Source of the DNA: Rickettsiales bacterium
Lineage (GTDB): Bacteria; Pseudomonadota; Alphaproteobacteria; Rs-D84; CACZYB01
Length of the DNA stretch: 55,832 bases
Direction: 5' to 3'
Assembly: GCA_031263095.1 (NCBI GenBank)
Contig: JAISGI010000019.1
Coordinates: 1-55,832, forward strand
The notes under the pieces are model-generated. The model made no database searches, had not been told where the DNA came from, and saw nothing but the letters and a program-made list of their open reading frames with translations. Shown here in pieces: positions 1 to 55,832 of this stretch. The position numbers and the translations under genes were made by a program. Numbering within the stretch: position 1 is the stretch's first letter; every line of letters begins with the position of its first letter.

Positions 1-19
1 GGTTTCGCACGCAAATAAC

Positions 20-59
20 CAATCGAAAAAGACAAGCGAAGCGTAGTATTTTTCGATTG
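20..59. repeat. Dispersed hairpin repeat, copy 1
   Basis: Perfect inverted repeat: CAATCGAAAAA (20-30) and TTTTTCGATTG (49-59) around an 18-nt loop containing GCGAAGCG. The same arms recur at 26630, 36429 and 48606. This copy ends just before the Shine-Dalgarno of lon, so a folded mRNA would place a hairpin against the lon ribosome-binding site. Confidence 0.85.
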
Positions 60-69
60 AGGAGACATA

Positions 70-2508
70 ATGTTTTCAAAACCGCGCAGACTTATAAGAC
101 ATATAGCAAGCAAAGAGGACGCCCTGCCCGTCCTTCCACTAAGGGATATAGTCGTCTTCCCCGGCATGATGGTGCCCGTAGTCGTGCCCAAGGGCGTTCC
201 CGCGGACGCGATAGAGGACGCCGCCGCGAACGACGCACCAATCCTGCTTGTCGCCTGCACCGACGGAGGCGAACTCGGCTCGCCAGAGGCCCTGTTCGGA
301 GTAGGCGTCCGCGCACGCATTGTCCAATCCATAAGCGAGGGCGGCACGGAAAAACTGCTCGTCGAAGCAGACGAGAAAATGAGGATAAAGGGCGTCGAAA
401 TCATACGCGGCGCGCTTATCGCCCACGCCGAACCTCTGCCCGAGGATTTGAGCTACCCCGAACCCATGGGCGAGGAAATAGCCGCCCTCCGCCGCGCCGT
501 CCTGGCCGATTTTTACCGCTATGTCCGCTCGGGCCGCTCGATGGTGTCGGGCGACGCCGCCGGGCTGGAAAATATAGGAAACATCCCGCTTCTGATTGCG
601 ACCATAGCAATGGCCGTCCCCGGCAAAATGGCCAAAAAACAGATGCTCCTCGAGGAGCCGACCATCGCCGGCAAACTCAAGGGCCTGCTCTCAATCCTAA
701 GGGACGAGCTTGCCCAGATAAAAATCGACCGCCAGATACGAAATAAGGTGATAGAGTCCGTGAACCAAAACCAGCGGGAGTACTACCTGAACGAGGCCAT
801 GCGCGCGATTCAGAAAGAGCTCGGCGACGACGAGGCAAGCGAGATGGGCGAGCTTGACAAAAGGATAGAGGCCAAAAAGCTGCCCACCGAGGCCGCCCGC
901 CGCGCGAAATCCGAGCTTAAAAAACTCGCCAAAATGCACGCCCAGTCATCCGAGGCCGCGGTGCTCCGTGGATATATCGAGACGATTCTCGAACTGCCCT
1001 GGAGCGAAAAGTCCGAGCTTCAGACCGACCTCGAAAAGGCCGCCGCCGCGCTCGACAAAGGGCACTACGCGCTCGACAAGATAAAGGAACGCATCCTCGA
1101 ATTTTTGGCCGTCCAGAAACGCGCCGAAAAATCCAAGGGAACGATTCTCTGCTTCGTCGGCCCGCCCGGCGTAGGCAAAACAAGCCTTGGCAAGGTCGTG
1201 GCCGAGGCAACAGGGCGCAAATTCGCCAAACTCTCGCTTGGAGGGATAAGGGACGAGGCCGAAATCCGCGGCCACCGCCGCACCTACGTCGGCTCCACCA
1301 CCGGAAAGATACTCTCCACAATGAAAAAGTCTGGCGTCACGAACCCTCTTATCCTGCTCGACGAAATCGACAAGATGGGCTCCGACGGCTACCACGGCGA
1401 CCCCTCAAGCGCGATGTTGGAAGTCCTCGACCCCGAACAGAACGTCGCATTCGGCGACCACTACTTGGACTTGGACTATGACCTCTCCGGCGTGATGTTC
1501 ATAGCCACCGCCAACGGCCTCGACGGCATTCCCCGCCCCCTTATGGACAGGATGGAAATAATAGAGCTCTCCGGCTATACCGAGGCCGAAAAACTCGAAA
1601 TCGCCAAACGCCACATAGTGCCCAAAAGCCTCCTCAAAAACGCGCTCGGCACAAAGGAAATCGAAATAAGGGACGACGCGATAAAGCTTATAATCTCGAA
1701 ATACACGCGCGAATCCGGCGTCCGCGGGCTCGAGCGGCAAATAGATAGGCTCATGCGCAAGGCCGTCCGCAGCCTATTGGGAGGCGCAAACGCGCCGGTA
1801 AAAATCGGGGCCAAAAACCTCAAGGACTTCTTGGGCATCGAGAAATTCGACCACCAGGAGGCCGAAAAGGAGGACGCAATCGGCACCGTCTCCGGCCTCG
1901 CCTGGACCGAGGTCGGCGGCGAAATGCTCACCGTCGAGGCCGCGGTCATGGAAGGCAAGGGCGAGGCCCGCTTCACCGGCAAGCTCGGCGACGTGATGAA
2001 GGAGTCGATAGAAACCGCCAAATCCTACATCCGCTCCCGCTCGCGCCAGTTCGGCATCGACCCGAAAATCTGGAGCAAAATAGATATACACATCCACGTG
2101 CCCGAGGGGGCGACGCCAAAGGACGGCCCATCGGCAGGCATAGCCATGATGACCGCAATCGTCTCGGCCATGACGGAAATTCCGGTCAAGCACGATATAG
2201 CCATGACCGGCGAAATCACTCTGCGCGGCCGAGTTCTGCCAATAGGCGGGCTAAAGGAAAAACTCCTCGCCGCCGCGCGCGCAGGCATAAAAACCGCGCT
2301 CATCCCGTTCGAGAATAAAAAGGATCTTGAGGAGATTCCCGATATTGTCAAGGACAAGCTTAAAATCGTGCCGGTCAAGACCGCGGACGAGGTGCTCAAA
2401 CTTGTGCTTGCCGCGCCCTTGCGCCCGCTTGCCGAAACCGGAGGGTTTTTCGAAGGGCTGCTCTCCGAAATCCGCCTCGCCCGGCCGGGCGCGACAACTA
2501 GAATATAA
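70..2508 (+). CDS. lon: ATP-dependent protease Lon
   Basis: Cytoplasmic AAA+ serine protease that degrades misfolded and regulatory proteins. The 812-aa length is normal. An N-terminal substrate-binding domain begins with [13 protein letters not shown] near residue 25. The Walker A motif GPPGVGKT is at about 364-371 and Walker B is LILLDEID. The protease domain has the catalytic serine in [10 protein letters not shown] (about S688) and the lysine in [10 protein letters not shown] (about K731), the usual 43-residue spacing of the Ser-Lys dyad. The ATG follows a GAGGAG ribosome-binding site. A small unknown gene follows after 12 nt and is probably co-transcribed. Confidence 0.98.
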
Positions 2509-2520
2509 AAAGGAGAGGAT

Positions 2521-2970
2521 ATGTTCACTGAAAAAGGATTCGAGGAGCTGGCCCTGAAATTTGTCCCTACGCTCGAGTTCGGCACATGGGAGCACGACCG
2601 CCGCACACAGGAGCCCAACATCGACATATATCTGAAAGATGTTTTCTACGACAACCTGACCGGCGAGGAACTTGCCAAATTCTCCGACCTCCTGGCCGAA
2701 ACGGACAAGGCGCTCGACTTCGACCTCCCCTTCGCGCAGATTTACACCGAGCTTGACAACACCCAGACCGCGGGACGCGTCGATCCATATATCTATATCC
2801 AGTTCAAGGACTCGGCGAACATGACGGACGATATGGTGGCCGAAACAATAGCCAGAATAAGCGGCATAGCGGACACGATGTCCGCGGCCTATCGGCAAAG
2901 CTTTATGGCCTCGCGCCGCCGCGAAGCCGACCGCCTCTCCGCCCACAGGCACAGGATGCTGCGCAGATAA
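2521..2970 (+). CDS. Hypothetical protein downstream of lon
   Basis: A 149-aa protein I do not recognise. It starts at an ATG with a good AAGGAGAGG ribosome-binding site 12 nt after lon, which suggests an operon with lon. No signal peptide or membrane segment is visible. The N-terminal two thirds are acidic and mixed alpha/beta in appearance. The last 25 residues are strongly basic (RRR, HRHRMLRR) and could bind nucleic acid or ribosomes; that is only a guess from composition. Confidence 0.8.
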   Translation: MFTEKGFEELALKFVPTLEFGTWEHDRRTQEPNIDIYLKDVFYDNLTGEELAKFSDLLAETDKALDFDLPFAQIYTELDNTQTAGRVDPYIYIQFKDSANMTDDMVAETIARISGIADTMSAAYRQSFMASRRREADRLSAHRHRMLRR

Positions 2971-3016
2971 TTTTCACTTGCAAGATAAGCGGACGACGGA
3001 TATAATCGCCCCACCT

Positions 3017-3090
3017 GCGGGATTAGTTTAGCGGTAAAACGCGAGCTTCCCAAGCTTGAGTCGGGGTTTCGACTACCCCATCCCGCACCA
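3017..3090 (+). tRNA. tRNA-Gly (anticodon CCC)
   Basis: Full cloverleaf: acceptor arm GCGGGAT/ATCCCGC, anticodon stem CGAGC/GCTTG with loop TTCCCAA giving anticodon CCC, T arm GGGGT-TTCGACT-ACCCC, discriminator A and an encoded CCA at 3088-3090. Reads GGG codons. Confidence 0.95.
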
Positions 3091-3126
3091 AAAAATTTGC
3101 CACCCTTGAGGTGGCATAATTTTTTG
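3090..3126. terminator. Bidirectional intrinsic terminator after tRNA-Gly
   Basis: Hairpin GCCACC (3099-3104) - CTTGA - GGTGGC (3110-3115), flanked by A-rich sequence on the left and TAATTTTTT on the right, so a U-run is produced on either strand. It ends the tRNA-Gly transcript. Confidence 0.8.
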
Positions 3127-3150
3127 GTACAGGAGGCAATCGAAACACCG

Positions 3151-3267
3151 AAGAAGGGGTTTCGGTATCGAGCGAAAGGCGGACGCAAGTACGCCGGTCG
3201 CCCAAAGGGCGATGAGCGAAGATGAACGCGCAGGGCGCAGCCCGAAGCGGACACTACCCCACTTCTT
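3151..3267. other. Structured intergenic segment, possible small RNA
   Basis: No credible gene lies here. AAGAAGGGG (3151-3159) can pair with CCCCACTTCTT (3257-3267) with one bulge. Inside are short hairpins: GGCG/CGCC (3178-3195), CGCCC-AAA-GGGCG (3199-3211) and GGGC-GCA-GCCC (3233-3243). The strand is unknown. A minus-strand RNA would run into the terminator at 3126-3090. No clear promoter is visible. Confidence 0.35.
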
Positions 3268-3294
3268 CCTGCCCCTCCCCGTCGACAAAAAATA

Positions 3295-3323
3295 TTGACA
3301 AATAAGCCAATACACGCTAATAT
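3295..3323 (+). promoter_or_regulatory. Promoter of HAD phosphatase gene (leaderless)
   Basis: TTGACA (3295-3300), 17-bp spacer, TAATAT (3318-3323). The ATG is 6 nt after the -10 box and there is no Shine-Dalgarno, so the transcript probably starts at or next to the start codon. Confidence 0.8.
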
Positions 3324-3329
3324 CGCCAC

Positions 3330-3926
3330 ATGAAGAACGTAACGTTCCTTATAGACCTCGACGGCACAGTGCTTGACACGGCAATCGGAGTAATAAAAAG
3401 CATGGGCGAAATCGCCCGCCGCCTGCCGGAAATAAACCTGCGCAAAATACTTTTCCAAAGCGGCGCAAGGTTTGAAACCCTCGCCGCCAGAATTATGGAG
3501 AGCAAGGCTTTCAGCCGCGTTCCCGCCTGCCCCGGCGTCAAGGAGGCGCTCTACATGCTTGGCTCCAAGGGCAGTATCGAGTTCGTGACCGCCTCGCCTG
3601 ACAGCGAAAAGGCCAAACAGAACCGCCGCGAGAATATGGAATACCTCGGCCTCGGCCGCTATACGCTCCACTTCGACAGGTTCAAGTCCGACCGCAGCGA
3701 GCTGCTCTCCTCTCTGCCCGAGGATTATATATTGCTCGACGACTCGATAACCAACTGCAACGCCGCAAGAAAGCTTGGGCGGCCAGCCGCACATATATTC
3801 TACTGGAGCCGGCAGATAATGCCCCTGATCCAAACCGGCCGTCCGGCGAAACCGGTCAAGGGCATGACAAGCTATGAACGGCTCTACGACTACGCGTACG
3901 AGTATTGCGTTTGCAAACGCCTCTGA
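3330..3926 (+). CDS. HAD-superfamily phosphatase, 5'-nucleotidase-like
   Basis: A 198-aa small HAD-fold hydrolase. Motif I is FLIDLDGTVLD with the nucleophile Asp9 and acid/base Asp11. Motif II is FVTASPD and motif IV is YILLDDS with the Mg-binding aspartates. The compact cap and overall layout recall 5'(3')-deoxyribonucleotidase-like proteins, so a nucleotide monophosphate is a possible substrate; the substrate is inference. No signal peptide. It is expressed from its own promoter and lies just upstream of mipZ on the same strand. Confidence 0.8.
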   Translation: MKNVTFLIDLDGTVLDTAIGVIKSMGEIARRLPEINLRKILFQSGARFETLAARIMESKAFSRVPACPGVKEALYMLGSKGSIEFVTASPDSEKAKQNRRENMEYLGLGRYTLHFDRFKSDRSELLSSLPEDYILLDDSITNCNAARKLGRPAAHIFYWSRQIMPLIQTGRPAKPVKGMTSYERLYDYAYEYCVCKRL

Positions 3927-3939
3927 AATATGCTAATAT
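3911..3939 (+). promoter_or_regulatory. Candidate mipZ promoter
   Basis: TTGCAA (3911-3916), 17-bp spacer, TGC-extended TAATAT (3934-3939). It overlaps the end of the HAD gene. Transcription would start near 3946, giving a leader of about 9 nt to the ATG at 3955. Confidence 0.55.
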
Positions 3940-3954
3940 GCTAAGTTGATAAAG

Positions 3955-4746
3955 ATGGGCAAGGTCATAACCATAGGAAACGAAAAAGGAGGCAGCGGCA
4001 AATCCACGCTGTCCATGCATCTTGCCGCGGCATACCTATATGCGGGCAAAAAGGTTGCGACCATAGATTTGGACGGCCGCCAGGGCACGCTTACCCACTA
4101 TCTGGAAAACAGGATAAGATATATAGACGAGCGCAAGCTCGCCCTCCCCGTGCCCGAGCATTTGGTCGTGACCCCGCCGGCTCTCGCCACGAAACGCGGC
4201 ACAGACGACGACCAGGCCCAGCTTGAAAGCGAGATAAAGGCGCTAAAGTCCGAATACGATATAGTGATAATCGACACGCCCGGGACGTTCAGCCACCTGT
4301 CCAATACCGGCCACAGGAACGCCGATATCCTGATGACCCCGGTCAACGATTCCCTTGTGGACTTGGACGTCCTTGCCAACCTCGACCCCGCCACGCACGA
4401 GATTCTAAGGCCGAGCCAGTACGCCGAGAATGTCAAGGCCATAGAGCAGACACGCCGCGCCGAGGGACGCGAGCCCTTGAAATGGCTTGTGCTTAGGAAC
4501 CGCATTTCCCACATAGACGCAAGGAACAAACGCGACGTCGACCAGATTCTTGGGCGCCTCGCTGAAACGCTTGGCTTCAAATATATAAGCGGCATAGGCG
4601 AACGCGTGGTTTATAGAGAGATGTTTTTGAAAGGGCTTACGATTCTCGACCTGATGAAGCTTGGCACCGAGGAGATTTCCATTTCTCATATCGCCGCCAA
4701 GAACGAGATTTCGCTAATCCTGAACGAAATCGGCATGTCTATCTAG
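3955..4746 (+). CDS. mipZ: Division-site positioning ATPase MipZ
   Basis: ParA/MinD-type ATPase of about 263 aa. The deviant Walker A motif GNEKGGSGKST lies at the N-terminus, followed by IDLDGRQGTLTHYLENR and the Walker B-like VIIDTPG. These, with MTPVNDSLVDLDVL, WLVLRNR and the C-terminal VVYREMFLKGLTILDL, follow alphaproteobacterial MipZ. In that family MipZ binds DNA near the ParB-bound origin and blocks FtsZ assembly away from midcell. An in-frame TTG at 3946 is an alternative start; ATG 3955 gives the usual MGKVITIGNEKGG beginning. The 3' end overlaps the convergent gene by 8 nt. Confidence 0.93.
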   Translation: MGKVITIGNEKGGSGKSTLSMHLAAAYLYAGKKVATIDLDGRQGTLTHYLENRIRYIDERKLALPVPEHLVVTPPALATKRGTDDDQAQLESEIKALKSEYDIVIIDTPGTFSHLSNTGHRNADILMTPVNDSLVDLDVLANLDPATHEILRPSQYAENVKAIEQTRRAEGREPLKWLVLRNRISHIDARNKRDVDQILGRLAETLGFKYISGIGERVVYREMFLKGLTILDLMKLGTEEISISHIAAKNEISLILNEIGMSI

Positions 4747-5470
4747 CGCCCGAACGCCCTGCGATGATAAGCGAGTCAATCTCCGCGGCGATGTTCGGTT
4801 TATAGTGCGGGTCGCTCTCGTGCGTATAGCTTCGTACCGTCTTGACCGCGATGTCGTGGTCGACTGCATTCACCGCCCGCGCGACCGCCATTTTGGTAAA
4901 GAAATCCCGCCCGTGCAGGCTTTGCAAAACGGTATGAAGCGTGAACTCGCTCCCAATCCTAAGCTTCTCGGCGGCCGTCGCCTCGAAATACCCCTCCGGC
5001 AGCAATAGTTCCGCAAGCGCGAATACCTTGGGCGAAAAATGCGTGTCGGCGGGCGTCAACATCCCGATGAAAAAGTCGAGGTTCAACCCGGGGACAAACT
5101 GCATTACCGCGCGCCCAAGCTCGCTCATGTCGGAAAAGTGCCGCCCCTCCTTGATGAATACGACAAGCACCTCGCTCACAAGCGCCGCGCGGAAGCCGAA
5201 CTTGGGCGTAATCGCCCCCTTTTTATCAAGGTACCCCTCCGGAAGCAGGGGTATGATTGCCGCGCGTATTGCCGGGACATAATGCTTGGTGTTCATGCTG
5301 ATTTTGTTCGAGAACGTCGCCGCCGAAATCGAGGGATTCTCGGCACAAAGCGCGGTCTTGAGGGCGTTTATGTTGGGAAACTTCCGCCCTTCCTCGGCCA
5401 TTTTTTCAAGCGCCTGAAGTATTATCAGATTCGTGTCGTAATAATCGCTTCTGACCTTGTAAGTTCTCAT
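4739..5470 (-). CDS. Hypothetical protein under a G9 promoter
   Basis: A 243-aa protein I do not recognise, starting MRTYKVRSDYYDTNLII. It appears soluble, with an internal motif repeated twice: PLLPEGYLD near residue 75 and LLLPEGYFE near residue 150, each within a helical segment, so it may be a tandem repeat of one domain. ATG 5470 is chosen over an in-frame TTG at 5479 because the latter lies inside the -10 box. ATG 5470 sits 7 nt after the -10 and has no Shine-Dalgarno, suggesting a leaderless mRNA. Its promoter is almost the same as that of the gene starting at 23402. The 3' end overlaps mipZ by 8 nt. Confidence 0.8.
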   Translation of the reverse strand: MRTYKVRSDYYDTNLIILQALEKMAEEGRKFPNINALKTALCAENPSISAATFSNKISMNTKHYVPAIRAAIIPLLPEGYLDKKGAITPKFGFRAALVSEVLVVFIKEGRHFSDMSELGRAVMQFVPGLNLDFFIGMLTPADTHFSPKVFALAELLLPEGYFEATAAEKLRIGSEFTLHTVLQSLHGRDFFTKMAVARAVNAVDHDIAVKTVRSYTHESDPHYKPNIAAEIDSLIIAGRSGAR

Positions 5471-5477
5471 AATCGAC

Positions 5478-5507
5478 AAAATACCCCCCCCCGTGTATTT
5501 TTGTCAA
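5478..5507 (-). promoter_or_regulatory. G9-tract promoter (possibly phase-variable)
   Basis: On the minus strand: TTGACA (5507-5502), 18-bp spacer ending in nine G (5492-5484), then TATTTT (5483-5478), then 7 nt to ATG. Slippage in the G tract would change the -35/-10 spacing; loss of one G gives the optimal 17 bp. Confidence 0.75.
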
Positions 5508-5523
5508 TAAAAAATTTAAGGTA

Positions 5524-5556
5524 AGAAAAAGCGCCCTCCTGTTGCTGGGCGGGCGC
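5524..5556 (-). terminator. Intrinsic terminator of tmRNA
   Basis: On the minus strand GCGCCC (5556-5551) pairs with GGGCGC (5536-5531), followed by TTTTTC. Confidence 0.85.
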
Positions 5557-5826
5557 GGCCCCACTTTGGAAGTCCAAGATTCCCAAAGAATCTACGCGCT
5601 TTCCGGCTTAGGCAGCCAGGGCAAGCGCAGGACGATTGTCATTAGCATTCGTTCTTTTTAACCCGTTCGCTCGAAAGCAGGGCGGAATAATACCCTGATG
5701 CACGCCTATCCTTTATTGCACCCGTCGAAGCTGTTCATCCCCGTAAATGGTGGAGATGTCGGGAATCGCACCCGAGTCCGAAATGCCTATTCCAATATGC
5801 ATTTAGCATCATAGCCGTTGCCGGCA
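5557..5826 (-). ncRNA. ssrA: Permuted two-piece transfer-messenger RNA
   Basis: Rescues stalled ribosomes by trans-translation. The gene is circularly permuted, as is known in Alphaproteobacteria: the acceptor piece comes first (about 5826 to 5748), with T arm GGGTGCGATTCCC and 3' end CATCTCCACCA. Only 5 nt later (5747-5743) comes the mature 5' end of the coding piece, GGGGATGAACAGCTTCGACG (from 5742). GGGGATG pairs with CATCTCC to form the acceptor stem. The tag reading frame (5646-5608) is GCT AAT GAC AAT ... GCC TAA, encoding ANDNRPALALAA. A consensus promoter precedes it and an intrinsic terminator follows. Confidence 0.95.
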
Positions 5827-5832
5827 GGAACT

Positions 5833-5861
5833 ATTATAGTACAAAGTTCGACGGCTGTCAA
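5833..5861 (-). promoter_or_regulatory. Consensus promoter of ssrA
   Basis: TTGACA (5861-5856), 17-bp spacer, TATAAT (5838-5833): a perfect sigma-70-type consensus, as expected for an abundant stable RNA. Confidence 0.93.
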
Positions 5862-5875
5862 CCGGAAATTTCCCC

Positions 5876-5902
5876 TTGACGCCACCGCCGCAATCCTATA
5901 AT
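5876..5902 (+). promoter_or_regulatory. Promoter of cysteine-repeat protein gene
   Basis: TTGACG (5876-5881), 15-bp spacer, TATAAT (5897-5902), divergent from the ssrA promoter. A short leader with AGAGGG leads to the TTG start at 5921. Confidence 0.6.
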
Positions 5903-5920
5903 CTGCCCTCAGAGGGAAAA

Positions 5921-8059
5921 TTGAGGAAGCTGCTGCTCATAATCGCCGTAATAATAAGCGTCGCAGGCATACGCGCGCAGACGCCGGTAAAAACCGCTTT
6001 CACATGCTATTCCTGCGCCGGAGGAAGCTACTGCCCCGCAAACTCGTCCGCACCGCACCCCTGCCCCGCAGGTTTCTATTGCCCCGCCAGAAGCGGCAAT
6101 AGGATAGTCTGCGCCCGGGGCGAATACTGCCCCGCCGGAACCCAGCAGAGCCACCCTTGCCCCGCCGGTTCATATTGCACCACCACCTCGCAGATAGCCG
6201 AATGCGACCCCGGCGACTATTGCCCTAAACGAAGCACGGCCAAGGAAAGGTGCCCTGCCGGCTCCTATTGCGCCACCCCGGCCGAAATCGCCCAGTGCGC
6301 GCCCGGCGATTCGTGCCCCGAGGGTTCGACCGAGAAAAGCCAGTGCCCGCGCGGATATTATTGTACCGCGATGGAGGCGGTTCCGGTTGAATGCACAGTG
6401 CCCAAGTCCTGCCCCGCCGGGTCAAGCGCCAACGGCTGCACAAGCGGAATGGCGTTCATCCCTGACGGAATCGAGGACGACTGGCCCACCTCGGGAGAGT
6501 GCAAAACCGCCCTGCCCGTACCCGGCGACCACGAAATTACAGCCGCAAGCGGCACCCTTGAACCCGGCTGGTACAGGATAACGCTGCGCTCCGGCCCGGG
6601 CGAAGCGGAATCCGCCTCCTGTCCCGCGCACGAGCACACGTGGGAAGAAAAGACTTTCACAGAATGCCAGGCAGACCCGGACGAATTCGAATGCGGGCTT
6701 GAAATCGAGGTTGGTACTTTCGGCACAAGCGCCGCCTGCGCCGCCGAATGCAAAATCGACGCCTACGACGACTTCGGCCTATGCGCGGCCAAGGGCAACT
6801 CGCACATCTGCGAAAATGACAATACCGAATACTCGAACGAGACATCCTGCCTGCTCAATTGCAAAACCGACGCACAGTACCAAAACGGCAACTGCACGCC
6901 AAGCGGGGGCGAATACTCCTGCAGCCTTTCGGAAATTTCGGACACGTTCGACACTTTGGGCGCCTGCGACTCCTCCTGCCAGAAAGAGGAAACAACGACC
7001 ACTCCGGGCAACTGCACGCCAAGCGGCGGCGAGTATTCATGCAGCCTCGCAGACATTTCGGACACGTTCAACACCTCGGACGCGTGCACATCCGCCTGCC
7101 AGACCGAGGAGGAAGTGACCACCGAGGGAACCTGTGCCCCCGACGCGGACGAGGAGGATAAATTCGCCTGCAACCTCGAAACGGTCGATTCGCTATTCGA
7201 CGACGAGGATTCCTGCACCTCCGCATGCCGTATAACCGAAACCAATACCACCCCGGGCTCCTGCACGCAGGCAAACATCGAATACTCCTGCGACATCCAA
7301 GGCATAGGCGAAACATTCGACACCGACGCGGCCTGCACCTCCGCATGCCAAACCACAAGCACCGATACCACAACCGGCACCTGCACGCAGTCGAACGTCG
7401 AATACTCCTGCGACATCCCGGGTGTCTCGGGCACATTCCAAACCGGAGAGTCCTGCACCACTGCATGCAAGGAGGAAACCTCGCCAAGCCAGCAGTTCGA
7501 GTGCGCCCCGGCCTACACATGCGACATCCCGGAAATATCCGGCTCGTTCAAGGGCGAGTCCGCCTGCGAAACCGCCTGCTTCCAACAGGTGCCCGAGGAA
7601 CAGGGAAACTGCACCAAGCGCGACACGACCTACACTTGCCCCGTCACGAACCAGGGCGAGTATCTGGACAAGCCCATGTGCGACGCCGCTTGTTTCACGA
7701 CTGCCGAGACAAGCGCCCAGCACGCCGAATACGCCTGCCCCACGCCCCAACCGGGCGGCAATGGCACCGAACTTGTCTATGTGCTTAGACTGACCGAACA
7801 CGCTGCCTACCAAATCGACACCTCCGGCCCGGACAAAAAGATAACAATCGCGGGCGTAGTGTACGAGGCTCCCGCCGGAGCCGACGGCGAACCAACGGCC
7901 GATTGGATAAACGACGATACAAGCGCCGGCCCTCCGTTCGGCACGTGCGAGTGTGGAGGCTCCCCGGGCGCGAACGCAACGCCAAGCCGCCCGTCCAACA
8001 GCTCCAATATCGACAACCTTACCGGCACCGGCGCCAAGCTCACGTTCATCGGGTATTGA
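5921..8059 (+). CDS. Large secreted cysteine-repeat protein
   Basis: A secreted protein of about 712 aa. I start it at TTG 5921 because the upstream in-frame TTG lies in the -35 box. TTG 5921 follows AGAGGG and gives a clean signal peptide (MRKLLLIIAVIISVAGIRA, then QT). The first mature part carries about eight tandem CPAG-S/F-YC units, like GCC2/GCC3 or ephrin-receptor-type Cys repeats. After a short domain come about nine 40-50-residue units of the form C-x8-YSC-x9-F-x5-C-x3-C, separated by Thr/Glu-rich linkers. A C-terminal strand-rich domain ends near INDDTSAGPPFGTCECGG. Probably a disulfide-rich surface or secreted adhesin; the function is unknown. Confidence 0.85.
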   Translation: MRKLLLIIAVIISVAGIRAQTPVKTAFTCYSCAGGSYCPANSSAPHPCPAGFYCPARSGNRIVCARGEYCPAGTQQSHPCPAGSYCTTTSQIAECDPGDYCPKRSTAKERCPAGSYCATPAEIAQCAPGDSCPEGSTEKSQCPRGYYCTAMEAVPVECTVPKSCPAGSSANGCTSGMAFIPDGIEDDWPTSGECKTALPVPGDHEITAASGTLEPGWYRITLRSGPGEAESASCPAHEHTWEEKTFTECQADPDEFECGLEIEVGTFGTSAACAAECKIDAYDDFGLCAAKGNSHICENDNTEYSNETSCLLNCKTDAQYQNGNCTPSGGEYSCSLSEISDTFDTLGACDSSCQKEETTTTPGNCTPSGGEYSCSLADISDTFNTSDACTSACQTEEEVTTEGTCAPDADEEDKFACNLETVDSLFDDEDSCTSACRITETNTTPGSCTQANIEYSCDIQGIGETFDTDAACTSACQTTSTDTTTGTCTQSNVEYSCDIPGVSGTFQTGESCTTACKEETSPSQQFECAPAYTCDIPEISGSFKGESACETACFQQVPEEQGNCTKRDTTYTCPVTNQGEYLDKPMCDAACFTTAETSAQHAEYACPTPQPGGNGTELVYVLRLTEHAAYQIDTSGPDKKITIAGVVYEAPAGADGEPTADWINDDTSAGPPFGTCECGGSPGANATPSRPSNSSNIDNLTGTGAKLTFIGY

Positions 8060-8084
8060 CTTCGGACTGAATCGGCACTATAAT
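8056..8084 (+). promoter_or_regulatory. Promoter of 8091 gene (leaderless)
   Basis: TTGACT (8056-8061) overlaps the stop codon of the preceding gene; 17-bp spacer; TATAAT (8079-8084); 6 nt to ATG 8091 with no Shine-Dalgarno. Confidence 0.8.
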
Positions 8085-8090
8085 ATAAAC

Positions 8091-8468
8091 ATGGGAAAAA
8101 TTTCGGAAGCCTTTGCCAATTTCATTACAGACGATAGCCATCGGGCAATCGCAAGCATAGCGGCCCAGAACGCGCATTGGGCGGTGGGCGGCGCGGCCGT
8201 CCCCGGCGGTATGGGTCTTTCCGGCCTGCTTGCCATGGACACGACGGATAAGGCCGGCAAAAAGCTGGTCGAGTTCAAGCTTATGAACGACCTCGAAAAG
8301 GCGTGGGACATCGCACTCGGATACGAGTATCTGAAAGACGAGGAGGCCTACAAGAAAATCCGCGCCAAAAATTGGAACATCGTCCACGGCATCGGCCCGC
8401 AAACGAACAGCATGCGCGATAGGTACAAGCTAAAGCCGTCCGACCTTAAACGCCCCAATACAAGATAG
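8091..8468 (+). CDS. Small hypothetical protein
   Basis: A 125-aa protein I do not recognise. The ATG is 6 nt after a strong -10 box and has no ribosome-binding site. A Gly-rich stretch (VGGAAVPGGMGLSGLLAM) near residues 32-49 is followed by a charged helical C-terminal half rich in K, D, E and Y. No signal peptide or clear membrane segment. Its stop codon directly abuts the stop of the convergent lptC. Confidence 0.75.
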   Translation: MGKISEAFANFITDDSHRAIASIAAQNAHWAVGGAAVPGGMGLSGLLAMDTTDKAGKKLVEFKLMNDLEKAWDIALGYEYLKDEEAYKKIRAKNWNIVHGIGPQTNSMRDRYKLKPSDLKRPNTR

Positions 8469-9119
8469 TTATTTGCTTATCTTGCCCGAGTCAACGCGCC
8501 CGTTGACCCGCCCCGTAAAGACATATTTCTCGCCCCGCTTGAACGAAAACCCCTCGCCGATAATCTGGCCGAAATCCGTGGTCGCGACGACCGGCGACGC
8601 GCCGTAGATTTCCGAGGTCGCGACATCCACGTTCGCCTCCTCGGTCGTCATCTTGCTGCCCGCGTCGTCCGAGATTCGCACCGACCCGCGCATTTCGAAA
8701 AGCTTTTTGTCCTTGAAAAACTTGCCCGCCCGCGCGGAAATGTCTATGCGGCTCGCATCCTTGAGAGTGATGTTTCCCTCGATTCGCGTGAACTCCACCA
8801 CCGGCGCCGCCTTGGCCTCGAACCCGGTCTTCATGTTCGCGGAAAAGACCGCGCCGTCGTCCCCCTGCCCGCGAAAGCTGCCCTCCTCCATGGTAAAGGA
8901 AATGTCCGCCACGCCAGTAATTTTCGGAATGGAAACCTTGACCCGCACGCGCGAGGCGAACCGCGGCAGCACAAGCGCGATTCCGACGAACAGCGCCGCC
9001 ACGCTCGGCAATAGGATTTTAAGGAGGAACACCGCCCGCGAATGCCCCGCAAGCTGACGGTATGCTTTGCGTATCCGCCGCACGGCAAGCGATGCCTCGT
9101 GCTTCACGAACGAAATCAT
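8469..9119 (-). CDS. lptC: LPS export protein LptC
   Basis: A 216-aa bitopic inner-membrane protein. One membrane segment near residues 30-50 (VFLLKILLPSVAALFVGIALVLP) anchors a periplasmic beta-jellyroll (VADISFTMEEGSF to GEKYVFTGRVNGRVD) that passes LPS from LptBFG to LptA. The order and strand pattern fit alphaproteobacterial LptC. Its ATG overlaps the kdsD stop in an ATGA, so the two are translationally coupled and joined by LPS biogenesis. No lptA or lptB follows here; the next gene is convergent. Confidence 0.88.
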   Translation of the reverse strand: MISFVKHEASLAVRRIRKAYRQLAGHSRAVFLLKILLPSVAALFVGIALVLPRFASRVRVKVSIPKITGVADISFTMEEGSFRGQGDDGAVFSANMKTGFEAKAAPVVEFTRIEGNITLKDASRIDISARAGKFFKDKKLFEMRGSVRISDDAGSKMTTEEANVDVATSEIYGASPVVATTDFGQIIGEGFSFKRGEKYVFTGRVNGRVDSGKISK

Positions 9120-10090
9120 ATAATGCCGGCCCGCATAAGGTCGTGGAACGAAATGATTCCGGCCGGCCGCCTCGCCGCGTCAATCACGAACAGGACCTGA
9201 ATCTTCCGCTCGTTCATAAGGCGCGTCGCCTCGGTCGCAAGCGTCCCCTCCTGGATTGAAATCGGCGAGGAGTTCATCACATCGCCAAGCTTCTTGTCCA
9301 TAAACTCGACCCGGTTTCTAAGCAGGCGGCGCAAATCGCCGTCAGTCAGAACGCCCGCGAAACGCCCGTCTGAATCGACCGCCGCGACACAGCCGAACCG
9401 CACCGGCCGGCTCATACACTCGAACACGTCATCCATGCTCGCGGCAAGCGGAAGCAGAGGCACATCGCCTCCGACATGCATTATTTTATCGACTTTCAAA
9501 AGCGACTTGCCAAGCGCGCCGTGCGGGTGCCAGTTGTGGTACCTGTCGGACGTCAGGCCCGATAGCTGCTCGAGCGCGACCACGAACGCATTCGCCATCG
9601 CCGAAATCAACACGATAGAGGCGGTCGGAGCCTTGCCAATTATGCAGTCCTCCGCCACCGCCGGAATGGGAACAATGATGTCCGCCGCCCGCCCAAGCGT
9701 CGATTCCGGCACCGAGCATATGGCGATAATCTTCACCCCGAACCGCTTCGCATAGTCGATGATGTTGAATAGCTCGGATGACTCGCCCGAGTTGGAAATC
9801 ATGATGATGCAGTCGTCCTCGGTTATGACGCCCATGTCGCCGTGGCTGGCCTCGGCCGGGTGCAGGTAAATCGAACGGATTCCGGTCGAGGATAACGTCG
9901 CAGCAAGCCGGTGCGCGATGTATCCCCCCTTGCCCATGCCCGTGACGATGACGTCGCCCTTTAGCTCTTCGGATATGTATTTGACAGCCTCGGCGAACCC
10001 GTCGGGAAAGTTGTCGCGCAGGATTTGCAGGGCGAACGCCTCGCTAGAAATCACACCCTCGCCAATGGCTTTGATGTCGGATAGTTCCAT
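9116..10090 (-). CDS. kdsD: D-arabinose 5-phosphate isomerase
   Basis: Converts ribulose 5-phosphate to arabinose 5-phosphate, the first step to Kdo and LPS core. At 324 aa it has the normal N-terminal SIS domain (VIVTGMGKGGYIAHRLAATL, HGDMGVITEDDCIIMISNSG) and two C-terminal CBS domains (from about residue 205, MSRPVRFGCVAAVDSDGRFA and MNSSPISIQEGTLATEATRL). Preceded by a GAGGTG ribosome-binding site 40 nt after the OmpA-like gene, and overlaps lptC by 4 nt. Confidence 0.95.
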   Translation of the reverse strand: MELSDIKAIGEGVISSEAFALQILRDNFPDGFAEAVKYISEELKGDVIVTGMGKGGYIAHRLAATLSSTGIRSIYLHPAEASHGDMGVITEDDCIIMISNSGESSELFNIIDYAKRFGVKIIAICSVPESTLGRAADIIVPIPAVAEDCIIGKAPTASIVLISAMANAFVVALEQLSGLTSDRYHNWHPHGALGKSLLKVDKIMHVGGDVPLLPLAASMDDVFECMSRPVRFGCVAAVDSDGRFAGVLTDGDLRRLLRNRVEFMDKKLGDVMNSSPISIQEGTLATEATRLMNERKIQVLFVIDAARRPAGIISFHDLMRAGII

Positions 10091-10130
10091 TTTTGCACCT
10101 CATAAAAACTGTAAAAGTTCGGCGGCTTTA

Positions 10131-10811
10131 TTACTCCACTATCGAGAATTCGACCGTATTGTCGGACTTGCCCGCCTCGTCCTCGAGGGTCAGTATCATT
10201 ATGCTGCTCGCCGGCACGTCCCTGTCCATAAGCGCCTTGCGCGCATTCAGGAGCCGCGCAAAACTCGCGTTGCGCCCACCCTCTTTGGTGTAATATGCGA
10301 TAGCTTTTATGGTGTATTCCGGCAAAGCTTTGGCTTTCTCCGCGAACGCGGCAAGCGACTTGACCTGCGATTCGTCAAGCTCTTCTACCGCCGCCGCGAA
10401 CTTCAGGATAACGGGCGATACAGACTTTGCACTCGGCGCGGGCGAGGGTTTTATAGGCTTCGGCGCCGCGGCCTCCTCGTGTCTGGGAACCGCAATCCCC
10501 TCGGGCTTCGGCGCAGTGGGTAGTGGCTCGACCGTAGGCATGGGCATAGGCTTTATATGGCTCATGTCAGAGATTACGGCGGGCAAATCCTCGTACTCCA
10601 GCTCCGGCTCAGCAGGCTTGACCGGTGCCGCTTCCTTGACGGCTTCACGCCGAGACGCAGGGGCGACAGGCGCACCCGCCCCGTCCTTGACACCGCCCGC
10701 ACGGAAATTTACGCCCGGACTCGGGTTGGCAAGCCTGACCGGAACCATAAGCTTTTCCGCCCTCGCCGCGACTCCTATGAATAGCAAAAATGCAAATATC
10801 GCCTTTTTCAT
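10131..10811 (-). CDS. Secreted OmpA-like domain protein
   Basis: A 226-aa exported protein. Signal peptide MKKAIFAFLLFIGVAARA. A long Pro/Ala-rich linker (about residues 25-130) is followed by a C-terminal domain of about 95 residues (VILKFAAAVEELDESQVKSL ... LLNARKALMDRDVPASSIMI) with the strand-helix pattern of OmpA C-terminal, peptidoglycan-associating domains. The canonical NxxLSxxRA motif is weakened to FARLLNARKALM, so peptidoglycan binding is uncertain. ATGA overlap with the upstream SuhB-like gene shows coupling. Confidence 0.75.
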   Translation of the reverse strand: MKKAIFAFLLFIGVAARAEKLMVPVRLANPSPGVNFRAGGVKDGAGAPVAPASRREAVKEAAPVKPAEPELEYEDLPAVISDMSHIKPMPMPTVEPLPTAPKPEGIAVPRHEEAAAPKPIKPSPAPSAKSVSPVILKFAAAVEELDESQVKSLAAFAEKAKALPEYTIKAIAYYTKEGGRNASFARLLNARKALMDRDVPASSIMILTLEDEAGKSDNTVEFSIVE

Positions 10812-11566
10812 TTGCTCCCTCGATGTTGGTCTTTCAATGATAAATCTTTAAGCCCGGGTTGTAAATAGTTATTTTCCACAAGCACGCGCGCCGCGCCGAA
10901 TACGTCCGAGGCCGCCGCGCCATCAACGTCCTGCGCCGATATTGCGCCCCCGGCCTCCTTGACAATTAACGCGCCAGCAGCAAGGTCGAAGACCGAGGTC
11001 TCGAGCGCGACATACCCGTCGGCCGACCCGCTTGCCACATACGCGCACGAAAGCGAGGCACAGCCAAGCTCGCGCCCGCCCTCGCCAAGCAGGAACGGCT
11101 CCTCCGCCCTGCGCGAAACCCGTATGCGCCGCTTCATCCGCGCCTCCGCAACGAACGCGCCGTCGCCCCTGCTCGCAAAAAAGGTCTTGTCGAGTAGCGG
11201 GCTATATACGACCGCCGCCGCAATGTACTTTTGCTCTTGCAAAGCGATTGTGATTGCGAACAGCGGCAACCCGCGCGCGAAGTTCGAAAACCCGTCGATT
11301 GGATTCACGATGAACCGGTGCGATATGTCCGCGCCCGCAATGGTCTGTGAAGGAGTCATTATACCGAACTTCGGCCGCGCGGCAAGCAGGGCCTCGACCA
11401 CGGTTTTCTCGATTTTCGCCCGACCGTTCTCGGCAAAACGGAGCCCTTGGTCGCGCGAGGACTGGAGCTGCTCAATCTCGCCGAAGTCGCGTATCGCGAA
11501 CCTCTCCGCCCCCGCCGCTGCGCCAGTCATGACCACCAGGTCGGATGATATGTTGCCCAAGTCCAT
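10808..11566 (-). CDS. Inositol-monophosphatase-like protein, degenerate active site
   Basis: A 252-aa member of the IMPase/SuhB family by length and fold signatures. The metal motif usually written DPxDGTxNF appears as NPIDGFSNF (88-96): the first Asp is Asn and the Thr is Phe. The GEE motif expected near residue 70 reads GIMTPSQ, so the first metal ligand is missing. The later WDxAAG motif is FDLAAG (193-198), keeping the Asp. It probably has lost or changed phosphatase activity; a SuhB-like structural role in transcription or rRNA assembly is possible. First gene of the operon with the OmpA-like gene, kdsD and lptC; AGGAG ribosome-binding site. Confidence 0.8.
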   Translation of the reverse strand: MDLGNISSDLVVMTGAAAGAERFAIRDFGEIEQLQSSRDQGLRFAENGRAKIEKTVVEALLAARPKFGIMTPSQTIAGADISHRFIVNPIDGFSNFARGLPLFAITIALQEQKYIAAAVVYSPLLDKTFFASRGDGAFVAEARMKRRIRVSRRAEEPFLLGEGGRELGCASLSCAYVASGSADGYVALETSVFDLAAGALIVKEAGGAISAQDVDGAAASDVFGAARVLVENNYLQPGLKDLSLKDQHRGSK

Positions 11567-11592
11567 TTTGGCTCCTATTTACGATTAGGGGG

Positions 11593-11621
11593 ATTATAGA
11601 GGCGCAAGCGCCGGGTGTCAA
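11593..11621 (-). promoter_or_regulatory. Promoter of the SuhB-like/kdsD/lptC operon
   Basis: TTGACA (11621-11616), 17-bp spacer, TATAAT (11598-11593) in the short gap after the M23 peptidase gene; the -35 box overlaps that gene's stop region. Confidence 0.85.
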
Positions 11622-12970
11622 GGAGTATTGCCCAGCCGCCGCCAATCGACCATGCCCGCCATTTTGGGAAAGTTTTTGTCAAGCACAGCATACTGCACGT
11701 TCGCCTTGTCTCGCACCACCACGAACCGCGCCGCATCCGCCTCCGAAAGCTTCTGCGTCGGCGGCAGTTTCACGGTCAAAGGGTTGACGTGCGAGCCGTC
11801 CTTTATAATCTCATAGTGCAAATGCGGACCCGTAGAAAGCCCCGTGTTCCCAACATAGCCCACGACCTGCCCCTGCTGCACGCGCGAACCAACGCCGATA
11901 CCCGATTTGAACGAGCTCATGTGCCCGTACGCGGTGGAATAAGTCGCGTTGTGCCTGATTTTGATGTAGTTCCCATACCCCTGCTTCCACCCGCGGAAAA
12001 CCACGGTACCCGCGCCGCCCGCGGGAATAGGCGTGCCCGACGGAGCCGCGAAATCCACCCCCTGGTGCGCACGCGAATAGCCAAGCACTGGGTGCTTGCG
12101 CCAGCCGTACTTGGACGAAATCCGCGCCCCGTTTATAGGAGTTTTCTTGAGCGTTTTGCTGGCCGACTTGCCGTTCTCGTCGAAGTATTGGGCAGACCCG
12201 TTCGCCCCCTCGAACCGGTAAAGCTTGAACTCCCCCTTGCGCGAATTCAGGAACAACGAGGCATACACAAGGTCGCCGCTGCCAAGATATTCGCCCTTGG
12301 CGCTGTGGCGTTCCTGGTACATCACGCTGAACGTGTCGCCGGGATAGATGTCCCGCTCGAAATCAACGTCGAAGGAAAATATTTCATAGAATTTGTCGAT
12401 TATGTTATAAGGAATCCCGGCACGCGTCGCAACTTCGATAAGGCTCTCGCCCTTGGTGATTTCGCCCTCCTTGCGCACAAGCTCGGCCTGCGACTCGACA
12501 TGGATTTCCGAGGCGGCAAATCCTCCCTCGCCCCGCGCCGCAACTATTTTATAAATAGGAGAACGCTCGATTTCAAGACGCACAAGCTCCGCCCGGTCGT
12601 TTATAAGCGGCCGGTATTTGACGAAAATCTTGTCCTGCCCGGGCTTGAGCTCGTTGGGCTTGATAAGGCCGACAAGCGCCTTCGAAACCTCCAACACCTC
12701 GGCGTAATCTATGCCCAAAGGGGTAAGGAGCGAGGCGAACGAGTCGCCCTTTGCAATGGCAAGCTCCGCCGTCGCATTCTTGCCCACAAGGTCATCCAAA
12801 AGCGAAGCCAGAGCGAACGACGGCCGCGCCTGTATCGGCGACCCCGCCTCGGCCGGCTCATAGTGCCCGTCGCTTGGCCCAGAAAACCCGAGCGCAAACG
12901 AAAACAGGCAGAAAACCGCCGCCACAAGTGCGAGCGCTCTGTGCGCCCCTATGCGTTTCTTTGTTGGCAT
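11618..12970 (-). CDS. M23-family murein endopeptidase (LytM/MepM-like)
   Basis: A peptidoglycan endopeptidase or amidase activator of about 450 aa. A membrane anchor or signal segment (ALALVAAVFCLFSFALGF) is at the N-terminus. A LysM/OapA-like central region follows (AIAKGDSFASLL, ITKGESLIEVATRAGI). The C-terminal LytM domain carries the zinc motif HQGVDF and the second motif GPHLHYE, both complete, so the enzyme should be active. ATG 12970 is used; an upstream in-frame TTG lies in the promoter. The ATG is 9 nt after the -10 box, so the leader is almost absent. Confidence 0.9.
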   Translation of the reverse strand: MPTKKRIGAHRALALVAAVFCLFSFALGFSGPSDGHYEPAEAGSPIQARPSFALASLLDDLVGKNATAELAIAKGDSFASLLTPLGIDYAEVLEVSKALVGLIKPNELKPGQDKIFVKYRPLINDRAELVRLEIERSPIYKIVAARGEGGFAASEIHVESQAELVRKEGEITKGESLIEVATRAGIPYNIIDKFYEIFSFDVDFERDIYPGDTFSVMYQERHSAKGEYLGSGDLVYASLFLNSRKGEFKLYRFEGANGSAQYFDENGKSASKTLKKTPINGARISSKYGWRKHPVLGYSRAHQGVDFAAPSGTPIPAGGAGTVVFRGWKQGYGNYIKIRHNATYSTAYGHMSSFKSGIGVGSRVQQGQVVGYVGNTGLSTGPHLHYEIIKDGSHVNPLTVKLPPTQKLSEADAARFVVVRDKANVQYAVLDKNFPKMAGMVDWRRLGNTP

Positions 12971-12979
12971 GACCAAATG

Positions 12980-13008
12980 ATTATAATATATTTTCAAGGC
13001 CTTTTCAA
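12980..13008 (-). promoter_or_regulatory. Promoter of M23 peptidase gene
   Basis: TTGAAA (13008-13003), 17-bp spacer, TATAAT (12985-12980), 9 nt to ATG 12970; near-leaderless. Confidence 0.8.
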
Positions 13009-13009
13009 C

Positions 13010-13648
13010 TCATAAATAATCATAGCGAAAGCGCGCCGCCATGTCCATAAAGCCCGGCACAACCTCGTACACCGACCACCCGCACTTGGCGTCGAAATAG
13101 GTTTTAAGCGACATGAACATCTTGAACCTGTCAAGCCCCGCCTCAAGCCGCCCATACCGAAACATCGAATCTATCGCCCGCTGCTCGAGCGTAACATAGC
13201 ACTCTTTAAGCGCTATCCCGTCCGCAAGCTGGACAAGACGGTCATAGTCGTCATACTCGATAGAGGCGAGGAATCCCGACACAAGCTCCCGCACCTCGGC
13301 TGGCGCGTCCGGCTCGGAAACGGTGGAAAGATCGCCTTGGTCGAGATACCCGTGCGTAATACAGTACCGCGCCCACTCCGGCCTGCCGCGGGACATAAGG
13401 AAGCGGAACCCCAAAACCTCGTGCCAAAACAGCGGCGCACCCCTGCCGTTCCCGCGCGGGTCAAACCGCCCGCAGTCATGCAGAAGCGTCGCGCAGTACG
13501 CACGCGTCCCGTCCATTCCCGCAAGCCCGGCCACCGCCCTCGCGAATTCTGCGGCATAGCGCGAATGCTCAGCCCAGCCGGTCGTGCAACCCGCCTCCGC
13601 GCACATCCGCACAGCTTCGGTTAGCAGTTTTTCAGCATCACGTTCCAT
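13010..13648 (-). CDS. HD-domain phosphohydrolase-like protein
   Basis: A 212-aa soluble protein. A His in AEHSRYAAEFA near residue 28, the HD pair in ATLLHDCGRFD (near 57) and a downstream His in FWHEVLGF give the usual metal-site layout of HD-domain phosphohydrolases (H...HD...D). Later residues such as EYDDYDRLVQLADGIAL supply the last Asp (about 143). The likely reaction is phosphoester hydrolysis of a nucleotide; the substrate is unknown. The ATG lies 9 nt after the -10 box of its promoter. Confidence 0.8.
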   Translation of the reverse strand: MERDAEKLLTEAVRMCAEAGCTTGWAEHSRYAAEFARAVAGLAGMDGTRAYCATLLHDCGRFDPRGNGRGAPLFWHEVLGFRFLMSRGRPEWARYCITHGYLDQGDLSTVSEPDAPAEVRELVSGFLASIEYDDYDRLVQLADGIALKECYVTLEQRAIDSMFRYGRLEAGLDRFKMFMSLKTYFDAKCGWSVYEVVPGFMDMAARFRYDYL

Positions 13649-13657
13649 ATCTGGAAA

Positions 13658-13686
13658 ATTGTACTATTGCATTTGCCTCTTGTAAA
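13658..13686 (-). promoter_or_regulatory. Promoter of HD-domain gene
   Basis: TTTACA (13686-13681), 17-bp spacer, TACAAT (13663-13658), then 9 nt to ATG 13648. It overlaps the region that must also hold the divergent promoter of the PNPOx-like gene. Confidence 0.7.
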
Positions 13687-13711
13687 TGGTAAATTATCCC
13701 CGGAGGTTTCG

Positions 13712-14134
13712 ATGGACGACATAAAGGATATTCTCGGGGTGATAAGGGCTTGCCCGACCGTCCAGCTTGCGACATTCGCGCTTGACGGCTTTCCCGAAAC
13801 CCGCACGGTTATGAACGCCATGAATAGCGACGCCGAGGGCTTCCCCCTGCACTTCCTGACCTCGACAAGCTCGCATAAAATCGAGCAGTTGCGAAAAAAC
13901 CCGCATTGCTGCTTGTACTTTTTGGACATTGCGACCCGCCACGCCGCGACACTTTTCGGAACGATAAGCGAGATTTCCGACCCAGCGCGCAAAGTTGCCT
14001 CCTGGCGCCCCGACTGGACAGGCTTTGGATACGGAGGCCCCTCCGACCCCGAATACGACCTGCTCGAATTCTCGGCCGCGAAATACAAGTTCTACATAGG
14101 AAAAACCGAACACACAGGAGATATAAATGTTTGA
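13712..14134 (+). CDS. Pyridoxamine-phosphate-oxidase-like flavin protein
   Basis: A 140-aa split-barrel flavoprotein of the PNPOx-like / general stress protein 26 kind. QLATFALDGFPETRTVMNAM forms the first FMN-binding strands, FLTSTSSHKIEQLRKNPHCC the next helix, and a short Trp-containing tail follows. The ATG at 13712 has a GGAGG ribosome-binding site. The 3' end overlaps sodB by 8 nt, which couples it to oxidative-stress defence; a role as a flavin- or F420-type reductase is inference. Confidence 0.82.
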   Translation: MDDIKDILGVIRACPTVQLATFALDGFPETRTVMNAMNSDAEGFPLHFLTSTSSHKIEQLRKNPHCCLYFLDIATRHAATLFGTISEISDPARKVASWRPDWTGFGYGGPSDPEYDLLEFSAAKYKFYIGKTEHTGDINV

Positions 14135-14687
14135 TATAAAAGACTTTCCGCTTCCATTCGAATACGACGCGCTCGCACCGCACATGTCGGCCCAAACCCT
14201 GACCTTCCACCATGACAAGCATTTGGGAGCATACATAAATAATCTGAACGCGCTCCTGCCCGGCTCGAAGTACGAGAAGATGTCGCTTGAGGAAATAATC
14301 GCCGCCTCCGCCAAGGATTCCGCCGCGCCCAAGGTCTTCAACAACGCCGCGCAAATCTTCAACCACGACTTTTTCTTCAAGTGCTTGAAAAAGGACAGCG
14401 CCGCGCCCGTTCCCGAGGCGGTAAAGCCCCTGCTGGCCGAGTTCAAGGCGGCGGCAACGGCAGTATTCGGAAGCGGCTGGACTTGGCTCGCCTTGGACGG
14501 CAAGGAGCTGAAAGTCGTGGCGACGCCCAACGCCGACACACCGCTCGCCCACGGTTTAAGGCCAGTTCTGACAATTGACGTGTGGGAGCACGCATACTAT
14601 TTGGATTACCAAAACCGCCGCCCCGACTTCATCGACGCGTTCCTGAACCATTTGGTGAATTGGGAATTCGTTGCCGGCAATTTATAG
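14127..14687 (+). CDS. sodB: Iron superoxide dismutase
   Basis: Converts superoxide to peroxide and oxygen. At 186 aa it is slightly short for the family. Metal ligands are visible: His28 in TFHHDKH, His80 in IFNHDFF, and Asp151/His155 in DVWEHAYY. Gln76 in AAQIFNH sits where iron-type enzymes carry the outer-sphere glutamine, supporting Fe rather than Mn. The second His of the usual HHxKHH motif is Leu here. Start overlaps the preceding gene by 8 nt; ribosome-binding site ACAGGAG. Confidence 0.95.
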   Translation: MFDIKDFPLPFEYDALAPHMSAQTLTFHHDKHLGAYINNLNALLPGSKYEKMSLEEIIAASAKDSAAPKVFNNAAQIFNHDFFFKCLKKDSAAPVPEAVKPLLAEFKAAATAVFGSGWTWLALDGKELKVVATPNADTPLAHGLRPVLTIDVWEHAYYLDYQNRRPDFIDAFLNHLVNWEFVAGNL

Positions 14688-14729
14688 CTTGCATTTCGCG
14701 AATTCCGATGTATTATAGCCCCGTTCTAT

Positions 14730-14805
14730 GGGCGCGTAGCTCAGTTGGTAGAGCAACTGACTCTTAATCAGTGGGTCGGGAGTTCGAGCCTCCCCGCGCC
14801 CACCA
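14730..14805 (+). tRNA. tRNA-Lys (anticodon CTT)
   Basis: Acceptor GGGCGCG/CGCGCCC, D arm GCTCAGTTGGTAGAGC, anticodon stem ACTGA/TCAGT with loop CTCTTAA giving CTT, T-loop TTCGAGC, discriminator A, encoded CCA (14803-14805). Reads AAG codons. Confidence 0.97.
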
Positions 14806-14831
14806 AAATTTTTCAAAAGGACAATTCTCCC

Positions 14832-14860
14832 TTGCAATTTTCCACACAAGCATATATGCT
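14832..14860 (+). promoter_or_regulatory. Promoter upstream of QueD-like gene
   Basis: TTGCAA (14832-14837), 17-bp spacer, TATGCT (14855-14860). It would give a 5' leader of about 130 nt, unlike the short leaders nearby. Confidence 0.6.
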
Positions 14861-14866
14861 GAGTCC

Positions 14867-14990
14867 AGCAGTGCCGGAGAGCTTTGGTCGGACGCGCATT
14901 ATCACGGATAATAGAAAGCTCAATCTTCGGTATTAGTAATGCGCAAAGCGTCCGCCCACCTATGCAATAATCAACATGAATAAACAAGGA
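14867..14990 (+). promoter_or_regulatory. Structured leader of QueD-like gene, riboswitch candidate
   Basis: Two pairings cross each other. GAGCTTT (14879-14885) pairs with AAAGCTC (14915-14921). GCGCATTA (14894-14901) pairs with TAATGCGC (14937-14944), or alternatively GGACGC (14890-14895) with GCGTCC (14948-14953). The order A-B-A'-B' means a pseudoknot or two exclusive folds. I do not recognise a named riboswitch class. The Shine-Dalgarno AAGGAG lies about 30 nt after the last pairing arm. Confidence 0.45.
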
Positions 14991-14997
14991 GAAAAGT

Positions 14998-15477
14998 ATG
15001 ATAACACAGACTACTTTATGTATAGAATACGCCCACCGCTTTTTGGAACACACGGGCGAGGCGCAGTACCTGCACGGCCACCACGGCGAGCTTACCGTCG
15101 AGGTGGAGGGCACACCGGACGAACGCGGCTTCATTGTTCCGGTCGGCGAAATCAAGAAAATCCTGTGGGATTACATGCGCAACTTCGACCACGCGCTCTT
15201 GCTTCAAGACACCGACCCGCTGCTTCCGGTTGTCCTCGCCATATATGAGAAGCAGGGAATCTTGCACGGCGCGCCTGACAATACGAACACGGGCGTGAAG
15301 TTCAAGTCCGAATTCGCAGAGGTCATGCCCGAATGCCGTCTCGTCATAACCAAGAAAATCACGACCGTCGAGAACATGCTCGAGATTTTCTACGCATATC
15401 TCAAGGACAGGCTCAACATCAAACGCATGCGCTTCCAGTCCAAGGACGATGTGGTGGCGGTGTTGGAAGTGAAATAG
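14998..15477 (+). CDS. 6-pyruvoyl-tetrahydropterin synthase / QueD-like protein
   Basis: A 159-aa T-fold protein of the PTPS/QueD family. Zinc-binding histidines are visible in EYAHRF and LHGHHGEL, and the Asp-His pair in RNFDHALLL. QueD makes 6-carboxy-tetrahydropterin for queuosine. However, the catalytic Cys normally found as C-x-x-LHGH is absent: the segment here reads EAQYLHGHH, with Ala at the Cys position, so the classical QueD reaction is doubtful. It may be a variant pterin enzyme. Strong AAGGAG ribosome-binding site; followed by a terminator. Confidence 0.8.
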   Translation: MITQTTLCIEYAHRFLEHTGEAQYLHGHHGELTVEVEGTPDERGFIVPVGEIKKILWDYMRNFDHALLLQDTDPLLPVVLAIYEKQGILHGAPDNTNTGVKFKSEFAEVMPECRLVITKKITTVENMLEIFYAYLKDRLNIKRMRFQSKDDVVAVLEVK

Positions 15478-15500
15478 CTCCTTCCTCCGCAAAGGTATGA

Positions 15501-15537
15501 AAAAGCCCCGCCACTGAGGAAGGCGGGGCCTTTTTTT
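15501..15537 (+). terminator. Intrinsic terminator after QueD-like gene
   Basis: GCCCCGCC (15505-15512) and GGCGGGGC (15522-15529), followed by seven T. The A-run on the left lets it also end the minus-strand transcript of the following convergent gene. Confidence 0.95.
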
Positions 15538-15571
15538 CCGCTTCTTCCGAGGAGCGCGGAAATCCTTGGAA

Positions 15572-16954
15572 CTACACCTTGAGCTCGTAGAGCGAGGCGA
15601 AGCAGCCAGCACCGCCGGACTTGCCCGCAGCCTCTTGCCCCGGTGTGTTGTTCACTATTGCGGCATCGCCGTTTTTAAGCTCGTACTCGTCGGACTTTAT
15701 GCCGGTGCCTACGTCTATGCGGCCAGTATCGCTCTTGTCCAGAGTGTACTTGGTCTCGCTGGAAACCGCGAACACCTGGCTGTTCCAGTCGGAATCCGAG
15801 CACCACCCCTCCATCTTGTAGATTCCGGCGGGCACTTTCTTGGATACCTCCTTGGCCTCCGATGTGTCGAGAAGCTTCCACTTGGGTTCCTCGCCGACGC
15901 ACGCCTCGGCCTCTCCATAGGACAGGAACTTGTTCATGGAAAGGCAGGCGTCGCGGATAGAACCTCTGTGCTCGCCTTCGGCTTTGGCCAGCAGACGGTC
16001 CTTCTCCGCTTCGGCCTTCTCGAAGAACGCCTCGTCAAGCCCTTCGCGCTTCAGCTTGGCAGCGTCGCGCTCCGCCTGAAGCCCGGCGATGTGGGCAAGC
16101 CTGTCCGCCTCGGCCTGGTTTTCCGCCTCCTGCTCGAGAGCGTCCCTGTCGTTCTTGGCCTGGGCGATGTCGGACTTCAGCTTGTCGATCTGGACAAGCG
16201 CGTCCGCAGTGTCGGCGGCCTTGTCGGTCTTGGCTTTGGTGATGAGGATTCTGGCTTTCTCCATGAATACCGCGGTGTCGATGTCAAGCTGATCCGCGGC
16301 GTCGCGCGCTTTCTGCTCTTCCTTGACGCTCGACAGCTGGAACTTGGCTATCGAGGCGTTCGTGGCGGAAACGTCGGTCGCCGGGTCGGTGGCAAGCAGG
16401 GCCGCGGCCTCGGTATAGGCCTGGGATGCTTCGCCGCTGAACCCGTCGGCGGCATCGGCCGCTTCCTCTATCTTGTCGGCGGTCGCATCGGCAGTGTCGT
16501 ATGCGGCCTGCAAAATCTCCTTGTCCTTCTCGGTAAGGAATTGCTGGGAAAGCATGGGGCCAAGCCCGTCGACGCTCTTGCGCGCGTTGTCGGCATAGGC
16601 CCTTGTACGCTCGACCGAGGCTTCGATTGCCTCAAGCTCGGTCAAGGTGCTTGTCGTAGCGGCGGCGGCTTCGACACCCGCCGCTCCTGCACGACCCCCG
16701 TCGGCGGAACGTGCGGCGCCACGGCCACCTGCCCGGGCGGTTCCCGCTGCCCTCGCTCCGCGCCCGGTCGAGGCTGCGCGGGCCGAACCGCCCCTGCCCC
16801 TGGTCGTTGCGGCGGCGCGGGCCGAACCGCCCCTGCCCTTCGCAGAGCTTGCTGCGCGCGCGGGCTGTTTCTTTGTGCTCTTTTGCGGAGCCGCGTCGAT
16901 GGCCGAAGCCGCGACAAGCGCACCCGCGAAAAGTATTGCTGATAGTTTATTCAT
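15572..16954 (-). CDS. Secreted Ala/Arg-rich coiled-coil protein A
   Basis: A 460-aa exported protein. Signal peptide MNKLSAILFAGALVAASAIDA. Next is a basic low-complexity linker (about residues 23-95) of ARAA, RGRGG and GSARAA repeats, then a long charged alpha-helical region (about 100-330, heptad-like, rich in A, E, D, K and Q). A C-terminal domain follows, with four Cys and KVPAGIYKMEGWCSDSDWNS. The linker motif KKQPARAASSAKG is shared with the gene just upstream, so the two are paralogous in their N-terminal parts. AAAGGAG ribosome-binding site; 13 nt after that gene, so one operon. Probably envelope or surface located; function unknown. Confidence 0.83.
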   Translation of the reverse strand: MNKLSAILFAGALVAASAIDAAPQKSTKKQPARAASSAKGRGGSARAAATTRGRGGSARAASTGRGARAAGTARAGGRGAARSADGGRAGAAGVEAAAATTSTLTELEAIEASVERTRAYADNARKSVDGLGPMLSQQFLTEKDKEILQAAYDTADATADKIEEAADAADGFSGEASQAYTEAAALLATDPATDVSATNASIAKFQLSSVKEEQKARDAADQLDIDTAVFMEKARILITKAKTDKAADTADALVQIDKLKSDIAQAKNDRDALEQEAENQAEADRLAHIAGLQAERDAAKLKREGLDEAFFEKAEAEKDRLLAKAEGEHRGSIRDACLSMNKFLSYGEAEACVGEEPKWKLLDTSEAKEVSKKVPAGIYKMEGWCSDSDWNSQVFAVSSETKYTLDKSDTGRIDVGTGIKSDEYELKNGDAAIVNNTPGQEAAGKSGGAGCFASLYELKV

Positions 16955-16967
16955 TTCATTCTCTCCT

Positions 16968-18830
16968 TTACATGCGTTTCAGGGTTACCCAGCCGGGCAT
17001 TCCGCCGTTGCCGCTGCCCGAGCCGCCTTTGGCGCCCAGGCCGGAACCATACAGAACTTGGGCCACGGGGCCGGTCGCCTCGCCGGACTTCATCTCTTTA
17101 AGCGAGCCATCCGAGGGAACGCTTGAAACAGCCTCGACTATGCCCTGTGTGATGCCTTCGGTCGCCAAACCGGCGATAGCTCCTCCGGCTGCTCCAATTC
17201 CAGCAGTTATGGCAACGTTGGCGGCAACAATTGCACCGGTACCAGAAATAACACCCCAACCGCCGGCGCTTGCAAGACCTAATACCCCAATACCGGCAGG
17301 AGCGAATAGAACGGTTGCGGCGACGCCCGCGACTGCAACCAAAGGAGTGATTATGTCGGTCCAGCTGAATCCATTTCCGCCGCCACCTCCGCCGCCATAG
17401 GCGCCGAATCCGCCGAAGCCCTCGATCTCGGTTCCGTCGGCAAGCGTAAGCCCGAACGCCGAATATCCGCCGCCCGCGCCGCTTCCGCCTTTGCCGAAGC
17501 ATCCGGCGTTGCTGCCTCCGCCGCCCGCTGCGCCAAGCGTGCGGGTGTATTTATATTTGAGCGGGTTCTTCAGGTCTTTCTTGCCGTCCTCGCCGATTCT
17601 ATAGGTCGGCAGGCTGAACCACACGCGGGAAATGTCCGCGCGTCCGCCCGAGGCGCCGTCGCGCTTGGTCCATGCGCATTTATAGCGCCCGCCTCCGCCT
17701 CCTCCTCCGCCTGATACTTCAAGATAATAGAGTCCGCCAACAATCTCGCCCGTGCTGCCAAGCTCGATTGGCCCGGTCGGCATCGAGCTTTCGACTTTCG
17801 CGATAAGCGCTTCGATTTCCTTGTTGCGCTTGTCGGCAAGCTCGTCCGCCGCGGCGTCCTCCTTGCGATAGTCGAAGTCCTTGACCTGGTTCTCGCGCCC
17901 GATTTCTATGGTTTCCATCTGGGTTTTAAGGTCGCGGTACTTCGCCGACTGTTTCAAGGGGTCTTTCTCCTCGGAATCTTTGGCGTATGTCGGAATGGCT
18001 ACAAGCTGCCTGTCGAGCTTCGCAAGCTGGGTGCTGTAGTCGTCCAGAACCGCGGCAAGCGACTTCGCCCTCGCGCTCGGCGTCGCGGCCATATAGGCAT
18101 CGTATGCCGTGCGGAAGTCGGCGTACCCGTCCGCCTCTCCAGTGGGCGTAAGCTTTGCGGGCGGAGTGTATTTGACCCCGGTTTCATCCTCGAACAGCTC
18201 GTACATCCCGGCTATGCCCTCGATTTTAAGCGTTTCCGCGTCAAGCTCTTTCTGAACCTTGTCGACTTCCGCCTGATTCTTGCCGTCCTTGGCTGCCTGC
18301 ATCTGGGAGCGCAGTTCGCCTAGCCTTCCCCCTGTCCTCTCGCCGGTAAGCTCGTCTTCTTCTCCTGCAAGGTTGGTAAGATGGGTAGAGAGTTTGTCCC
18401 TCTCGGCCGCGGCCTTGTCTGCGTCTTTGGTAAGCGATTCGGCCTCAACGTACATCTCGATGTCCGCACGCGCCTTGGCAAGTGCAGCCTGAAGCTTGGC
18501 GGCTTTGTCTTCCGCCGTGGATGTCGACACCGCCGCGGTCGCTACACCCGGAGCTCCGGCCAAGGGTATGGCCTCCTCGGTTTGAGCAGCACCCCTGCCC
18601 GCCCCGCGCGAGGCGCCCCTTGTAGCGCTGCCGCCGCGCGTTCCTGCCGCCCGGGCCGAGCCAGCGCCCTTGCCCTTGACCGCAGCGCGCGCAGATTTGG
18701 CGCCACCCTTTGCCGAGCTTGCCGCCCGCGCCGGTTGTTTTTTGTTGTTGTTCTTTTTGGGCGGAGGCGCCGAAACGACCGAAGTCGCCGCGACGATAAG
18801 CCCTAAAAGCAATGCAAGTTGTTTTTTCAT
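16968..18830 (-). CDS. Secreted Ala/Arg- and Gly-rich coiled-coil protein B
   Basis: A 620-aa exported protein. Signal peptide MKKQLALLLGLIVAATSVVSA. A basic linker with KKQPARAASSAKG and GSARAAG repeats follows (22-85), then a long helical region (about 100-345). A Gly-rich domain (about 355-480) has runs of seven to eight Gly around RYKCAWTKRDG, NAGCFGKGGSGAGGGYSAFG and GGFGAYGGGGGGG. A hydrophobic stretch near 485-560 (ITPLVAVAGVAATVLFAPAG, ITAGIGAAGGAIAGLA) may insert in a membrane. Upstream AGGAG ribosome-binding site; co-transcribed with its partner downstream. Likely an adhesin or envelope structural protein; not identified. Confidence 0.83.
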   Translation of the reverse strand: MKKQLALLLGLIVAATSVVSAPPPKKNNNKKQPARAASSAKGGAKSARAAVKGKGAGSARAAGTRGGSATRGASRGAGRGAAQTEEAIPLAGAPGVATAAVSTSTAEDKAAKLQAALAKARADIEMYVEAESLTKDADKAAAERDKLSTHLTNLAGEEDELTGERTGGRLGELRSQMQAAKDGKNQAEVDKVQKELDAETLKIEGIAGMYELFEDETGVKYTPPAKLTPTGEADGYADFRTAYDAYMAATPSARAKSLAAVLDDYSTQLAKLDRQLVAIPTYAKDSEEKDPLKQSAKYRDLKTQMETIEIGRENQVKDFDYRKEDAAADELADKRNKEIEALIAKVESSMPTGPIELGSTGEIVGGLYYLEVSGGGGGGGGRYKCAWTKRDGASGGRADISRVWFSLPTYRIGEDGKKDLKNPLKYKYTRTLGAAGGGGSNAGCFGKGGSGAGGGYSAFGLTLADGTEIEGFGGFGAYGGGGGGGNGFSWTDIITPLVAVAGVAATVLFAPAGIGVLGLASAGGWGVISGTGAIVAANVAITAGIGAAGGAIAGLATEGITQGIVEAVSSVPSDGSLKEMKSGEATGPVAQVLYGSGLGAKGGSGSGNGGMPGWVTLKRM

Positions 18831-19014
18831 TTTTTCTCCTTCCTTCCATCCGCCGATTCGGAAAACCTCTCAATAAACGGACGAATATTTGAAACGGTTC
18901 CTAGGAATAAAAATGTTGCGGGAAATTCCGCCCGGAATAAGGAAATTTTTTGCCCACAAGTAGTTGAATTTACTTGCTTACCCCCCCCCTATATTGCTTT
19001 TGGCAGTATTTTTC
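18831..19014. other. Divergent intergenic region with a C9/G9 tract
   Basis: No gene seen. It holds the ribosome-binding site of the minus-strand secreted protein, a 6-2-6 palindrome ATTCCG-CC-CGGAAT (18925-18938), and a nine-C tract on the plus strand (18981-18989). TTGAAT (18964-18969) and TATATT (18990-18995) flank that tract with a 20-bp spacer; losing two or three C would give 17-18 bp. Which gene this would serve is unclear. Confidence 0.5.
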
Positions 19015-19082
19015 CTATTGAATTGTTTTCAGATTGTGATATATTTTCAATTAAACGTCCGTTTAATTTTATGCTATCATTA
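19015..19082 (+). repeat. Direct repeat, left copy (recombinase island)
   Basis: About 88% identical, with one 2-nt gap, to 20434-20499. It contains TTGAAT (19018-19023), 16 bp, TATATT (19040-19045), and a perfect 9-2-9 inverted repeat at 19049-19068. It probably serves as recombinase promoter and as att/res site. Confidence 0.75.
19049..19068. promoter_or_regulatory. 9-2-9 palindrome, putative crossover site or operator
   Basis: AATTAAACG-TC-CGTTTAATT is perfect on both arms with a non-palindromic TC centre, the geometry expected for a serine-recombinase crossover with a 2-bp stagger. The right-hand repeat keeps ACGTCC but has degenerate arms. Confidence 0.55.
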
Positions 19083-19120
19083 TAGTTGCAGACCAAGGGA
19101 ACATCTGGTAGGAGAATAGA

Positions 19121-19726
19121 ATGATAGTGGCCTATGAGCGCATATCCAAGAATACCGAGCACCTCGAAAACCAGAGGCACCTCATAATGCGCTATACCGC
19201 CGAGAACAGCATAATTATAGACAAGTGGGTATCCGAGGTCAAATGCGGCGCCGCCCCGCTCGAGGGCAGACGCCTGAACCAGGTCCTGCGGCGCATAAAG
19301 CGGGACGACATAAAGCTTATCGTCGTGGCCGAACTCTCCCGCCTCGGCCGCTCGCTATACCAGGTCATGGGCATAATCGACAAGGTGCTCTCCTCCGGCT
19401 GTGCCCTGTGGATAGCCAAGGAAGACCACAAGCTCGACACCGGCACAATCTCCCAGATGCAGTGCTTTGCATGGAGCCTGTCCGCACAGATAGAGCGCGA
19501 GCTTATCTCCTCGCGCACCAAGGCCGCCCTCGCAAGATTGAAGGCCGAGGGCAAAAAGCTTGGCCGGCCCGTTGGCTCGCGCACGGCGTTCCGGCGCCTC
19601 GACGGCAAGCGCGAGCATATCCTCTCCCTGCTCTCCGGCGGCATGGCGAAATCCACACTCGCCAAACGGCTAAGGATAAGCGTCCCGACCCTCTATCGCT
19701 TTCTCTCTGAATATGAACATGCGTGA
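19121..19726 (+). CDS. Serine site-specific recombinase (resolvase/invertase family)
   Basis: A 201-aa protein of the small serine recombinase class. The nucleophilic Ser is in YERISKNTEHLENQ (Ser9). The conserved catalytic block is IVVAELSRLGRSLYQVM (about residues 66-82), and FAWSLSAQIERELISSRTKAAL is the long dimer helix. A C-terminal helix-turn-helix (GGMAKSTLAKRLRISVPTLY) binds DNA. Family members resolve directly repeated or invert oppositely oriented sites. The 68-bp direct repeats on either side suggest excision of the island. Ribosome-binding site TAGGAG. Confidence 0.93.
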   Translation: MIVAYERISKNTEHLENQRHLIMRYTAENSIIIDKWVSEVKCGAAPLEGRRLNQVLRRIKRDDIKLIVVAELSRLGRSLYQVMGIIDKVLSSGCALWIAKEDHKLDTGTISQMQCFAWSLSAQIERELISSRTKAALARLKAEGKKLGRPVGSRTAFRRLDGKREHILSLLSGGMAKSTLAKRLRISVPTLYRFLSEYEHA

Positions 19727-19760
19727 ATAAGAATCTTGCATTTTTATTTATAATTTTCTA

Positions 19761-19789
19761 TTGTAATTCTTACTCTCAAAAGCTATAAT
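19761..19789 (+). promoter_or_regulatory. Promoter of the structured RNA
   Basis: TTGTAA (19761-19766), 17-bp spacer, TATAAT (19784-19789). The predicted start, near 19796, coincides with the 5' end of the long paired structure. Confidence 0.75.
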
Positions 19790-19795
19790 ATATTT

Positions 19796-19976
19796 GTACC
19801 TAAATAGGTACGGGGCTAATTTGTAAGGCCCTCTTGTTTGCAGTGCGATGTGCACTGAGATTCACATCCCCAATACTTGGGGAGGCTTCGGTGTATGTTC
19901 AAGGGATTTATCCCTAAAGACTGGAGCGAGTCTTTCAAACAAGAGATTCTTACAAACTCCCCGACTTTTTTAGGTG
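19796..19976 (+). ncRNA. Large structured RNA of unknown family
   Basis: About 180 nt that fold on paper into one closed multi-branched structure. Outer pairings in register: ACCTAAA (19798-19804) with TTTAGGT (19969-19975); CGGGG (19811-19815) with CCCCG (19959-19963); TTTGTAAG (19820-19827) with CTTACAAA (19949-19956); CTCTTGTTTG (19831-19840) with CAAACAAGAG (19936-19945). Inside are four hairpins: CAGTGC/GCACTG (19841-19857), CCCCAA/TTGGGG (19868-19882), AGGGA/TCCCT (19902-19915) and AAAGACT/AGTCTTT (19916-19935). It is either a stand-alone RNA or the 5' leader of the gene at 20005. I recognise no known family. Confidence 0.75.
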
Positions 19977-20004
19977 CCAACTTAAACTTAAAAAAGGAGT
20001 AATC

Positions 20005-20376
20005 ATGAAAAAAGTATTATCAACCTGTTTATTGGCCTTGACGCTTTCGTCAGGCGCAGGCGCGGCCGTGAACTGCCGCAATACAACCAGTACAAAAAAA
20101 TTGGAGGGCCAGCTGAACCAGTTTACCAAAATTTGCGGGGTGATTGTCGATCATGATTATGCTGGCAAATATGTGCCGGATACCGTAATCGGATGCATAT
20201 ACGATGTCCTGAAACCATGCCATGTCAAGGGCAGGAACATAAATATGGTTTACGATTGGATGATTGGAACCGGAGGCACTTCTTGGAGCGGTCCGGTCGA
20301 CAGCACATGCGTGGACAAATTGTATACGACTTCCAAAGTTGCGGATGCCATAGTGAATTGCGGCAAGAAAAAATAA
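20005..20376 (+). CDS. Small secreted six-cysteine protein
   Basis: A 123-aa exported protein not recognised. Signal peptide MKKVLSTCLLALTLSSGAGA. The mature part of about 100 residues has six Cys (NCRN, KICG, GCIY, PCHV, STCV, NCGK), which could form three disulfides, and a conserved-looking YDWMIGTGGTSWSGP segment. Base use is more AT-rich than in neighbouring core genes, pointing to transfer. AAAAGGAG ribosome-binding site; it directly follows the structured RNA and is followed by a strong terminator. Together with the recombinase it makes up the island cargo. Confidence 0.82.
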   Translation: MKKVLSTCLLALTLSSGAGAAVNCRNTTSTKKLEGQLNQFTKICGVIVDHDYAGKYVPDTVIGCIYDVLKPCHVKGRNINMVYDWMIGTGGTSWSGPVDSTCVDKLYTTSKVADAIVNCGKKK

Positions 20377-20392
20377 CGCGGCATGGATAAAG

Positions 20393-20434
20393 GAAAACGC
20401 TCTGTAGCCACATTTAGGTGGGCAGAGCGTTTTC
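20393..20434. terminator. Bidirectional terminator at the island's right end
   Basis: GAAAACGCTCTG (20393-20404) pairs perfectly with CAGAGCGTTTTC (20423-20434). An inner CCAC/GTGG extends the stem. It isolates the island from terC. Confidence 0.9.
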
Positions 20435-20499
20435 TATTGAATTGTTTTCATATTGTGATATATTTTCAAGAACGTCCATTTGATTTTATGCTGTCATTA
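20434..20499 (+). repeat. Direct repeat, right copy (upstream of terC)
   Basis: Second copy of the 19015-19082 repeat, in the same orientation. It keeps TTGAAT (20437-20442), 16 bp, TATATT (20459-20464), so it also supplies the likely terC promoter. Confidence 0.75.
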
Positions 20500-20539
20500 C
20501 GGGAAGGCGCAGGGACAAGCTTGAAAGGAAATTTTCAAA

Positions 20540-21508
20540 ATGCAGTCTTACTCGATAACCGACGTCCTCGGCTTCTCCCTGATAGTGGCGCTCTGCCTCG
20601 CCATCGACCTGTTCGCGCACAAGAGGGACAAGGAGCCATCCGCGAAATCCGCCGCCGCCTGGACCCTGTTCTGGATAGCGGTGTCGCTCGCGTTCGCTAT
20701 GTATATAAGGCACACCCGCGGCGCGCCTGACGCCTACGCATTCCTTGCCGGATACGTGCTTGAAAAGACCCTCTCAATAGATAATATATTCGTCATCATG
20801 GCCATATTCGCAAGCTTCGATATACCGGCAAAGCTCCAACATAGAGTCTTGTACTACGGAATATTGGGCGCGCTGGTACTAAGGCTTGTGTTCGTCGCAG
20901 CAGGAGGAGCGTTCGTAGAGGCCATGGGCGGCACCGCGCTCGCCGTCTTCGGCCTGTTCATACTCTGGTCGGCGGTAAAGATGATGGAGGCCGCCGGAAT
21001 CTGGTTCCTCGCCTGGTCGGTGTTCAAGAAAGAGCAAAAACCGCAGGAGCAGGACTTCAAGAACCACTGGTCGCAAAGGTTTTTCAAACGCCTGTTCCCC
21101 ATAACGCCGAAACTTGAAGGACATAGGTTCTTCATAGGCAAGGCCGCGACACCACTGTTTTTGTGCCTGCTTACGATAGAGTTCGCGGACATTATGTTCG
21201 CCTTCGACAGCATTCCGGCCGTCATAGCCGTAACCGAAAAGCCGTTCCTGATATACACAAGCAACGTCTTCGCGATATTGGGCATGAGGTCGCTGTACTT
21301 CTGCCTTGCCGCGGCCAAACGCTCGCTTGTCCATTTGGAAAAGGCGGTCGTGGCGATACTGTTTTTCATAGGCTTGAAAATGCTTGCCGAAGTGTTCTTC
21401 AAGGCTCACGTTTCGCCGGGCGCCTCGCTTGCCGTGATATTTTCCATGGTCGCCGCGGGTGTCGCCGCCTCGCTCATCTGGCCGGGAAAGAAAAGCGAAA
21501 ATGCCTAG
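20540..21508 (+). CDS. TerC/Alx-family membrane protein
   Basis: A 322-aa polytopic inner-membrane protein with about nine hydrophobic segments. The family signatures YVLEKTLSIDNIFVIMAIFA (about residues 73-92) and IEFADIMFAFDSIPAVIAVT (about 213-232) carry the conserved acidic residues thought to handle metal ions. Alx/TerC proteins are linked to manganese export and tellurite resistance. AAAGGA ribosome-binding site. Its promoter lies in the right direct repeat, so excision or insertion of the adjacent island could alter its expression. No yybP-ykoY-like leader is seen. Confidence 0.9.
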   Translation: MQSYSITDVLGFSLIVALCLAIDLFAHKRDKEPSAKSAAAWTLFWIAVSLAFAMYIRHTRGAPDAYAFLAGYVLEKTLSIDNIFVIMAIFASFDIPAKLQHRVLYYGILGALVLRLVFVAAGGAFVEAMGGTALAVFGLFILWSAVKMMEAAGIWFLAWSVFKKEQKPQEQDFKNHWSQRFFKRLFPITPKLEGHRFFIGKAATPLFLCLLTIEFADIMFAFDSIPAVIAVTEKPFLIYTSNVFAILGMRSLYFCLAAAKRSLVHLEKAVVAILFFIGLKMLAEVFFKAHVSPGASLAVIFSMVAAGVAASLIWPGKKSENA

Positions 21509-22443
21509 CGCCCGCCACGCTCGGAAATTACGCGCGCCTGACGCTTGAGGGCAAGCACCGCCTCCGCGACCTTGACGGAATCGCTCTCGTCCTCCGGACG
21601 CGCGGCAAGCGCCTCTATAATCGCGTCCGGATTGTGGGTCAAGAGGAGTATCTGCTCCTCAAGCAGAAGCTTGTTCACGACGCTTTTCTCGTTCCCTTTT
21701 GAATAGCCTGGCATGCCTTGCAGCCTTTTGCCAATCTCGACCACGCTGCCGTCCGCGCGCCTGTTGTAAAGCTGCCCTCCGACTGCCCGCGGCTTGGAGA
21801 AAAGGTCGTCCTTATAGATGACCAAATCGCCGGCCGCAAGCGAAAGCGGGGAACGCCGCCCGATGGTCTTTCCGTCCTCAAGAACGATTGCCGCCGGCGC
21901 CACGGACTTGACATAACTCTCGCGGTCTGCTTCGTGCATGCTTACATTCGCGATAGGCAGGACGAAAGCCTCTATAATTCCGCCTACTATCGCTACTAAG
22001 ACGATGGTCTCTAGGTTGTGGTTGAAAAACTTCACTATCCCTTCGCCCGCCTCGCCAAGTTTGGCAAGCACGGGATTGAGCCTCTTTTTCTTGGGCAGGA
22101 ATTCGCCCAGCCTCTCGGCCATAGGGCGCGACTGCTCGGCAAGCGCGAACTGCGAAAGCTTTATGTCCGCGCCGTCCCTGTACCCCTGGAACTTGTTCCA
22201 ATGGTCGGCATGCGCGTCAAGCTTTTTCGATATGACGGAAAGTCGCCCTATGGCCTCCTTCACCGCCTCCCTGTTCTTGCCCCCCCCCGCAAGTAGTTGC
22301 GGCAGACGCGAGGCTATCTGCACCGCCTCGGACTTTTCGGAATCGGAGAGGACGGGCTTCCCGTCCGCATCACACACGCCGAGCACGTCGCCGAAGTCGT
22401 CTATCGTCCGCTCTATCGAGACTTTTTTAATTATCTTTTTCAT
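21505..22443 (-). CDS. Hypothetical membrane protein with an internal G9 tract
   Basis: A 312-aa protein not recognised. The N-terminal 150 residues are charged and helical. One membrane segment lies near residues 140-165 (LETIVLVAIVGGIIEAFVLP). The rest (AIVLEDGKTIGRRSPLSLAAGDLVIYKDD) resembles an export-side beta domain followed by a helical tail. Codons 52-55 (Ala-Gly-Gly-Gly) are written as a run of nine G (plus-strand C at 22280-22288); gain or loss of one base would truncate the protein after about 55 residues. Its ATG overlaps the upstream gene's stop (ATGA), so it depends on the same G9 promoter. Confidence 0.78.
   Translation of the reverse strand: MKKIIKKVSIERTIDDFGDVLGVCDADGKPVLSDSEKSEAVQIASRLPQLLAGGGKNREAVKEAIGRLSVISKKLDAHADHWNKFQGYRDGADIKLSQFALAEQSRPMAERLGEFLPKKKRLNPVLAKLGEAGEGIVKFFNHNLETIVLVAIVGGIIEAFVLPIANVSMHEADRESYVKSVAPAAIVLEDGKTIGRRSPLSLAAGDLVIYKDDLFSKPRAVGGQLYNRRADGSVVEIGKRLQGMPGYSKGNEKSVVNKLLLEEQILLLTHNPDAIIEALAARPEDESDSVKVAEAVLALKRQARVISERGGR
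22280..22288 (-). repeat. Intragenic G9 homopolymer
   Basis: Nine G on the coding strand within codons 52-55 of the membrane protein gene. The nine-base count keeps the frame open. Confidence 0.85.
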
Positions 22444-23402
22444 CTTGTCTTCCTTGCGTTCAAGGCCGCCCTGCGTGCCTTTTCAACATCGCCGAATTTA
22501 TGCTCGTCCCAGATATTATCGACCACGTACCGCCCGCCGTTGCCGATGTGCAGTCCAAGCGTCTTGTTGACATAGCTTTTCCCGCGCCCGGTCATGAATT
22601 CGGCATAAGTTGTCGCGTCCTTGAACAGCTCGGCGACCTGGGCGAACCCGACCGTCGCCTCCTGTGTGAACATAAGTGTGCGCCCGGACTCTTCAAGCCG
22701 TCGCCTCTCCTCGTTGACGGAAATGCCGTCGGTCGTGGCCAAAAAGGCAATCCTCGCCGCAAGACGATTCGCACGCGCCAAGCGAAGCTCCTCGGGCGCA
22801 AGAACCCTCGCCTCGTCCTGTATGTCGAGGTAGAAAGGCATGTGCGACAGGTCTTGCGCAAGCTCCATGAACGACGGCGCGAACCGCTTCATTGTTATGG
22901 AAATAGGAGGGATTATATGCCCCTTGGCAATGTCCGCGACATCATAGCCCGGCCCGACCATCTCGATTGAGATCTCATCCTTGCTGACAAAGCATATGGT
23001 CGCCGCGCCCGAACGCTCCGTACGGAAATTGTCGAACGCGAACAGCGACGGCGCCCACCCCTCGGCGAACGCCCGCTCCGCAAGGCTCCGTATCTCCGCC
23101 ACTCCCTTGAGGTCAAGATGACCGGAACTGTACTTTTGAGGAGGCAGATAGGGGTGGTCGTATCGCATCGACGCGCCCACGGCACCATTAGCACGCGCCT
23201 TCTGCCCGAACGTGAAGATTTTAAGCGCCAAGCCAAGCTTGCCGTCCCGCGGATCCAGCAGCAACGCATCATTCGTCGGCAGCCCGGTCTGGTACAGCTC
23301 GACCGCGCCGTTCCACTTGAGGAAATTCGATTTTTTAAGCGACTCAAGCACGGCGGAATCCGCAGGATTGAATTCCGATAGCGCTTTGGAATGTATTTTC
23401 AT
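22440..23402 (-). CDS. Hypothetical protein under a G9 promoter
   Basis: A 320-aa soluble protein not recognised, starting MKIHSKALSEFNPADSAVLE. It contains mixed alpha/beta regions and a helical Arg-rich stretch (LRLARANRLAARIAFLATTD). I see no signal peptide. ATG 23402 is used; an in-frame TTG at 23411 lies in the -10 box. The ATG is 7 nt after the -10, so the message is probably leaderless. It is coupled by a 4-nt overlap to the membrane protein gene downstream; the pair may act together. Confidence 0.78.
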   Translation of the reverse strand: MKIHSKALSEFNPADSAVLESLKKSNFLKWNGAVELYQTGLPTNDALLLDPRDGKLGLALKIFTFGQKARANGAVGASMRYDHPYLPPQKYSSGHLDLKGVAEIRSLAERAFAEGWAPSLFAFDNFRTERSGAATICFVSKDEISIEMVGPGYDVADIAKGHIIPPISITMKRFAPSFMELAQDLSHMPFYLDIQDEARVLAPEELRLARANRLAARIAFLATTDGISVNEERRRLEESGRTLMFTQEATVGFAQVAELFKDATTYAEFMTGRGKSYVNKTLGLHIGNGGRYVVDNIWDEHKFGDVEKARRAALNARKTR

Positions 23403-23409
23403 ACTGGAC

Positions 23410-23439
23410 AAAATACCCCCCCCCGTCGGTTTTTGTCAA
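23410..23439 (-). promoter_or_regulatory. G9-tract promoter (possibly phase-variable)
   Basis: TTGACA (23439-23434), 18-bp spacer containing nine G (23424-23416) directly against TATTTT (23415-23410), 7 nt to ATG 23402. Architecture identical to 5478-5507, with differences only in the non-G spacer half and the 7-nt leader. Confidence 0.78.
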
Positions 23440-23462
23440 GCGAAAAAAATGGTAAAAACCCC

Positions 23463-23491
23463 TTGCTTTTTCCGCCCCTCTTGGCTAGAAT
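23463..23491 (+). promoter_or_regulatory. gyrA promoter
   Basis: TTGCTT (23463-23468), 17-bp spacer, TAGAAT (23486-23491), followed by a short leader with AAAGGAG before GTG 23516. Confidence 0.65.
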
Positions 23492-23515
23492 TCCCCTATT
23501 AAAAAGGAGAAAATC

Positions 23516-26260
23516 GTGAGCGACCTGTTCGATACCAAGCAGCCCGAAACGCCGCCCCAGGGCGTCAAGCTCGCCCCTATTGTGCACGAGATGAGGACAA
23601 GCTATCTCGACTACGCGATGAGCGTGATAATAAGCCGCGCCCTCCCCGACGTAAGGGACGGCCTTAAACCCGTCCACCGCAGGATAATATATGCGATGAA
23701 GGAGAACGGGTTCGAGTACGGCAAGCCGTTTAGGAAATCCGCCCGCGTCGTCGGCGATGTCATGGGTAAATACCACCCGCACGGCGACGCCGCCATATAC
23801 GACGCTATGGTCAGGATGAGCCAGGATTTCTCCATGGGCCTGACTCTAATCGACGGCCAAGGAAACTTCGGCTCGATGGACGGCGACTCCGCCGCGGCCA
23901 TGAGGTACACCGAGGCTCGCATGAGCAAATCCGCCGCCTACCTCGTCGAAGACCTTGACAAGGATACTGTCGAGTGGCGCCCGAACTACGACGAGAGCAC
24001 CAAGGAGCCCGAGGTCCTGCCCGCCCGCTTCCCCAACCTGCTTGTCAACGGAACCCAGGGCATAGCGGTCGGCATGGCCACCAATATCCCGACCCATAAT
24101 CTTGGCGAGGTAATCGACGCCACAATCGCGCTTGTTGAAAACCCGGATATTGGCATAGACGAGCTGATAAAGATTATGCCCGCGCCCGACTTTCCCACCG
24201 GCGGAATAATATTGGGCCTCTCCGGAAGCTACTCGGCATACACGACCGGCCGCGGCAGCGTGATAATCCGTGCGAAAACCCACTTCGAGGAAGTCCGCGC
24301 CAAAACCGCGATAATCGTCGACGAAATCCCCTACCAGGTCAATAAAAAGGTGATGATAGAGAAAATCGCCGAACTGGTCAAAGATAAAAAGATAGAGGGC
24401 ATATCCGACGTCCGCGATGAATCAAGCCGCGAGGGCGTCCGCGTCGTGGTCGAGCTTAAAAAGGACGCCATCCCCGACGTAATCCTGAACCAGCTCTTCA
24501 AGTTCAGCCAGCTTCAGTCGAGCTTCGGAATAAACATGCTCGCCATCGACCGCGGCCGCCCGGGTCTGATGACCCTGAAACAGGTTCTGGCAAGCTTCGT
24601 CGAGTTCCGCGAGGACGTGATAAGGCGCCGCACAAACTTCGAGCTTGGCAAAAGCCGCGCCAAGGCGCATATCCTCGTCGGCCTGTCGATTGCGGTTGCG
24701 AATTTGGACGAGGTGATAAGCCTGATAAGGAACTCCTCCGACCCCAACGACGCCAAGGACAAACTAATGGCGCGCGCCTGGCCCGCCGCCGACCTGCGCC
24801 CGCTTATCGAGCTTGTCGACGACCCCGACAGCCATATCGCCGACGATAATACCTGCGTGCTTACGGAGACCCAAGCCAAGGCTATCTTGGAGCTGAAACT
24901 TCACCGCTTGACAGGGCTCGAGCAGGACAAGCTCGCCGATGAGATAAAGCAGACCGGCAAGGATATAGAGGAACTGCTCTCAATTCTCCTCAATCGCTCG
25001 AAACTCATGGGCATATTGAAGAGCGAGCTGCTGGAAATAAAGGAGAAATTCGCCGTCGCAAGAAAAACCGAAATCGTGCCAAGCGAATTCGAAACCGACC
25101 TCGAGGATTTGATTGCGAAAGAGGACATGGCAATCACGCTTACCAACACCGGCTATATAAAACGCGTCGCCCTCTCCGTCTATCGCGCCCAGAACCGCGG
25201 CGGCAAGGGACGCAAAGGCATGGAAACGCGCGAGGAGGATTACGTAACCAAGGTCTTCGTCGCCAACACCCACACGCCGCTGATTTTCTTCTCCAACCGC
25301 GGCATAGCCTACCAGCTCAAGGTCTATAGACTGCCGCTCGGCACACCGACAAGCCTTGGCCGCGCGCTGATAAACATGCTCCCGCTTCAGCAGGGCGAGA
25401 CGATTTCCACCATCATGCCTCTGCCCGAAGACGAGGGCGAATGGGACAACCTAAGCGTCATGTTCGCCACCAAAAAGGGTACGGTAAGACGCAACAAATT
25501 GTCCGACTTCATAGGCATACACAAGAACGGCAAAATCGCCATGAAGTTCGAGGACGAGGGCGATAGCTTGGTAAGCGTCATGTCCTGCGACGACAGCGAG
25601 GACGTGTTCCTAGCCTTGAAAAACGGTCGCTGCATAAGGTTCCCCGTATCCGAAGTCCGCGTCTTCCAAAGCCGCGCCTCGACCGGTATCCGCGGGGTCA
25701 AGCTCGAGGACGGCGACGAGGTGATTTCCATGAGCATAATCGCCCACACAAACGCCGACGCCGACACACGCGCCTCGTACATAAAGCAGTCGCGCGCTCT
25801 CCGGCGCGAGGACGACCTGCCCGAGGCCGAAGAAAAATCGGACGAAGAGACGACAGCGACCCGCACGCTTTCAGACGAAGAGTTCGCGAAACTCGCCACC
25901 GCCGAACAGTTCATACTGACGATAACCGAGTCCGGCTTCGGCAAACGCACGTCCAGCTACGAATACCGCACCACCCACCGCGGCGGCTCCGGCATCGCTA
26001 ATATAAAGCTGGCAAGCAAAGGCAAAGTCGTGGTCTCAAGCTTCCCGGTCGAGCCCGGCGCCAATATCTTGATGGTCACCGACGGCGGCAAGATGATACG
26101 CCTAGGCATAGACTCGATTCGCATAGCCGGCCGCCAGACCCAGGGCGTAACCTTGTTCAAGACCGCGGACGACGAACGCGTCGTCGCCACAGCGATTGCC
26201 GAGGCCGACGATGAGGGCGAACCCGCGACCCAAGATAACGCCGCGCCGCAGGAGGTCTAA
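23516..26260 (+). CDS. gyrA: DNA gyrase subunit A
   Basis: Type II topoisomerase subunit that breaks and rejoins DNA during negative supercoiling. At 914 aa it starts at GTG with an AAAGGAG ribosome-binding site. The catalytic Tyr is in [10 protein letters not shown] (Tyr131). The C-terminal domain carries a GyrA-box-like QNRGGKG, which favours GyrA over ParC. The quinolone-resistance region reads [12 protein letters not shown]: the residue matching E. coli Ser83 is Ala92, while Asp87 is conserved as Asp96. tatB starts directly after the stop. Confidence 0.96.
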
Positions 26261-26581
26261 GTGTTCGGGATTTCTTTCGACGAACTGCTGGTAATAGTCC
26301 TAATCGCCGCAGTGCTGATACGACCAAAGGACGTGCCCGCAATCGCGCGCTTTTTGGCCCGCATAGCCAAATGGACGAAACGCACGGCGGCCAAATTCTC
26401 GGCATACATAGAGGACGCCGCAGGCGAGCAGGACGAACCGCGCGAAACCTTCCACCAGCAAATCGAACGCATGCGCGGCGAAATGCGCCTCGACCCCCGG
26501 CTCGACCTGTACGGCGAGATAAAGGACAAAAAGACGCCGACCCTCAATATCGACGCCAAAAAGAAGAAAAATAAAAGATAA
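26261..26581 (+). CDS. tatB: Sec-independent translocase subunit TatB
   Basis: A 106-aa TatA/TatB-family protein. A short N-terminal membrane helix (ISFDELLVIVLIAAVLIRPKD) with the conserved Glu8 is followed by the VPAIARFLARI amphipathic helix and a long charged tail ending in KKKKNKR. The F-x-E-L start and length favour TatB over TatA. It starts at GTG right after the gyrA stop, with AGGAGG inside the gyrA end. tatC lies 1.9 kb downstream, separated by two minus-strand genes; no tatA is seen. Confidence 0.85.
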   Translation: MFGISFDELLVIVLIAAVLIRPKDVPAIARFLARIAKWTKRTAAKFSAYIEDAAGEQDEPRETFHQQIERMRGEMRLDPRLDLYGEIKDKKTPTLNIDAKKKKNKR

Positions 26582-26587
26582 GAAGCG

Positions 26588-26618
26588 AAAAAAGGCCAGG
26601 GTTTCCCCGGCCTTTTTT
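26588..26618. terminator. Bidirectional terminator after tatB
   Basis: AAAAAAGGCC (26588-26597) pairs perfectly with GGCCTTTTTT (26609-26618). Confidence 0.93.
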
Positions 26619-26629
26619 CTCCTATTTCC

Positions 26630-26662
26630 CAATCGAAAAAGAGCGAAGCTATTTTTCGATTG
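26630..26662. repeat. Dispersed hairpin repeat, copy 2
   Basis: CAATCGAAAAA (26630-26640) and TTTTTCGATTG (26652-26662) around an 11-nt loop with GCGAAGC. Its right arm encodes the last residues and stop codon of the HNH gene. Confidence 0.88.
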
Positions 26663-27041
26663 AGTGAAGCTCTTCCGCCCTGCACTGCCACATATAGTCC
26701 ATGTGAACCTTGACATCTTCGACGGTGAAGCCCCAGTCGTTCAAACGCTCGCTCGCCTCAAGCGCCTCTATCGACATCTGGATTAAAGTAAAAGGAGCCT
26801 TGACGCCGTGCTCCTTCCAACTGTCCCGCAAATTCGCAAGCTCTTGCGAGGTCGTCCTCTGCCCCGTGTTTCCGTGGGCCTGGTCGCAGTAATAGTGCGC
26901 GAACAAAGTGCTCGTCCCACCCTTTGACTTGGGGATTGGAAAATGGTCGTGCGTCGCCCACTCAAGCTTGTAGATTGGAAGACCGCAACAATGGCAGAAG
27001 AGCTTGTTCGCTTTAAGTATCTCTTTTTCTATCCGCCTCAT
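26649..27041 (-). CDS. HNH-endonuclease-like protein
   Basis: A 130-aa protein with a zinc-ribbon HNH layout: CHCC near residue 16, then the nuclease-like motif WATHDHFPIPKSKGGTSTLF with Asp-His, and a later YYCDQAHGNTGQ. Only part of the usual second Cys pair is present, so the metal site is variant. HNH proteins cut or nick DNA, but a non-nuclease zinc-binding role is possible. The C-terminal Ser-Ile-Glu-Lys and stop codon are provided by a dispersed hairpin repeat, which implies that the repeat landed in or extended this gene. Confidence 0.75.
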   Translation of the reverse strand: MRRIEKEILKANKLFCHCCGLPIYKLEWATHDHFPIPKSKGGTSTLFAHYYCDQAHGNTGQRTTSQELANLRDSWKEHGVKAPFTLIQMSIEALEASERLNDWGFTVEDVKVHMDYMWQCRAEELHSIEK

Positions 27042-27062
27042 CCGCGATTTCCCTTGGATTTT

Positions 27063-28385
27063 TTAGTAGCGTTTCACTCCGAACGCGCCGCGTATATCCG
27101 TGCCCGTCCCCGCGTGCGAATACTGGAACCGGCCAAGCGCCTCGTACGCCGCACCGCTGCCGTTCACGACCGAGTTCGCCTTGAGCCCGTAATAAGTCGC
27201 GTCGAACGTCCCCTTCCCGCCGGCAAAGTTGTCGAAACCGGAAACAGCGCCCGAAACCTCGACCGCGTTATTCGTCTTGAACACCATGCCAAGCCCGCCG
27301 AACGCAAGCGCAAGCGTGTCGTCCTTGCGCGACTTCGGGTTGAGAGTCAAGACCGCGCTGCCCGACAGGTCGGCCGCGCGCACGAAACTGGTGCTCTCGT
27401 CGGCAAAGCCAAGCGCGGAAACTTTCTGCGTAATCCCGCCGACCGCCTTGCCGGTAAAGGTGTACGAGGCCTGGTTCATGCCGACGAAATTGTTCGTTAT
27501 CTGGCGCGCCGCGTCGCCCTTGACATAGCCGTCATAGGCAATCGCGCCGCCGTCCTTGAACGCGGACAAACCGTTCAGGGCATAAAGCCGCTTGCCCCAG
27601 TCGATTAGCGCGAACTTTAGCTGGTCGTCGCTTACCGCCGCCTTTGTGTCCAATTCGGCAAGGAACTGCGCCCTCGAGGCGTCGGGGTCTGTCATTTTTG
27701 CGAACAGAGGCCACACATCGGTAATAATCTTCGCCGCTCCGTTGGAGCCAAGGAACGCGGCCAGTCCGCCACTCGCACCGCTAGGGTTGCTCATATAGGC
27801 GTTCACGGCGGCAACCACCGCGGCATAGTCCCCTCCCGCAGTCATCGTCCCGACTGCGGTTTTGAGCGCCGCAAGGTTGGCATTTATCCAAGCAATCTTG
27901 TCGGCGGGTATCGCGGTGGCAAGCTCGAGCATCTTGTAATCCTTGGCCCCGTCGTTATAGTTCTTGCTCCACACGTTGAGCGAGGTATAGCCGAATTCGC
28001 TCTCCGACTGCAGCCCGGCATTCCCAATAACGCGATTGAGCACGATTTTATCCACAAGCAGATTGCTCGAGATAAGCTTGCCCTGCGCGTCTATGACCTC
28101 GCTTGCGAAAGGCTCGGAAAACTTGGTTTTGATTGAGGAAAGCCCGGTCGTGACCTGCGCTTTGTCTTGAAGCCCGGAAAACGCGGACAAAGGCGAGGAA
28201 ACCGCCTCGCCGACGAACTTATGTGTATCGCGCGTCTCGTCTATCGGAATCCGCTTCGACGCACGCTGACCCTCGGACGGCGAGGAATGCCCGCCGCTTG
28301 GCGCAATGCCCGTCGAGCCGCCGTCGCTCGCACACCCGGCCAAAAATGCCGCAATCGCCAAACCACTGATTGAATATCTGTTCAT
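27063..28385 (-). CDS. Surface lipoprotein with TbpB-like C-terminal barrel
   Basis: A 440-aa lipoprotein. The signal peptide ends in the lipobox LAGC (Cys18). A Ser/Gly/Pro-rich linker and a helical middle region (ANLAALKTAVGTM, VNAYMSNPSG) follow. The last 150 residues are strand-rich and end with KGTFDATYYGLKANSVVNGS, ALGRFQYSH and IRGAFGVKRY. This matches the small beta-barrel style of transferrin-binding-protein-B-like lipoproteins, where the ending IxGAFGxK is characteristic; ligand unknown. AAAGGAGGG ribosome-binding site. The promoter contains a G9 tract, which fits on/off variation of a surface antigen. Confidence 0.8.
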   Translation of the reverse strand: MNRYSISGLAIAAFLAGCASDGGSTGIAPSGGHSSPSEGQRASKRIPIDETRDTHKFVGEAVSSPLSAFSGLQDKAQVTTGLSSIKTKFSEPFASEVIDAQGKLISSNLLVDKIVLNRVIGNAGLQSESEFGYTSLNVWSKNYNDGAKDYKMLELATAIPADKIAWINANLAALKTAVGTMTAGGDYAAVVAAVNAYMSNPSGASGGLAAFLGSNGAAKIITDVWPLFAKMTDPDASRAQFLAELDTKAAVSDDQLKFALIDWGKRLYALNGLSAFKDGGAIAYDGYVKGDAARQITNNFVGMNQASYTFTGKAVGGITQKVSALGFADESTSFVRAADLSGSAVLTLNPKSRKDDTLALAFGGLGMVFKTNNAVEVSGAVSGFDNFAGGKGTFDATYYGLKANSVVNGSGAAYEALGRFQYSHAGTGTDIRGAFGVKRY

Positions 28386-28422
28386 CTTCTTCCCTCCTTT
28401 TATATCGAAAATTCCCTATTTT

Positions 28423-28453
28423 ATAGTACCCACCTTACCCCCCCCCGTGTCAA
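28423..28453 (-). promoter_or_regulatory. Lipoprotein promoter with G9 tract
   Basis: TTGACA (28453-28448), 19-bp spacer containing nine G (28446-28438), TACTAT (28428-28423). Spacing is suboptimal at nine G; loss of one or two would give 18 or 17 bp. Confidence 0.6.
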
Positions 28454-28466
28454 AGTCAAGTAAAAA

Positions 28467-28495
28467 TTGACTTTGCGCACGGCATGCGCTATACT
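28467..28495 (+). promoter_or_regulatory. tatC promoter (leaderless)
   Basis: TTGACT (28467-28472), 17-bp spacer, TATACT (28490-28495), 6 nt to ATG 28502; no Shine-Dalgarno. Divergent from the lipoprotein promoter 14 bp away. Confidence 0.8.
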
Positions 28496-28501
28496 CGCGC
28501 C

Positions 28502-29248
28502 ATGAAGCAAAAAGAAACACTTGCGCAATTGCCCCTGTTCGACCACTTCTCCGAGCTCCGCTCACGCGTAATCGGCTGCGCCGTGTTTTTTGCAATAGCG
28601 TTCGTGCTGTTCTATACGATGAGGGCGGATATATACGACTTCATGACGGCCCCTCTCGCCAAGGCATTGAAGGATAACGGCCTGCCCCCGGCGCTGATTT
28701 ATACGCGCCTGACCGAAGCTTTCACCTCGAGCCTCTCGCTCGTGCTCAAAACAGCCCTGCTTGCAAGCATGCCGTACTTCGCGGCCCAAGCCTGGCTCTA
28801 CGTCGCGCCCGGTTTGTATAGGGACGAGAGACGCGCCGCCGCGCCCTATGTGATTGCCGCGCCGATACTCTTCACGCTCGGCATGGCGTTCGCCTATACG
28901 CTTGTTCTGCCCATGGCGTTCAAGTTTTTGACAAGCTTCATAGATAATTCCGCGGTCGAGACGCCCCTCGTCTTGCAGGCAAAAATAGGGGAATACGTCG
29001 CGCTCGCCTCCTCGATGCTCTTCGCATTCGGAGTATGCTTCCTGACGCCGCTGATATTGGTCTTCACGGTCAGGGCCGGAGTAGTTTCGTGCGAAACTCT
29101 GCGCCGCGGCCGCAAATATTGGATTGTCGCCGCGTTCGTAATCGCGGCAGTCCTTACCCCTCCCGACGTCGCAAGCCAAGTTTTATTGGCGATCCCCTTG
29201 ATACTTATGTACGAGGTCGCGATATTGCTTACACGGCGTCCAAAATAG
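28502..29248 (+). CDS. tatC: Sec-independent translocase subunit TatC
   Basis: A 248-aa polytopic inner-membrane protein with six hydrophobic segments; the twin-arginine signal receptor. FDHFSELRSR at the N-terminus holds the conserved Glu of the signal-peptide site, and the periplasmic and transmembrane motifs PEAF-like TRLTEAFTSSL and FGVCFLTPLIL follow. The ATG at 28502 is used because upstream in-frame ATGs lie in the promoter. The 3' end overlaps waaA by 20 nt, convergent. Works with TatB (26261). Confidence 0.95.
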   Translation: MKQKETLAQLPLFDHFSELRSRVIGCAVFFAIAFVLFYTMRADIYDFMTAPLAKALKDNGLPPALIYTRLTEAFTSSLSLVLKTALLASMPYFAAQAWLYVAPGLYRDERRAAAPYVIAAPILFTLGMAFAYTLVLPMAFKFLTSFIDNSAVETPLVLQAKIGEYVALASSMLFAFGVCFLTPLILVFTVRAGVVSCETLRRGRKYWIVAAFVIAAVLTPPDVASQVLLAIPLILMYEVAILLTRRPK

Positions 29249-30506
29249 GTTCTAGTCTTTCCATAACCCTATCTAAAACTCCCGACTCCCTGTCCGCAAT
29301 CTTCTTTGCGCGCATGGCATAGCCCGCAAGCTCCTCCGGCTCGGAAAATAGGCGCGCCACATCGTTGCCAAGCTCGGTCTCGTCCTCGACCATGATTACC
29401 GCATCCTCGGCTTTCATGATGTCGTAGGTCTCGGCAAAAGACGACACGAACATACCCGAAAGCACCGCATCGCCAAGCTTCGCCGGCTCGAACGGATTGT
29501 GCCCGGCAAGGTTGGGAAGCAGCGAGCCGCCAACAAACGCCACCGGCGCAAGCTTGAAGAAAAGCCCAAGCTCGCCAAGCGTGTCCGCAATATATACCGC
29601 CGTCTCGGACGTGATTTTTTGACCCGTAGAGCGCACGGCGACACTGTACCCCCGCTCCTCGAACATCTTGGCAATCTCGACCCCGCGAGCGGGATGACGC
29701 GGCGCGATGATAAGGAGCGCATCCGGATGCGCCGCCCGCACCACACGGTGCGATATTTCAAGCAGGGCTTCCTCCCCTTCGTGCGTGCTCGCCGCGACCC
29801 AGGCCTTGCGCCCGCCGAGGGATTTTTCAAGCGCGCCAAGCACCTTTTCGTCATATTCCAAAGGAGGCACGCCGTACTTCAGGTTTCCGACGCACACGAC
29901 CACTTTCGCACCCATGCCGAGGAGCTTTTTCTTGTCCTCGTCCGACTTCGCGAATAGATAAATAAATGTCGATAAAAGCTTAGCCGATACGTTCCGATTC
30001 TTCATCCACCGACGATACGAGCGGTCAGAAATCCGACCGTTCAGAAGCACAAGCGGAACCCCCCGCCGCGCACTGGAGAGCATAAGGTTCGGCCAAAAAT
30101 CGCTGTCCACGAAGAACCCCGCCGACGGCTTCCAATAGTCGAGAAACCGCTTCACATACGCGCCCCTGTCCACAGGCAGGAATTGGTGTATCGCCCGCTT
30201 GTCCTTGAGCTTCTTGGACATAACCTCCGCGCCCGTAAGCGTCGTGGTCGTGACAAGGGCATACACGTCCTTGTACCGCGCAAGCACCCGCTCGACCACC
30301 GGGACGATAGAGTTCGCCTCCCCGACAGACGAGGCGTTAAACCAGAATATCCGCCCCTTGGGACGGATAACCGAAGCAACGCCGAACCTCTCCTCCATGC
30401 GCGGCGGGTCGGAGCTCTCAAGCCCGCGCCGACGGCGCAGCCACAACGCCGGCCGCACGAACGGTTTGGCAAGGAACATCAAAAGCCTATACAAGAATAA
30501 TTTCAT
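29229..30506 (-). CDS. waaA: 3-deoxy-D-manno-octulosonic acid transferase
   Basis: A 425-aa glycosyltransferase that adds Kdo to lipid A precursor at the inner membrane. N-terminal membrane-anchoring segment (LFLYRLLMFLAKPFVRPALW). The catalytic Glu63 is in WFNASSVGEANS. The Rossmann-type halves show VTTTTLTGAEV, FVDSDFWPNL, VAASTHEGEE and AFVGGSLLPNLAGHNPFEPA, all typical of WaaA/KdtA. GGAGAT ribosome-binding site. Its 3' end overlaps tatC. Confidence 0.96.
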   Translation of the reverse strand: MKLFLYRLLMFLAKPFVRPALWLRRRRGLESSDPPRMEERFGVASVIRPKGRIFWFNASSVGEANSIVPVVERVLARYKDVYALVTTTTLTGAEVMSKKLKDKRAIHQFLPVDRGAYVKRFLDYWKPSAGFFVDSDFWPNLMLSSARRGVPLVLLNGRISDRSYRRWMKNRNVSAKLLSTFIYLFAKSDEDKKKLLGMGAKVVVCVGNLKYGVPPLEYDEKVLGALEKSLGGRKAWVAASTHEGEEALLEISHRVVRAAHPDALLIIAPRHPARGVEIAKMFEERGYSVAVRSTGQKITSETAVYIADTLGELGLFFKLAPVAFVGGSLLPNLAGHNPFEPAKLGDAVLSGMFVSSFAETYDIMKAEDAVIMVEDETELGNDVARLFSEPEELAGYAMRAKKIADRESGVLDRVMERLEPILDAV

Positions 30507-30561
30507 TTTTATCTCCGCTTGGGAAAATTGTATTCAATCATATACGGATTTGGGATGTTTG

Positions 30562-30957
30562 TCAAGTTCGGGGTTTTCCCTGGATTTTTGCAATGGCCGA
30601 GGATATTCCGACCATCCTGTTTGCCGACAATGCGCTCGCAAGGCCAATCCGCTCGAAAACGTCCATCGCGTCCGCCGCCACGATTTCCGCGTCGGTCTTA
30701 TTGTCGAAAATCAGATATAGGATATAGAGAAGCCCACGCACAATCTTGGCGTCCGACTCGAACAAAAACCGCCGACGCCCGCCCTCCTCACGCGCGGAAA
30801 TCCACACCGACGAAGCACAGCCGACGACACGGTTTTCCTCGGTTTTAAGCTCGGCGGGAAACGACGGCAACGCTTGGCCAAGCTCGGCCAGATACGCAAA
30901 CTTCTCGTCCCAATCCGGAAGTGCCGCGAACCCGTCGTATAGCTCTTGCAAAGTCAT
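30562..30957 (-). CDS. sufE: Cysteine desulfuration protein SufE
   Basis: A 131-aa sulfur acceptor that takes persulfide from SufS for Fe-S cluster assembly. The active Cys is in RVVGCASSVW (Cys47), preceded by the typical LQELYDGFAALPDWDEKFAYL helix region. The start is ATG 30957; an earlier in-frame ATG overlaps the -10 box. It has no Shine-Dalgarno and sits 7 nt after its -10, so it is leaderless. It shares a symmetrical bidirectional promoter with lpxK. Confidence 0.93.
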   Translation of the reverse strand: MTLQELYDGFAALPDWDEKFAYLAELGQALPSFPAELKTEENRVVGCASSVWISAREEGGRRRFLFESDAKIVRGLLYILYLIFDNKTDAEIVAADAMDVFERIGLASALSANRMVGISSAIAKIQGKPRT

Positions 30958-30974
30958 GCATGACATTATATAAT
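30946..30974 (+). promoter_or_regulatory. lpxK promoter, half of a symmetrical bidirectional promoter
   Basis: TTGCAA (30946-30951, inside sufE), 17-bp spacer, TATAAT (30969-30974), 7 nt to ATG 30982. Confidence 0.88.
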
Positions 30975-30993
30975 AGCACACATGTTATTTCAA
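30965..30993 (-). promoter_or_regulatory. sufE promoter, other half of the bidirectional promoter
   Basis: TTGAAA (30993-30988, inside lpxK), 17-bp spacer, TATAAT (30970-30965), 7 nt to ATG 30957. Its -10 shares two bases with the lpxK -10 in the palindrome ATTATATAAT. Confidence 0.88.
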
Positions 30994-31911
30994 CAACCAA
31001 AGTTTTGGCAAAGAAAGGGGATAATCGCCCTCGTCCTCTTCCCTCTCTCGCTGCTATACAGATTCGCCGCAGCGGTAAAACGCATGCGCGCAAGCCCGTA
31101 CAGGGCGAAAATCCCGGTCGTGTGCATAGGGAACATAAGCATAGGCGGCACAGGCAAAACCCCGATTGTCGAGGCTGTCGCAAGGTTCTATATCAAGAAA
31201 CGCGCCCGCGTCGCCATCCTCTCCCGCGGCTACGGCGGAAGCGCTAAAGGCCCGCTAATCGTCAGGCCCGGCAAACACACGGCCGCAATGGTCGGGGACG
31301 AGCCGCTTATGCTCGCCACCGCCCTGCCCCGCGCGAAAGTTGTGATATGCGCCGACCGCGCCGCCTCCGCAAAGTTGATAGAGAACCGCGCGGATGTGAT
31401 TGTAATGGACGACGGACTCCAAAATTTTACCCTCGCCAAGACTTGCCAAGTCTGCGTTGTGCGCGGCCTCGGCAACGGTCTCACTCTGCCCGCCGGCCCT
31501 CTGCGCGAGCCCGCTTCTGCGCTGAAAAAAATGGACGCCATAATCGCGCCCGAGGGAATGAAATTCAAGGGCGCACACGTCTTCCATTCACGGACAAGGT
31601 TTGTCAAAAGGCCGAAACACGCCAGCAGCGCGATGGCCGGCATAGGCGACCCGCAAAGGTTTTTCAGCCATGTCGAGAGCGTCGCACGCACGAAGTTGAC
31701 GCACGCTTTTGCTTTCCCCGACCACCATTTTTATACCGACACAGAGCTTGAGGCCGTCGCAAAATTCGCGCCCGTCTATACCACGTCCAAGGACTTTGTG
31801 AAAATCCCCGACCGGCTGAAAAAATATTTTATAGAGGTGAAAATCAAAGCTGAAGTTGACGACGAATTTTTTCGAATTCTGCCCAAGTTAAATCGAGCGC
31901 GGCCGCGTTAG
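30982..31911 (+). CDS. lpxK: Tetraacyldisaccharide 4'-kinase
   Basis: A 309-aa inner-membrane-associated kinase that phosphorylates the lipid A precursor disaccharide. N-terminal membrane helix IIALVLFPLSLLYRFAAAV. Walker A is in NISIGGTGKTPIVEA (about 51-65). The LpxK motif SRGYGG is near residue 80 and VIVMDDGLQN near 135. DHHFYTDTEL is the family's C-terminal motif. Leaderless start; the last 68 nt overlap the end of alr on the other strand. Confidence 0.95.
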   Translation: MLFQQPKFWQRKGIIALVLFPLSLLYRFAAAVKRMRASPYRAKIPVVCIGNISIGGTGKTPIVEAVARFYIKKRARVAILSRGYGGSAKGPLIVRPGKHTAAMVGDEPLMLATALPRAKVVICADRAASAKLIENRADVIVMDDGLQNFTLAKTCQVCVVRGLGNGLTLPAGPLREPASALKKMDAIIAPEGMKFKGAHVFHSRTRFVKRPKHASSAMAGIGDPQRFFSHVESVARTKLTHAFAFPDHHFYTDTELEAVAKFAPVYTTSKDFVKIPDRLKKYFIEVKIKAEVDDEFFRILPKLNRARPR

Positions 31912-33031
31912 GCCTCAATAAATTTACAAAATTCTCCGCCGCAGTATAGCCAAGGGAATTGCGGAAATCCGCGCACGGAGCAAGCTTGCCCATAACTTGC
32001 GCATATTTCGCACGCTCCAAAATGTCGCCAGGCACGTCCGACACATCGACGATAATATTGTTCATGGAAACAATACCGACAAGCGGACATTTACGCCCGC
32101 CGATGTCCGCATAAGCACGCGTATATCCTCCGCCCGCATGCAGCTTCGCGCGGATGAAATTAAAGAGCCCGTTCGTCTTCGAAAGGCCGCGCGAATACCC
32201 GTCCGCATACCCAAGACACAACACCGCGACTTTCATTTTGCGCCGCGCAACATACTCGTCCGAATAGCCGATAGTCTCGCCCTTTACTACTTCGCGAACC
32301 TGCAAAATCCGCGCATATACATCGACGATTTGCTCCATCCCCGAAGCAAATCCATATAGTGCATAGCCAGGCCGCACAATGTCGAAATGATACTCCGCGC
32401 CAAGACGCAAAAGCCCGCTCGACGCCGCAAGCGACATCTCCGCCTTCGGCAGCGGCGCAACCATCGACGTGAAATTTTCAAGCTGCGACTTGCAATATTT
32501 GCCATACGAAAACGGCCCATGCAGGTGCGAAATATAAAGCACAATCTCAAGATTTCCCGCAAGCTTTTCAATGTCGCTCGCAAGCTCCCGAGCGTCTTGC
32601 ACCGACAGCCCCGTGCGGTTCATCCCTGTGTCGAAATGCACGCCCACCCGTGGCTTGCGCGACCGCCCCGCCGCCGCGGAATTATACGAGGCAAGCTGCG
32701 AAAGAGACACGCAAACCGGCACGATACCGCTCTCGATATAACGCTCCTCCTGCCCTTCCATAACGCCGGAAAAAGTGAACAGATTCGCACCCTTCACGCT
32801 CGCAAGAGAGGGCAAAACCACTTCCGCCTCGGCAAGCGTTTGCACAAAAAAGTCGCGCACTCCCTCGCGCACAAGAACGCCAGCGGCACGCTCCGCGCCG
32901 AACCCGTACGCATTGGATTTTATCGTAGCGCCAAGCCGGGCATGCGTAGCGCCCGCCGCACGCCTGACGTTCCTCGCGAACGCCTCCTCGTCATAAACCC
33001 GGATTATGTCGAAATTATCCTTGTAAATCAT
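31844..33031 (-). CDS. alr: Alanine racemase
   Basis: A 395-aa PLP enzyme that makes D-alanine for peptidoglycan. The PLP lysine is in TIKSNAYGFG (Lys38) and the second catalytic base, Tyr, in ETIGYSDEYVA. HFDTGMNRTG and LYISHLHGPF form the TIM-barrel signatures, and MNNIIVDVSDVPG the C-terminal domain. ATG 33031 is 6 nt after its -10 box without a Shine-Dalgarno, so leaderless. Divergent from the tandem murE gene; overlaps lpxK by 68 nt. Confidence 0.94.
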   Translation of the reverse strand: MIYKDNFDIIRVYDEEAFARNVRRAAGATHARLGATIKSNAYGFGAERAAGVLVREGVRDFFVQTLAEAEVVLPSLASVKGANLFTFSGVMEGQEERYIESGIVPVCVSLSQLASYNSAAAGRSRKPRVGVHFDTGMNRTGLSVQDARELASDIEKLAGNLEIVLYISHLHGPFSYGKYCKSQLENFTSMVAPLPKAEMSLAASSGLLRLGAEYHFDIVRPGYALYGFASGMEQIVDVYARILQVREVVKGETIGYSDEYVARRKMKVAVLCLGYADGYSRGLSKTNGLFNFIRAKLHAGGGYTRAYADIGGRKCPLVGIVSMNNIIVDVSDVPGDILERAKYAQVMGKLAPCADFRNSLGYTAAENFVNLLRPNAAALDLTWAEFEKIRRQLQL

Positions 33032-33049
33032 AAGGCGATTATATACAAT
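33021..33049 (+). promoter_or_regulatory. murE-murE promoter
   Basis: TTGTAA (33021-33026, inside alr), 17-bp spacer, TACAAT (33044-33049), next to the opposing alr -10. Followed by AAGGAA before ATG 33076. Confidence 0.7.
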
Positions 33050-33066
33050 AAGCACAGGTTTTACAA
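33038..33066 (-). promoter_or_regulatory. alr promoter (leaderless)
   Basis: TTGTAA (33066-33061), 17-bp spacer, TATAAT (33043-33038), 6 nt to ATG 33031. The two opposing -10 boxes are directly adjacent. Confidence 0.85.
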
Positions 33067-33075
33067 GGAATTATT

Positions 33076-36006
33076 ATGAAGTTTTCAGAGCTCCTCTCTC
33101 CGCTAAACATAACTCCCGCCGCCGACGCCGAAATAACCGGCATAGCGAATAACTCTGGCGAGGTCTTGCCCGGCTTCCTGTTCATCGCGATAAAGGGATA
33201 CAGGTTCGACGGAGCAGATTTTATACCCGAAGCCGTGAAAAATGGAGCCGCCGCCATCCTCGCTGACCGCTCGGCAAGCGCGCTCGCAAACAAGTTCCCA
33301 AACACCGCGTTCGCCTTCGCCGACATGGACATGAGGCTCGCTGAAAGCAGGCTTGCGGCCACATTCTACCCCGACGCGCCAGCATTCGTCTGCGCCGTGA
33401 CCGGCACGAACGGCAAGTCCTCGGTCGTCAATTTCGCACGGCAATTGTGGGAGTTCGAGGGTACAAACGCCGCCTCGATTGGCACCGTCGGTATAAAGTC
33501 CAAGGTCCTCTCCGGCGGCAAAAGCCTGACCACGCCCGACGCGCTCGATTTGCATAGGAATCTCGAGGACTTGGCCCGCCTCGGCGTCTCCCGCGTCGCA
33601 CTCGAAACCTCAAGCCACGGCATAGAGCAACATAGGGCCGACAGCCTGAAAATCATGGCCGCAGGCTTCACGAATCTTTCGAACGACCACCTCGATTTTT
33701 ACAAGGACGTGGACGAGTATTTTAAGGCCAAACTAAGGCTGTTCAAAGAACTGCTCGACCCCTCCGGCACCGCGGTCGTGAACATCGAAGATCCCCGCGC
33801 AGACCAAGTAATCGAAGTTTGCCGCGCACGTAATATCAAAGTAATCGCATTCGGCGAACATGATAATGCCGACATAAAGCTGGTCTCTTATGAAATAAAG
33901 GGATATAAACAGCAAGTAAAACTCTCCGTCTTCGGAAAAATATTCGAAACGGAATTGAATCTGGTGACCAAATTCCAAATCTCGAACCTCATGTGCGCAA
34001 TAGGGCTGTTCGTCGCAGGCGGCGGCAGCATCGAAAAGGCCGCGCCACGCCTGCCCGAACTCGAAAACGAAAAGGGCCGCATAGAGTACGTCGCCACCGC
34101 GCCAAGCGGGGCAAGGATTTACGTCGACTTCGGCCACAACGGCGACGGCATAAAAAAATTGCTGACCGAGTTCCGCCCGTACGTCAAACACACCCTGACT
34201 TGCATAGCGGGCAGTAGCGGCGAACGCCCCGAAATCCGCCGCATAGAAATCGGCCAAGTCCTAAACGCCCTCGCCGACAAGGTGATAATAGTAGACGATA
34301 ACCCGCGCGCGGAAGACCCCGCGAAAATCCGCGCGACATTGCTGAAATACTGCCCCAAGGCGCGCGAAATCCCCGACCGCGAACGCGCGATAGAGGAGGC
34401 GATAGACACCTCCCGCGGCTGGGATTCAATAATAATCTGCGGCACCATGTACGAGAAAGACAAGGAGTTTATAAGGCAAAAGCTCGCCCCGCGCACCGTC
34501 CCGCTCGACCGGCTCCTGAACGAATCCGGCCTCACAAGCGCACCGTCCGCCGACGCGCGCACAATCGCCAACGTCTCCATGAATTCGCAGGGCATAATGC
34601 CGCCAGCGGTGTTCGTGGGCATACAGGGCTTCACGAAAAACGGCTCCGACTTCGCGGCCGAGGCCATCGGAAACGGCGCCGCCGCTCTCGTCGTCCCAAC
34701 CGATTACGAATTCGACGCACCAACGGCCAAACTGATAGAAGCAAAAAAAATCCCCGTAGCCCGCGCGAAGAGCACAAGGAAAGCCTTTGCCGACCTTGCC
34801 TATAACTTCTACGGCCGCAGCCAACCCGACACGGTTTGCGCTGTCACCGGCACAAGCGGCAAGTCCTCGACCGTGGATTTTTTGCGCCAGATGTGGGCGC
34901 TCCTGAAGCTGCCCGCCCTCTCCGCCGGCACCATAGGAGTGATTGTGGATAATGTCTACTCCGAGGAGAAAATCGTCAAATACGCCGAAGACCACACCTC
35001 GCCCGTCGGGGACGAGATTTATAAGAACCTCGCCTACTTCAAGGGCAAAGGTGTCGAACACGGCGCGCTCGAAATGTCAAGCCACGGCATCGATCAGCTC
35101 CGCGCGGAAAATATAAGGATACGCGCCGCAGGATTTACCAACCTCGGCACCGACCACGTTGACTTCTACGGCTCGCCCGAAAAATATTTGCAAAGCAAAT
35201 CCCGCCTGTTCACCGAATGCGTCGATGACGGCGGCGCGGCAGTCCTCAACGCCGACATTCCAGAATACGAATTCCTGCGCCAAGTGTGCGAAAAACGCGG
35301 CCTGCGAGTAATCGCCTACGGCCGTGCCCCCACCGCCGACCTGAAAATCATATCGCAGGAAATCAGCCTCGACGGCCAGCGCGCGGAGGTCGAATTATTC
35401 GGCAAACGCCATACGCTCGAGCTTAAAATTTTGGGCCGCTTCCAACTGATGAACCTGCTCTGCGCCATCGGCCTCCTCGCCGCCACAACACCGGATTGGG
35501 AGCAGGTTTTGCCAAGACTTGGCCTGCTCAAGAACGCCCTCGGCCGCTTGGAATACATGGGCCGCACAAAAAGCGGTGCAAGCATTTATGTCGACTTCTC
35601 GTACAAGGGCGACGCACTCGAAAGCACGCTCAAAAACTTGCGCTCGATGTCAACCGGCCGCCTGGTGCTTGTATTTTCCACCTGCGGCGACGTGTACGAA
35701 ACAAGACGACGCAAGGAGCTTGGCGAGGCCGCGCGCGACTTCGCCGATGTGGCGATACTTACCGACGACAGCCCGCGCACCGAAGACCCGCAGAAAATCA
35801 GGGACGAGATTCTCGCCCACTGCCCCGGCGCACTCGAAGTGAAAACCGGCCGCCGCGACGCTATCGCCAAGGCAATCAAACTCGCCCAGGCAAACGATAT
35901 AATCCTCGTCGCCGGCAAAGGCCACGAGGATTATATTACGATAGGCGAGGAGAATATCCCATATACCGACCAGGATACGATTCGCGAACTACTTCTTCGG
36001 CCATAA
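33076..36006 (+). CDS. Tandem MurE-MurE fusion (UDP-MurNAc-tripeptide ligase family)
   Basis: A 976-aa protein made of two complete Mur-ligase modules in one frame (about 1-475 and 480-976), twice the normal MurE length. Module 1: P-loop TGTNGKSS (109-116), substrate motif LTTPDALDL, LETSSHGIEQHR, probable carbamylated Lys in YFKAKLRLF, KGRIEYV, and DDNPRAEDP, which in MurE recognises meso-diaminopimelate. Its terminal GKGHE motif is replaced by CGTMYE. Module 2: P-loop TGTSGKSS (591-598), LEMSSHGIDQLR, SKSRLF, LGRLEYM, DDSPRTEDP (Asn changed to Ser) and an intact AGKGHE (946-951). The family role is adding the third peptide-stem residue in the cytoplasm. The modules have diverged in complementary ways, so one may be regulatory or they may share substrates. 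Confidence 0.93.
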   Translation: MKFSELLSPLNITPAADAEITGIANNSGEVLPGFLFIAIKGYRFDGADFIPEAVKNGAAAILADRSASALANKFPNTAFAFADMDMRLAESRLAATFYPDAPAFVCAVTGTNGKSSVVNFARQLWEFEGTNAASIGTVGIKSKVLSGGKSLTTPDALDLHRNLEDLARLGVSRVALETSSHGIEQHRADSLKIMAAGFTNLSNDHLDFYKDVDEYFKAKLRLFKELLDPSGTAVVNIEDPRADQVIEVCRARNIKVIAFGEHDNADIKLVSYEIKGYKQQVKLSVFGKIFETELNLVTKFQISNLMCAIGLFVAGGGSIEKAAPRLPELENEKGRIEYVATAPSGARIYVDFGHNGDGIKKLLTEFRPYVKHTLTCIAGSSGERPEIRRIEIGQVLNALADKVIIVDDNPRAEDPAKIRATLLKYCPKAREIPDRERAIEEAIDTSRGWDSIIICGTMYEKDKEFIRQKLAPRTVPLDRLLNESGLTSAPSADARTIANVSMNSQGIMPPAVFVGIQGFTKNGSDFAAEAIGNGAAALVVPTDYEFDAPTAKLIEAKKIPVARAKSTRKAFADLAYNFYGRSQPDTVCAVTGTSGKSSTVDFLRQMWALLKLPALSAGTIGVIVDNVYSEEKIVKYAEDHTSPVGDEIYKNLAYFKGKGVEHGALEMSSHGIDQLRAENIRIRAAGFTNLGTDHVDFYGSPEKYLQSKSRLFTECVDDGGAAVLNADIPEYEFLRQVCEKRGLRVIAYGRAPTADLKIISQEISLDGQRAEVELFGKRHTLELKILGRFQLMNLLCAIGLLAATTPDWEQVLPRLGLLKNALGRLEYMGRTKSGASIYVDFSYKGDALESTLKNLRSMSTGRLVLVFSTCGDVYETRRRKELGEAARDFADVAILTDDSPRTEDPQKIRDEILAHCPGALEVKTGRRDAIAKAIKLAQANDIILVAGKGHEDYITIGEENIPYTDQDTIRELLLRP

Positions 36007-36360
36007 CAGCTTGAAGCACATCCCGACGATGATGAGAAGGCCGACGTTCCACGCAAACGCAATCAGCGGAATCATGAATATCCCCTCCGCGAATTCCATA
36101 AGGAACGCAAGCACCCCGCACAGCACATACATGTTGATTGCGCTTAGTTTCGAGAGCGTAGAAACAGCGGCTTCTGACAGCCTCATGCCAAGACCAATGA
36201 ACTTGACTGCATAGTCCGGCGCACGAAAACACAGACACCATAAACAGGTGAACGAGGCAATCGCAACCATCTTCGATTCCGTTGGAGCAAGCAGGAACCT
36301 CGGACTCAAAATCGCAATCGGAATGAACGCCGAATATTTTTTTAAGAGTTGCCAGTCCAT
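35989..36360 (-). CDS. Small hypothetical membrane protein
   Basis: A 123-aa protein not recognised. At least three hydrophobic segments are visible: about 24-48 (LAPTESKMVAIASFTCLWCL), about 70-90 (LSAINMYVLCGVLAFLMEF) and about 95-120 (IFMIPLIAFAWNVGLLIIVG), with a LWPKK end. It begins at an ATG 36360 preceded by GAGGTG and overlaps the 3' end of the MurE fusion gene by 18 nt, convergent. Probably a small inner-membrane protein. Confidence 0.7.
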   Translation of the reverse strand: MDWQLLKKYSAFIPIAILSPRFLLAPTESKMVAIASFTCLWCLCFRAPDYAVKFIGLGMRLSEAAVSTLSKLSAINMYVLCGVLAFLMEFAEGIFMIPLIAFAWNVGLLIIVGMCFKLLWPKK

Positions 36361-36383
36361 ACATACACCTCAAAAATCAAGAT

Positions 36384-36418
36384 GTGAAAAACCCGCGACA
36401 TGTGCGTGGGTTTTTCAC
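36384..36418. terminator. Bidirectional terminator beside rpoC
   Basis: GTGAAAAACCC (36384-36394) pairs with GGGTTTTTCAC (36408-36418); likely end of the rpoBC transcript. Confidence 0.85.
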
Positions 36419-36428
36419 TCTAATTTTC

Positions 36429-36459
36429 CAATCGAAAAAGGCGAAACATTTTTCGATTG
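36429..36459. repeat. Dispersed hairpin repeat, copy 3
   Basis: CAATCGAAAAA (36429-36439) and TTTTTCGATTG (36449-36459), 9-nt loop with GGCGAAAC, between the rpoC stop and the terminator. Confidence 0.88.
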
Positions 36460-36466
36460 AGTTCTA

Positions 36467-40633
<4,167 letters not shown>

Positions 40634-40643
40634 TTTCGGCTCC

Positions 40644-44795
<4,152 letters not shown>

Positions 44796-44929
44796 ATTTT
44801 AGACCTTTCTTGTTTAACTTGAACTCTAAAAGTTTATCATCTTTTTAGGGGTCAAAGTCGTGGTATAACTTTGCTGCGCGTTCCGTATGATGCGGAAAGT
44901 TCGGAAACGCTCGAACCTCCTCCTATGAT

Positions 44930-45268
44930 TTATAAAGTGTTCGCGCGGTTCATCACTTCGCAGACTTTGTAAAGCGCGCTGAGGGCCGCCTTGTTCGCCT
45001 TTGCGTCAAGCCGCGATGTCGACCGCTTCAGTTGCTCTTCGAACAATGCGATATCAAGCTTGACCCTTTCCGACGTTTCATGGAGCCCGAACTTCTTCAA
45101 ACTCTCCATAGTGCGGAAAAACACGCCTCCTTTCGCCTCCGCCGCTACGGACAAGCGTCCTCTGGCAAAGTTGTTCAAGACATTATATTGCGACTGACAA
45201 TAAAGCCTTGTGAACAATGCCCACACAAACTCGCACCGATCCATGGTCCTGCTTATGTTGACTTTCAA
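44930..45268 (-). CDS. Hypothetical protein between rplL and rpoB
   Basis: A 112-aa protein not recognised. The start is TTG 45268 after a GAAAGGC ribosome-binding site; an alternative ATG is at 45244. It looks all-helical and basic (TMDRCEFVWALFTRLYCQSQ, MESLKKFGLHETSERVKLDI, RSTSRLDAKANKAALSALYK). This position is normally empty in bacteria, so it may be a lineage-specific protein that uses the ribosomal transcript, or a helical-bundle protein of the rRNA-intervening-sequence kind. A 10-bp hairpin precedes it. Confidence 0.6.
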   Translation of the reverse strand: MKVNISRTMDRCEFVWALFTRLYCQSQYNVLNNFARGRLSVAAEAKGGVFFRTMESLKKFGLHETSERVKLDIALFEEQLKRSTSRLDAKANKAALSALYKVCEVMNRANTL

Positions 45269-45291
45269 GCTTTTGCCTTTCTTTTATTATT

Positions 45292-45324
45292 GTTGGAAAG
45301 CCTGTGAAATCCAAGCTTTCCAAC
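45292..45324 (-). terminator. Hairpin after rplL, possible attenuator
   Basis: GTTGGAAAGC (45292-45301) and GCTTTCCAAC (45315-45324) form a 10-bp stem; no strong U-run follows on the minus strand, so it is more likely an attenuator or processing site between rplL and rpoB. Confidence 0.6.
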
Positions 45325-45341
45325 ATAAGCTCTTCCGGGAT

Positions 45342-45710
45342 TTACTTCAGTTCTACGCTCGCGCCAGCGGCCTCAAGCTTCGTCTTCATCTCCTCGGCCT
45401 GGGCTTTGGCGACGCCCTCTTTCACGGCCTTCGGCGCGCCGTCAACAAGGTCTTTGGCTTCTTTAAGGCCAAGCCCGGTTATCTCGCGCACCTCTTTGAT
45501 GACGGCGATTTTGTTTCCGCCCGCCGAGGTCAGCATGACGGTAAAATCGGTCTTCTCGGCCTCGGCCGCTCCGGCACCGCCAGCGGCGGCAACCATTACG
45601 GGCGCGGCGGCGCTAACGCCCCAACGCTCTTCAAGGGATTTGACAAGCTCGACGATGGTCTTGGTGTCCAGAGTGTCAAGCTCTTCCATAATCTTGTTCA
45701 AATCAGCCAT
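45342..45710 (-). CDS. rplL: Ribosomal protein bL12 (L7/L12)
   Basis: A 122-aa stalk protein. N-terminal dimerisation helix ([20 protein letters not shown]), Ala-rich hinge near residues 35-50 and the C-terminal factor-binding domain [20 protein letters not shown]...[20 protein letters not shown]. Complete and normal. Follows rplJ with a small inverted repeat between them. Confidence 0.98.
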
Positions 45711-45730
45711 TTTTTTGTCCTTCCAATGTC

Positions 45731-45750
45731 ATTCCCGCGAAGGCGGGAAT
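45731..45750. repeat. REP-like inverted repeat between rplJ and rplL
   Basis: ATTCCCGC-GAAG-GCGGGAAT, a common type of short intergenic palindrome in proteobacterial genomes. One copy in this window. Confidence 0.6.
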
Positions 45751-45767
45751 CCGGTTGTTCTTATAAA

Positions 45768-46256
45768 TTATGCCGCAGAGGCGAGCTTTTCGCCCCGCGC
45801 GTTTAGTGCCCGTACCAGGTTGCCCATAAGAGTTTTGAGCAGGGCGAGCAGCTGCGCGCGCGCCTCGTCAAGCGTCGGCAGAAGGGCGAAGTCCTGTACT
45901 CCTGCGGCGTCGAGGATTTTACCCTCCGACGCGCCGCCAAGTACGACGACCTTCTGGTTGTCTTTCGCATACCCGAAGATAATCTTGTGGCTGATTATCG
46001 GATCGTCCGAATAGGCAATCAGGGTCGAGCCGGAAAATAGAGGAGCAATGCCCTCGAACCGGGTTCCCTTCAAGGCAAGTTTGGCAAGACGGTTCTGCGT
46101 GACCTTTATGCGTGCATTCTTTTCGCGCGCCCGATTTCTCAAGTCCGAAAGCTCGGCGACTGTCAAAGCGGAAAAATTCGCAACCGTCACCGACTCGGAT
46201 TTGGAAATGTCGGCGGCAAGAGCCTGCACCCAGGTCTTTTTCGAGTTCCGGTCCAT
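45768..46256 (-). CDS. rplJ: Ribosomal protein uL10
   Basis: A 162-aa stalk base protein. The start is ATG 46256 (MDRNSKKTWVQALAADISKS) after GAAAGG; longer in-frame extension would run through the structured leader. ARIKVTQNRLAKLAL and the C-terminal helix that binds bL12 (LDEARAQLLALLKTLMGNLV) are present. Its product with bL12 normally represses this transcript through the leader upstream. Confidence 0.97.
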   Translation of the reverse strand: MDRNSKKTWVQALAADISKSESVTVANFSALTVAELSDLRNRAREKNARIKVTQNRLAKLALKGTRFEGIAPLFSGSTLIAYSDDPIISHKIIFGYAKDNQKVVVLGGASEGKILDAAGVQDFALLPTLDEARAQLLALLKTLMGNLVRALNARGEKLASAA

Positions 46257-46319
46257 TTCAAACCTTTCTTTGTCGTTAGTATTTGATTCGCCCTGCGGCG
46301 AACCGCCTTTTTGCCCAAT

Positions 46320-46380
46320 TTTTTTGGTCTCGGCAGGTAGTTTCCAATTATCCTTGCGGCCCTGCTGTCTTGGACAAAAT
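46320..46380 (-). promoter_or_regulatory. Ribosomal protein L10 leader
   Basis: On the minus strand the segment AAGACAGCAGGG (about 46374-46363) to CTACCTGCCGAGACC (about 46341-46327) gives the paired CAGCAGG/CCTGCCGAG arrangement typical of L10(L12) mRNA-binding leaders. Its position directly before rplJ supports autoregulation. Confidence 0.7.
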
Positions 46381-46403
46381 CTTGTCCCCCGCATAGACGG
46401 GGA

Positions 46404-47093
46404 TTATTTGACCTCGCTTACGTCGAGTTTAAGCCCGACGCCCTGCGTAGTGGAAATCGACGCGCGCTTTATATAGACGCCCTTGGCCGCCGCAGGTTTC
46501 GCTTTCGCCACCGCCGAGGCAAGCGCCTTGAAGTTTTCAAGCAGCTTGTCGACGCCAAAGGAAAGCTTGCCGATTCCGGCATGAACTATGCCGGCCTTTT
46601 CCGCACGGAATTCCACTTCGCCAATCTTGGCACGCTCGACCGCACCCTTGACGTCCATAGTGACCGTGCCAAGCTTCGGGTTCGGCATAAGCCCCTTGGG
46701 GCCGAGGATTTTCGCAACCTTGCCAAGCGCCGCCATCATGTCGGGCGTCGCAATCACACGGTCAAAGTTTATTTCGCCCTTGAGCACAGCGGCGATAAGC
46801 TCGTCATCACCGTAAAGGTCTGCACCCGCGGCCTTGGCCTCGTCCGCCTTCGCACCCTTTGCAAACACCGCGACACGCACCTTTTTCCCGGTGCCGTTGG
46901 GAAGAGTCACCATCCCGCGTACATTTTGGTCGGATTGCTTGACATCAACGCCAAGCGAAATCGCCACGTCAACCGTCTCGTCGAACTTGGCCGACGCCCG
47001 TGCTTTAAGAGTTTCAAGCGCCTCGCGCACAGAGTAAATCTTGGCCTTGTCCAAGCCGTCGTTCATCTTTTTGATTCTTTTCGATACGAACAT
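46404..47093 (-). CDS. rplA: Ribosomal protein uL1
   Basis: A 229-aa protein of the L1 stalk. Contains [40 protein letters not shown] and the signature [16 protein letters not shown] (about residues 125-140), then the late [12 protein letters not shown] end. Follows rplK by 3 nt. Confidence 0.98.
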
Positions 47094-47096
47094 TTC

Positions 47097-47531
47097 TTAG
47101 CCCTCCACCGCGACGGACATAGAGCGGCACTGCCCCTCGACCTGGGACATCGCGGACTCGATTGTGTGGCAATTCATATCCACCATCTTTTCCTCGGCAA
47201 TCTTGCGGATTTGCGCGCGCGTAATCTTGCCCGCCTTGTCACCCTTGCCTGGGGTCTTCGAGCCGGATTTGATTCCCGCCGCCGACTTTATCAAATAAGA
47301 TACCGGCGGATGTTTGGCCGTGAACTCGAATGACTTGTCCTTATAGACCGTGATGATTACAGGCACGGGCGAGCCCTTTTCCATGTCCTTCGTCCGGTCG
47401 TTGAAAGCCTTGCAGAACTCCATTATATTCACACCCGCCTGGCCAAGCGCGGGACCCACAGGCGGAGAGGGCGAGGCCGCCCCGGCCGCAATCTGAAGCT
47501 TGACAAGCTTCGTTATTTCTTTCTTCGCCAT
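47097..47531 (-). CDS. rplK: Ribosomal protein uL11
   Basis: A 144-aa protein of the GTPase-associated centre. [35 protein letters not shown] and the C-terminal RNA-binding part with [20 protein letters not shown] are complete. In the usual L11 order before rplA, but preceded by an extra 59-aa gene instead of directly by nusG. Confidence 0.98.
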
Positions 47532-47590
47532 TTTATTTCCTTTCAGTTTAAGGGTGCAGTGCGGCTATGGCAAGCCTGCTGCGGTTGAAT

Positions 47591-47770
47591 TTATCTTTTA
47601 TTCTCAAGCGTCCGACGGCTAATCTCGGACGAAACCTTGGTCTTCGGCACATATGCGGCGCCGACTTTCACGAAAGTTCCGAGATACTCTACCTTGAAGT
47701 GCTTCCCGTTCGACCTTTTGGCCTTTTGCCTAGCTATAAGACCGTCGCCGTATTTGATTGTTATGACCAT
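47591..47770 (-). CDS. Small basic protein between nusG and rplK
   Basis: A 59-aa protein not recognised, MVITIKYGDGLIARQKAKRS at its start. Its ATG shares one base with the nusG stop (TAATG), so it is translationally coupled to nusG. About a quarter of residues are Lys or Arg, with a predicted strand-rich core (HFKVEYLGTFVKVGAAYVPK) and a basic helical end (SRRTLENKR). Size, charge and location suggest a ribosome- or RNA-polymerase-associated protein; that is inference. It overlaps no other gene. Confidence 0.7.
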   Translation of the reverse strand: MVITIKYGDGLIARQKAKRSNGKHFKVEYLGTFVKVGAAYVPKTKVSSEISRRTLENKR

Positions 47771-48345
47771 TATATTTTCTCCACTTGGCTGTATGATAAA
47801 TCTACCTGCGTCGGCCGTCCGAATATTGAAACGGAAACGGAAACGCGCTGCTTCTCGGCATCGACCTTTTCGATGACCCCGTTGAACGAGGCGAACGGCC
47901 CTTCGGTAACCTTGACCTGCTCCCCGGTCTCGTATGTTATGTCGAGGGCGAAAGTGTTCTCCTCCGTGTTCTCGAGCCGGTGGATAAGGTTCGCGGCCTC
48001 CTTTTCCGAAATCGGCGTCGGCTTCATGTGCGAGCCGAGGAATCCGGAAACAAGCGGTATGTCCCGCACCATGTGCCACGTCTCGTTGTTCATAATCATG
48101 CGGATAAGCACATACCCGGGAAAGACCTTTTTGTCGACCTTTACTTTTTTGCCATGCTTCAGCTCGACCGCCTCCTGCGAGGGGATGAGGATTTCCTCGA
48201 ACTTGTCCTCGGCTTTAAGCTTGCGGATTTTCTCTTCAAGCCGGGTAACAACTGCCTTTTCGCAGCCGGAATGGACATAGACCACGTACCAGCGGGCTTC
48301 CGGCTTGGTATCCACGGCGTATTTTACGGCGATTTGTCCACTCAT
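47770..48345 (-). CDS. nusG: Transcription antitermination factor NusG
   Basis: A 191-aa factor that binds RNA polymerase and links it to Rho or the ribosome. NGN domain: WYVVYVHSGCEKAVVTRLEE, then VKVDKKVFPGYVLIRMIMNN and WHMVRDIPLVSGFLG. The C-terminal KOW motif is VKVTEGPFASFNGVIEKVD. Preceded by secE as in most bacteria. Confidence 0.98.
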   Translation of the reverse strand: MSGQIAVKYAVDTKPEARWYVVYVHSGCEKAVVTRLEEKIRKLKAEDKFEEILIPSQEAVELKHGKKVKVDKKVFPGYVLIRMIMNNETWHMVRDIPLVSGFLGSHMKPTPISEKEAANLIHRLENTEENTFALDITYETGEQVKVTEGPFASFNGVIEKVDAEKQRVSVSVSIFGRPTQVDLSYSQVEKI

Positions 48346-48357
48346 TGCTTTTAACCC

Positions 48358-48546
48358 CTAGATGTTGAACGCGAAACCGAGTATCCACACGAAAATCTGA
48401 TCCACCAAAAGGAAGAACGCGGCGGCCACTACGGAAAAGATGAATATCATAAGGCTGGCCGATACCGTCTCGCGCCGGGTGGGCCACACGACCTTTCCGA
48501 CCTCTTCTTTCACGCTTGCGAAGAAACCTGCGATTTTTTTAATCAT
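48358..48546 (-). CDS. secE: Preprotein translocase subunit SecE
   Basis: A 62-aa single-span form typical of most bacteria: FFASVKEEVGKVVWPTRRET with the conserved amphipathic VxWPTRxE segment, then one membrane helix (SLMIFIFSVVAAAFFLLVDQ). Part of SecYEG. GAGG ribosome-binding site; nusG follows after 12 nt and tRNA-Trp precedes. Confidence 0.97.
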   Translation of the reverse strand: MIKKIAGFFASVKEEVGKVVWPTRRETVSASLMIFIFSVVAAAFFLLVDQIFVWILGFAFNI

Positions 48547-48605
48547 CTCAAAACCTCAATCTGTGAGCAAGTCAGGGTCCCCCTGACCTTGCGAACGCTT
48601 ACTCC

Positions 48606-48643
48606 CAATTGAAAAAGCGAGCGCAGCGCTGATTTTTCAATTG
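48606..48643. repeat. Dispersed hairpin repeat, copy 4 (covarying)
   Basis: CAATTGAAAAA (48606-48616) and TTTTTCAATTG (48633-48643). Compared with the other copies, C-to-T in the left arm is matched by G-to-A in the right arm, so pairing is kept. It lies between tRNA-Trp and secE. Confidence 0.85.
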
Positions 48644-48651
48644 CTCGGTTT

Positions 48652-48725
48652 TGGCAGGGGTAGAAGGAATCGAACCCTCATCCTTGGTTTTGGAGACCAG
48701 TACTCTACCACTGAGCTATACCCCT
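48652..48725 (-). tRNA. tRNA-Trp (anticodon CCA)
   Basis: Acceptor AGGGGTA/TACCCCT, D arm GCTCAGTGGTAGAGT, anticodon loop CTCCAAA giving CCA, T-loop TTCGATT, discriminator G, encoded CCA (48654-48652). The tRNA-Trp then secE order is common in bacteria. Confidence 0.97.
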
Positions 48726-48878
48726 AACTCACTGATTTTACACATTTTCGACTGGCCAGCCTGCCAAAGTAGCAAAATGATAGCCGACAACCGCCGCAAA
48801 ATCAAGCAAAATCTTGATAGGCAGGATACAGGAATGGTTTTGCATTTGCAAGCTAAAAGAAAATGTTGATTTCCGCTA

Positions 48879-48907
48879 TTTACAACGCCCGATTTTTATG
48901 CTATACT
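48879..48907 (+). promoter_or_regulatory. Promoter of outer-membrane protein operon
   Basis: TTTACA (48879-48884), 17-bp spacer, TATACT (48902-48907); then AAGGAG before ATG 48929. Confidence 0.75.
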
Positions 48908-48928
48908 ACACCGTAAGGAGAAGAGGTT

Positions 48929-50485
48929 ATGAGTATAAAAGTCAAGGCTGCTCTGGCATTTATGGCATTCGCAGCGATACCGCCTGGCGTGAGCGCCCAG
49001 GGAACAAGCGACTATTACGACTCTTTCTACAGCGATTATTACAAGTCATATCCCGTCGCGAACAAGCCTCAGGCCCTATCTCCAAGCTTGCCGCGGAATA
49101 TGGAGTTTGTCTCGCCCGGCTCCGTCCCGGCCCAGGATGTGGGCAGAGCCGCGCCGCTTGCGACCCCTGTCGCAGCAATTCAGGAACCCGCGCCCATGGG
49201 CGCGCCGACACAGGCGGGCCAGCCGGTGATAACGAAAAAGCAGGTAACCTACAAACCGCCCTCCGAGGTGGATTCGCACTACAAAAGCGTAACCCACGAC
49301 ACCAAGACTTGGGATGTCGAACTTCTATACCAGCAGGGCTGGGGCCAGTTCAGCTTCCTTATGGACGTCGGCTCGATTCTCAACTGGGACGAGTCCAGCA
49401 ACAACCAGGCGATAGTAAGGCTCTCTAGGGACTTCCTGTTCAAGAACCGCCAGATTGTGTTCAGCGCCTCGTTCGGCCAGGGAAAGCTTACCACCGACCG
49501 CACCTCGGACGACGATATTTTCAACGAGCTCCACCTGATTTCCCTTGGAAAAGGAAACGCTAACCTCCAGGATTGGTCGGTAAGCTTGGGTCTTCGCAAT
49601 TGGACGCGCTGGGCCGGCTGGGACATCACGCCGATGATCGGCCTCAAAAAGAAAATTCAGAAGTTCGAGATGTACGACCACGTAGCCCCCGCGCCGTTCT
49701 ACTTCGAGGCGCTCTGCTACGAGGATGACTACGGCACCTGCGCCGACATCGACCTTACCAACATCGACGGCATAGACTACTCGGATCTGGTATATATATA
49801 TGACGATGAAGGCGAATACTGGTACGTCGACATGTCGGCCGAAGATCAGGCGTATTATAACGAGGGCGGCGCCCTCCTGACCATTCCCGGCTGGGGCTAC
49901 GACGCCGAAGCAGACGCGGACGTCGAAAACATGTTCTATGGCATGCTTATACCCGAGGACGACTTCTGCTATTACACGGTGCTTGGCGACTACGCTTGCC
50001 TAGCGAACGAGGATAACTCGATTCTCTACGCTTTCGGCGGCGTGTCCAGCCTGAACGAGCAGTGGGGCATAACGCACATTTATTATGTCACGTGGTACGG
50101 CCCTTTCCTCGGCATGAATTTCGAACGGGCTATATCGCCGCGCGAGCTGGTCAATGTGTACCTCGAGCTTTACAGGCCGAAATATACCGTCTGGGGCAAC
50201 TGGCCCAACCGCGACGACTGGATGCACGACCCGTCCTTCTACGACAAGGGCTCCGACGCTTGGGGCTACCTGGTCGAGCTGAAATACAAATATATGTTCA
50301 AGCCCGGCGCGGAATTCATAATCGGCGCCAACTGGGAGTATATAAAGGTTGAAAACGCCGACACGACGCTGTTCTTCGCCGACGGCCGCGGCATGCTCGC
50401 GGGCGAGGAGTTCATACCAAACTCGATATTGCACGCAAGATGGTACAACGTCGCAGTCTTCGCGGGCCTAGGGTTCAAGCTATGA
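48929..50485 (+). CDS. Predicted outer-membrane beta-barrel protein
   Basis: A 518-aa exported protein not assigned to a family. Signal peptide MSIKVKAALAFMAFAAIPPGVSA. A Pro/Ala-rich, Tyr-rich stretch (about 24-110) is followed by many alternating strands with aromatic ends (WDVELLYQQGWGQFSFLMDV, DFLFKNRQIVFSASFGQGKL, VNVYLELYRPKYTVWGNWPN) and the C-terminal LHARWYNVAVFAGLGFKL, ending in an aromatic-x-hydrophobic pattern as in outer-membrane barrels. A long acidic insertion (about 250-340, DDEGEYWYVDMSAEDQ) would be an exposed loop. Overlaps the next gene's start (ATGATGA). Confidence 0.8.
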   Translation: MSIKVKAALAFMAFAAIPPGVSAQGTSDYYDSFYSDYYKSYPVANKPQALSPSLPRNMEFVSPGSVPAQDVGRAAPLATPVAAIQEPAPMGAPTQAGQPVITKKQVTYKPPSEVDSHYKSVTHDTKTWDVELLYQQGWGQFSFLMDVGSILNWDESSNNQAIVRLSRDFLFKNRQIVFSASFGQGKLTTDRTSDDDIFNELHLISLGKGNANLQDWSVSLGLRNWTRWAGWDITPMIGLKKKIQKFEMYDHVAPAPFYFEALCYEDDYGTCADIDLTNIDGIDYSDLVYIYDDEGEYWYVDMSAEDQAYYNEGGALLTIPGWGYDAEADADVENMFYGMLIPEDDFCYYTVLGDYACLANEDNSILYAFGGVSSLNEQWGITHIYYVTWYGPFLGMNFERAISPRELVNVYLELYRPKYTVWGNWPNRDDWMHDPSFYDKGSDAWGYLVELKYKYMFKPGAEFIIGANWEYIKVENADTTLFFADGRGMLAGEEFIPNSILHARWYNVAVFAGLGFKL

Positions 50486-52536
50486 TGAGGCGGACACTGA
50501 CATCGCTGTCTCTGCTCCTGCTGGCCTCGACGCCGGCCGTTTCCGCGCCGAAGAAGTCGAACAAGGCCGAAATGCTCGAGGCCGCGCGCGCCGCGAAAAA
50601 AGGTGGAAAGCCCAAGACTGCGGCCCGCCCGCCGGCGAACTCGAACAAGCCGACCACGGCCGCCGCTGCGACCACTACGAAACGCGACTTCAAGGGCAAT
50701 ACCCAGGTCGAGGTCGATACGATAGCCAGCGACTTGATGAGCATGTGCCTCTCCTCACGCTGCGACGGCGACATAGCGTACAGCAACTGCTTCACGAAAG
50801 AAAAGATGGAAACGGTAATAGCCTCCGATTCAACATGCAAGGCACTGATGTCCGAGGCGACCTCGCCCCAGACGGCACAACTGATAAAAACCGAAACCTG
50901 GCGCCAGATGCAGCGCAGGTTCGAAAGCGCTTGCTCGAACGCCAATGGGACAATCCAGAACGGCGAGTGCATGATAAAGATTTGCTACAGGGCGACTGTC
51001 CCTCCTGGCGCGGGCGAAGGCGGGCCGATACAGAATTGCAAGCCGATGAGGATAGGCACGAACGTTATGTGCAGCTATACTACGTTCGGGTTCAGCGAAG
51101 GCGATATGGAATTCAAAGCCAAGGCCACCGCCGAGCAGGAAGCCGCCAAAATCGCCGCCACCATGACCCTCATCACCGGCGGTATCGAGGCCGGCATGAA
51201 CGTGGTCACTATGATTAAAACCTCCGCCGAGCTAAAGAATGCGAGTAAAGGCGAAGGAGATATTATATACTTCTTCAGTAATAAAGGTATTAGCGAAGGA
51301 AAAACATGCCTTACTAAAACCTACGATAAGGAAATTGTGAAAAACGGATGTGAGGGCTACGACAACGACGAGCCGGATAATGATGAAGGTGGAAAATTCT
51401 GCTCGAAAAAAACATCCTCTTACAATACTTATGAAAAGATTTGTAAAGGGGAAACGACTACAGGCGCGCTAGGGGGAGGGGACAGCAACGATGATATGCC
51501 CTCATGCAATGATACAACATATAGCGAAAGTGAAGAATTCGATACGGCTTCTCCATATCAAAATGGGAAATCATGCTGGGTATTCATAAAGAACTCGAGC
51601 GAGCTTGCAAAAACAAACAAGGCTAACGAGCTTGTAAGGAAGTTCGGAGCCATGAACAACCCCGAGGTGGAAGAAGCACGCGAACGCGTCAATATGATGA
51701 ATGCGATAGGCGCGCAAACAACGGCCGGTATGTACGCGCAGGGACTTGGAAGCACGTTTAGCAGTAGTGGCGGTTCTGAGGACTGTGCAACGGCAAGAAG
51801 CATTTATGCGACCAACAACACCTTGCTCAACGAAGTAAATACTTATAACTCCCAGAACCCCTCTGAAAAGTTGAATCCAGGCACCTGTAAGCAAACGGGC
51901 ACAAAGGTTGGGAACGGTTTCGAGTACACTTGCCTGACACAAGCCACTACCGCTAACGCCTGCAAATTCGAAAAGAATAGGTATGTCAAGATAAACACTG
52001 ACGCTGGTACATATGCTTCGACCTATTCATATAAGTATATATGTACGGGTGATTGCAATGATTGTACAGTACAAAATACGCCAATAGATCATATGAAATA
52101 TAATAGTCTTTCTGCTGCCAATAAAAAATGCTATGAGGTACAAGGGACTGCTACAGCAGGCGGAGCGACAAATATTATGAATATGTCCTACGACATAAAG
52201 CAGATGAATAATGAAATAAAGACGCTTACCAAAGAGGATAGAAAAACTATATGGGAAGCCGAGCGTGCAGAAGCCCAATACAACGAGAACCAGAAAAAAA
52301 TAAAAGAAAAGAACGAAGAGATAGCCTCCCTCAAAGCCCAAAAGGAAGCCTCTATGTCTGCAGCTATACAGGGTGGAATGAATACTGTTCTAAACGGAGG
52401 TCTGGCTCTTTCCACTGCCAATAAGGCCATAGAGGCCAACCGCGGCCTGCGTACCGGCATGTGCTGGGTGGGCGAACCCTCCAAAGGACTCCAGTTTGCC
52501 ACAGAGGGTCAGGCCAAGGCTGTCGGCTGGAGATAG
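50482..52536 (+). CDS. Secreted Ala/Lys-linker protein with AT-rich mosaic middle
   Basis: An exported protein of about 684 aa. Signal peptide (RRTLTSLSLLLLASTPAVSA), a basic Ala/Lys/Thr linker (22-68), then a Cys-containing body with about 24 Cys. A hydrophobic helix pair lies near 220-245 (IAATMTLITGGIEAGMNVVT). A long charged coiled coil occupies about 575-640 (IKQMNNEIKTLTKEDRKTIW), and the end carries GTGMCWVGEP-like sequence. From about 51240 to 52400 the base use turns clearly AT-rich compared with both ends, suggesting replacement of the middle by recombination. The start overlaps the barrel gene, so both are one operon and may form a surface complex. The 3' end overlaps the ABC permease gene by 28 nt. 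Confidence 0.82.
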   Translation: MMRRTLTSLSLLLLASTPAVSAPKKSNKAEMLEAARAAKKGGKPKTAARPPANSNKPTTAAAATTTKRDFKGNTQVEVDTIASDLMSMCLSSRCDGDIAYSNCFTKEKMETVIASDSTCKALMSEATSPQTAQLIKTETWRQMQRRFESACSNANGTIQNGECMIKICYRATVPPGAGEGGPIQNCKPMRIGTNVMCSYTTFGFSEGDMEFKAKATAEQEAAKIAATMTLITGGIEAGMNVVTMIKTSAELKNASKGEGDIIYFFSNKGISEGKTCLTKTYDKEIVKNGCEGYDNDEPDNDEGGKFCSKKTSSYNTYEKICKGETTTGALGGGDSNDDMPSCNDTTYSESEEFDTASPYQNGKSCWVFIKNSSELAKTNKANELVRKFGAMNNPEVEEARERVNMMNAIGAQTTAGMYAQGLGSTFSSSGGSEDCATARSIYATNNTLLNEVNTYNSQNPSEKLNPGTCKQTGTKVGNGFEYTCLTQATTANACKFEKNRYVKINTDAGTYASTYSYKYICTGDCNDCTVQNTPIDHMKYNSLSAANKKCYEVQGTATAGGATNIMNMSYDIKQMNNEIKTLTKEDRKTIWEAERAEAQYNENQKKIKEKNEEIASLKAQKEASMSAAIQGGMNTVLNGGLALSTANKAIEANRGLRTGMCWVGEPSKGLQFATEGQAKAVGWR

Positions 52537-53417
52537 CTGATTACGAAAATCGCCCCCATGGCAAGCGCGATTCCCCATACTATAGCGGGCCCGGTCGCAA
52601 GGTCGAAGTAGAACGAGGCAAACAATCCGCCGACAAGCCCCGCCATTGCTCCCGCATACTCAAGCGCCCTGCGCCGGAACTTGCCCCGCACGAAATACGT
52701 TCCGACCGCAGGAAAGACAAGCGACGCGAACACAAGATACACCCCGCAAAGCTGGACTGACACCGTTATGACCGCCGCGATGACAGGATAGAACCACCGC
52801 CCAAGGAACAGCGAGGGCTTTGAGTAGACAAGCGCCGCCGCGACAATGAAAATCCCGCCCGAAAACAAAATCCTGCCCCAATCCGCAAGCAAAAGCTGCC
52901 CGGACAGGATATTGTTTATATGCTCCGCCCCGTGCGGATTGACGCTAAGCACAAGCAGGACGAACGCGGTCGAAAGCACGAACGTGCAGCCTATCGCAAC
53001 CTCGTTCCACTTGATAAGCGAAACCCCTACGGCAAGGCGCACAACCTCCGGCGGCGCGTCCTGCAACGACGGGGCAAGCATAAGCGAGGTCGAACTTGGC
53101 TTGACTGCCGCCAACTGTTTTCCCTGCGCATTGCCGCGCCCGTCGTTTATGGCTTTCTCAATATCGACATGCTTTCGCTCGAGCCATTTGAAAAGCAGCG
53201 CACCCAAAAACGCGAAGAAAAACGCGCTCGCCTGCGTGGCGAAAAAAGGCATGCCGAGCACCTCCGCGAATATCGCGCCCATCGCCGCAAGCTGGGCAAG
53301 CGACAGGTCTATGAATACGGCGCCGCGCCGCAATACCTCGCGCCCAAGCGGCACATGTATAAGCAGCATAAGCGCGCCGGCCACGAACGCGGGCACAAGT
53401 ATCGCGATGTCGCCCAT
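52509..53417 (-). CDS. Zinc/manganese-type ABC transporter permease
   Basis: A 302-aa polytopic membrane protein of the ZnuB/MntB (ABC-3) family with about eight hydrophobic segments (LVPAFVAGALMLLIHVPLGR, LAAMGAIFAEVLGM, IGCTFVLSTAFVLLVLSV, LCGVYLVFASLVFPAVGTYF). A charged loop in the middle (ERKHVDIEKAINDGRG) is in the family's cytoplasmic position. It imports the metal presented by the binding protein encoded just upstream, one base away. The cognate ATPase is not adjacent. Confidence 0.88.
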   Translation of the reverse strand: MGDIAILVPAFVAGALMLLIHVPLGREVLRRGAVFIDLSLAQLAAMGAIFAEVLGMPFFATQASAFFFAFLGALLFKWLERKHVDIEKAINDGRGNAQGKQLAAVKPSSTSLMLAPSLQDAPPEVVRLAVGVSLIKWNEVAIGCTFVLSTAFVLLVLSVNPHGAEHINNILSGQLLLADWGRILFSGGIFIVAAALVYSKPSLFLGRWFYPVIAAVITVSVQLCGVYLVFASLVFPAVGTYFVRGKFRRRALEYAGAMAGLVGGLFASFYFDLATGPAIVWGIALAMGAIFVISYLQPTALA

Positions 53418-53418
53418 G

Positions 53419-54231
53419 TCATTCCCCTTTCATTGCCTTGATTGTGTTCTCGAAAAGCGCATACAAATCGGCCGCGCCCTCTCCAACGGTAAAGGGAAGC
53501 TTATAGGCGGGCTTGCCAGTCTTTTCGGCAAGCCATTTCGCCGCATCGGGATTCTCGAACGGAGCATATAGTATAATGTCCGCTTCGATTCCGACAAGTT
53601 GCGACAGGTGCGCCGCAGTCGGAGGAATTCCCGGCTTCGGCTCAAGGTTTCCAACCTCGTCCATCCCAAGCCACACAAAAAGATACGCCATGTTTTTATG
53701 GTGTGTAATCGCGCGCTTGCCGCGAAGGTTTTTTGCCTGAGCCTCCCATTTTTTCATCGCCGTCGACCACTTTTTCTTGAACGGCTCCGCTTCCACGCCA
53801 AGCCGCGCCGCAATCGCATCTGCAATAGGCAAAATGTTGCGCGGATCAAGGTGGACATGAGGATTTCCCTCAGGATGGACGTCTCCATGTGAACGGCTGA
53901 CGACAGCGGGCTTTTCAAGCATGTCCACGTAATTCGCGGCATAAAGGACGTCGGAATCGCTCCTTCCCACCTTCTGCAAAAGCACGGGAAGCCAACCAAT
54001 CTCAAGCTCCGCGCCGGTGCAGATTATCACGTCGGCATTGCGCACGCGGGCGATAAGCGACGGCTTCGCGCTTATGACATGCGGATCTTGAAGCGCGGTC
54101 GTGGCGGAGTATATGTCCGCCGCCGGGTCAAGCTCCTGGACAAGCGCCGCCCATTCCGGCTCGCACGTGAAGACACTCTTGGCAAAAACAATGCCGGGCA
54201 AAAGCAGGAATATAAATAGAAACTTTTTCAT
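53419..54231 (-). CDS. Zinc/manganese-type substrate-binding protein
   Basis: A 270-aa periplasmic binding protein of the ZnuA (cluster A-I) family. Signal peptide MKKFLFIFLLLPGIVFA. Metal-ligand histidines are visible in LQDPHVISAKPS, GNPHVHLDPRN and ITHHKNMAYLF; the extra histidines in HGDVHPEGNPHVH form a short His-rich loop, which favours zinc. A late acidic ligand probably lies in ADIILYAPFENPDA. Lies between the porin-like and permease genes as part of the uptake cluster. Confidence 0.9.
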   Translation of the reverse strand: MKKFLFIFLLLPGIVFAKSVFTCEPEWAALVQELDPAADIYSATTALQDPHVISAKPSLIARVRNADVIICTGAELEIGWLPVLLQKVGRSDSDVLYAANYVDMLEKPAVVSRSHGDVHPEGNPHVHLDPRNILPIADAIAARLGVEAEPFKKKWSTAMKKWEAQAKNLRGKRAITHHKNMAYLFVWLGMDEVGNLEPKPGIPPTAAHLSQLVGIEADIILYAPFENPDAAKWLAEKTGKPAYKLPFTVGEGAADLYALFENTIKAMKGE

Positions 54232-54240
54232 ATTGCCTCC

Positions 54241-55185
54241 TTAAAAGTTGTGCGCTGCATGCGCGCCCATCGAAACGGTGTATTGGAGCATGGCTCGCGA
54301 TTCGTCGCCGAATCCATATTGCAGACGGAAACGCCCGAACTCGCTCGTATTGTATTCAAGCATGGCGACATGCTCGTCCGTACGCTCGTCGGACAAAATC
54401 GCGGAATACATGTATCCGCCGCGCCAACGCTCGGCCCACTTGTACGTCGCAGCAGCATAAAATCCGCTGTCGACTTCTTGGCGCCGTACATATTCGCCGT
54501 AAAGCGAGGCCTCGGTTTCCTTGCTGTTCCCGTTTGGCGAATACGAATATTTGAAATCCGCCCCGACGAATTTTTGCTCAGGTTCAATGAACCCGAATTC
54601 ATCCTCGACTTCGCCCCTGTGATAATAGGACGCGCCAAGCCGCCAGGCATGCGCGTTTCCGCCGCCGATTCGGACGTATGCCGTAAGGTCGTTTTGCCCG
54701 AACGCTCCACCGCCAATCTCGCTGTAAAGCGCGCTCGGCAAGACTACGGAAGCCTGCACTCCGTCCGCATTAAAGAATCCCTCGGAGCCGAAATAGTCCC
54801 TCATGACAAGCGGTCGGAGCGCAAAGTCGTCCGTATGCCGGTGCTTTTCGTTCAGGTATCCGAATATCGGAAGCATGCGACCAATGCTCAAAGTCAAGCC
54901 GTTTTCAAGCGAGGTCGTACGTATGAACGCCTCCTCGATTTCCGCTGCTTCGTCGTCTTTTAGTGCCACTGTAAAGTTGCCTTTAAGGTACGGGTCTATA
55001 TCCGCGTTGATGTTCAGCTCCGACTCGCCTATAGAAAAGCCTTTCGGAATTTCGTCGTTTTCCCTGTCCGCCAAAAATCCGTTCAGGACAAGGCCTATAT
55101 TGGGGTTGAGCGGCTTGACAGTATCGGCGGCGTTGGCCCGTACGGCCGCCGCAAGCGCCAGCATGGCGCAAAGGTATTTTCGCAT
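54241..55185 (-). CDS. Porin-like outer-membrane protein of the zinc cluster
   Basis: A 314-aa exported protein. Signal peptide MRKYLCAMLALAAAVRANA. Alternating strands with aromatic girdles (NIGLVLNGFLADRENDEIPK, LTLSIGRMLPIFGYLNEKHR, FRLQYGFGDESRAMLQYTVS) and the C-terminal aromatic HNF identify a beta-barrel. The NPxIGLVLxGFL start and IGRMLPxFGYLNExHxH segment recall porin-like proteins found beside znuA genes. Probably lets zinc cross the outer membrane; placed 9 nt upstream of the binding-protein gene. Confidence 0.78.
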   Translation of the reverse strand: MRKYLCAMLALAAAVRANAADTVKPLNPNIGLVLNGFLADRENDEIPKGFSIGESELNINADIDPYLKGNFTVALKDDEAAEIEEAFIRTTSLENGLTLSIGRMLPIFGYLNEKHRHTDDFALRPLVMRDYFGSEGFFNADGVQASVVLPSALYSEIGGGAFGQNDLTAYVRIGGGNAHAWRLGASYYHRGEVEDEFGFIEPEQKFVGADFKYSYSPNGNSKETEASLYGEYVRRQEVDSGFYAAATYKWAERWRGGYMYSAILSDERTDEHVAMLEYNTSEFGRFRLQYGFGDESRAMLQYTVSMGAHAAHNF

Positions 55186-55224
55186 TTCATACTCCTTGTT
55201 GCGTGATTCGATTGTAGTGTGAGG

Positions 55225-55497
55225 TCAAATCGACGCAGGCGGAGCGGTGGAAAAGTAATCGTGCGGACATCCGTCCGCGACAAAATACTCAAGCTCTATA
55301 GGGGCAAGCTCCGCCAAACGCGAAACGGGCACGGGCGCTTCGACTTCGGACGGCGCACCGGCAGCGGTATCGCTTATGAAGTGGCACAGCTCGCAGTCGT
55401 TGTGGTACGCATCGTCGTCCATATGGATATGCGCCGCCGCAGCCATCTGAACGGCCAGGAACGCTATAACGAAGAAATGTGCAAATGCTTTCCTCAT
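55225..55497 (-). CDS. Small secreted His/Cys metal-binding protein
   Basis: A 90-aa protein starting at ATG 55497. Signal peptide MRKAFAHFFVIAFLAVQMAAA, then HIHMDDDAYHNDCELCHFIS with five His and a CxxC, a likely zinc or copper site, and a later DGCPHDYF. It resembles short DUF2946/CopL-like metal-binding proteins. First gene of the metal-uptake cluster; 40 nt before the porin-like gene. ATG is 8 nt after the -10 box, so near-leaderless. The in-frame extension upstream lies in the promoter. Confidence 0.75.
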   Translation of the reverse strand: MRKAFAHFFVIAFLAVQMAAAAHIHMDDDAYHNDCELCHFISDTAAGAPSEVEAPVPVSRLAELAPIELEYFVADGCPHDYFSTAPPASI

Positions 55498-55505
55498 GGC
55501 TTGGT

Positions 55506-55533
55506 ATTCTAAGGCATGCCGCGCAGATTGCAA
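55506..55533 (-). promoter_or_regulatory. Promoter of the metal-uptake cluster
   Basis: TTGCAA (55533-55528), 16-bp spacer, TAGAAT (55511-55506), 8 nt to ATG 55497. I see no clear Zur box. Confidence 0.6.
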
Positions 55534-55555
55534 TTTATTTTTTCTGGAAAATTCC

Positions 55556-55584
55556 TTGGCAATTTCCATTTGCTCAGGTATAAT
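55556..55584 (+). promoter_or_regulatory. addB promoter (leaderless)
   Basis: TTGGCA (55556-55561), 17-bp spacer, TATAAT (55579-55584), 6 nt to ATG 55591. Confidence 0.8.
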
Positions 55585-55590
55585 TTCATC

Positions 55591-55832
55591 ATGAAACGAG
55601 TTTTCGATATACCGCTTTCCACGCCGTTCTTGCCGACCCTGTCCCGGTTTATATTGGACAAGGGAGAATTGTCCGACCAGACCGTACTCCTGCCCACTCG
55701 CCGTGCCTGTCGCGCGTTCAAGGAGGAGCTTCTGCGCGCCTCGGGCGCCAGGGCGATTTTCCTCCCGAAAATCCTGCCGCTTGGCGATGTAGAGGAACCC
55801 GAGGATTTGCCCGATATGGACGCCGATTCGCC
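55591..55832 (+). CDS. addB: Double-strand break repair protein AddB, N-terminal part
   Basis: Only the first 80 codons are in the window; the gene runs off the end. FLPTLSRFILDKGELSDQTV, VLLPTRRACRAFKEELLRAS and IFLPKILPLGDVEEPEDLPD match the start of alphaproteobacterial AddB, the inactivated-helicase/nuclease partner of AddA in recombination repair. Leaderless start. Confidence 0.85.
   Translation, partial: MKRVFDIPLSTPFLPTLSRFILDKGELSDQTVLLPTRRACRAFKEELLRASGARAIFLPKILPLGDVEEPEDLPDMDADS

Follow-up and report, generated by a model that had tools for sequence, protein, structure and literature searches.

Organization of the tandem murE locus

The window, a 55,832-nucleotide stretch of DNA from an alphaproteobacterium assigned to the Rickettsiales, contains a single open frame coding for two MurE-like modules fused head to tail, with a divergently transcribed alr gene alongside (Table 1). 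The initial annotation had described a 976-aa frame with two full Mur-ligase modules, and its coordinates and strand are exact: the Pfam domains Mur_ligase, Mur_ligase_M, and Mur_ligase_C are each matched twice, and the modules, scored one by one, reach 333 bits (module 1) and 346 bits (module 2) with TIGR01085 (MurE), both above its curated cut-off of 257.3 bits. With NF001124, the equivalog for meso-diaminopimelate (mDAP) MurE, they score 448 and 422, each below the cut-off of 476, and 865 together. The two modules are 39% identical to each other, and as MurF, MurD, or MurC both score far below their MurE scores; module 2, for example, reaches 85 bits as MurF (cut-off, 288.6). The whole protein also scores under the cut-off of PRK11929, the MurE-MurF fusion. 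Assignment of module 2 to MurF, MurC, MurD, or Mpl is ruled out by these profile scores, and MurC, MurD, and MurF are located elsewhere in the genome.

Table 1. Coordinates of the tandem MurE gene, its parts, and the adjoining gene
Feature	Coordinates	Strand	Description
alr (alanine racemase)	31844..33055	-	Divergent neighbor of the tandem gene in 10/10 genomes
Tandem MurE-MurE gene	33076..36006	+	976 aa, ATG start, TAA stop, one open frame
Module 1 (aa 1-476)	33076..34503	+	MurE module; all aligned E. coli mDAP contacts; C-terminal beta-hairpin after the GKGHE position absent
Module 1 P-loop TGTNGKSS (aa 109-116)	33400..33423	+	
Module 1 Lys219	33730..33732	+	Aligns with carbamylated Lys224 of E. 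coli MurE
Module 1 Arg384	34225..34227	+	Aligns with E. coli Arg389; invariant 10/10
Module 1 DNPR (aa 408-411)	34297..34308	+	
Module 1 GTMYE (aa 456-460)	34441..34455	+	In place of GKGHE, its G and E retained
Module 2 (aa 477-976)	34504..36003	+	MurE module, amino acid pocket altered
Module 2 P-loop TGTSGKSS (aa 591-598)	34846..34869	+	
Module 2 Lys708	35197..35199	+	Aligns with carbamylated Lys224 of E. coli MurE
Module 2 Val873-Tyr874	35692..35697	+	At the E. coli Arg389 position; Arg absent in 10/10
Module 2 DSPR (aa 898-901)	35767..35778	+	Asn414 to Ser
Module 2 GKGHE (aa 947-951)	35914..35928	+	

Full-length structure prediction, which the initial annotation had proposed, was done with AlphaFold2 from a ten-row alignment and gives two MurE-like folds (pLDDT, 84.7; pTM, 0.71), the last helix of module 1 and the first helix of module 2 being joined by a predicted linker of about seven residues. 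The top Foldseek match of the predicted structure is the MurE-MurF complex 8f5d, followed by single MurE structures. Elsewhere in the window, the open reading frames at 50440-52536, 27063-28385, 16968-18830, and 15572-16954 (440 to 698 aa) have no Pfam match at an E value of 1e-5, and some may not be genes; the frame at 48929-50485 has a C-terminal match to Pom, the Protochlamydia outer membrane protein (PF17251; E value, 3e-10).

The tandem is the only MurE of its genome and is conserved

The source genome (855 kb in 44 contigs, 88.6% complete) has five Mur_ligase_M sites, namely modules 1 and 2 and three others that BLAST against E. coli assigns to MurC, MurD, and MurF; MraY, MurG, and FtsW are also encoded. 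With all five sites assigned, the Mur_ligase_M search finds no separate murE in this genome, and the check for a single-domain murE that had been suggested for the locus identifies the tandem as the only MurE. Nine of ten other genomes of the family (G002 to G010) carry the same single-frame tandem, always adjoining a divergent alr, the exception being G001, which is 70% complete. Mur_ligase_M sites number exactly five in eight of these nine and four in G003. The tandem thus spans ten genomes and four genera of one gut alphaproteobacterial family (f1).

This distribution also bears on the integrity of the fusion. A merger of two adjacent genes through misassembly or a frameshift has no point in its favor and a negligible probability; it is refuted because ten genomes from several different depositing projects share the single-frame fusion at 60 to 64% identity, and the interruption between the modules that the initial annotation named as a possible refutation is found in none of them.

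The family's order, with its small genomes and one dominant genus, matches GTDB order Rs-D84 (PMC12306168), to which the family probably belongs. The matching GenBank records are titled "Alphaproteobacteria bacterium" or simply "bacterium," and their isolate or contig names indicate termite, rumen, and water deer gut as the sampled material. Genomes from other families of the order carry one MurE or none. Genomes G013, G014, and G027, from the dominant genus (g8, probably Enterousia) and from family f4, have no Mur_ligase_M match at 93 to 100% completeness, and MurC to MurF seem to have been lost there, whereas the literature credits the order with MreB, RodA, and MrdA.

Beyond the family, no tandem was found in the genomes sampled from the class and the phylum, which have a single MurE. 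Among 115 genomes of the class, two MurE matches are present only in the source genome; the matches listed for 200 genomes of the phylum include no second tandem; and when 84,980 species genomes were scanned by pattern, the 80 loci kept include tandems from this family only. Long single frames with a MurE match in other genomes (about 800 to 1800 aa) contain one MurE each and probably represent fusions of MurE with MurF. No paper on a tandem or fused MurE-MurE was found in the literature, and the proposal that it is new relative to the known MurE-MurF fusions is supported. The tandem is a conserved new variant within the known MurE enzyme family.

Origin of the duplication

In a tree built on a reduced sequence set, modules 1 and 2 cluster in one clade with the single MurEs of sister family f2 (UFBoot, 100; FastTree, 0.993), and the duplication therefore took place in the order. 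This clade groups with family f6 (99), apart from other Alphaproteobacteria. Topology tests do not separate the possible placements of the f2 sequences, with approximately-unbiased (AU) P values of 0.73 with module 1, 0.18 with module 2, and 0.44 outside both, and the duplication may therefore predate or follow the split of f1 and f2. The f2 enzyme, the sole MurE found in f2 genomes, has DSPR together with a lysine at position 389 (E. coli numbering, as for all positions below); this suggests that an enzyme with a DSPR pocket is able to act as the only MurE. The most likely history is that murE was duplicated and fused in frame inside this order of small-genome gut Alphaproteobacteria, the fusion being the sole MurE.

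Both modules retain the catalytic residues and are under purifying selection

Lys119, Glu182, His210, Lys224, Arg341, and Asp356 are kept in both modules of every member, and the substrate-site residues Thr157, Ser184, and Arg192 are likewise kept in both modules. An alignment of 30 single alphaproteobacterial MurEs with that of E. coli has 63 invariant columns. Both modules keep 39 of these; all copies of module 1 alone have lost 4, all copies of module 2 alone have lost 5, both modules have lost another 5, and the remaining 10 are mixed. Estimates of dN/dS from close pairs are 0.07 to 0.12 for module 1 and 0.06 to 0.07 for module 2; the closest pair (G005 and G006) gives 0.07 in each module, and for G009 and G010 the module 1 value is 0.12 and the module 2 value 0.06. 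Both modules are under strong purifying selection, and neither is decaying.

These observations weigh on one of the options raised in the initial annotation, a catalytic-plus-regulatory pair, in which catalysis falls to one module while its partner binds ligands and controls or stabilizes it. Such a division is possible, and it would be in keeping with the very short linker and with the loss by each module of residues otherwise invariant in Alphaproteobacteria, at non-overlapping positions. However, both modules keep the P-loop lysine, the Mg ligands, the carbamyl-lysine, Arg341, and Asp356 without exception, similar purifying selection acts on both, and module 2 shows nothing like a decayed active site. 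A complete catalytic set in each counts against a pure regulator, which would not need all of it, and a regulatory module is rather unlikely.

The amino acid pockets of the two modules differ

Arg389 and Gly464 of E. coli MurE (1e8c) are presumably mDAP contacts. In the same enzyme, Asn414 and Arg416 interact with the distal carboxylate of this ligand, and Asp413 and Glu468 with its distal amino group (PMC3829189; PMC3681970). Module 1 keeps all six of these residues in 10/10 members by alignment. T-[ML]-[YF] stands where GKGHE has K-G-H, so that the segment reads CGT[M/L][Y/F]E, and the C-terminal hairpin is absent; the G and E of this segment are the residues that align with Gly464 and Glu468. 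Without the hairpin after the GKGHE position, however, they may sit otherwise than in E. coli. Module 2 has GKGHE and keeps Asp413, Arg416, Gly464, and Glu468, but its contact set is incomplete: in every member whose sequence covers these positions, residue 414 is Ser and residue 389 is not Arg; His359 is also replaced by Tyr in every member. DNPA without Arg416, the trait of S. aureus-type L-Lys enzymes, is found in neither module, both of which keep Arg416. Every member whose sequence covers the region (10 for module 1, 9 to 10 for module 2) shares the module-specific changes, and because these fixed changes lie at columns invariant in the single MurEs and E. coli, they are not due to chance.

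The motifs quoted in the initial annotation (TTPD, DNPR, and no GKGHE in module 1; GKGHE, DSPR, and TSP in module 2) are present as stated, although TSP is particular to the source species, the other nine tandem members having TTP, and the losses of Arg389 and His359 from module 2 had not been noticed. Complementary motif loss is real in every tandem member with sequence at these positions, but it is not a complementary loss of contacts: GKGHE is absent from module 1, yet the replacement retains the aligned G and E, and with its full aligned contact set module 1 cannot be said to lack substrate contacts.

The same result weakens the suggestion that the fusion is one composite enzyme whose halves share a single active site, each supplying the contacts missing from the other. 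Complementary motif loss is what such an enzyme would be expected to display, but no aligned mDAP contact is missing from module 1, and N, central, and C domains are complete in each module, as is the ATP-binding and catalytic machinery. In Mur ligases, moreover, the C domain closes over the central domain of the same ligase, and we know of no Mur ligase with an active site shared between subunits. A shared site is thus very improbable.

Loss of the DAP pathway and scavenging

Searches of the ten tandem genomes recovered no dapA, dapF, or ddh gene and no lysA above the cut-off (weak matches below it occur in G003 and G010); these absences rest on metagenome-assembled genomes (MAGs) that are 77 to 97% complete, but they recur across all ten, and control searches gave the expected matches. 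The one tandem genome with dapB-like genes is G002, of the same genus as the source, which has two (L204:7198-8061 and L205:3090-3770). With the DAP genes missing, the third residue of the stem peptide must therefore be scavenged from outside.

Related genomes vary in this respect. In f2, dapA, dapB, dapF, ddh, and lysA were all not found. The f6 genomes G015 and G018 have dapF and single MurEs with a canonical pocket (Arg389 and Asn414), and G184 codes for dapA-like, dapB-like, and dapF genes and for a single MurE that also has Arg389 and Asn414. The dapF gene of G184 is directly downstream of murE (L202:2432-4801; G184:C81), and this MurE has Tyr in place of His359 in an otherwise canonical pocket. 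G055 and G197 have a single MurE and no full DAP pathway, yet keep the canonical pocket, and the pocket change therefore does not simply track pathway loss. As few lineages are involved, the association between the two is only suggestive.

Scavenging is also compatible with another arrangement, in which both modules add imported mDAP, the fusion raises dosage or affinity in a DAP auxotroph, and the pocket differences are tolerated drift that was fixed early. Module 2 does keep Asp413, Arg416, Gly464, and Glu468; f2 lives on a single MurE with DSPR and Lys389, so a pocket of this kind can be the sole MurE; and the change of His359 to Tyr recurs in G184, where murE lies beside dapF. Against this, the differences are fixed across four genera and lie at amino-acid-facing positions that are invariant elsewhere, which makes a common substrate unlikely.

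A proposed MurE with two amino acid preferences

The reading that we prefer, with a probability of roughly 0.45, is a two-site MurE in which module 1 serves mDAP and the pocket of module 2 has been re-tuned to a different diamino acid or DAP isomer, likewise scavenged. Two active ligases of differing preference would account jointly for the complete catalytic sets, the fixed differences between the pockets, and a lifestyle based on scavenging; we infer both the activity of the modules and the substrate of each. Module 1 would most likely add mDAP imported from outside. Module 2 would be a second active ligase with its pocket altered at two carboxylate-facing positions (loss of Arg389 and Asn414 to Ser), and its substrate is most likely some other diamino acid or an isomer of DAP, obtained by scavenging. 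Since it keeps Arg416, which binds the distal carboxylate in mDAP enzymes, module 2 may still use mDAP or a close analog, and at the sequence level this residue argues for a substrate with a distal carboxylate, such as a DAP isomer or lanthionine. An altered DNPR can also go with lysine, by analogy with the Thermotoga maritima MurE (PMC9434261). The initial annotation had included a protein adding an unusual residue among its options; this fits best if the protein is taken to be module 2 with its re-tuned pocket, and the family's loss of the DAP pathway lends support in that direction but is no proof.

More tentatively, the tandem could be one bifunctional MurE with two amino acid specificities, through which a bacterium that does not make DAP builds its wall from two scavenged third-position residues. 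MurE sets which diamino acid cross-links the wall, and most characterized bacteria have one MurE with one specificity. Because the only MurE of this family is a conserved double enzyme with two different pockets, and the DAP pathway has been lost, the family offers a natural test of how fixed wall chemistry must be; it also bears on how symbionts that build a wall subsist on scavenged precursors and on the residues that set MurE specificity.

Comparison with known systems

Both modules share the three-domain fold, the catalytic residues, and most substrate contacts with MurE (TIGR01085; E. coli 1e8c and M. tuberculosis 2wtz), but there are two modules per chain, and they depart from single MurEs in different places, module 1 lacking K-G-H and the hairpin and module 2 lacking Arg389, His359, and Asn414. 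The MurE-MurF fusion (PRK11929/NF008896; 8f5d, PMC6420597) likewise joins two Mur ligases head to tail, whereas the second half here is a MurE and the source genome has a separate MurF. Module 2 resembles the T. maritima MurE (4bub) in that the second residue of DNPR is changed (DDPR) and, by alignment, there is no Arg at 389, but 4bub is a single, unfused module; the T. maritima enzyme accepts L-Lys and D-Lys (PMC9434261). The L-Lys MurE of S. aureus (4c12) also illustrates that the DNPx pocket contributes to choice of the diamino acid, although it has DNPA and no Arg416, which module 2 keeps.

Two adjacent murE-like genes are present at five loci of Oscillospiraceae MAGs (L026, L048, L051, L059, and L062), for which record names suggest a rabbit gut origin; one gene of each pair is canonical (GDRP, DNPR, and GKGHE) and the other lacks DNPR and GKGHE. 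At L051 the gene without these motifs shares a single frame with an amino acid kinase domain (PF00696) that reads like acetylglutamate kinase, and L059 and L062 have frames equal in size to this fusion. These pairs and the moss proteins PpMurE1 and PpMurE2 (PMC9434261) are like the tandem in that MurE is present twice and one copy has a changed pocket or no demonstrated MurE activity, but theirs are separate genes in unrelated lineages.
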